Shown here: piece after piece, positions 1-37,443 of the stretch | Position numbering within the stretch: the stretch's first letter is position 1 | How the letters are laid out: each line of letters starts with the position of its first letter | Assembly: GCA_947037125.1 (NCBI GenBank) | Contig: CAMQTJ010000019.1 | Location: 1-37,443, forward strand | Reading direction: 5' to 3' | Source: an uncultured Holdemania sp. | GTDB lineage: Bacteria; Bacillota_I; Bacilli_A; Erysipelotrichales; Erysipelotrichaceae | Length of the DNA: 37,443 nt | The notes under the pieces: model-generated | What the model saw: the letters and a program-made list of their open reading frames with translations, nothing else | Database searches by the model: none | What the model was told of the DNA's origin: nothing | Position numbers and translations under genes: made by a program

Positions 1-95
1 TAATACCAACAATAATACCAACAATAATACCAACAATAATACCAACAATAATACCAACAGTGATACCAGATGTTTCTAATCCTGTTGGTGGATAA
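1..95 (+). CDS. C-terminal end of a surface protein with Pro-Thr repeats (partial)
   Basis: Reading from base 3, an open frame runs off the left edge and stops with TAA at 93-95. It encodes about four and a half copies of the tetrapeptide Ile-Pro-Thr-Ile followed by a short tail ending in Gly-Gly. Each copy comes from a 12-base tandem repeat. A similar 12-base repeat giving Ile-Glu-Pro-Thr ends the LCP protein encoded at 896-3181, so this may be the tail of another exported wall-associated protein, possibly a second LCP. That is analogy only, because no catalytic domain is visible. The other two forward frames give Asn/Thr-rich or interrupted translations that look less natural. Confidence 0.55.
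   Translation, partial: IPTIIPTIIPTIIPTIIPTVIPDVSNPVGG
3..62 (+). repeat. 12-bp tandem repeat encoding Ile-Pro-Thr-Ile
   Basis: Unit ataccaacaata in four perfect copies plus a fifth that diverges in its last bases. The array touches the window edge, so its full length is unknown. The period is a multiple of three, so copy-number change would lengthen or shorten the protein stalk without a frameshift. Confidence 0.9.
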
Positions 96-148
96 TCTTG
101 TAGTAAGTAATATTGGTATTTTGAGGAAAATAGAAATGGAGAATAGAT

Positions 149-775
149 ATGAGTAAAGATAAAAAAAATACAGTTAAGATTAACTATAAGAATATAGTTA
201 TATTAGTTGCAGGAATTATTTTAATTAGTGCAGTACTATTTATTGGTGTTAAATTTCTTAGTAATAATGGTGGGGAAGTACCGAAAGATGTTATCCAAAA
301 AGAATCATCTACAACACCTTATTCATTAAGAAGTAATGCAACTGATTATCAAAATGAATTATATAAATTACTAGAGGATTCTTATAAAAATGATAAAAAT
401 TCATTAGAAACGGCTGAGCTTGTTGCAATGAATTTTGTTGCTGATTTTTATACATTGAGTAATAAAACAATTAAAAATGATATTGGGGGTGCTCAGTTTT
501 GGTATCCTGATTATCGTTTGAATTTTAGAGATTCTGCTATTAATTCATATTATTTCAACTTAGAAACGATGATTGATGACTTTGGAAGTGAAAATTTACC
601 AACAGTAACTTCAGTGAATGTTGTATCTTCAAATTTAAATTCTTCTAAACAGGAATATTCAATTAAATTAGAGTGGACGTATGATGAACACGAATTAGCA
701 GGCGAAATTCAAACATCTGCATCAATTTATTTATTAGTATATGACACAGGTATGTTTATTTCTGTCATAAATTAA
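149..775 (+). CDS. Membrane-anchored extracytoplasmic protein of unknown function
   Basis: The protein has 208 residues: a short basic N-terminus, one transmembrane helix at about residues 17-38, then an extracytoplasmic domain of about 165 residues. I do not recognise a named family. The domain carries an aromatic stretch with the motif NDIGGAQFWYPDYR near residues 110-123, and its size would suit a small alpha/beta (NTF2-like) fold, which is a guess. There is no lipobox cysteine. The ATG is preceded by a GGAG ribosome binding site. It lies 53 bases after a Pro-Thr-repeat protein and ahead of the LCP gene, with a strong terminator after it, so it is probably co-transcribed with the upstream partial gene and acts at the outer membrane face or in the wall. 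Confidence 0.7.
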   Translation: MSKDKKNTVKINYKNIVILVAGIILISAVLFIGVKFLSNNGGEVPKDVIQKESSTTPYSLRSNATDYQNELYKLLEDSYKNDKNSLETAELVAMNFVADFYTLSNKTIKNDIGGAQFWYPDYRLNFRDSAINSYYFNLETMIDDFGSENLPTVTSVNVVSSNLNSSKQEYSIKLEWTYDEHELAGEIQTSASIYLLVYDTGMFISVIN

Positions 776-788
776 AACATTTAATATA

Positions 789-847
789 GGGGCTTTAAGA
801 AATGAGGAGAGATATCCTTATTTCTTATTATGCCCTTTTTTATTTTG
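789..847 (+). terminator. Rho-independent terminator after the 149-775 gene
   Basis: An inner stem aagaaatgagg (797-807) pairs with ccttatttctt (816-826), with one G-U pair. An outer GGGC/GCCC clamp (790-793 with 832-835) is followed directly by a T-rich run from 836. It separates the upstream unit from the LCP gene. Confidence 0.8.
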
Positions 848-873
848 TGAATTATTGTCTTGAAAGGGATAGT
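845..873 (+). promoter_or_regulatory. Possible weak promoter for the LCP gene
   Basis: TTGTGA (845-850), 17 bases, then GATAGT (868-873). Both boxes are imperfect. It follows the terminator at 789-847 and precedes the ribosome binding site AAGGTG at 886-891. Confidence 0.3.
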
Positions 874-895
874 TTAGGGCTATCGAAGGTGTAAT

Positions 896-3181
896 ATGCT
901 AAACAAAAAAAATACATTTAAAACTACAATCCTCATATTTAGTTTAATAACGATATTATCGTCAATTTATACGTCGTTTAAAATATGGAATTATGGTGGA
1001 TTAGATACAATTTTACGAATTATAATAATAATGATTATTTTACTTGTGGCTTTAATAAGTTTTGTTGCAACGCTAAAATTAGCATTATCAAAAGTCAAAT
1101 ATATATATAAAGGTAAGGTCAAATATAAAAGAGTTATCAAAGTTGTATTTACAATGTTTTTAAGTATAAGTTATATAATAATTAATTTATTTGCAGCTAG
1201 CTTTCTAACTAAACTTGACGATACATTAAATGATATATCAGTTAGTGAAGAAACATATGTTGGCGCTATAGTTGTTATGGAAGATAGTTTAATTAAGTCT
1301 GTAGATGATTTAAAAGATAAAAAAATAGGTTTTTTCGATATGAAGGAAAGTATGGAAAATTACATTGTTCCAAATTTAATTTTGCAAGATTTAGAGATGA
1401 TCGACCAAGTTTCATTATTACCTTATGAAGATTTTAATTTCTTAATGGGGGCGCTATATGATGGAGATATTGATGCAATTTATATATCAGCTAGTTATAC
1501 TTCAATGTTTGAAAATGTAGAAGGATTTAAAGATATAAATACTAAAACAAGAATTATTGAAACAAGAGAAGAAGTAATGAAGATTGAAAATACAAATACT
1601 GGAAGCGTTGATGATTTACAAGAACCTTTTAGTGTGCTACTTATGGGAGTAGATGAAAAACTACCTTCAAAAAATGGGCAATTAACCGGTAATTCAGATG
1701 CACTTTTTCTAGCAACAGTAAATCCTGTGAATTTTACAGTAAATATAACAAGTATTCCACGTGATACTTATGTTCCTATTGCATGTTATGGGGACAAGCG
1801 ACGTGATAAAATAACTCACGCTAATGCTGGTGGTACAGACTGTGTTGTTGAAACAGTTGGAGATATGTTTGGGATTGATATAGATTATTATATTAAACTT
1901 AATTTTACAGGATTAGAAGATTTAGTTGATGCATTAGGTGGGGTTTATGTAACTGTTGATGCAGATAAATATCCTGATGGATTAGTTGAGCAAAACAGTA
2001 ATCGTTTCGATGAAAAAGGTCACGATTGGATACACATACCTGCTGGAACTAATAAAGTTGACGGTGAACAAGCATTATCTTTTGCAAGAAAGAGATATGG
2101 TTTAGACGGTGGTGCAACTGAGCGCGCAGCTAATCAAACCATGGTAATTAATGGTATTATTAATGAATTAATGAGTTTGTCAGGTGTTTCTAAAATATAT
2201 GATGTACTTGATGCAGTAGGTAAAAATTTTCAAACTAATCTATCAGCAGAACAAATGACTTCGTTTTACAAGTTTGGAATTGAAATATTACAAAGATCTA
2301 AAGGTTTAAATATTAATGATGCAATGATTATTGATTATTATTTAGTGTCAGGGTATGACAGAGATATATATTCAGAAAATTCTAATAGATTATTATATTA
2401 TTATGTTCCATATGTAAAAGGCATAGAAAGTATTACAGAAAAAATACATTTAAATTTAGGACTGATTGAGTATAAAATTCCTAATTATTATTCATATAGC
2501 GTTTTTTATCCATATGTAAAAGAGCAAGCTCAGTTTTATTCATATGATGAAGATGAAGAAGACTTTCCAGTTCCACCTCTTGTTCCTAATATGAAAGGTT
2601 ATTTACAGAGTGAAGCAATTGCGTGGGCTAACAAGAATTCTATACCTTATTCAATTAATTACATTGAAGCAGGAAATCCTAAATATGTCGATGGACTTGA
2701 AAATGGATATGTTTTAGGACACAATCAAGTAGTAGATAGCTTAGCTAGCAAAGTTGATTCAATAGTTTTTGATATTATAAAAAATGTCGAAGATAGTGCT
2801 TTGCTAACGATTAATGGAGAATCTACAATTACGCTTAAAATTGGAGAGACATATACTGAAAAAGGTATTCAATTTAAAGATAGTAAAGGGAATAACATCG
2901 ATATAATTCCAAAAATTAAGATTACAGATGATAATGGTAATACAGTAGATACAATTAGTACTCAATCTGAAAATACCTTTACTGTTATGTACACAGTAAA
3001 ATATAATGATAAAGAATACACAATTTCTCGTAAAGTAGTAATTATCAAAAATGAAGTTGTTCCGTCACCTACACCTTCAATTGAACCAACAATTGAACCA
3101 ACAATTGAACCAACAATTGAGCCTACAGAACAACCAACTAGTGAACCTGTAGTGACACCATCCATAACTCCTGATATTTAA
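896..3181 (+). CDS. LytR-CpsA-Psr (LCP) wall-polymer ligase with extra solute-binding-like and Ig-like domains
   Basis: LCP enzymes transfer lipid-linked glycopolymers onto peptidoglycan outside the membrane. This 761-residue protein is about twice the usual LCP length. It starts with three transmembrane helices (about 10-30, 40-65, 78-105). A stretch at about 115-235 follows that resembles one lobe of a periplasmic solute-binding protein (motif SVDDLKDKKIGF, then DGDIDAIYIS). The LCP domain begins near residue 244 (SVLLMGVDE) and has the hallmarks SIPRDTYV, KITHANAGG, ALSFARKRYG and a cysteine pair around the KITHANAGG region. Next come a PASTA-like segment (about 560-630), an Ig-like domain of DUF5011 type (about 635-725) and a Pro-Thr-Glu tail made by a 12-base repeat. 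It is flanked by terminators on both sides, so it is probably a single-gene unit. The LCP call is firm; the accessory domain calls are by eye. Confidence 0.9.
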   Translation: MLNKKNTFKTTILIFSLITILSSIYTSFKIWNYGGLDTILRIIIIMIILLVALISFVATLKLALSKVKYIYKGKVKYKRVIKVVFTMFLSISYIIINLFAASFLTKLDDTLNDISVSEETYVGAIVVMEDSLIKSVDDLKDKKIGFFDMKESMENYIVPNLILQDLEMIDQVSLLPYEDFNFLMGALYDGDIDAIYISASYTSMFENVEGFKDINTKTRIIETREEVMKIENTNTGSVDDLQEPFSVLLMGVDEKLPSKNGQLTGNSDALFLATVNPVNFTVNITSIPRDTYVPIACYGDKRRDKITHANAGGTDCVVETVGDMFGIDIDYYIKLNFTGLEDLVDALGGVYVTVDADKYPDGLVEQNSNRFDEKGHDWIHIPAGTNKVDGEQALSFARKRYGLDGGATERAANQTMVINGIINELMSLSGVSKIYDVLDAVGKNFQTNLSAEQMTSFYKFGIEILQRSKGLNINDAMIIDYYLVSGYDRDIYSENSNRLLYYYVPYVKGIESITEKIHLNLGLIEYKIPNYYSYSVFYPYVKEQAQFYSYDEDEEDFPVPPLVPNMKGYLQSEAIAWANKNSIPYSINYIEAGNPKYVDGLENGYVLGHNQVVDSLASKVDSIVFDIIKNVEDSALLTINGESTITLKIGETYTEKGIQFKDSKGNNIDIIPKIKITDDNGNTVDTISTQSENTFTVMYTVKYNDKEYTISRKVVIIKNEVVPSPTPSIEPTIEPTIEPTIEPTEQPTSEPVVTPSITPDI
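3080..3127 (+). repeat. 12-bp tandem repeat encoding Ile-Glu-Pro-Thr in the LCP tail
   Basis: Unit attgaaccaaca in three perfect copies and one diverged copy, in frame inside the LCP gene. It encodes a Pro/Thr/Glu stalk likely to cross the wall. Same period and same Pro-Thr spacing as the array at 3-62, but a different DNA sequence. Confidence 0.9.
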
Positions 3182-3252
3182 AATATTATGGGTATGATAT
3201 AAATGTGGCCATATTAACTATATTATTAAAATTGTATTATAAAAATATAAAG

Positions 3253-3282
3253 AAGACTATGAATAAATTTCATAGTCTTTTT
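3253..3282 (+). terminator. Rho-independent terminator after the LCP gene
   Basis: Perfect 11-bp stem aagactatgaa (3253-3263) with ttcatagtctt (3269-3279), five-base loop, then a short T tract to 3282. Confidence 0.75.
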
Positions 3283-3287
3283 AAATA

Positions 3288-3296
3288 TGTTATAAT
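3288..3296 (+). promoter_or_regulatory. Extended -10 promoter of the main polysaccharide operon
   Basis: TGTTATAAT, an extended -10 with a perfect TATAAT, just after the LCP terminator and 21 bases before the flippase ATG. No good -35 box is seen, as expected for extended -10 promoters. The predicted start of transcription falls next to the AGGAG ribosome binding site, so the leader would be very short. Confidence 0.55.
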
Positions 3297-3317
3297 AAAG
3301 TAATAGGAGATAATTTT

Positions 3318-4823
3318 ATGCGTACAAAAAATTCACTATTAAATATGATTACAAATCTTTTACCTAGTTTAATAATACCAATTATATCAATGGTTAAACT
3401 TAGTTGGTTACTAAATGGCTACGGAATTGATATATATGGAATGAACTTATATTTAACTCAAGTTATGGGATATTTAAACTTAGTTGAAGGCGGATTTGGA
3501 TTTGCTTTTGTTCAGGCTTTATATAAACCCTTGGCTGATGACGATAAGGATAAAGTAAGAGAATTATATTATGGAGCTTGCTTCATATTAAAAATCATTG
3601 GAATTATTATTTTTTGTATAGGAATAATAGTTTGTTTTGGAATACCACTACTTATGAAAACCCCATTAGATTTTGATTTTGTTAGAATGGTATTTATGTT
3701 AATGATAGTACCAACTGTTGTTGATTATTTTTTGATGGGACCAAGTTTAGTTATGCAAGCAGATCAAAAAGAATACATTTTGAATATTATTCGTAAAAGT
3801 ATACAAATATTACGTGCTGTAACGCATTTATTCATAATTTATTCTGGATTTAACTATTTGTGGATTCCGATTGTAGAAGGAGCTTACATAATTATTCAAG
3901 TTTTAATATCTAGAACTATAGTCTTTAAATATTATCCTTGGCTAAAACAAAAGGCTAAAATGGATTTATCTACTTTGAATAATGCGAAACAGGTATTTGC
4001 TCACCGTTTAGCAGGTGTTGTTTTAGCAAGTACTGATAGTATTTTACTTACATCAATGATTGGTACCCATGCTACTGCAATTTTTGGGAATTATATATAT
4101 ATAACGGGTGAATTACAAAAGATATTAGAAAGTATTATTAACGCACCAAAAGCAAGTTTTGGAAATTTATTTGCTCAAGATAGTGGCAATTCATATAATG
4201 TTTTTAAGGAATTTTTTAGTTTTTCAACTTTTATTGCAACTGTAGTTTGTACTACTGTATTTATCACAATTAATGATTTTATCGGTCTATGGCAAAATGA
4301 ATTAATGGTATTAGGAATAGTTGATGCAGCTATGTTTAGTTTTATTCTTTATTTTATTTTAGCAAGACAGCCAATAATGATTGTACGTGATGCTAATGGA
4401 TTATTTAAGGAATCTAAAAAGTTTGCTTATTTAGAAGCTGTGCTTAACTTTGGATTTTCATTTATTGCAATTTATTTGTATGGAATAACAGGGGCTTTAA
4501 TTGTGACATTCTTTACTTATCTTGTATCTGATTTATTTATGAATTCAAGATTAGTTTATAAAAGAGTTTTTTCTATTGAAATAATCAATTATTATAAAAT
4601 GTACATAAGTAAAATTTTAATAGTACTGTTTATAGGGGCTATATCTTATTTTGTTTGGGATATTATAAGTATTTATGTAACTAATTTATTAATGTGGTTC
4701 ATTTTTGCAGGTTTATTTTTCACTTTTATTGTAGGAATAACATTTGGTATATATTACTTAATGTTTGCAGATTTCAAATTGTTTATTTCAAGATTTATAA
4801 CTATCTTGAAAAATAGAAAATAG
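3318..4823 (+). CDS. Polysaccharide flippase-like membrane protein (Wzx/MOP type)
   Basis: The protein has 501 residues and about twelve to fourteen hydrophobic helices spread over its length, with short polar loops and no soluble domain. This is the size and layout of the MOP-superfamily exporters that flip lipid-linked repeat units across the membrane. Position supports the call: it is the first gene of an operon that continues with five glycosyltransferases and a polymerase-like protein. Helix 1 follows directly after a basic N-terminus, and AGGAG precedes the ATG. It resembles MOP-type export proteins found in capsule clusters. The substrate cannot be read from sequence. Confidence 0.75.
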   Translation: MRTKNSLLNMITNLLPSLIIPIISMVKLSWLLNGYGIDIYGMNLYLTQVMGYLNLVEGGFGFAFVQALYKPLADDDKDKVRELYYGACFILKIIGIIIFCIGIIVCFGIPLLMKTPLDFDFVRMVFMLMIVPTVVDYFLMGPSLVMQADQKEYILNIIRKSIQILRAVTHLFIIYSGFNYLWIPIVEGAYIIIQVLISRTIVFKYYPWLKQKAKMDLSTLNNAKQVFAHRLAGVVLASTDSILLTSMIGTHATAIFGNYIYITGELQKILESIINAPKASFGNLFAQDSGNSYNVFKEFFSFSTFIATVVCTTVFITINDFIGLWQNELMVLGIVDAAMFSFILYFILARQPIMIVRDANGLFKESKKFAYLEAVLNFGFSFIAIYLYGITGALIVTFFTYLVSDLFMNSRLVYKRVFSIEIINYYKMYISKILIVLFIGAISYFVWDIISIYVTNLLMWFIFAGLFFTFIVGITFGIYYLMFADFKLFISRFITILKNRK

Positions 4824-4838
4824 TAAGGAGAAACTTTT

Positions 4839-5801
4839 ATGAAGGTAAGCATAATTATACCGATATATAATGTTGAGGATTATTTAGTTAAATGTCTTGA
4901 TTCTGTAATTAATCAGACTTATAAAGATATTAAAATTATATTAGTCAATGATGGTAGTCTTGATAATAGTCAATTAATTATTGATGAATATAAAATAAAA
5001 GATAAGCGTATTTTAGCTTTAACAAAAACAAATGGTGGACTTAGTGATGCTCGAAATTATGGATTGAATTATGTTGAATCTGAATATATTTTCTTTTTAG
5101 ATAGCGATGATTACTTACAAAACGATGCAATTGAATTATTAGTTCATAGTGCAATGAAATATGACTCAGATTTAGTTTTTTGTGATTATAATGAGATTGA
5201 TGTTGTAGTAAATAGTAGTAAAGCTATTACATCAAATACAGAATTGAATGGGGTAGATTTTAATAATAATCCTAATATTTTAAATGAAATGCCACATTGT
5301 GCATGGAACAAACTATATCGATTCTCTTTATTTAAAGATTTTAAAATTACATTTCCAAAGGGGTTATACTATGAAGATGTTGCAACAAGTCCTAAAATTT
5401 ATTTGCATGCAAAAAAGATATCTTATGTGAAAAAACCGTTAATTAATTATTTAGTTAATCGACCAGGAAACATAACAGGTACAATTAGTAATAAAGTTTT
5501 GGATATTGTGCAAGATTTACAAATTATAAATGATTATTATAAAACAAATGATAGCTTCACACTATTAAAAAATGAATTAGAATTGTTTAATATTCGTTTA
5601 ATTTACGATAATTTATGGAAAATGAAATATACAGATAATATTGAACTTATCGATAGTTTATTTGAAAATTCATTTAATTTATTAGATGCTAATTTTACTA
5701 ATTGGCGAAATAATAAATATTTTAATAAAAATTCTAAGATTACAAATTTAATAATCAAAAATAAATTTATATATAAATTAAAATCTAAAAGAAAGTGGTG
5801 A
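4839..5801 (+). CDS. Family 2 glycosyltransferase (first of four related copies)
   Basis: A 320-residue cytoplasmic GT-A enzyme predicted to add a sugar from a nucleotide sugar to the lipid-linked repeat unit. The N-terminus has the GT2 signature (SIIIPIYNVEDYL), then VNDGS near residue 37, NGGLSDARN near 67, and the metal-binding D88-S-D90-D91. An ED motif in the YYEDVATSP region fits the catalytic base position. The C-terminal half (NRPGNIT, then a YYK-ND segment) is shared with the genes at 6804 and 8921, which points to duplication. AAGGAG precedes the ATG. The next gene starts 4 bases after the stop. Donor and acceptor are unknown. Confidence 0.85.
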   Translation: MKVSIIIPIYNVEDYLVKCLDSVINQTYKDIKIILVNDGSLDNSQLIIDEYKIKDKRILALTKTNGGLSDARNYGLNYVESEYIFFLDSDDYLQNDAIELLVHSAMKYDSDLVFCDYNEIDVVVNSSKAITSNTELNGVDFNNNPNILNEMPHCAWNKLYRFSLFKDFKITFPKGLYYEDVATSPKIYLHAKKISYVKKPLINYLVNRPGNITGTISNKVLDIVQDLQIINDYYKTNDSFTLLKNELELFNIRLIYDNLWKMKYTDNIELIDSLFENSFNLLDANFTNWRNNKYFNKNSKITNLIIKNKFIYKLKSKRKW

Positions 5802-5805
5802 TTTT

Positions 5806-6810
5806 ATGAAAATTTCAATATTAATACCTGTCTATAATGCACAAAAGTTTATAGACAAGACAATTAAATCTATACTAATACAAGATTTTGATGATTTTGA
5901 AATTTTGATAATCAATGATGGTTCTACAGATAATACACTTGAAATAATTAATAATCTAAATGATAATCGAATTAGGATTATCACTAAGGAAAACGGTGGG
6001 ATATCATCTGCAAGAAATTGTGCAATAAGCAATGCATTAGGCGAGTATATTTTATTTGTAGACGCTGATGATTACATTGAAAAAGATACATTAAAAAAAC
6101 TATATTATACAGCAATTGAAAATAGTGTTGATTTTGTTGTTTTTAATTATCGATATGTTTATGCAGATTATGAAAAAGATATGTATATTAAAAAATTTAG
6201 TATTACAAGTTTTGAAAAATCACCCAATATTCTATTGGATGTAATGCCTCAATTTTGGAATAAATTAATTAAAACATCGTTTATACAATCGTTGAGTATT
6301 AAGTGTCCTGAGGGTTTGGTTTTTGAAGATCTTTATTTTTATTCTTGTATGGCTACAACAATTAATTCTATTTGTTGTATTGATGATATTTTATTGAATT
6401 ATGTTCAACAAGATGAAAGTATTATGGCTAAAGCAAAATCAGTTAAAAGTGGAATTTATGATTTTGAAATAATATCTAAGTTAATTATTGAATATTACAA
6501 AAATAATAATCTAATGCAATTTAGTGAATTGTTGACATCTTTATTAGCATTAAATGCTAGAGAAATTGTAGATTCATTATTTTCGAATGATAACATAAGT
6601 TTGAAATCTAAAAAAGAAGCTATTAATTCCGTTTTAACACCTTTAAATGAATTTAATGGTTCATGGTATAGTAATCATGATTATAGGCTTAAATATAGTG
6701 ATAAAAGTCTTAGCTTTAAAGCTAAGCGTTATATTATTGATTACTTACTTAGTAAAAATAAGCTTGATTTTATCTTTAAATATATATTGAAAGGAAATAT
6801 TGTATGTTAA
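5806..6810 (+). CDS. Family 2 glycosyltransferase (second copy, divergent C-terminus)
   Basis: A 334-residue GT-A fold enzyme with SILIPVYNAQKF at the start, INDGSTDNT near residue 37, NGGISSARN near 65 and the metal site D86-A-D88-D89. The acidic FEDLYFY motif follows near residue 176. Where its sisters have an Arg/Pro-Gly segment (NRPGNIT, RTGSI, RDGSI), this one has QQDESIM, so its acceptor pocket may differ. It overlaps the next gene by 7 bases, which suggests translational coupling. Role: one step of repeat-unit assembly on the cytoplasmic face. Confidence 0.85.
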   Translation: MKISILIPVYNAQKFIDKTIKSILIQDFDDFEILIINDGSTDNTLEIINNLNDNRIRIITKENGGISSARNCAISNALGEYILFVDADDYIEKDTLKKLYYTAIENSVDFVVFNYRYVYADYEKDMYIKKFSITSFEKSPNILLDVMPQFWNKLIKTSFIQSLSIKCPEGLVFEDLYFYSCMATTINSICCIDDILLNYVQQDESIMAKAKSVKSGIYDFEIISKLIIEYYKNNNLMQFSELLTSLLALNAREIVDSLFSNDNISLKSKKEAINSVLTPLNEFNGSWYSNHDYRLKYSDKSLSFKAKRYIIDYLLSKNKLDFIFKYILKGNIVC

Positions 6811-7763
6811 GTGTAATTATCCCAATTTATAATGTTGAAAAATATTTATATGATTGTTTACAAAGTTGCTTTGTAGCTTCAAAAAATCATGAAGTACAAT
6901 TTTTATTAATTGATGATGGTTCTAAAGATAATAGTAAAGTTATAGCTAATCAATTTTGCGAAAAATATGAAAATTTCAACTATTATTATAAAGATAATGG
7001 CGGTTTAAGTGATGCAAGAAATTATGGTTTACTACAAAGTAAATATGATTATATATTCTTTTTAGATAGTGATGATAAAGTATCAATTGACTGTTTTGAT
7101 TTGATTTTTGAAAAAATTGAACAAAAGCCAGATATAATTGTTTTTGATATGTTATTTGTATGGGAAAATAGTGATGAAACTAAGTATTTAAAATGTTTTG
7201 ATGAATCTGATGATCCTATAAATAGTTTACTATTAAAAACACCAAGTGCATGTAACAAAGTGTTTAAGAAGCAACATTTATTAGATAATAAATTTCCTTT
7301 AGGATTATATTATGAGGATTTAGCGACAATACCAAATATCTATCTTCAAGTAAAAAAGGTTAGTTATATTAATTCACCTTTATATATCTATTTACAAAGA
7401 ACAGGTTCTATTATTTATACATTTAGTGATAAAACATTGGATATATTTGTAGGTTTAAACAGAATTGTAAATAAATATAAGGATAATGATTTATTTGAAA
7501 AATATAATGAACAACTTGAGTATTTTTGTATAGAACATTTACTTTTATATTCAAATAGACGTTTTTTTAATTCTAATAATCCAAAAGATTATTTTAAATT
7601 AAGTTCAGATTTTATGTTGAAATATTTTTCGAACTGGAAAAATAATAGCTACTATAAAAATATGTCATTAAATGATAAATTATTTATTAAATTATCATTT
7701 AATGGAAATGTAATGATGCTTAAATCAATTATTAATTTAAAGAAAGTTATTAAGGGTAAATAA
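6804..7763 (+). CDS. Family 2 glycosyltransferase (third copy)
   Basis: A 319-residue GT2 enzyme. The motifs are SVIIPIYNVEKYL at the start, IDDGSKDNS near residue 37, NGGLSDARN near 67, D88-S-D90-D91 for nucleotide-sugar and metal binding, and YYEDLATIP near 170. The C-terminal part (LQRTGSI, then S-D-K-T-LDI) matches the gene at 4839 closely, so they are probably recent paralogues with related acceptors. The ATG lies inside the end of the previous gene, with AAAGGA upstream. The next gene starts 1 base after the stop. Confidence 0.85.
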   Translation: MLSVIIPIYNVEKYLYDCLQSCFVASKNHEVQFLLIDDGSKDNSKVIANQFCEKYENFNYYYKDNGGLSDARNYGLLQSKYDYIFFLDSDDKVSIDCFDLIFEKIEQKPDIIVFDMLFVWENSDETKYLKCFDESDDPINSLLLKTPSACNKVFKKQHLLDNKFPLGLYYEDLATIPNIYLQVKKVSYINSPLYIYLQRTGSIIYTFSDKTLDIFVGLNRIVNKYKDNDLFEKYNEQLEYFCIEHLLLYSNRRFFNSNNPKDYFKLSSDFMLKYFSNWKNNSYYKNMSLNDKLFIKLSFNGNVMMLKSIINLKKVIKGK

Positions 7764-7764
7764 G

Positions 7765-8919
7765 ATGAAAAAAATATTAATAGTAAATGATGAAATGGTT
7801 GTAGGTGGTGTTGCAAGAGTATTAAATAATATGCTTAATCATTTAACATTAGATGATTATCAAATAGACTTATTAATATTACATAAACATGGAGACATGT
7901 TAAAAGACATCGATCCTAAATATAAAATTATAGAAGGAACAGACTTTTTTAAACTTTGTGATATTTCATTAGGGAATGCAATTAAAAGTAAAAATATTAG
8001 TTTGATTATTAAAAAGATATATTTTTACTTATTAATGAAATCAGGGTTAATTACAAAGAAAATTAAAAAAGAACGCAAAAAAATACTTAAAGATAATTAT
8101 GATGTTGAAATTGCATATAAAGAAGGTTTTTGTACAATTTTTGTAGCGAGTGGGGATAGTGTTAAAAAAGTTAACTGGGTTCATGTTGATTATGGTGTTC
8201 ATAATTATTCTGCAAATCATATGAAATTAATGAAGAATATACTTAAGAATATTGATGAACATGTATCACAATCTAATGATGCTGCAAAATCATATAAAAA
8301 AGTATTTGAAATAAATGATGAGTTTAAAATAGTTAATAATTTTATTGATACAAAATTAATAAAGAAAATGGCACTTGAACCATTCGAGTATCAAACACCT
8401 GATTTTAATATTGTCGCTGTTGGAAGACTTCATTTTCAAAAAGCAGTTTTACGTTTGTGTGATGTAGTAAAAAAACTTAAAGACGATAATTATAAATTCC
8501 ATATTTATATCATTGGAGATGGTGAACAAAGAATTGAAGTCGAAGAAAAAATTAAGTTATTAAAAATTGAAAACGAACTAATATTAGTTGGTTATGATAA
8601 AAATCCATTTAAATATATTAAAAATGCCGACTTATTTTTATTACCATCATTATATGAAAGTGCACCAACTGTAGTTTATGAAGCTTTAACAATTAATACA
8701 ACACCTATACTTAGTACTGAAGTTGCAGGTGTTAATGGCCAACTTAATTGTGGTGAATTAGGAATGATTTGTGATAATAGTGAAACAGGATTATATACAT
8801 CATTAAAATTAGTTTTAAATGACACAAGTATTTTAGAGCGATATCGTGAAAATATGAAAAAGTTTAAGAATACTAATGATATATCAGAAAATAAATTTAG
8901 AGAAATAATAGGAGTATAG
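7765..8919 (+). CDS. Family 4 (GT-B) glycosyltransferase
   Basis: A 384-residue two-lobe glycosyltransferase. The N-terminal lobe opens with a Gly-rich acceptor loop (VVGGVARVL). The C-terminal lobe has VGRLHFQKA near residue 219, IIGDGEQR near 250, and the GT4 EX7E pair E298 and E306 (ESAPTVVYE), which binds the nucleotide-sugar donor. Retaining chemistry is expected for GT4. It is the only GT-B enzyme in the window and sits among GT2 enzymes with 1-base gaps on both sides. It is a cytoplasmic or membrane-face enzyme of repeat-unit assembly; the sugar is unknown. Confidence 0.85.
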   Translation: MKKILIVNDEMVVGGVARVLNNMLNHLTLDDYQIDLLILHKHGDMLKDIDPKYKIIEGTDFFKLCDISLGNAIKSKNISLIIKKIYFYLLMKSGLITKKIKKERKKILKDNYDVEIAYKEGFCTIFVASGDSVKKVNWVHVDYGVHNYSANHMKLMKNILKNIDEHVSQSNDAAKSYKKVFEINDEFKIVNNFIDTKLIKKMALEPFEYQTPDFNIVAVGRLHFQKAVLRLCDVVKKLKDDNYKFHIYIIGDGEQRIEVEEKIKLLKIENELILVGYDKNPFKYIKNADLFLLPSLYESAPTVVYEALTINTTPILSTEVAGVNGQLNCGELGMICDNSETGLYTSLKLVLNDTSILERYRENMKKFKNTNDISENKFREIIGV

Positions 8920-8920
8920 T

Positions 8921-9886
8921 ATGTCACAATTAAGCATAATAGTTCCATGTTATAATGCACAATTATACGTAAAAAAATGTCTTGATTCTTTAGTTAATCA
9001 ATCATTTGGTGATTTTACCGTAATTATTATCGATGATGGCTCTACGGATAATACAAAAGATGTAGTTGATTTCTATGTTAAATTAGATAGTGTAAAATTC
9101 AAATATATTTATCAAGAAAATGGCGGGATTGCAAGTGTTAGAAATTTAGGATTGAAACATGTGACTACTAAATATTTTGGCTTTTTAGATAGTGATGATT
9201 ACTTTGAGGACACAATGATTGAAAAAATGATTAATAAAATCAAAAGTGAAAATTCGCAATTGGTTGTTTGTAACTTTACTTGGATATATGATGATATTAG
9301 TAAAAATAGAGTAACTACAGAAGGACCATATAATCTCGAAAACGATATGATGATTAATTTATTTGCAACTTTATGGAATAAAATATATGATACTGAGTTT
9401 ATAAAAAGTTTGAATATTCAATTTCCTGATAATTATCGATATGAGGATGCATCGTTTTTATATAAAATTACACCACATATAAAAAAAATAAGCTTTATCA
9501 ATGAATCACTAATTAATTATGTACAAAGAGATGGAAGTATAACTCATACACACAATAGTAAAGTTAAAGATATGATCTATGTGTTTGATGATATATTAAA
9601 CTATTATAAAAAAAATGATTTATATGAATTATATAAAGATGAACTAGAATTTTTATTTATAAAATTTTTCTTAGGTAATTCTTTTTTAAGAACTATTAAG
9701 ATTACAGATAAAAAAGATAGAAAAATAACTTTACAATTAAGTTGGGATATTTTAAATAATAACTTTAAGTATTGGAAAAAAAATAAATATATAAAAGGCT
9801 ATAGTGCTAGAAATATGTATTATAAATTAATAAGTAAATCTAATTATAATTTATTTGCAACGCTATTTAATATAATTATTAAATAG
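8921..9886 (+). CDS. Family 2 glycosyltransferase (fourth copy)
   Basis: A 321-residue GT2 enzyme with SIIVPCYNAQLYV at the start, IDDGSTDNT near residue 38, NGGIASVRN near 69, the metal site D90-S-D92-D93 and a YEDASF acidic motif. The C-terminal region with RDGSITHT and a following YYKKND segment is shared with the copies at 4839 and 6804. It starts 1 base after the GT4 stop, with GGAG upstream. It is the last glycosyltransferase before an internal promoter and the polymerase-like gene. Confidence 0.85.
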   Translation: MSQLSIIVPCYNAQLYVKKCLDSLVNQSFGDFTVIIIDDGSTDNTKDVVDFYVKLDSVKFKYIYQENGGIASVRNLGLKHVTTKYFGFLDSDDYFEDTMIEKMINKIKSENSQLVVCNFTWIYDDISKNRVTTEGPYNLENDMMINLFATLWNKIYDTEFIKSLNIQFPDNYRYEDASFLYKITPHIKKISFINESLINYVQRDGSITHTHNSKVKDMIYVFDDILNYYKKNDLYELYKDELEFLFIKFFLGNSFLRTIKITDKKDRKITLQLSWDILNNNFKYWKKNKYIKGYSARNMYYKLISKSNYNLFATLFNIIIK

Positions 9887-9896
9887 ATAATTAACA

Positions 9897-9905
9897 TGTT
9901 ATAAT
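9897..9905 (+). promoter_or_regulatory. Internal extended -10 promoter before the polymerase-like gene
   Basis: TGTTATAAT in the 44-base gap after the fourth GT2 gene. The distance to the start codon is 25-28 bases, much like the other extended -10 sites in the window. It could give extra expression of the polymerase and acetylation genes. Confidence 0.4.
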
Positions 9906-9930
9906 TGAAGAAAAGGATAAGTAGTGAATT

Positions 9931-11481
9931 GTGATGGAAATATTTAACAAATTAAAAAATGAAAAATTATTAACTTACCTTGTGTTAGGGTTTGTTTGTA
10001 TTCAACCAATTATAGAATTAGACTTATATCTGCAGTCTTTTTATGATGAGAGTGGGATATTAGCTATTTCAACAATAATAAGAACTGTAGGGGTGGCATT
10101 AATTGCTCTTATTGCTTTTATTCAATCAAAAAATAAAGTTAAAGATGTTGTATTGTGGATAGGGTATGGTTTTATATTAGCCATTTACATATTATTTCAC
10201 TTTAAAATATCACCAACTATTTCGGTGAATTTACCACAAACTTATCAATGGATTGGTTCGTTTGAATTGAAATACATAATATTTTTAGTTATTCCATATT
10301 TAATTATTTGGATAACTAAAGGTGTAAAAATAACGAAAGAACAATTTAATACTACGATTTGTTTTGTTAGTTTATTTATATGTTTAAATATTTTCACCAC
10401 AAATATTTTAATTTCATCTTATGGTTCTTATGGTGGAATAACATATCTTAATATGTTTTCTTGGTTTAGCGATGTAGCACTAGGTTATACACCTGTAGAA
10501 TTGACTTCAATAGGATTTTATTTCACAGCTAATCCAATAAGTGGTTTATTGATTATTTTGTTTCCATTGGTAATTAAATCAATTTATGAATTTGAAAAGA
10601 AAGCATTACCTTTGTTTACAATGTTTATTCAAATGCTAGTAATGTTTATGATAGGAACAAGAGTTGGTGCTTTTGGAACTTTATTGTGCCTTGTGCCAGT
10701 ACTTGTTACATACTTATTTTTCTTTTTTATTAAGAGAATTGAGCGATTTGATAAAATATTTGTTTCTAGTATTGTTGTTGCTATTGTGGTTTGTGCAGTC
10801 ATTTTACCTAAATCACCAGCGTACTTGAATTCTAGCTTTGATTATGATGATGAATATGGTTTTGATGATAATCAAAGAGAATTGTCTAATTCACTTGCTG
10901 AATTGGAGAAAATTGAAAATTTAGAAGAATATAATTATCAATTGATTTTTTTGCTTGAAAATATATACATTTATTATTTGACGTTTCCAAGAGAATATTA
11001 TGAATTTTATTATCCATATCAATTCGATCCACAATTTTATTTTGATGTATTAGAACTACCATTTGAGCAACGTAATGGCGGAAGACAATTTCAAAAATAC
11101 TTTATGACAAGAAAATTTGCGGAACTTACAAATACACAAAAGTTGTCAGGACTAGGATATTCAACCATGGCGCAAGGAGGAATTTTAATCGAACAAGACT
11201 TTACCAGACAATATTATGCTTTGGGCTCAATTGGTGTTATAGTAACAATGTTTCCATATCTTATAATTTATTTAATTATTGCAGTTTTTGCTTTAATTAA
11301 TTTCAAGAAAAAATCGATATTTAATTTTGAAAATGCGATATTGTTTATGTCTGTTTCTTTGGGCCTAATAATTTCATATTACAGTGGACATGTAATGGAT
11401 GAACCAATAGTAGCTTATATATTGGCATTTGTTTTCGGTAAACTAATTTTTAACCTTAAAGTGTCAAATATAGAAAAATAA
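9931..11481 (+). CDS. O-antigen polymerase-like membrane protein (Wzy type)
   Basis: The protein has 516 residues and about ten to twelve hydrophobic helices. A large polar, Tyr- and acid-rich loop lies at about residues 300-400, between two blocks of helices. That layout, with the short motif GTRVGAFGT just before a helix, is typical of Wzy/O-antigen ligase family proteins, which join lipid-linked repeat units outside the membrane. Wzy proteins diverge strongly, so the call rests on topology and on its place between glycosyltransferases and acetylation genes. The start may be GTG (9931) or the next codon ATG (9934); AAAAGGA at 9911-9917 is rather far from both. Confidence 0.65.
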   Translation: MMEIFNKLKNEKLLTYLVLGFVCIQPIIELDLYLQSFYDESGILAISTIIRTVGVALIALIAFIQSKNKVKDVVLWIGYGFILAIYILFHFKISPTISVNLPQTYQWIGSFELKYIIFLVIPYLIIWITKGVKITKEQFNTTICFVSLFICLNIFTTNILISSYGSYGGITYLNMFSWFSDVALGYTPVELTSIGFYFTANPISGLLIILFPLVIKSIYEFEKKALPLFTMFIQMLVMFMIGTRVGAFGTLLCLVPVLVTYLFFFFIKRIERFDKIFVSSIVVAIVVCAVILPKSPAYLNSSFDYDDEYGFDDNQRELSNSLAELEKIENLEEYNYQLIFLLENIYIYYLTFPREYYEFYYPYQFDPQFYFDVLELPFEQRNGGRQFQKYFMTRKFAELTNTQKLSGLGYSTMAQGGILIEQDFTRQYYALGSIGVIVTMFPYLIIYLIIAVFALINFKKKSIFNFENAILFMSVSLGLIISYYSGHVMDEPIVAYILAFVFGKLIFNLKVSNIEK

Positions 11482-11498
11482 AAAAGAGGTGATTTATT

Positions 11499-12872
11499 AT
11501 GATGTTTGATTCAATAATTTTTATATTTATTATGCTACCAATTTTATTAATATTAAGTTTATTAATTAAAAATAGAACATTATCTAACTTTATTATTTTT
11601 ATGTTTTCATTATTGTTTTACTATGTTAATGCTAATCAATTTATTTTCTTTATATTACTAGTATCATTAAGTGCATATATTGTGGGACTAATTATAGAAA
11701 AATCAAAGTATAAGAAAATTATTATGTTTTCGTTTCTTTCTTTTTTGATATTAAACTTAGCTTATTTTAAATATTTAAATTTTGCTATTTCAATAATTAA
11801 TAGAATAGCTAGCTTAGAAATAGGCATTATTAATATAATTTTACCTTTAGGTATTAGTTTTTATACTTTTCAAATTTATTCATATATTTATGATGTTTAC
11901 ATAGGTAAAATTAAAGCAGAAAAGAATATTTTGAATTTCTTTTTGTATTCTACTTTATTTACAACAATAACTTCAGGTCCGATTGTATTATATGCCGATA
12001 TACATGAAAATATAGTTAATAGGACATGTGATTTAAACAAAATTACACATGGTTTGCGAAGGTTCTTTTTAGGACTAATTAAAAAGATTTTAATTTCTAA
12101 TCAATTGTATGTTATTGTAAACCTTATTCTTACAAACAATGACGGTAATATATCAATGTTTGTTGCATGGGTTGGATTACTAACTATAGGGTTACAAATA
12201 TATTTTGATTTTTCATCTTATAGTGATATGTCAATAGGTATATGTCAAGCTTTAGGTCTTAATATAAAAGAAAATTTTAATTACCCATATGTATCTAAAA
12301 CAGTATCAGAGTTTTGGAGAAGATGGCATATTTCATTAGGGAATTGGTTTAAAGAATATATTTATTTTCCATTAGGAGGTAATCGTGTATCAACAAAAAA
12401 ATTAATATTTAATCTGTTTGTTGTCTGGTTTTTAACAGGACTTTGGCACGGTGCAAGTTTTAATTTTATTTTATGGGGAATGTATTTCTTTGTTATTTTA
12501 GTATTTGAAAAATTTGTTTTGTCTAAAATGAATTTAAATAAACACTTTTATAAAGGAATTTCAATTTTATTGGTATTGTTTAGTTGGGTAATATTCCAAT
12601 GTGACAGTATAAGAGATGTTTTATTATATGTAAAAAGTTTAATTAACATTACAAATCCAATGGCATTTATGGATTTAATCCAATATGAATTTATTTTAAA
12701 TATCCATATTTATTTGATTGCGGTTTTATTTGCTTTTAAACAATTTGATTTTTTAGCATTTGAGAACAAGCATACATTGATTACGGATATAGTTTTAATT
12801 GTTTTAACTTTTTTTGCAATAATGCATTTAATAAATGGTAGTTTTACACCATTTTTATATTTTCAATTTTAG
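11499..12872 (+). CDS. MBOAT-family O-acyltransferase 1 (AlgI/DltB-like)
   Basis: A 457-residue polytopic membrane protein of the MBOAT family. Hallmarks are SFYTFQIYSY near residue 122, the PYVSKTVSEFWRRWHISLG block near 264-282, YFPLGGNRV, and WFLTGLWHGAS with the invariant histidine at about 317. AlgI-type MBOATs pass acetyl groups across the membrane to an exported SGNH-like partner that acetylates a polysaccharide. The partner is probably the DHHW protein that starts 9 bases after this stop. GAGGTG (11486-11491) sets the start at 11499; the second MBOAT at 21111 aligns with this start. Confidence 0.9.
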   Translation: MMFDSIIFIFIMLPILLILSLLIKNRTLSNFIIFMFSLLFYYVNANQFIFFILLVSLSAYIVGLIIEKSKYKKIIMFSFLSFLILNLAYFKYLNFAISIINRIASLEIGIINIILPLGISFYTFQIYSYIYDVYIGKIKAEKNILNFFLYSTLFTTITSGPIVLYADIHENIVNRTCDLNKITHGLRRFFLGLIKKILISNQLYVIVNLILTNNDGNISMFVAWVGLLTIGLQIYFDFSSYSDMSIGICQALGLNIKENFNYPYVSKTVSEFWRRWHISLGNWFKEYIYFPLGGNRVSTKKLIFNLFVVWFLTGLWHGASFNFILWGMYFFVILVFEKFVLSKMNLNKHFYKGISILLVLFSWVIFQCDSIRDVLLYVKSLINITNPMAFMDLIQYEFILNIHIYLIAVLFAFKQFDFLAFENKHTLITDIVLIVLTFFAIMHLINGSFTPFLYFQF

Positions 12873-12881
12873 GAGGATCTT

Positions 12882-14111
12882 ATGGTTAAAAATAAATTTA
12901 TATTAATTGCTTATTTTATAATGTTCGTTATTTGTATAACAGTAACTATGGGTGGAGTTTTTCAAAATGAAATTTCAGAAAGTGAAAATAGAAAATTAGC
13001 GACAATTGATCAGTTAGATAGTAATTTATCTTTAATTGACAACTTTAATATACTTTCAAAAGTTAGCAGTGAACAATTTATTGGTAGAGAAGAATTAATT
13101 AAATCATATGCTAATATCGGAATTATGAAAAATGATATTGTAATATCAATGATTGGAGATAAAGCAGATAACATATTATTTGAATATGGAAATCACTATA
13201 AATTAGATGGTGAAGAATATATAATTGATAAACCTCTTGAAATAAGTGATCAAAAAAACCAAGCAATTGAAAACAGAATGTGGAATTTTGAAAGAATTGA
13301 TGATAAATATGGTGATGAGATTGAAATGTATATTTATCGTCCATTTAGTTCTAATGAAATACCTGATTTAATATATTCAAGCTGGGATGCTGATCAAACA
13401 AGTTATTATAGTGATATGTTTGATGCTAGATTGGGTGAACGCTATACTATAATGAATCAGCAAGTTTTGAATTATGAAGACTACAAATTAAAACACTTTA
13501 AAACAGATCACCACTGGAACTATAATGGAGCTTATCAAGGTTATAGTGATATAATCACAATGATTTCAAAGGATTTTGATATTGTTGAACCTTATCCTAT
13601 AGAAAGCGAGTCTTGTTTTGATGTTGAATTTTTTGGAAGTCTATCATTAAACTCAAATGGTTTATATGGTAGTGAGAGTTTTTGTGATTATAATCTAACT
13701 TCACCACGTAATTTTACTACAACAGTTAATGGTGAAGTTAAAGATGTTGGTGAATACGAAAAGTTTATAGAAAATATGGAATCTTGGAATGAATATATTT
13801 ATGAAGGCTATCATGGATTAAATAATCAAACTGTGCAATATGATTCATTAGATGAAAAAAATGATGTTAATCTACTAGTAATAGGTGATTCTTTTTCTAA
13901 TGCCATTACAGATGATTTGGCACTGCATTTTAATAAATTGTATAAAATAGATCCGCGACAATTTATAGATGAAAATGATCAATATAACACAACATTTTCT
14001 TTGGATGATTTTTTGTCGAATAATGATGTAGATGCTATACTTTTTTTACAATATTATGAAAGTGTTTTTTTTGATTCTAGAATGTATTTACATATTGAAC
14101 TAGATAAGTAA
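12882..14111 (+). CDS. DHHW/AlgX-like polysaccharide O-acetyltransferase 1
   Basis: The protein has 409 residues: one N-terminal signal anchor (about 5-25) and an extracytoplasmic domain. Visible motifs are ESENRKLA after the anchor (the E-NR-L box of the DHHW family), TDHHWN with D209 and H211, and IGDSFSN with S337. In AlgX/AlgJ a D-x-H plus Ser triad moves acetyl groups from the MBOAT partner to the glycan, and the same three residues are in place here. Cysteines C245 and C268 are conserved in all four copies of the window. A strong AGGAGG precedes the ATG and the gene follows MBOAT 1, forming a complete acetylation pair. Confidence 0.85.
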   Translation: MVKNKFILIAYFIMFVICITVTMGGVFQNEISESENRKLATIDQLDSNLSLIDNFNILSKVSSEQFIGREELIKSYANIGIMKNDIVISMIGDKADNILFEYGNHYKLDGEEYIIDKPLEISDQKNQAIENRMWNFERIDDKYGDEIEMYIYRPFSSNEIPDLIYSSWDADQTSYYSDMFDARLGERYTIMNQQVLNYEDYKLKHFKTDHHWNYNGAYQGYSDIITMISKDFDIVEPYPIESESCFDVEFFGSLSLNSNGLYGSESFCDYNLTSPRNFTTTVNGEVKDVGEYEKFIENMESWNEYIYEGYHGLNNQTVQYDSLDEKNDVNLLVIGDSFSNAITDDLALHFNKLYKIDPRQFIDENDQYNTTFSLDDFLSNNDVDAILFLQYYESVFFDSRMYLHIELDK

Positions 14112-14119
14112 GAATAGTT

Positions 14120-14143
14120 TTAATAAGTATGGTAACTTATTAA
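14120..14143. promoter_or_regulatory. Inverted repeat overlapping the -35 region (possible operator or hairpin)
   Basis: Perfect 9-bp arms TTAATAAGT (14120-14128) and ACTTATTAA (14135-14143) around a 6-base centre, directly upstream of the extended -10 at 14150. No T tract follows, so a terminator is less likely. The arms contain little G+C, so chance is possible. Confidence 0.3.
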
Positions 14144-14149
14144 GTTATT

Positions 14150-14158
14150 TGATATAAT
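14150..14158 (+). promoter_or_regulatory. Extended -10 promoter for the GT2-DUF2304 pair
   Basis: TGATATAAT, 26 bases before the ATG at 14185, with GAAGGAG between. No clear -35 box. Confidence 0.5.
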
Positions 14159-14184
14159 TATTTACAGTTAGAAGGAGTAAACTT

Positions 14185-14859
14185 ATGAAAGTATTAATAA
14201 TAATTCCTGCATATAATGAAGCAGATAGTATTGTAAAAGTAGTTAATGATATTAAATCTAATTGTATTAATTGCGATTACGTGATAATTAATGACTGTTC
14301 AACTGATAATACAAAGGAAATTGTAGAGGATAATAATTTTAATTGTATAAATTTACCTGTTAACTTAGGTTTGTCAGGTGCCGTGCAAACTGGGTATAAA
14401 TATGCATTAAAGTATAATTATGACTGTGCGATTCAATTTGATGGTGATGGGCAACATCAAGCTACATATATAGAAATTCTTAAAGCAAAAATTGTGGAAG
14501 GATATGATGTTGTTATAGGGTCTAGATTTTTAGATAATAAAAAGCCAATTTCAGCTCGTATGATAGGTAGTAGATTTATAACTATATTAATTAATATTTT
14601 TTGTGGACAAAAGATAAATGATCCCACAAGTGGTATGAGAATGTTGTCAAGAAATGCATTGCAGGAATGTGCATATAGTCATAATCGTAGACCAGAGCCG
14701 GATACTTTAGTATATTTAATTAGAAATAAGTATAAGGTATGTGAAGTTCAAGTTGAAATGATTGAAAGATTTGCAGGAATTAGTATTTATAGTGGTATAA
14801 CAAGTTCGTTAAAGTATATGGTGAAAATGACATTATCTATTATTTTTTTAGCAAAGTAA
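14185..14859 (+). CDS. GT2 polyprenyl-phosphate glycosyltransferase-like protein (DPM1 type)
   Basis: A 224-residue soluble-looking GT2 enzyme of the dolichyl-phosphate-mannose synthase group. It has IIPAYNEADSI at the start, INDCSTDNT near residue 36, NLGLSGAVQTGY near 64-75, D86-G-D88-GQH as the metal site, and the DPTSGMR segment near 150 that is typical of this group. It lacks the two C-terminal helices of GtrB-type enzymes. It would load a sugar onto polyprenyl phosphate for use by membrane GT-C enzymes. The DUF2304 gene that follows often accompanies such enzymes and may supply the membrane part. Confidence 0.8.
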   Translation: MKVLIIIPAYNEADSIVKVVNDIKSNCINCDYVIINDCSTDNTKEIVEDNNFNCINLPVNLGLSGAVQTGYKYALKYNYDCAIQFDGDGQHQATYIEILKAKIVEGYDVVIGSRFLDNKKPISARMIGSRFITILINIFCGQKINDPTSGMRMLSRNALQECAYSHNRRPEPDTLVYLIRNKYKVCEVQVEMIERFAGISIYSGITSSLKYMVKMTLSIIFLAK

Positions 14860-14893
14860 TATGTAATAAATTATGAGAATAAAGGGGGTTTAT

Positions 14894-15235
14894 ATGACAT
14901 ATCAATTGAGAATTATTGTAATGGTAGGAGTTTTTACTTTTTATTATATTATGGTAAGATATATCAGAAAATCTAAAATTAATGACGATTTTTCATTCAT
15001 TTGGCTATTATGGGGCTTAGGTTTAGTTTTATTAGGGTGTGCACCTGAATTATTTGAATTAGTTTCTAAGTTGTTAGGATTTTATGGCACTATTAACTCA
15101 ATATTTTTTGTGATGATTGCGGCAAATTATTGTATATTGTTTTATTTATATATTAAAACCGCAATTATTGAAAATAAGTTGAAAGATTTAATTCAGCATA
15201 CATCAATAAAGGATGTTAAAATAAAGGATAATTGA
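14894..15235 (+). CDS. DUF2304-family small membrane protein
   Basis: The protein has 113 residues and three hydrophobic helices (about 5-22, 34-53, 65-88) and a charged C-terminal tail, matching the size and pattern of DUF2304 proteins. An in-frame ATG 21 bases earlier (14873) is possible, but AAAGGGGG at 14881-14888 sits at the right distance only for the ATG at 14894. The family is commonly found next to DPM-type GT2 genes, as here. Its function is not known; a membrane-anchoring or flippase role is a guess. A terminator lies about 100 bases after the stop. Confidence 0.75.
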   Translation: MTYQLRIIVMVGVFTFYYIMVRYIRKSKINDDFSFIWLLWGLGLVLLGCAPELFELVSKLLGFYGTINSIFFVMIAANYCILFYLYIKTAIIENKLKDLIQHTSIKDVKIKDN

Positions 15236-15336
15236 TAAAAATTAGTGAAATAATTATATGGGGTATATCATCTTAAATAAGTTGTATGTATTAACATCTA
15301 CATTTATTAAGGATTTAATTAATATCGGTAATATTT

Positions 15337-15371
15337 AAAAGGTGGTATTGTTTATATCGCCTTTTTCTTTG
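15337..15371 (+). terminator. Rho-independent terminator after the DUF2304 gene
   Basis: Stem aaaaggtggtat with atatcgcctttt (two G-U pairs), four- to six-base loop, followed by a T-rich tail (15361-15371). Confidence 0.75.
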
Positions 15372-15974
15372 TTTATTACTAGTGAATTATTGATAAGTAG
15401 TAATAATGGAATAAGTTATATATGTTAAATTTCCTTTTGTTACATATAAATTATAATATTAATAAATCTTTTAAAGTTGCGTAACAAAAAATAAAATATT
15501 TGGTATTATATTTAAATAATTGCTAATAATTTATTCATAAATAGATGAAATTACATTTAAAGAAAATTTTTTATTGATTTAACTTGATTATATAATTTGA
15601 AATTTGTAATTTTTAGTGATATTAAAAAAACAATAATAAATATAGATTTATTTTTAAATATAATTTATAATTATATGATATACGAATGATTATCTATGTT
15701 TAGTTAAAAATGTAATTTAATATTGATCTAACTAAAATTCGTATTGATATTTTATGTTTGTGTATTTTTAAAATTTTAATTTTTTGTAAATGATTAGATA
15801 TTTAATGCGAAGCTGTTGTATTATAATTTGAAGAATAAAAAATAGTTGAAATAATTTAAATTTTTGACTTAATAATGCTATTATTTAATTTAAAATGCAT
15901 GAGATATTAAAAAATGATTAATTTTCTAATTTTTTTATTGCACTAAAAAACATTTTGGCCTTAGAATAAATTAA

Positions 15975-16082
15975 TCAATATATTTTTATTGTAATGGTAA
16001 CTATTATGCTTTATTACCTTATGGGTATGAATGGTGTGTTGATATTGGTTTGTTAAGCGAAATGTACTGGGAAAATTATTAG
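15975..16082 (+). pseudogene. Possible remnant of a decayed gene
   Basis: An open frame without a start codon ends with TAG at 16080-16082. It reads through NGNYYALLPYGYEWCVDIG and continues to a Trp-Glu-Asn-Tyr end. The richness in Gly, Trp, Cys and Pro is unlike random translation of this AT-rich DNA. A stop lies directly before it, and another short coding-like stretch (LKNILALE) ends just upstream at about 15969. I do not recognise the family. Confidence 0.22.
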
Positions 16083-16132
16083 TGAAAATTTTAATAGGGT
16101 ATAAATAGATAGGGTTATAATTTTTAAAAAAT

Positions 16133-16161
16133 TTGCACAAATCAGTTATTTTTGTTAAAAT
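16133..16161 (+). promoter_or_regulatory. Promoter of the 16182-22514 operon
   Basis: TTGCAC (16133-16138), 17-base spacer, then TAAAAT (16156-16161) with an upstream TG (16153-16154). This is the most complete two-box promoter in the window. Confidence 0.55.
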
Positions 16162-16181
16162 TGTAAAGGAAGGTAATGTAT

Positions 16182-17792
16182 ATGAATGTTTTGAAAAGAC
16201 AATCTTTTAGTATTTTATTCAACGTTTTTATGACAATATTTATTCAGTCAATTCTATTTTTGCTGAATTTAGAAGTTTCAATATTTTCGGTTATTTTGGC
16301 TGCAGTTTTATATTTAATTTATAGTTATTATTTTATTGATCATAAAAGCTTTACCAAAAAAAGTTTTCTTAGTTTATTTATTTATTTTTTAATTATATTT
16401 AGTTTATTTTGTTATTTTTCAATGTTTGTTGAAACAACTTATGATGGCGGATACTATCATGGTAATGCAATGGTTGAAATGCTTAACGGTTGGAATCCAT
16501 TTTTAGAAGCGAATAATTATCAAGAAACAAAAGTGACAATTTGGGCGGATTATTATCCTAAGGCAAGTTGGATATTTTCTGCTGTATATATTAAAATGTT
16601 TAAGCATTTAAGTGCTGGAATGATAATGAATACACTAATTAATATTTCATTATTATTATATGCCTATGATTTTATTGTAAGAAGAAGTAAAAATCATAAA
16701 TTAGCAACTATTGTTTGTATTTGTTTGTTTTTTAATCCAATTGTAATTGAACAAATGCATACTTATTATATTGATGGTTTATTAGGTAATTTAAGTATTT
16801 TATTATTGCTAGTTGGTTGTGATATAATTGAAGATTATGATATTAATAATAATATTTTAGTTCTTATTATATCAATTATTCTTATTAACTTAAAATTTAC
16901 AGGATTTGGGTTTGCAGGAATTATCAATTTATTTATTTGGTTTGCTCTTTTATATAAAAAAGACTATAAATCATTTAAAGTTTATACTTTATTTGGAGTT
17001 TTAATGTTATTTATTTCAATATTTATTATAGGTTATAGTCCTTATTTTATAAATATATCAAATTTAAGACATATATTTTATCCAATTGCTGGTAAAGATA
17101 AGCAAGATGTTGTTACATATTTAATACCGGAAGTATTAGTCAATACAAATCCGATTCATAAATTAATATATTCGATGACAAGTGGTCAAGGAATTATTAA
17201 TTCTTTGATTGATCTATCTCCTCAAACTTATTTGGTCTATGATGAAAGAATTGGAGCTTTTGGAAATATGTTTTCTAAAATCGTTCTTATTTGTACATTT
17301 ATTTATAGTGCTTATGTTGTAAAATATGCCAAGAAGTTAGATATGCGATATGTTTTATTATTTATCGGATTATTAGCAAGTATTATTGCGAATTATCAAA
17401 ATATTTGGTGGTTTAGATACGCACCACAAATTTGGTTATTAGTAGTAATTGCAATATATATGTGCTATTTGAATTCAAAAACTAAAATCATAGCTCATAT
17501 ACTACTTATTTTAATTATGTATCAAGGTATTTTTATTCTTTACCATACAGTTGATAATGACTTTGCTAAAAGTCAATCAGTGCTTGTAAATTATGAAACA
17601 TTGAGTAATAAAAGCTTTGATGCAGCAATAGTAAATAATGATATGAGTGATGTTTATTGGTTTGATGCATTTGAAATGTACAGAGCAAAACAATATGGTG
17701 TTACTTTAAATAGTATCAGCCATGATCTTAATTTAGATAGTAGTGCACAATGTTATTTCATGCATTCTTATAAATTATGTGAAATTGAATAG
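16182..17792 (+). CDS. GT-C-like polytopic membrane glycosyltransferase
   Basis: The protein has 536 residues and about ten to twelve helices. The first large outside loop carries TYDGGYYHGNAM with an aspartate at about residue 88, in the position where GT-C enzymes hold their catalytic acid. I cannot name the exact family. GT-C enzymes use polyprenyl-phosphate sugars outside the membrane, so the polyprenyl-phosphate GT2 just upstream and the UbiA gene just downstream fit. Two ATGs compete: 16176 and 16182. AAAGGAAGG ends at 16173, so 16182 has the better spacing; the earlier start would add Met-Tyr. Next gene 13 bases on. Confidence 0.65.
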   Translation: MNVLKRQSFSILFNVFMTIFIQSILFLLNLEVSIFSVILAAVLYLIYSYYFIDHKSFTKKSFLSLFIYFLIIFSLFCYFSMFVETTYDGGYYHGNAMVEMLNGWNPFLEANNYQETKVTIWADYYPKASWIFSAVYIKMFKHLSAGMIMNTLINISLLLYAYDFIVRRSKNHKLATIVCICLFFNPIVIEQMHTYYIDGLLGNLSILLLLVGCDIIEDYDINNNILVLIISIILINLKFTGFGFAGIINLFIWFALLYKKDYKSFKVYTLFGVLMLFISIFIIGYSPYFINISNLRHIFYPIAGKDKQDVVTYLIPEVLVNTNPIHKLIYSMTSGQGIINSLIDLSPQTYLVYDERIGAFGNMFSKIVLICTFIYSAYVVKYAKKLDMRYVLLFIGLLASIIANYQNIWWFRYAPQIWLLVVIAIYMCYLNSKTKIIAHILLILIMYQGIFILYHTVDNDFAKSQSVLVNYETLSNKSFDAAIVNNDMSDVYWFDAFEMYRAKQYGVTLNSISHDLNLDSSAQCYFMHSYKLCEIE

Positions 17793-17805
17793 GAGTTAAT
17801 AAATT

Positions 17806-18657
17806 ATGAAAAGTTATTTAAAATTATTACGCGTTAAGCATTATATTAAAAATGGATTTATTTTTGTACCATTAATCTTTTCGATGAATTACACTAACTT
17901 GAATCTATGGGTTAATACGATTTATGCATTTATATTATTTTCAATAATGGCTTCAATAATTTACGTTATCAATGATATTGTAGATGTTGAAAAAGATCGT
18001 CAGCATGCAACTAAAAAAAATCGTCCATTAGCTAGTAAAAAAATATCAATTACTTCAGCTAAAATCTTAGTTTGTGTTTTAATTGTTATATTCACATTAA
18101 TTTCGATTCTTGTAAAAAATAATGCTGTAGTTTTTATAACTTTAGCGTATTTTATAATGAACATTGCATACAGTTTTAAACTTAAAAATATAGTTATAAT
18201 TGATGTCTTTATTATTTCAATGGGTTTTTTACTTAGAGTATTTGCAGGTGCTGCAGCAATTGATGTCGTGGTTTCTGAATGGTTACTACTTACGACATTT
18301 GCTATTTCTTTATTTTTAGGATTTGGTAAACGATACGGTGAAAAGAAAAGAATGAAAAGCAAAACTTCACGTCAAGTTTTAATGGATTATTCATTAGAAT
18401 CATTAAAATGTTTTATGCAAGTATCATTAACTTTAACAATTGTCTTTTATTCTTTGTATGCAACAATTGGTCATTCAAGTATAAATAATGTTGTGTTTAC
18501 TGTTCCAATTGTAGTTATAGCAATATTTCGTTATTACATGTTGTTGGAAAGTGATATAATTGATGGAGACCCTACGGAAGTTATATTGAATGACATTGTT
18601 TTGCAACTAATAGTATTATCATATGTTATTTTAGTTGGATTTTTAATCGTAGTTTAG
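17806..18657 (+). CDS. UbiA-family prenyltransferase (decaprenyl-phosphate phosphoribosyltransferase-like)
   Basis: A 283-residue membrane protein with about eight helices. The first acidic motif is N56-D-I-V-D60-V-E-K-D64 followed by NRPLAS; the second region has YSFKLKN and an aspartate at about 133, followed by LLRVFAGA. This pattern matches the branch of UbiA that contains mycobacterial Rv3806c, which joins phosphoribose from PRPP to decaprenyl phosphate, rather than quinone or heme enzymes. In a glycan locus this predicts a lipid-linked pentofuranose donor. The usual oxidoreductase partners for arabinose formation (DprE1/DprE2) are not in the window. AGGAG precedes the ATG, and the gene lies 10 bases before DHHW gene 2. 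Confidence 0.8.
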   Translation: MKSYLKLLRVKHYIKNGFIFVPLIFSMNYTNLNLWVNTIYAFILFSIMASIIYVINDIVDVEKDRQHATKKNRPLASKKISITSAKILVCVLIVIFTLISILVKNNAVVFITLAYFIMNIAYSFKLKNIVIIDVFIISMGFLLRVFAGAAAIDVVVSEWLLLTTFAISLFLGFGKRYGEKKRMKSKTSRQVLMDYSLESLKCFMQVSLTLTIVFYSLYATIGHSSINNVVFTVPIVVIAIFRYYMLLESDIIDGDPTEVILNDIVLQLIVLSYVILVGFLIVV

Positions 18658-18667
18658 GAGAATATAA

Positions 18668-19897
18668 ATGAAAAAAAGAAATATATTATTTTCACTTATT
18701 TTAACAACTTCATTAGTAGTTATATGTATTTTAACTATATTTAGTCCACAAAAAACAATATCATTAGAAGAGAATCGTAAATTATCTACATTTATAATGC
18801 CTGATATTAAAAATGTTATAGATGGTTCATTTCAGACTACATTTGAAAAGGCGGTTTCAGATCAGTTTGTTAATAGACAAAGTTATATAAATAACTATAC
18901 GAGTTTAAATGCTTTTTTGAAAAATATAATTGCAATTACGCAAAATAAAGATATGTCACTCGTAAGTATTTCGGATGATGGTATATATAAAGTATCTAAT
19001 GAAGGATCATGGCTTGCTGAGTTTCCTTTTTTGAAAGAAGATGGTTTGATTAGCATGCTTGAAAAAAGGATTTTTAATTATAATGAAATACAAAAATATC
19101 ACGATGATACTGATTTTTTCTTGTTTAAAGTTACTAATTCCCGTGATACTAATTTTTTTGATACAGACAATGAAATATTAGGAGCAGGTAATTTTTATTC
19201 TTCTTGGATTCAAAAAGAAATTCACCCAAGTATTAGCTATCATGAAACATTGTATAATAGCTTTGAAGAATATAAACTTTATAATTATAAAACTGATCAC
19301 CATTGGAATGCTGAAGGTGCAAAAAAGGGATATAAGGAATTAATTACTCAAATATCAAGTAAATATCCACAAATCGGACTACCTAAGGATTCGGATGTTA
19401 AGTTATGCTCTGGTGTTCAATTTTATGGTTCATATGCGAAAAGAAGCAACTATAATATTGATTTAGATGAATATGATACATTGTGTGATTATGTATATGA
19501 ATTAGATGAGCATGAAATATTTATTAATGGTGAACAAGTTGAACAATTAGGTCTTGTTGATGAGTATTTAAATGATATATATGAAGATGATATCAAAGTA
19601 AACCATTATCGCGAAATGTTTGGAGCAGACAAAGGTGAAGTTGTGTTTGACTTTGGTGATAATACCGGAGTAAATGCGCTTATTATATCAGACTCTTACT
19701 CTAATGCAATTAAACCTGTAGTTGCCTCACATTTTGATAAGACACATTATGTTGATTTAAGACATTATGAACTTGATAATGGGAGTACCTTTAATTTAAA
19801 GCTTTATCTTAGTGATAATGATATCGATTTGGTTGTTTATATGGGAGGACTATTTAACATATATATGGAAGAAATATATATGATAAATTTATATTAA
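18668..19897 (+). CDS. DHHW/AlgX-like polysaccharide O-acetyltransferase 2
   Basis: A 409-residue protein with an N-terminal membrane anchor and an extracytoplasmic SGNH-like domain. It keeps LEENRKLS, TDHHWN with D210 and H212, and SDSYSN with S343, so the D-x-H and Ser catalytic set is complete although the Gly of GDS is replaced by Ser. C247 and C273 match the cysteine pair of the other copies. Its start overlaps the AGGAG that ends the UbiA gene. It is followed after 1 base by DHHW gene 3 and then by MBOAT 2, its likely acetyl supplier. Confidence 0.82.
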   Translation: MKKRNILFSLILTTSLVVICILTIFSPQKTISLEENRKLSTFIMPDIKNVIDGSFQTTFEKAVSDQFVNRQSYINNYTSLNAFLKNIIAITQNKDMSLVSISDDGIYKVSNEGSWLAEFPFLKEDGLISMLEKRIFNYNEIQKYHDDTDFFLFKVTNSRDTNFFDTDNEILGAGNFYSSWIQKEIHPSISYHETLYNSFEEYKLYNYKTDHHWNAEGAKKGYKELITQISSKYPQIGLPKDSDVKLCSGVQFYGSYAKRSNYNIDLDEYDTLCDYVYELDEHEIFINGEQVEQLGLVDEYLNDIYEDDIKVNHYREMFGADKGEVVFDFGDNTGVNALIISDSYSNAIKPVVASHFDKTHYVDLRHYELDNGSTFNLKLYLSDNDIDLVVYMGGLFNIYMEEIYMINLY

Positions 19898-19898
19898 T

Positions 19899-21098
19899 AT
19901 GAAAAAAAGAAATATATTTATATCTTTATTGTTTACACTTATTTTATGTTTTGTATTTGTTTACGTAATATTTCTAAAGACTCCTAATGAAAAATTATCT
20001 ATGGAGGGTAGAGTAGCAAATAAATTTATTGCACCTACTATTTATAATATCAAAGATGGTTCATTTCAAAGTTCATTTGAAAATGCGATGACAGATCAGT
20101 TTATGAAAAGAGAAGTATTTTTAAAAATTTATTATCGATATGATTATTTCTTAAATAGAATTAGTGTTATTGATAAGGGTGAATATTCTTTAGTTAAAAT
20201 TGGGGACAATGTTTATACATTTGATGCTGCAAAAGATTATTTATTAGAATTTCCATTATTTAAGCGTAATGACATGGAAGAAGGCATCGTTAATATAACT
20301 AATAATATTAATGATATTTCGAATAAGTATCCGGATATCAATATGTATGTATATAAACCATTACGTTTGAATGAAGCTGATATTTTTGATGAAGATAATG
20401 ATTTTAGTGCTTATGGACCTGTTTATGAAGATTTATTTAAATCTTCGTTAAATGAAGATGTTCAATATGGTACTAATGGCTTTGTCAGTTTAGAGGATTA
20501 TAAAGCGAAGTATTATATGACAGATCCACATTGGAATAATGTTGGAGCTGATGAAGGATATCGCCAAATTGTGGATATGTTTAATGTTAATTATGGTAAT
20601 ATTGAATATGCAACATATGATTCAGAGTATTGTTTTGATGAATTTGAATATTATGGTCAATATGGACGTGGTTCAGCTTATCAAACTAAAGGGGATACGT
20701 TTTGCGATTATAATTATCAATTAGAAGATTATACAACAATTGTTAATGGTGAACAGAAACAATATGATGCAAAAGATCAATTTAAAAATAACACAATAGA
20801 TAGTTATAGTTGGAATTTTATGTATAGTATTTATCATGGAAATGATGAAGCAGAAATAATATTTGAATTTGATCAAAATACTAATAGAAACTTACTAGTA
20901 TTTACCGATTCATATGCAGGTCCAATTAAAAATTTACTTGCTTCGCACTTTGATAAAACTTATTATATAGATCCTAGAATTAATCCGGACTTTGTATTAA
21001 GTGATTATTTAGAACAAAATGAAATTACAGATATATTATATTTAGGTTTTTTTGGATCATTATATTCTACGCCTGAATATGTGTTTTCTGATTATTAG
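19899..21098 (+). CDS. DHHW/AlgX-like polysaccharide O-acetyltransferase 3 (DPHW variant)
   Basis: The protein has 399 residues, an N-terminal anchor and an extracytoplasmic domain. The E-NR-L box is reduced to SMEGRVAN. The catalytic motif reads TDPHWN (D209, H211) and the Ser motif reads TDSYAG (S338). Since AlgX uses only the Asp and the second His of this motif, the copy may still be active. C245 and C269 are conserved. It starts 1 base after gene 2 with no clear ribosome binding site, so coupled translation is likely. It is closest to the copy at 29618 (shared FAPT/KPT-type start region, FENA, DQ segments). Confidence 0.8.
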   Translation: MKKRNIFISLLFTLILCFVFVYVIFLKTPNEKLSMEGRVANKFIAPTIYNIKDGSFQSSFENAMTDQFMKREVFLKIYYRYDYFLNRISVIDKGEYSLVKIGDNVYTFDAAKDYLLEFPLFKRNDMEEGIVNITNNINDISNKYPDINMYVYKPLRLNEADIFDEDNDFSAYGPVYEDLFKSSLNEDVQYGTNGFVSLEDYKAKYYMTDPHWNNVGADEGYRQIVDMFNVNYGNIEYATYDSEYCFDEFEYYGQYGRGSAYQTKGDTFCDYNYQLEDYTTIVNGEQKQYDAKDQFKNNTIDSYSWNFMYSIYHGNDEAEIIFEFDQNTNRNLLVFTDSYAGPIKNLLASHFDKTYYIDPRINPDFVLSDYLEQNEITDILYLGFFGSLYSTPEYVFSDY

Positions 21099-21110
21099 GA
21101 GGATTATTTT

Positions 21111-22514
21111 ATGTTATTTAGTAGTTTAACATTCTTATTTGCATTTTTACCTTGTATTATAGTTGTGTATTTTTTATGTAAAAATAGAACATATCGCAAT
21201 GTTGTATTGCTATTATTTTCTTTAGGATTTTATGCTTGGGGAGAACCTATTTATATATTTTTAATGTTATTTTCATTAATTAGTAATTATTTAGTTGCTA
21301 TATTAATGGATAAAAAGAAAGATAATGTAAAATTACATAAAGCTATCTTTATTTTTGGTGTTATGATAAATCTTGGATTATTGGGATATTTTAAATACTC
21401 TAATTTCTTTATTGATAATATTAATTCTGTATTTAATTTATCAGTTGAATTTTTACAAATTAGTTTACCTATTGGAATAAGTTTTTATACTTTTCAAATA
21501 TTATCTTATGTAATTGATGTCTATAATGGTAAAGTTAAAGTTCAAAAAAGTTTTTTAATTTTAAGTACTTATGTAGCATTATTTCCTCAATTAATTGCAG
21601 GCCCAATCGTTAGATATCAAACAGTAGAAGAAGATTTATTATACCGTAAAGAAAATTTTAATGATTTTGCAGAAGGTATTAGAAGATTTATATTAGGTTT
21701 AGGTAAGAAAATAATAATTTCTAATCAAGTTGCATTGATTGCTGACACAATTTTTAAAACTGATATGAATGAATTAGGATTTTCATTAGCATGGGTAGGG
21801 GTTATCTCTTACACATTACAAATTTATTTTGATTTTAGTGGTTATAGTGATATGGCTATAGGACTTGGTAAAATGTTTGGATTTAGATTTTTAGAGAACT
21901 TTAATTATCCATATATATCAACTTCAATTACAGATTTTTGGCGTAGATGGCATATTTCATTAAGCTCTTGGTTTAAAGATTATGTTTATATACCATTAGG
22001 TGGTAATAGAGTTAGTAATAAAAGATGGTTGTTTAATATCTTTGTAGTTTGGTTTTTAACAGGAATGTGGCATGGTGCTACTTGGAACTTTATTATATGG
22101 GGATTATATTTTGGTGTTATTTTGGCTGTAGAAAAAATGTTTTTAGGAAAATACCTAAGTAAATCTCCTAAATTTGTTCAACATTTTTATGCATTATTAT
22201 TCATATGTATAGGATGGGTTATCTTTAGATCAGAATCAGTTAGTCAAATCTTAGTCTATCTTAAGGCGATGTTTGGACTTAATGGGTTCAACTCTATTAA
22301 AACTTTTTACAACCTGTCTATAGCTCATTTATGGCCTTATATCGTGATTGGATGTGTTGCTTCTACACCAATATTCAAAAAAATGTTTGATAAGATGAAT
22401 AGTAAACTATCAACTGGAATTGTATTTGATATCTATTTATTAATTATTTTCTTTATTTGCGTTATGTTTTTAGTTAATAATTCATTTAATCCATTTATTT
22501 ATTGGCAATTTTAA
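21111..22514 (+). CDS. MBOAT-family O-acyltransferase 2 (AlgI/DltB-like)
   Basis: A 467-residue polytopic MBOAT protein. Motifs include GEPIYIFLM near residue 45, SFYTFQILSYVIDVY, the GPIVRYQ loop, FWRRWHISLSSWFKDYVYIPLGG near 281-303 and WFLTGMWHGAT with histidine 321. It is a paralogue of the protein at 11499 but keeps more of the AlgI consensus (WGEP, GPIVRY). Strong AGGAGG upstream. With DHHW genes 2 and 3 directly before it, this forms a second acetylation module, possibly for another sugar or position. It ends the operon, 20 bases before a strong terminator. Confidence 0.9.
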   Translation: MLFSSLTFLFAFLPCIIVVYFLCKNRTYRNVVLLLFSLGFYAWGEPIYIFLMLFSLISNYLVAILMDKKKDNVKLHKAIFIFGVMINLGLLGYFKYSNFFIDNINSVFNLSVEFLQISLPIGISFYTFQILSYVIDVYNGKVKVQKSFLILSTYVALFPQLIAGPIVRYQTVEEDLLYRKENFNDFAEGIRRFILGLGKKIIISNQVALIADTIFKTDMNELGFSLAWVGVISYTLQIYFDFSGYSDMAIGLGKMFGFRFLENFNYPYISTSITDFWRRWHISLSSWFKDYVYIPLGGNRVSNKRWLFNIFVVWFLTGMWHGATWNFIIWGLYFGVILAVEKMFLGKYLSKSPKFVQHFYALLFICIGWVIFRSESVSQILVYLKAMFGLNGFNSIKTFYNLSIAHLWPYIVIGCVASTPIFKKMFDKMNSKLSTGIVFDIYLLIIFFICVMFLVNNSFNPFIYWQF

Positions 22515-22533
22515 TAATAAATTTGGGATTAAT

Positions 22534-22571
22534 CATAATAAAAAAAGAGCTAATGCTCTTTTTTTATTATG
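22534..22571. terminator. Bidirectional terminator between converging genes
   Basis: Perfect 17-bp stem (22534-22550 with 22555-22571) and a TAAT loop; A7 on one side and T7 on the other let it act in both directions. The stop codon of the minus-strand yfhO-like gene lies inside it. Confidence 0.85.
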
Positions 22572-24670
22572 TATATTGCTATTAGTATACTGATAAGTGA
22601 TATCATTGCTCCAATTTTAAAACCTTGAGGAACGAATGACATAGATATAGTTCCTGATTCAGTAGCAATAAATGATATAAAGCCATCATCGTTTAGCACA
22701 TCTATTTCTTGATTATTTATAAATATACTCCAACCATTGTCAAAAGCGATAGGAATTGTGTAATTAGTTGTAGAAGTCTCTATAGTACCCTTAATATTAT
22801 TATCGCCTAAATATGTGATATCAAAAGGAAAAGGAGTATAATCCGTTACTTCATAAATAAGCTTTCCATCAATTTCTTTAATTAGTTGAAATTCTTTGTG
22901 ATCATTTAAATCTATGGGTAAATCGTAATACATCTCCCTACCTAAATTAAACTCGTTATTTTCGACAACTAGGTATTTAAATGATAAATTTTTCATTATT
23001 TCAATATCGTGGACGTCTATTTGCCAAGTATTCTCAGGGAATTTTAAATCATTTGTCACAAATTGATTTAGCGTTGGTTGATATAAACTATCATAAGTAT
23101 ATGCCGATTTATAATCATATAGTAAATTAATATTATGTGGCATAGCAGCCTTACTTTCACTGTAAGGTACATAAATACGATAAAAACTAGTTTCATCCTC
23201 AATTGATTTAATATAATCAAATGGTGTTTGTGGTAATACATTTAAATAATCAAAATCTTCAAAATCTGGGTATCTTCTTAATGTTAAGTATGAAGAAAGA
23301 GAGAGTTCAAATACTAAAAATACGATTAATATTTTATAATATTTTTTATAATTAAATACTATAAATGAAAAAATAATTAGTAACAACATTGATAGTAATA
23401 GATAATTATATTCATAACTTAAATGTTCCCATATAAAATCATATTTATAATTAGCTATAAAACGTAAGCCCAAAATTATTAATATATATGAACCTAGAGT
23501 GAATAATAACATTTTTTTATTTAATTTAATATTTTTTAAGATGTGGCAAAATGCAAGTATTGTCATTAAGATTATTAATAAAGTCCATCTAAAATTAGGC
23601 TGATTAAATCCATGCATTATACTAGATCCTATAGGGAAAATTAATATGATAAATAATATGGATAGTATTAGTAAATAAGATTTTGATACTTTATTTTTAA
23701 TGTTTATAAAAAGTTGAGGTAACATCAAATATACCATAACACTACTATAAAGACTTAATTGATTAGTATTGTAATCACTAGTGCTAAATAACATATGATT
23801 AAGTTCACTTACTTTAAATGGAGGTATAAGAGCTTTTATTATCATATCTAAATAAATTGTTATAGGATTGTATTTATTAGTCAAAATAATATCTTGAGAT
23901 ACTCTTGAATTTTGTACCAAGTATAAAACTGAAGGTAATATCAGTATACTTGATATTAAAACACCTAATATATAATACAAAATTAACTTTAGTGTATCAA
24001 TAATATATGATTTAAAATTAAACTTGCTAAGCTGATAATATCTTAGTGTCCAATACAAGGTTAAAAAAATTGAAGTAGTGAAGAATAAGTAATAATTCGA
24101 AAGGATTAAAATAGTTACGGATACTACAAATATGGAATATTTTTTGTCTTTTAATACATATTCTATACCAATTAAGATCAAAGGTAAAAATGTATGCCAA
24201 ACTAAAAATGTAGGGTGCTCTGCAAATAATGTAGCCCAACCGCAAAAGCCGTAAAGTAAACTACCTATTGTTCTTATCTTGTTGTCATAATTCATTTTAA
24301 ATAGTAAATGATTAAATAACAATGTTGCTGTAATAAATTTTAAAATGTAAGTAACCATTAATGCATAGGTCATACATGCGGCAGGAAATAATAAGGTTAT
24401 ATAAGAAAATGGATCTCCTAAAATATAATATGATTTACTTGCGAAAAAATTAGTTCCCAAAAATAGATTATTTGACCAAAATGGCATCTGTCCTGATGAA
24501 ATTAATCGATGAAAATCTTGGTAAAAGAATAAATGTTGGTATTGAAAGTCATATCCTAAAACAAAGTCTTTGATTTTAAAGATATATGGAAAAAACATAA
24601 TTAATATGATTATTGACATACATATAATCAGAGTCTTATTGTCCTTAATATAATTTTTAAATGATTTCAT
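22550..24670 (-). CDS. yfhO: YfhO-family GT-C glycosyltransferase
   Basis: A 706-residue protein with about twelve to fourteen helices and a C-terminal extracytoplasmic domain of about 230 residues before a final helix. The first loop carries the YfhO pattern: LGYDFQYQ with D41, then SGQMPFWSNNLFLGTNFFAS and a LGDPFSY segment. In Bacillus and Listeria, YfhO-type proteins transfer a sugar from undecaprenyl phosphate to lipoteichoic acid outside the cell, working with a CsbB/GtrB-type GT2 and a GtrA-type flippase. Both partner types are encoded at 27722-29616. It is the only minus-strand gene, divergent from the LtaS-type gene. AAAGGAG precedes its ATG. Confidence 0.85.
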   Translation of the reverse strand: MKSFKNYIKDNKTLIICMSIIILIMFFPYIFKIKDFVLGYDFQYQHLFFYQDFHRLISSGQMPFWSNNLFLGTNFFASKSYYILGDPFSYITLLFPAACMTYALMVTYILKFITATLLFNHLLFKMNYDNKIRTIGSLLYGFCGWATLFAEHPTFLVWHTFLPLILIGIEYVLKDKKYSIFVVSVTILILSNYYLFFTTSIFLTLYWTLRYYQLSKFNFKSYIIDTLKLILYYILGVLISSILILPSVLYLVQNSRVSQDIILTNKYNPITIYLDMIIKALIPPFKVSELNHMLFSTSDYNTNQLSLYSSVMVYLMLPQLFINIKNKVSKSYLLILSILFIILIFPIGSSIMHGFNQPNFRWTLLIILMTILAFCHILKNIKLNKKMLLFTLGSYILIILGLRFIANYKYDFIWEHLSYEYNYLLLSMLLLIIFSFIVFNYKKYYKILIVFLVFELSLSSYLTLRRYPDFEDFDYLNVLPQTPFDYIKSIEDETSFYRIYVPYSESKAAMPHNINLLYDYKSAYTYDSLYQPTLNQFVTNDLKFPENTWQIDVHDIEIMKNLSFKYLVVENNEFNLGREMYYDLPIDLNDHKEFQLIKEIDGKLIYEVTDYTPFPFDITYLGDNNIKGTIETSTTNYTIPIAFDNGWSIFINNQEIDVLNDDGFISFIATESGTISMSFVPQGFKIGAMISLISILIAIYIIKKEH

Positions 24671-24690
24671 GGGTATCTCCTTTTATTAAT

Positions 24691-24752
24691 ATTAAAATAA
24701 AACTTATAACATTATAAATATTTTGTGATGAAAATTAAAATAAAACTTATAA
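24691..24752. repeat. Two direct copies of a 19-bp sequence upstream of the yfhO-like gene
   Basis: attaaaataaaacttataa occurs at 24691-24709 and 24734-24752, 43 bases apart, in the 220-base divergent spacer. On the minus strand the copy nearer the gene overlaps a possible extended -10 (TGTTATAAG, 24703-24711). May be a regulator site or a local duplication. Confidence 0.5.
24703..24711 (-). promoter_or_regulatory. Possible extended -10 promoter of the yfhO-like gene
   Basis: TGTTATAAG read on the minus strand, 32 bases before the ATG. No clear -35 box. Confidence 0.35.
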
Positions 24753-24863
24753 AATTAGTGGAAAATATTAATAATTTCTTTAGCTATATTATAATAATAT
24801 TTTTTATTTAACTAATAATAATATTATTATACAGTATTTTATTTTTACTGTCACATATATTCG

Positions 24864-24872
24864 TGATATAAT
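24864..24872 (+). promoter_or_regulatory. Extended -10 promoter of the LtaS-type operon
   Basis: TGATATAAT, identical to the site at 14150. It ends 18 bases before the ATG at 24891, so the leader is only about 12 bases and starts near the ribosome binding site. Confidence 0.55.
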
Positions 24873-24890
24873 TAGTTGGTGAGGTATTTT

Positions 24891-26783
24891 ATGAAAAAAA
24901 TTAAAAATTTTAAAATTGAACATATTGCTTTATTTCTATCAGTTCCATTGTCTTTTGTATTAGTTGATATATTTGTTAAAGGATTTCTAGGATTTAGATT
25001 GATATCATCAAGGGCAATAATTTATTCTTTTGCTATTGGTATGATGTTTAATGCAGTTAATTATTTACTTAAAACAAAAAAAGCTAAATTGATCTATTCT
25101 ACAATTATTGTTTGTCTTGCTTGTATTTTAGGATTGTCACAAATTATGTATTTTAGTATTTTTGCGGATTTTTATTCATTAACAAGATTAAGTAGTATTC
25201 AAGAATTTTTTGTAGTTAAAGGTGAAACTAGTAAAACGTTAAGTTTTTCTTATGTGCTATTTTTAATTATACCATTTTTAAATTTCTTAATATTATTTAA
25301 ATTTATTAGCACTAACAAAATCAAGGTACAATATAAAGTTACTCTAATTTACTTATTAGGGTCTATTTTACTTTACAATTGTGTGCAACTAACTTTTAGA
25401 AATCAAATGGATGATGTTACTCAATTGTATTTAACTGATGATTATTTATATGATAATGTTTATAATAAATCAAGATCAATTGAAAGATTTGGTATTTTCA
25501 CATATACATACCGTGATATATACAATATAGTAAAAAATAGTCTTAAAATTGAAGATGTTGCTAAGTTAGAAGAAATTAATCAATATTTTGATGAAAACAG
25601 TAGAGAAAAAGTAGTTAATGATAAAACAGGTATGTTTGAAGGTAAAAATGTTGTCTTAATTTTAGCTGAAAGTTTAAATACTTGGGGAATTCATGAAGAA
25701 ATAAGTCCGACAATGTATAAAATGGCAACAGAAGGTATATATTTTAAAAATTATTATTCTCCAAGATTTCCAGCTACCACAGTTGATGCAGAATTTGCTG
25801 TTAATACAGGGCTAGTTCCATCAATGGATTTTGGAAATACTGCATATATGTTTAAAGATAATGCATTTCCAAATTCTTTAGCTAATTTATTTAAAAAACA
25901 GGGTTATAGTGCTAATTCGTTTCATAACAGCGATGGTTCATTTTATAATCGTTTTCAATATCATGAAGCACTTGGATATGATAAGTTTTACGATGCTGAA
26001 ATGATGGGGATAGAACTACCTGAGAATTTTGGTTATAATTGGCCAACTGATTTATCTTTGTTTGAAAAAAGCACTGAGATAATATTAGAAAATTACGATG
26101 AGAATATACCTTTTTTATCATACTTAATAACAGTAAGTACTCATACTCCATATGATGAAAATCGAACTTATTTGAAAGATGATTTTGAAATTGCAAGTGA
26201 AATAATTGATTCGAATTCAGAGGTTCAATATTACATGGCAGCAGCAAGGGATTTGGATAATGGTATTAAACATATGATGGATGAATTTGAAAAACAAGGA
26301 ATTTTAGAAGATACTGTTTTTGTTTTATTCTCTGATCATTATTCTTATGGAATGTTTCATGATCTAATTTGGGAATATTACACAGATTATAAAGGTGATT
26401 TTCATCGTTTAAATAATGTTCCATTTATGATATGGACTCCAGGTATAACACCTGAAGTTGTTGAAGAAAACGTGTCGCAATTTGAAGTTTACCCAACAAT
26501 TTCAAATATGTTTGGATTAGATAATGATTTAACATATTCTATGGGTAATGATGTGTTTACAGCAGGAAGTAACACTATAATTAATGGATCTAGAACTAGT
26601 TGGCAAGACGAAAATGTAATTTATGAAAATAATCAAATTTATGAATTATTTAATGAAATTGCTGATCAAAAATACATTGATAATAAAAGTGCGTATTTGA
26701 TTGAAAGATTAAATATATTTCAAGATATTTTAAAGAATGATTATTTTGATAGCTCTGTATATAAGGAGATTGAAAGTGAATAA
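24891..26783 (+). CDS. LtaS-family polyol-phosphate (lipoteichoic acid type) synthase
   Basis: A 630-residue protein with an N-terminal block of five helices (to about residue 190) and an extracytoplasmic sulfatase-fold domain. The metal and catalytic residues of LtaS are present: E260 in ILAESLNTW, T297 in TTVDAEF (aligned with the nucleophile Thr of staphylococcal LtaS), and D482-H483 in LFSDHYSYG. It should polymerise glycerol phosphate, or transfer phosphoglycerol to a glycan, outside the membrane. A TTG at 24876 is open in frame, but GGTGAGG lies directly before ATG 24891, which is therefore the start. It overlaps the next gene by 8 bases. Confidence 0.88.
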   Translation: MKKIKNFKIEHIALFLSVPLSFVLVDIFVKGFLGFRLISSRAIIYSFAIGMMFNAVNYLLKTKKAKLIYSTIIVCLACILGLSQIMYFSIFADFYSLTRLSSIQEFFVVKGETSKTLSFSYVLFLIIPFLNFLILFKFISTNKIKVQYKVTLIYLLGSILLYNCVQLTFRNQMDDVTQLYLTDDYLYDNVYNKSRSIERFGIFTYTYRDIYNIVKNSLKIEDVAKLEEINQYFDENSREKVVNDKTGMFEGKNVVLILAESLNTWGIHEEISPTMYKMATEGIYFKNYYSPRFPATTVDAEFAVNTGLVPSMDFGNTAYMFKDNAFPNSLANLFKKQGYSANSFHNSDGSFYNRFQYHEALGYDKFYDAEMMGIELPENFGYNWPTDLSLFEKSTEIILENYDENIPFLSYLITVSTHTPYDENRTYLKDDFEIASEIIDSNSEVQYYMAAARDLDNGIKHMMDEFEKQGILEDTVFVLFSDHYSYGMFHDLIWEYYTDYKGDFHRLNNVPFMIWTPGITPEVVEENVSQFEVYPTISNMFGLDNDLTYSMGNDVFTAGSNTIINGSRTSWQDENVIYENNQIYELFNEIADQKYIDNKSAYLIERLNIFQDILKNDYFDSSVYKEIESE

Positions 26784-27720
26784 ATTTAAAAAAATATTAG
26801 GTTCAATATTAATTTGTTGGGTTGTTGTGACAATCGTATTTAGTGGAATTATTAAATATAATCGTAAAGTAGAAGCGAAAAGGGTAGATGGTTTATGGTT
26901 TAATAACTATAGTGTAGTTGCACATGCATTAGGGGCAATTGATAGTGCTCCTTATACTAACTCACTTGAAGCGTTTGAATACAATTACAATAGTGGAACT
27001 AGAGTATTTGAAGTAGATATTTGTGAGACAAGTGATGGCAAATTAGTTTTAAATCATGGATGGCAACAACATAAAGAACTAAGACTTGGTCAAGAAAATG
27101 CTACTAGTGAGCCAATGAGTTATGCTGAATTTATGAATAATAAAATTTTTGGTAAATATACGCCATTAAGTGTAGATGATTTAATAGAATTAATGGTTGA
27201 GTATGATGATATTTTAATTGTTTTAGATTATGGGTCACAATTTTTATATGATGAAGTTAATAACGTTGATGAGATATTTGAAGTTGATAAGTTAATAGAT
27301 ATTAGTGAAAAGACAATTAATCAAATTATCGAAGTTGATGAAAGCTTATTAGACAATATTATTCCTCAAATTTATTATGAAGAACATTTTGAAAAACTAG
27401 ATGAAATTTATGAGTTTGATAATTATATATATACACTATATAAAAATCATTATAATACGAATCCAAAAGCTGTAATGGACTTTTGTCGTAAAAATGATAT
27501 CGATGTAATAACGAGTAATCTATACGGAGAACAACAAGTTATCACAAAAGAATTAAACAGACAAGTTAATTTAGATAGAGAAACTAAAGCAGGAATGGCA
27601 GTATTTATTCATACGATAAACGACTTTACAGAGCAATTTGAACTTTTAGAAGATGGTTATGATGGTATTTATACTGATTTTTTAATTGAGTCTGAATTAA
27701 GAGATGGAATGAGGGATTAG
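26776..27720 (+). CDS. Membrane-anchored glycerophosphodiester phosphodiesterase-like protein
   Basis: The 314-residue protein has one N-terminal helix (about 5-22) and then a GDPD-like TIM-barrel domain facing outward. Visible residues are H50 (VVAHALGA), N and S in the TNSLEAF segment, E79-x-D81 (FEVDI), H94 in LNHGW in place of the usual HD, and YDGIYTDF at the end, a GDPD signature. Such enzymes split glycerophosphodiesters; here it may trim or remodel the polymer of the LtaS-type enzyme. The start is GTG at 26776, fixed by AAGGAG at 26763-26768. It is coupled to the LtaS-type gene by an 8-base overlap. Confidence 0.72.
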   Translation: MNKFKKILGSILICWVVVTIVFSGIIKYNRKVEAKRVDGLWFNNYSVVAHALGAIDSAPYTNSLEAFEYNYNSGTRVFEVDICETSDGKLVLNHGWQQHKELRLGQENATSEPMSYAEFMNNKIFGKYTPLSVDDLIELMVEYDDILIVLDYGSQFLYDEVNNVDEIFEVDKLIDISEKTINQIIEVDESLLDNIIPQIYYEEHFEKLDEIYEFDNYIYTLYKNHYNTNPKAVMDFCRKNDIDVITSNLYGEQQVITKELNRQVNLDRETKAGMAVFIHTINDFTEQFELLEDGYDGIYTDFLIESELRDGMRD

Positions 27721-27721
27721 T

Positions 27722-28687
27722 ATGAATGTTTATGATTTTGATGAAACAATTTATAATGGAGACTCGACAAAGGATTTTCTTAAGTTTCTAATTAAAAAAA
27801 ATAAGAAAGCTTTAATATATTTACCTAATATAGGATTTAGTTTTACGAAATATATTTTATCATTAAATAGTAAAGAGAACGTCAAAGAGTCTGTTTATCA
27901 AATATTTTCATTGTTCGACGACATAAATAAAGAAGTTATTGAATTTTGGGATATAAATCAAAATAAAATTAAACCATTTTATTTAAAACAAATGAAAAAC
28001 GATGATTTAATAATTAGTGCATCTCCACAGTTTTTACTTGAGGAATTATGTACTAGATTAAATGTAAATATTATTGCTTCTTTAGTTGATGTAAAGACAG
28101 GTAAGTGTTTAAGTAAAAATTGTTATGGGGATAATAAAGTTGTAAGATTTAAACTTTTATTTCCAAATGATAAAATAAATGTTTTTTATTCTGATTCATT
28201 TTCAGATCAACCAATTGCGGATATAAGTGAAAAATCATTTATCGTTAAAAAAGATGATATTTATCCTTGGAATGAATATGAAGAATCGAAAAAAGATAAA
28301 ATTATAAAAATGTTTTTTAGTAAAGATTTTATTATGTTTTTAATTATTGGTGTTATCAATACATTCAATGGAACATTTTTTGCGTTAATTTTTAGTTCAT
28401 GGGTTAATGAGAATTTCGCATTTGTAATTGGTTACTTAATATCGTTATCGATAGGTTATTTGTTGAATAGTATTATTATATTTAAAAATAAATTAAATAT
28501 AAAGAAATTTATCAAATATTGTATTTCATATATTCCTAATTTTATTGTACAATATATTGTAGTTTATATTTTATTTAATGTTTTAGGGTGGTATAAATTA
28601 TTCGCTTATGCTACAGCTGCAATTATAGGAATACCAATAACATTTTTATTGTTGAAATTATTTGCATTTTCTAAAAAGGAGGATTAA
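27722..28687 (+). CDS. Fusion of a HAD-type phosphatase with a GtrA-family flippase domain
   Basis: A 321-residue protein with two parts. Residues 1 to about 190 form a HAD hydrolase of the phosphoserine-phosphatase type: motif I is D5-F-D7-E-T, motif II is ISASPQF near 99, the motif III lysine is in GDNKVVRF near 139, and motif IV is YSDSFSDQPIAD near 157-168. Residues from about 200 to the end have four helices typical of GtrA (GVINTFNGTFFALIF; LSIGYLLNSIIIFKN; ATAAIIGIPITFLLLKLFAF). GtrA proteins are thought to flip polyprenyl-phosphate sugars. The phosphatase domain would face the cytoplasm. A GtrB-like gene follows after 2 bases. The HAD substrate is unknown. Confidence 0.82.
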   Translation: MNVYDFDETIYNGDSTKDFLKFLIKKNKKALIYLPNIGFSFTKYILSLNSKENVKESVYQIFSLFDDINKEVIEFWDINQNKIKPFYLKQMKNDDLIISASPQFLLEELCTRLNVNIIASLVDVKTGKCLSKNCYGDNKVVRFKLLFPNDKINVFYSDSFSDQPIADISEKSFIVKKDDIYPWNEYEESKKDKIIKMFFSKDFIMFLIIGVINTFNGTFFALIFSSWVNENFAFVIGYLISLSIGYLLNSIIIFKNKLNIKKFIKYCISYIPNFIVQYIVVYILFNVLGWYKLFAYATAAIIGIPITFLLLKLFAFSKKED

Positions 28688-28689
28688 TC

Positions 28690-29616
28690 GTGAAATTATC
28701 AATTATAGTACCATGTTATAATGAAGAAAAAGTTGTTAGTTTATTTTATGAAGAAGTAATGAAGTACATAGGTGTTGGAAAAACTATTAGCGATTATGAA
28801 TTGATTTTTGTTAATGATGGAAGTAAAGATCAAACTCTTAGTGAGTGTTTGAAGTTAAAAGATATTGATAGTAGGATTGTAATTATAGAATTTAGTCGTA
28901 ATTTTGGAAAAGAAGCTGCAATGCTTGCAGGTCTTAAACATGCTGTTGGTGACCTTTGTGTTATTATGGATGTAGACTTACAAGATCCACCAAAGTTATT
29001 ACCTGAAATGTATAATTTAATTGTTAATGATAAATATGATTCTGTTGCTACATATCGTGTCGATCGTAAAGGTGAGCCACCTATACGTAGTTTTTTTGCT
29101 CGTAAATTTTATCAAATGATCAATAAAATGTCTGATATCGACATTGTGGATGGGGCACGTGATTATCGTATGATGACAAGAGATATGGTTGATGCTATTA
29201 TCCAAATGCCAGAATATCATAGATTTTCGAAAGGTATTTTTTCTTGGGTTGGTTTTGATACAAAATTTTTAGAATATGAAAATGTTGAAAGAGTTGCCGG
29301 TGAAACTAAATGGAGCTTTTTTAAATTGTTTAAGTATGCAATTGAAGGTTTAGTTGCATTTACGACTTTTCCGTTGCGTTTAGCAACATTTATGGGATTA
29401 TTTGTTTCTTTTTGTGGGTTTATGTATATGATATTTATATTCTTAAAAGCTATCTTTATTGGTGATCCTGTAAGTGGATTTCCTTCTTTAATTGTGATTA
29501 TTACATTAATGGGTGGAATTCAATTAATTGTTATTGGTGTAATTGGAGAATATTTATCAAAGACTTACATGGAAAGTAAGAAAAGACCAAATTTTATAGT
29601 AAAGAAAAAATATTAA
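28690..29616 (+). CDS. GtrB/CsbB-type polyprenyl-phosphate glycosyltransferase
   Basis: A 308-residue GT2 protein with two C-terminal helices (about 235-255 and 270-290). Motifs are SIIVPCYNEEKVV, VNDGSKDQT near residue 37, SRNFGKEAAMLAGL near 72-85, the metal site D94-V-D96-LQD99, and VDGARDYRMM near 155-164; an Arg-rich RVAGETKWS segment precedes the helices. This is the full GtrB/CsbB/Dpm architecture, which loads a sugar on undecaprenyl phosphate at the inner face. Start is GTG with AAAGGAGGA in front. It lies directly after the GtrA fusion, its likely flippase, and the YfhO-like protein is a candidate final transferase. Confidence 0.88.
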   Translation: MKLSIIVPCYNEEKVVSLFYEEVMKYIGVGKTISDYELIFVNDGSKDQTLSECLKLKDIDSRIVIIEFSRNFGKEAAMLAGLKHAVGDLCVIMDVDLQDPPKLLPEMYNLIVNDKYDSVATYRVDRKGEPPIRSFFARKFYQMINKMSDIDIVDGARDYRMMTRDMVDAIIQMPEYHRFSKGIFSWVGFDTKFLEYENVERVAGETKWSFFKLFKYAIEGLVAFTTFPLRLATFMGLFVSFCGFMYMIFIFLKAIFIGDPVSGFPSLIVIITLMGGIQLIVIGVIGEYLSKTYMESKKRPNFIVKKKY

Positions 29617-29617
29617 T

Positions 29618-30817
29618 ATGAAGAATTTAAGGAATAGAATTTTTTGTTTTACTTATTTATTTTTATGCATAAGTGTGTTGATTTTAACTTTATTTAAACA
29701 ACAAACCACATTTTTAGATATGGAAAAAAGAGATGCTCATCAATTTATTAAGCCAACAATTACTAATGTGTTAGATTTTCATTTTCAATATACTTTTGAA
29801 AATGCTCTAATTGATCAAATACCATTAAGAGAGAAATTTTTGACTTTTAATAGACAAGTTGATTATGGACTGAATTCAATATCTGTTATGAGCGAGAGTG
29901 ATTTAGCGTTGATAAATGCAGGGCCAAATGTTTATACTTTCGATAAACTTGATGGTTATTTGACTGAATATCCAATTCAAAAGGATAGTAACAGGGAAAA
30001 TGGTGCGATAAATGCTAGTAATAGTATTAATAATCTAGCTGAATATTATACTGATTTGAATTTTTATGTATTTAAGCCATATAAATTAAATGAAACAAAT
30101 ATATTTGATGATGTAAACGGAATAGATTCAAAGGGGATGTATTATAATGAACTTTTTGTTTCATTATTGGATGATGATATTCAATATGCAACGGATTTTT
30201 CATTAGATTTAGATTATTATGAACAACATTATTTCAAAACAGATGCACATTGGAATGCTTTAGGGGCTTATAATGGTTATTTGAAAATAGCAGATATGTT
30301 TAATAATAATTATGGTGATATTGAACCAAAAAACAATATTAAACAATATTGTTTACCTAATTTTGATTATTATGGATTATATGGAAGACAGACAGCATTT
30401 ATATTTGATGGTGAACCATTTTGTGATGTTATTTATGATTTACCTGAGTATTTAACATTCTTCAACGGAGCTATAGATCAATATGATAATAAAAATGATT
30501 TTATTGAAAATGGTGTTAGTGTAGACAAGAATGCAGTATTTTATGATTTATATTACGGGCTTAATATGAATGAAGTGGTTTTTATCAATCCCACAGTTGA
30601 AAATGGTAGAAATCTTTTGGTTTTTAATGATTCATATGTTAATCCAATAAAGCCTGTTATTTCAAGTCATTTTGAAAAAACAATATTCATTGACTTAAGA
30701 AAATATCCTGGGTTTGATATTGATTTATATATTAGTGATAATAATATTACGGATGTTTTATATTTAGTTACATCAGGATCATTGTTTGATGGTACTAGTT
30801 ATCATTTGAAGGGGTGA
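29618..30817 (+). CDS. DHHW/AlgX-like polysaccharide O-acetyltransferase 4 (DAHW variant)
   Basis: A 399-residue protein with an N-terminal anchor and an extracytoplasmic domain. The catalytic motif is TDAHWN (D209, H211) and the Ser motif is FNDSYVN (S339). The E-NR-L box is degenerate (MEKRDAHQF). C245 and C269 match the other copies exactly in spacing. It has the same length as copy 3 and shares its start context, a stop codon, one base and then ATG with no clear ribosome binding site, so it is probably translated by coupling to the GtrB gene. No MBOAT gene lies beside it, so it must share one of the two in the window or do something else. Confidence 0.78.
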   Translation: MKNLRNRIFCFTYLFLCISVLILTLFKQQTTFLDMEKRDAHQFIKPTITNVLDFHFQYTFENALIDQIPLREKFLTFNRQVDYGLNSISVMSESDLALINAGPNVYTFDKLDGYLTEYPIQKDSNRENGAINASNSINNLAEYYTDLNFYVFKPYKLNETNIFDDVNGIDSKGMYYNELFVSLLDDDIQYATDFSLDLDYYEQHYFKTDAHWNALGAYNGYLKIADMFNNNYGDIEPKNNIKQYCLPNFDYYGLYGRQTAFIFDGEPFCDVIYDLPEYLTFFNGAIDQYDNKNDFIENGVSVDKNAVFYDLYYGLNMNEVVFINPTVENGRNLLVFNDSYVNPIKPVISSHFEKTIFIDLRKYPGFDIDLYISDNNITDVLYLVTSGSLFDGTSYHLKG

Positions 30818-31207
30818 AAATGATGGATTTGTGAATAGTTTTTAAAATTACATGTGATTTAAGAATAATTTAATTAAATATATTTAATAATCATTTATGA
30901 TTGTTATATTCAAATAAAATTACATTACATATATATAGGTTTATTTACAATGTATTTATCATTAAAGATGATATGGTTACTTCAATACTTTCAAAAGATT
31001 TATATTAGATAATTAATTTTTAATTAAAATACAATAGTTTTCAATATTTAGATAAATAAATTTTTAGTAGAAGATATCATAGTTTATTAAAGTTAATTAA
31101 GTATTAGAATAACGGTAATTTATACAGCGTAGTACGTTATTAAATATATAAGTAGCTATTTATTTAGAGATAAATGTAGAAGATGGAGTCTTATAATAGG
31201 GGGAATT
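30818..31207. other. Non-coding AT-rich stretch of 390 bases
   Basis: No gene, terminator with a T tract or convincing promoter is seen. There are weak hairpins (AATAATCAT/ATGATTGTT near 30885-30906). A TATAAT at 31192-31197 touches the ribosome binding site AGGGGG of the next gene and is too close to serve as its promoter. Confidence 0.5.
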
Positions 31208-32911
31208 ATGGAAATATTATATAAAATTGGGATTAGAATTTTTGGTAACGGCTACATAATACCGATTGGTATTTTAACAGGTCTGTTATTATTGTTTTTT
31301 ATAATGGTAATTAAAAGAAATAATGATATTAATAATTTACAGACGTACTTAACGAAAATTGATAGAAAGTTAATTTTCATTTTGATGTTAAATTTTATTA
31401 CTATTGCATCATTTTCAATGAATAATAATTTAGATGTAGGAAATATGCCGAAATCATATTATCAGCACAAAAGTTCAGGAGAAGAAATTATAATTGAATT
31501 AATTAGTGATACTAAATTTAACTCTATTTACATGGATTTTGAATCATTAAGTCAAAGTGAAAACTACTATAACATATACGGTTCATATGATCAAAGTGAG
31601 TGGTTTTTAGTAAGCGAAATCAATCATTTAGGGAATAGTGAAGAATTTGGTAATCAAGTTGTATCTGGATATGAATGGCAGTTTAATTATTTGAAAATTG
31701 TGAATAGTGATCAGGATATAAAGTTATATGAATTTGGTGTTGATTCTATTAATGGTTTGATTGATTATAATATCATGAATGATGAATCTAAATATTTAAG
31801 TATTAATGATGAACAAAATTTATTGAAGTCAAAAATTAATTCGAATAATAATATGATTATTAATTCTAATCTTAATAATGACTTCCTTTCATTATCGACA
31901 TTTTTGAAATATTTTTATGATAGTGCGATAGTAAATCAATATATTAATTCATTTGTATTTATATTAATATCTGCCCTAATTATACCTATATTTTTTAACA
32001 TACTTAAAATTAAATTTAAGAATACTATTTTAGCTTGTTTGGGTACTTTAGTATTCTCTTGTAATTTTATTTTCTTGACATTATCAGTTATGGGTAACGA
32101 ATTAATTATTACTATGTTATTATTTTTAAGTTCTATTTTGCTTTTATTAAAATATATCGTAAGTAATCAGGATAATAAATACCTTTATATCTTTTCGTTA
32201 TTATTCGCAATTACTTGTATGGCTGATATTACTCTATTGCCTTTTTTATTGATTTTCATGCTAATATTATATAAAAATAAAAATAATTTTTGTAATAATA
32301 AAGTTTATATAAAATCTATATTATTATTTATTATTCCAGTATTAGCTTATTATTTAATTAGTAACGCTTTTGATTTTCATATGATAAACAATAGTATAAA
32401 AGTATTTTATATGTTTCAAGAGAGTAGTACCGCTAATTTTGATTTTTCTAGTAATTTATTTGAGTTTTTATTTGGATTAAAACCGATATTTTATAATTTT
32501 TCAAAGTACACATATATTATTAATACTATTTCTATTATAAATAATCCTATTGAAGTTTTATTTTATACAAGTTCGACTTTTTTTGTTATATACTGGACAT
32601 TTAAATCTAGTAAAAAATATGCTTTTGATTTGTTGATATTATTATTTACTATTTTAATAATTTTTGCTACTAATAAACATTACTATTTATATAATTATAT
32701 ATTTCTTTTACCAATATTAATAATTATATTGCTAAATGGTGTAAATATTCTTATTAAGTTAAACTGTAAATATAAAAAATCCATTCTAATTTATTTAATT
32801 ATATTTTATTTAACTTTTTTAGCATTTTTACCTGTTACTACAGGATTGTCAACTACAAATAGTTTTATTCAAGAATTTTGTCGTATATTTGAAAGTTGGT
32901 ATTTGGGATGA
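31208..32911 (+). CDS. Polytopic membrane protein with a discoidin-like outside domain (GT-C-like)
   Basis: The 567-residue protein begins with two helices (about 17-38 and 52-68), then an extracytoplasmic insert at about 75-180 with the feel of an F5/8 type C (discoidin) carbohydrate-binding domain: strands such as EIIIELISDTKFNSIYMDFE, then SYDQSEWFLVSEI and a YLKIVNS strand. About nine more helices follow. The overall plan resembles GT39-like glycosyltransferases with discoidin inserts known in clostridia. The usual acidic GT-C motif in the first loop is not obvious, so activity is unsure. AGGGGG precedes the ATG. The stop TGA overlaps the next ATG by 4 bases. Confidence 0.55.
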   Translation: MEILYKIGIRIFGNGYIIPIGILTGLLLLFFIMVIKRNNDINNLQTYLTKIDRKLIFILMLNFITIASFSMNNNLDVGNMPKSYYQHKSSGEEIIIELISDTKFNSIYMDFESLSQSENYYNIYGSYDQSEWFLVSEINHLGNSEEFGNQVVSGYEWQFNYLKIVNSDQDIKLYEFGVDSINGLIDYNIMNDESKYLSINDEQNLLKSKINSNNNMIINSNLNNDFLSLSTFLKYFYDSAIVNQYINSFVFILISALIIPIFFNILKIKFKNTILACLGTLVFSCNFIFLTLSVMGNELIITMLLFLSSILLLLKYIVSNQDNKYLYIFSLLFAITCMADITLLPFLLIFMLILYKNKNNFCNNKVYIKSILLFIIPVLAYYLISNAFDFHMINNSIKVFYMFQESSTANFDFSSNLFEFLFGLKPIFYNFSKYTYIINTISIINNPIEVLFYTSSTFFVIYWTFKSSKKYAFDLLILLFTILIIFATNKHYYLYNYIFLLPILIIILLNGVNILIKLNCKYKKSILIYLIIFYLTFLAFLPVTTGLSTTNSFIQEFCRIFESWYLG

Positions 32912-34596
32912 TGATTAAGTTTAAACATCATTTTAAACCGATTTTATTTTGCTTGTTAATTTCCATATTTATGTGTTTACCATTTATTAAAGACGGTATT
33001 ATTGCTGGGCACGATAGTTTATTTCACATATCTAGAATCGAAGGAATGTCCACCGCTTTAGCGAATGGTGATATTTTACCTTCAATATATCCATATAAAT
33101 ACAGCAATTATGGGTATGGATCACCAATGTTTTATTGTGATATATTGTTGATATTACCTTCGATATTGTATAATTTTGGATTTTCAATTATTTTTACTTA
33201 TCAAATTTTAATATTTTTACTTACATTTCTATCAGCTCTTTTTATGTTTTACTTTATTAGTAAATTTAAGTTTCATAAATTTACACCATACCTTGGTGCT
33301 ATGTTATATATATTTTCAAATTATAGACTAACTAGTGTTTTCGTAAGAGGTTCGATAGGAGAAGTTTTTGCTTACGTATTTATACCACTAGTACTAATTG
33401 GTATCGTTAATGTATTGTACAAAAATTATAATAATTGGTTACCATTGGCGGTGGGGTTTTTAGGACTAGCGTTATCACATAATATTACTTTTGTAGTAAT
33501 TTGTATAATGTTCTTTATTTATATTATACTTTATTATAAAAATTTAATAAATGAGAAAAAAAGAATTCTGTCAATACTCAAGGCGATAATGCTAGTTATA
33601 TTATTAAGTGCCTTTTTCACATTTGGAATGTTGGAACAAATGTATGTACAAGATTTTATGTTTGAATCAAATACATTATTAAAGAGTGATTTAGTTATGT
33701 CTGCTTTAAACATATGGCAATTATTTAAAAATGAAATTGTATTTGGATATATGGGACCTTTTGAATCTTCAATGAATTTTTCGGTTGGTCTGTTTGCAAC
33801 AATAGTTCCTTTTTTTCATTTTTTTATTATTAATAGGTGTAGGAATGAAGATTACAAATTTGTAACTAAAAGTTTTTTTGTTGGTATTTCATTCTTATTG
33901 TTGTGTACTTCACTAGTTCCATGGGAATATTTGTCAGTTTTAAATATGATTCAATTTGCTTTTAGATTTTTAGTTATTCCATGTACTTTATTATGCTTTG
34001 TTTCGGCAGTTTATTATTTTGAATTATTTAAAAATTGTATAATAATGAATTTGTTAGTTGTTATATTTTTATTTTTTAATTCTTTATACTTATTATCGCC
34101 AATAATGGAGATGGAGCAAACATTTTCACGAAATTTAAATTATCATCCTACAAAAAATATTAGTGGTTTATATGAATATGAATCTGCTCCACAATTTGAG
34201 TTAGCTGCATATGATTATCTTTCTCCTCAATTTGATGATTATATGAATCCTCCAAATTATGTAACTGATATTAATCGAAATAAAATAGATGCGGTCGAAA
34301 ATAAAGATTATTATAACACTAGTTATATTGTCAATTATAGTGGGGATTTAATATTTCCAATAACATATTACAAAGGCTACAAAGTAATGATATCTAATCT
34401 GGATAATAATAGTATGGAAGTTATTGATGCTAAAATGAAGGATGGAAAAATATTAGTTAATATAGATGGAAAATGTGAAGTTAATATTTACTATCAACAA
34501 ACTGTGCTTAAAAAAATAGGAATTATATTATCCACTGGTACTGTTACGATAATGTTAATCTATTATATAATTAAGTTAAGAAAGAGAAAAGAATAA
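32908..34596 (+). CDS. GT-C-like membrane protein (PTPS-related/YfhO-like), copy 1
   Basis: A 562-residue protein with about twelve helices and a C-terminal outside domain (about 410-535) before a last helix. The first loop has GHDSLFHISRIEG with D36, the likely GT-C acid, followed by NGDILPSIYPY and a GYGSPMF segment. I match it to the membrane proteins named 6-pyruvoyl-tetrahydropterin synthase-related (PF10131), a name that does not reflect function; they resemble YfhO in layout. ATG at 32908 overlaps the preceding TGA and aligns with the start of the paralogue at 36253; a TTG 12 bases earlier is open but has no support. Confidence 0.7.
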   Translation: MMIKFKHHFKPILFCLLISIFMCLPFIKDGIIAGHDSLFHISRIEGMSTALANGDILPSIYPYKYSNYGYGSPMFYCDILLILPSILYNFGFSIIFTYQILIFLLTFLSALFMFYFISKFKFHKFTPYLGAMLYIFSNYRLTSVFVRGSIGEVFAYVFIPLVLIGIVNVLYKNYNNWLPLAVGFLGLALSHNITFVVICIMFFIYIILYYKNLINEKKRILSILKAIMLVILLSAFFTFGMLEQMYVQDFMFESNTLLKSDLVMSALNIWQLFKNEIVFGYMGPFESSMNFSVGLFATIVPFFHFFIINRCRNEDYKFVTKSFFVGISFLLLCTSLVPWEYLSVLNMIQFAFRFLVIPCTLLCFVSAVYYFELFKNCIIMNLLVVIFLFFNSLYLLSPIMEMEQTFSRNLNYHPTKNISGLYEYESAPQFELAAYDYLSPQFDDYMNPPNYVTDINRNKIDAVENKDYYNTSYIVNYSGDLIFPITYYKGYKVMISNLDNNSMEVIDAKMKDGKILVNIDGKCEVNIYYQQTVLKKIGIILSTGTVTIMLIYYIIKLRKRKE

Positions 34597-34597
34597 T

Positions 34598-36115
34598 ATG
34601 AGTAATAAGGGGAAAATTTTAATTATATTTTTATTGTTTTTTGGGGTTTTAATATATTTTAATAGTAGTGTTTTTTTAATGGGTGATGATTTTAGATATG
34701 CGACAAGAAGCGCATTTAATATGAAATTGCCTTCGGAGAGAATATTAAATTTATATCAAGTTATTGAGACAACTATTTATGAATATGTATTTTGGTCTAC
34801 TAGATATTCCACTACTTTTTTTATTACATTTTCTTTATTGTATGGAGATGTATTATTTAAAATATTAAATCCTTTGTTTATTATTGCGCCGCTACTAATT
34901 GCAACGTATGTAATTAGTAATAGGTTTGAAAATAAGAAAGTAATAATAGCTAGTATAATTATATGTTTGCTATATTTTTGTATTTCATTAGATATTTTGG
35001 ATGAATCTGTTCTGTGGTTAACAGGGGCAATTACTTACTGTTGGCCTGTTTTATCAATAACTATTTTTATTTTTATTTTGTTAAATTATGTAAAATTACC
35101 AAATAACATTTTTGTGTACCTGATGGTAATATTTGTTTCAATAATTTCAGGTTCTGCTGTAGAAAACTATTCAATATCAGTCATATTAATAACGATAATA
35201 ATATTATTATATAAGAAATATACAAAAGTAAAGTTAATTAAAATTAATTATATTCAAATTATTTGTTTATTCATTGCGTTTTTATTATCGATTATGTCAC
35301 CTGGAGGAACAAACCGAATTGATGTTATGATCTCTTTTAGTTTTTTTGATATTATCGGAGCTGGTTTTTTATGTTTTGCTCAATATATATTTTACTTGAA
35401 TCCTATAATTACATTAATAATTTTATACTTTATAATTAAATTACTTCTAAGGAATAAAGAAAAAAAATTATTAATAGCTAATTTAGTTGTTTTATTGCCA
35501 ATAATATTTATTTGTCTTTTGTGCTGTATTCCAAATTTATATAATGTACAATTCACCCAATATTTAAGTGTTTTATTCATGCCTTATACTTATTTTGGTT
35601 GGAGTCAAACTATTACTATGCAGTTATTAATTCCGTTGTTTTATTATCTAGTAGTTATGATTATTCTTGTCATAGATGTTTTTAAAATTTCATTTAAGCT
35701 TAATGATTTTAATTTGTTCGTTATATTTTTATTTGTCGTATTTCCAATATTAGCGTTGGTACCTCTTGCAGGTGCTACGATGAGGGTCTATTATCTATCA
35801 TTTATTGCATCTATAATTCTTATTGAATATATTTATATAAAGTATATTGATTTTAATTATAAATTTTTCATTATATTGGTTTTAGTTTGTATGATTAATT
35901 TTATACAAAAAATTGAGATAGTTGATTATAATATTGAAGTAGTCTCACAGCGAATAAGAATAATGGAAGATATTGAAAATAGCGAAGGTGATGTTATACT
36001 TCCAATGACAAGAGGAAGAAACTTTGGTAATATTGATGATCCAAATACAAGAGAGTATTATGAAATGAAAGATTATTATAATATTCCTGATCATATTAAT
36101 ATTGTATTTGAGTAG
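34598..36115 (+). CDS. DUF6056-like polytopic membrane protein (probable GT-C)
   Basis: The protein has 505 residues and about eleven helices. After helix 1 comes FLMGDDFRYATRS with D30-D31, and near residue 145 WLTGAITYCWPVLS. Both fit the DUF6056 family, which has the membrane layout of GT-C glycosyltransferases. A short soluble tail of about 45 residues follows the last helix. It starts 1 base after the preceding stop, so it belongs to the same operon. A role in adding a sugar to the exported polymer is inferred from family layout and neighbours. Confidence 0.65.
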   Translation: MSNKGKILIIFLLFFGVLIYFNSSVFLMGDDFRYATRSAFNMKLPSERILNLYQVIETTIYEYVFWSTRYSTTFFITFSLLYGDVLFKILNPLFIIAPLLIATYVISNRFENKKVIIASIIICLLYFCISLDILDESVLWLTGAITYCWPVLSITIFIFILLNYVKLPNNIFVYLMVIFVSIISGSAVENYSISVILITIIILLYKKYTKVKLIKINYIQIICLFIAFLLSIMSPGGTNRIDVMISFSFFDIIGAGFLCFAQYIFYLNPIITLIILYFIIKLLLRNKEKKLLIANLVVLLPIIFICLLCCIPNLYNVQFTQYLSVLFMPYTYFGWSQTITMQLLIPLFYYLVVMIILVIDVFKISFKLNDFNLFVIFLFVVFPILALVPLAGATMRVYYLSFIASIILIEYIYIKYIDFNYKFFIILVLVCMINFIQKIEIVDYNIEVVSQRIRIMEDIENSEGDVILPMTRGRNFGNIDDPNTREYYEMKDYYNIPDHINIVFE

Positions 36116-36252
36116 AGTGAATGATAAATTTGAATATCTAATGATAATTTTAAGATTTGCTAAAATATAATATTATAAAAGCGTTTAAATATTTTAAGTG
36201 GATAAAGATTGATAAATGATTAATAACATAGCGAGGAAAGTAGGAAGAAATA

Positions 36253-37408
36253 ATGAAAAATAATTTCAAAATAAATTATAAATCAATTTTGTTTTGCGTT
36301 TTAATAACGTTTTTTATGTGCTTACCATTTCTAAATAATGGAATTCCATATGCTCGTGACTGTCTATTTCACATCTCAAGAATTGAGGGGTTGGCTACGT
36401 CAATAGCGAATGGAGAGTTATTACCATCAATTTATCCATTCAAATTTGGTGGATATGGATATGGTTTACCTTTGTTTTATAGTGATACATTACTAATTTT
36501 ACCTGCTATTTTATATAATTTAGGAATTCCAATTATATATTCTTATCAGATATTAGTGGGCGTAATAACTTTTTTTACAGGAATTTCAATGTTTTGTTTT
36601 ATTGACAAATTTAAGTTTCATAAATATGCTCCTTATCTTGGAACTACTATGTATGTTTTTGCCAACTATAGATTAACAAGCGTATTTGTTAGAACCGCTA
36701 TAGGCGAGGTTTTCGCATTTATGTTTATTCCAATTGTATTAATTGGAATAGTTAATGTTTTATATAAAAATCATAATAATTGGTTTCCATTAGCGTTTGG
36801 TTTTTTAGGACTTGCATTATCTCATAATATAACATTTGTAATAGTATGTATTATGTTCGCTGTTTATTTAGTGTTATACTATAAAAATTTAATCGATGAT
36901 AAAAAACGTGTAGTTTCAATTGTTAAAGCTATTTTGCTTGTAGTGTGCTTAAGTGCATTCTTTACTTTTGGAATGTTAGAACAAATGATATTTCAGGATT
37001 TTCGATTTGAAACAATCACTCTATTTGAAGATAGTTTGGTATTAACCGCATTAAGACCTTGGCAATTTTTCAAAAATGAATTAATTTTTGGACAGACAGG
37101 TACTATCGAAAGCTCGTGTGTTTTCTCTATTGGAATTCTAGCTATGATTATACCTTTTTTCCATTTTTTTATAATTAATAGAAATTCAAATGATGACTAT
37201 AAATTTGTTTCAAAAAGTCTTTTGGTTGGAGTTATGTTTTTAATTATTTGTACTTCACTTGTTCCGTGGGAATTTTTAACGTTTTTAGAAATGATTCAAT
37301 TTGCTTTCAGATTTTTAATTGTTCCTTGTGTATTATTATGTTTTGTTGCATCAATTTATTATTTTGAAATATTTAAAAATAATAAAATTTTAAATGTTTT
37401 ATTAATTT
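36253..37408 (+). CDS. GT-C-like membrane protein (PTPS-related/YfhO-like), copy 2, cut off
   Basis: The visible 385 residues align with copy 1 (32908-34596) from start to about residue 390, with long identical stretches such as GFLGLALSHNITFV and LSAFFTFGMLEQM, so this is a tandem duplication. The first loop reads ARDCLFHISRIEG with D36 retained. The apparent stop TAG at 37408-37410 takes its AG from Illumina adapter sequence, so the true gene continues and should be about 560 residues. TAGGAAG precedes the ATG. The 137-base spacer in front contains no clear promoter. Confidence 0.75.
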
Positions 37409-37441
37409 AGATCGGAAGAGCGTCGTGTAGGGAAAGAGTGT
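37409..37441. other. Illumina TruSeq adapter sequence at the window end
   Basis: The 33 bases from 37409 (beginning AGATCGGAAGAGCGTCGTG) match the reverse complement of the TruSeq universal adapter. This is library sequence left at a contig end, not genome. The final two bases (37442-37443) differ from the next adapter bases. Confidence 0.95.
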
Positions 37442-37443
37442 TA

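Follow-up and report, generated by a model that had tools for sequence, protein, structure and literature searches.

The window analyzed here is a 37,443-nucleotide stretch of DNA from an uncultured Holdemania sp. Within it, a candidate GT-C gene, a UbiA-family gene, and a gene for a HAD-GtrA fusion protein lie in one cluster (Table 1). The first-pass annotation had described the fusion as one 321-residue protein joining a GtrA domain to a full HAD active site, and Pfam, a motif alignment, and an AlphaFold2 model bear this out. Both domains scored above the curated Pfam cut-offs (PF12710, 54.2 bits vs 27; PF04138, 45.4 bits vs 26.1). Among NCBIfam models, the HAD-IB family TIGR01488 was barely exceeded (45.9 bits vs 45), and the narrower TIGR01490 stayed below its cut-off (50.6 vs 98.3). 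Catalytic motifs I-IV (DxD, S, K, D...D) are complete in the HAD domain, and the corresponding residues D5, D7, S99, K139, S157, D158, and D162 are invariant in an alignment of 20 fusions. On the opposite strand of 27722-28687, the frame that was read is interrupted by stops throughout.

Table 1. Coordinates of the features discussed in the text
Feature	Coordinates	Strand	Details
Candidate GT-C pentofuranosyltransferase	16176..17792	+	538 aa, multi-pass; 13 bp upstream of UbiA; homologues near UbiA
UbiA-family polyprenyl-phosphate phosphoribosyltransferase (predicted), DPPR-synthase-like	17806..18657	+	Assigned from structure matches, residues, and NCBIfam
HAD-GtrA fusion protein	27722..28687	+	Single open frame, 321 aa
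HAD-IB phosphatase domain, residues 3-166	27728..28219	+	PF12710; proposed polyprenyl-phospho-5-phosphoribose 5-phosphatase
GtrA domain, residues 206-316	28337..28669	+	PF04138; four transmembrane helices; proposed flippase
GT2 polyprenyl-phosphate-hexose synthase, PgfS/CsbB type	28690..29616	+	2 bp after the fusion

The AlphaFold2 model of the fusion has a mean pLDDT of 90 and resolves the GtrA part into helices 201-224, 230-253, 260-287, and 292-315. In Foldseek searches, its nearest PDB folds were HAD-IB phosphatases (3fvv, SerB), and it also matched the dolichyl-phosphate-mannose synthase 5mlz, whose membrane part belongs to the GtrA family. A sequence search of solved structures with the fusion as query returned no meaningful match. 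Because the loop charges follow a positive-inside pattern, the predicted topology puts the HAD domain in the cytoplasm, the side on which a lipid carrying 5-phosphoribose would be synthesized.

Many other assemblies carry the same fusion in frame, among them those of the isolates Clostridium puniceum DSM 2619, Clostridium sp. SM-530-WT-3G, Desulfosporosinus nitroreducens, and Erysipelotrichaceae OH741_COT-311. Its recurrence in these isolates and in several MAGs rules out an assembly artefact, which the earlier reading had raised as a concern. That reading had also held that GtrA proteins are normally stand-alone. This is not always so, because GtrA domains occur in frames of about 350 aa in the same family (e.g. 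G021:C38:48711, G027:C33:3170, and G036:C14:6156). These frames are absent from the full-length HAD-GtrA profile matches and are probably other fusions, such as GT2-GtrA.

The UbiA gene proved to be as first described. The only PDB matches of its product were 8j8j/8j8k, the DPPR synthase of M. tuberculosis (E 1.4e-36). The catalytic pattern NDxxDxxxD and R..E is present, and N56, D57, D60, D64, R176, and E179 match the residue set studied in Citrobacter ORF15 (PMC11127046). The protein missed the NCBIfam equivalog cut-offs of NF008977 (219.2 vs 234) and NF008978 (192 vs 207), which were nonetheless its best-scoring families; a UbiA homologue adjoining an unfused HAD in locus L126 clears NF008978 (211.7 vs 207), unlike the window protein. 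The closest solved structures and the catalytic residues together mark it as a predicted polyprenyl-phosphate phosphoribosyltransferase.

The assignment of the gene upstream of UbiA is weak. Its product had no Pfam match, and its model (pLDDT 52) retrieved mostly GT-C enzymes as top PDB matches, all non-significant at E 0.15 or worse. Homologues are encoded next to UbiA or close by in L093, L094, L096/L101, L160, and L216. This context, together with the weak fold matches of a poor model, hints at a GT-C enzyme. Large multi-pass proteins adjoining UbiA and HAD(-GtrA) fall into three families: the group of the window protein, that of L111/L122/L126/L195, and that of L105/L107/L120. BLAST detected no similarity between the three, which suggests different acceptors or enzymes.

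Several neighbors describe the wider cluster. At 14185-15235, a second GT2 (DPM1-like) is paired with a DUF2304 membrane protein (14873); the pair recurs in L216 and is likely another polyprenyl-phosphate-sugar system in the same cluster. Between the DUF2304 gene and the candidate GT-C gene, 940 bp (15236-16175) contain no gene-sized frame, and Rfam gave no match in the window, this interval included. Four DHHW/AlgX-related or similar proteins (12882-14111, 18668-21098, and 29618-30817) and MBOAT proteins at 11499 and 21111 suggest O-acylation of a polymer. A YfhO-like protein is also present.

The link between the fusion and UbiA was quantified in two samples. Among 273 Erysipelotrichaceae genomes, the full fusion occurred in four (G000, G032, G039, and G122), all of which carried UbiA, compared with 5 of the 269 others (UbiA matches at E < 1e-50). 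In a phylum sample of 295 genomes, the counts were 4/4 and 2/291. Fisher tests gave 5.6e-7 and 4.9e-8, respectively. These values are uncorrected for shared descent, and relatedness among the genomes, an overlap of three of the four fusion genomes between the samples, and possible movement of the genes together as a single cluster make them overstate independence. Co-occurrence and gene order thus uphold the association that the first-pass annotation had proposed, as far as the window and its UbiA-linked relatives are concerned.

A broader scan covered about 85,000 GTDB species genomes, and its best 80 matches comprised 20 fusions and 60 stand-alone HADs. The earlier reading had asked whether fusions occur mostly in genomes without UbiA; among these best 80 matches, UbiA was missing for 10 of the 20, which counts against a pentofuranose role for the fusion as a whole. 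In the GtrA tree, nine of these ten fall together in a single sub-branch (support 81/99), and seven of the ten adjoin ispD and/or ispF. Either the substrate changed in this branch, or the fusion originally had a role other than the one linked to UbiA. HAD-GtrA or stand-alone HAD genes lie beside ispD and/or ispF in L112, L114-L119, L149, and L183 (the last two being stand-alone HADs), and the fusion genomes among these are without a phosphoribosyltransferase UbiA. This neighborhood, along with a weak similarity to phosphatidylglycerophosphatase C, would fit a HAD domain whose substrate is the phosphate of an isoprenoid or phospholipid with no relation to ribose; a part in polyprenyl-phosphate supply would be one example. 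We regard that as very improbable for the protein studied here: the window and the UbiA-linked fusions have no ispD/ispF context, the UbiA-less fusions are mostly confined to their sub-branch, and the PgpC model scored far under its cut-off on the fusion (26.9 vs 259).

Gene order outside the family was informative. The gene immediately upstream of the fusion is UbiA in Clostridium L105-L107, L111, Desulfosporosinus L120, Lentisphaera L123, and L216; by taxon, this order appears in three Clostridium, one Clostridia MAG, Desulfosporosinus, a Bacillales MAG, and Lentisphaera. In the Bacillales locus (L122), the called start is later than the match, which leaves the N-terminus of the fusion unsure. 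L216 is a compact locus with UbiA, HAD-GtrA, and a PgfS-like GT2, in which a homologue of the candidate GT-C protein neighbors UbiA and the fusion. G584, a genome from a different family of the window's class, unites at a single locus UbiA, the fusion, a homologue of the candidate GT-C protein, a PgfS-like GT2, and a sulfatase.

The modules also occur apart. A Lactococcus plasmid encodes a 534-aa membrane protein, UbiA, HAD, and GtrA as consecutive separate genes. In Rhizobium (L198), a single HAD-UbiA protein is encoded ahead of GtrA, an FAD oxidoreductase, and an SDR; this provides an instance of the HAD fusions to UbiA-type enzymes that had been cited from elsewhere. The same modules are thus found in three arrangements, a classical sign of a shared pathway. 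On the Lactococcus plasmid (pLLF27D), the GtrA frame (L195:7071-7322) spans 83 aa and model positions 2-68 of 117; it may be truncated, and the other frames held no clear continuation.

Unfused HADs of the same subfamily adjoin UbiA in 9 of the 60 stand-alone matches (L126, L141, L144, L145, L150, L160, L168, L169, and L177). In the HAD tree, these tend to group, with modest support, with the UbiA-linked fusions and not with two large unlinked HAD groups; the resolution of this tree is too weak for dating the fusion. The GtrA tree (support 95/95, with only nine stand-alone rows) suggests that the fusion arose once among the sampled rows. Same-subfamily HADs are also found beside Hsp90, RecX, DUF5685, and ispDF genes, and because so many occur in unrelated contexts, family membership does not fix the HAD substrate.

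We consider it probable that HAD-GtrA is the phosphatase-plus-flippase part of a three-component extracytoplasmic pentofuranose system that makes polyprenyl-P-ribose, a variant of the system of Kelly et al. 2024. Based on the observed domains, active-site residues, gene linkage, and distribution, we infer the substrates, step order, flipping, coupling, and chemistry as follows. UbiA would make polyprenyl-P-ribose-5-P, from which the HAD domain would remove the 5-phosphate to give polyprenyl-P-ribofuranose. The attached GtrA domain would carry this lipid to the outer face, where a GT-C enzyme, most likely the candidate upstream of UbiA, would add ribofuranose to the surface polymer of the cluster. 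There is a precedent for the phosphatase step: the UbiA-fused HAD of Citrobacter youngae ORF15 is needed for normal 5-phosphate removal, and a D18A variant made the phosphorylated product with a small dephosphorylated remainder (PMC11127046). Against the proposal, hhalign finds only a distant relationship between the fusion's HAD domain and that of HAD-UbiA proteins (probability 94%, 19% identity), and the system of Kelly et al. has a MATE protein rather than GtrA as its flippase.

The identity of the sugar had been left as ribose or arabinose. A DprE1-type oxidase (PF04030) was found in none of the 11 fusion genomes with UbiA, while control genomes were positive. Ribose is therefore the likelier pentose, arabinose is unlikely, and we rejected an arabinose route as the default.

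Another difficulty for the pentofuranose proposal is local: in the window, the fusion lies about 9 kb from UbiA and adjoins a hexose-type GT2. The PgfS model NF047588 scored 328 bits on this GT2, below its cut-off of 500. The GtrA domain might instead serve this neighbor as in GtcA/CsbB/YfhO systems, with the HAD domain acting elsewhere or as an accessory and the UbiA link arising as a by-product of a shared polymer cluster. In each of the four Erysipelotrichaceae fusion loci, a GT2 with about 70% identity does directly follow the fusion; the fusion holds the only GtrA above cut-off in this genome; and several C55-P sugars are substrates of GtcA (PMC7389260). We nevertheless judge a role for GtrA confined to the GT2 improbable, given that the Clostridium, Desulfosporosinus, L111, and Lentisphaera fusions have UbiA and no GT2 neighbor, that unfused HADs adjoin UbiA too, and that the HAD domain would be left unexplained.

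The adjacent GT2 can also be accommodated within the pentofuranose proposal. Because the next-door gene is of the hexose type, the single GtrA may serve two donors, exporting both polyprenyl-P-ribose and the polyprenyl-P-hexose of this GT2. This is plausible because Listeria GtcA handles more than one C55-P sugar (PMC7389260), and it agrees with the presence of both lipid-sugar synthases alongside one GtrA and with the joint occurrence of UbiA, HAD-GtrA, and a PgfS-like GT2 in L216. Two observations weigh on the other side: the DUF2304 protein beside the second GT2 could be another flippase, and G032 and G039 carry an extra stand-alone GtrA. We put sharing forward tentatively, as a serious possibility. 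More doubtful is a stricter form, a coupled phosphatase-flippase in which 5-phosphate removal would license or drive the movement of polyprenyl-P-ribose, so that no phosphorylated lipid escapes, while the same domain would export the hexose donor of the GT2.

The protein thus probably ties together two steps of surface-sugar decoration, removal of the phosphate from a ribose lipid and its outward flipping. The first-pass annotation had predicted a pentose route in a Bacillota-type genome. Genomic evidence supports the link between HAD-GtrA and UbiA on which this prediction rested. Since Kelly et al. 2024 (PMC11127046) had already predicted gram-positive carriers of the pentofuranose pathway, the novelty is confined to the fusion. 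In open-access PMC text, we found no description of a HAD-GtrA fusion and nothing on undecaprenyl-ribofuranose with a phosphoribosyltransferase in Firmicutes. According to Kelly et al., direct flippase evidence is missing for GtrA-type transporters. A natural fusion to the enzyme that would act one step earlier links GtrA with a single predicted substrate (polyprenyl-P-ribose) and would allow a GtrA-type flippase to be assayed as one protein. The fusion could also mark, at the sequence level, Bacillota with ribose-bearing surface polymers; many glycans of this kind in the phylum have yet to be characterized.

Four known systems can be compared with this cluster. GtcA/CsbB/YfhO lipoteichoic acid glycosylation resembles it in placing a GtrA protein beside a GT2 polyprenyl-P-sugar synthase, and in the YfhO-like protein; it differs in having no phosphatase domain and in drawing its donor from a UDP-sugar rather than PRPP. 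The mycobacterial decaprenyl-P-arabinose route (Rv3806c, Rv3807c, DprE1/E2, and Rv3789) shares the DPPR synthase homologue and a small GtrA-type proposed exporter, Rv3789, whereas Rv3807c is unrelated to HAD phosphatases (PMC11127046) and no DprE1-type oxidase was found in the 11 fusion genomes with UbiA. The Rhizobium operon (PRK08238/NF006088 with a separate GtrA) has the same three domains, with HAD on the synthase instead of the flippase, and its FAD oxidoreductase and SDR could make arabinose. The Citrobacter youngae O1/O2 system (Kelly et al. 2024, PMC11127046) joins HAD to UbiA, uses a MATE-type flippase, and has a GT-C enzyme of family GT136; in the window, HAD is fused to GtrA, UbiA is separate, and the GT-C enzyme is a candidate. 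Both nevertheless combine a UbiA-type polyprenyl phosphoribosyltransferase, a HAD 5-phosphatase, a flippase, and a GT-C-type enzyme, as far as these functions can be predicted for the window.
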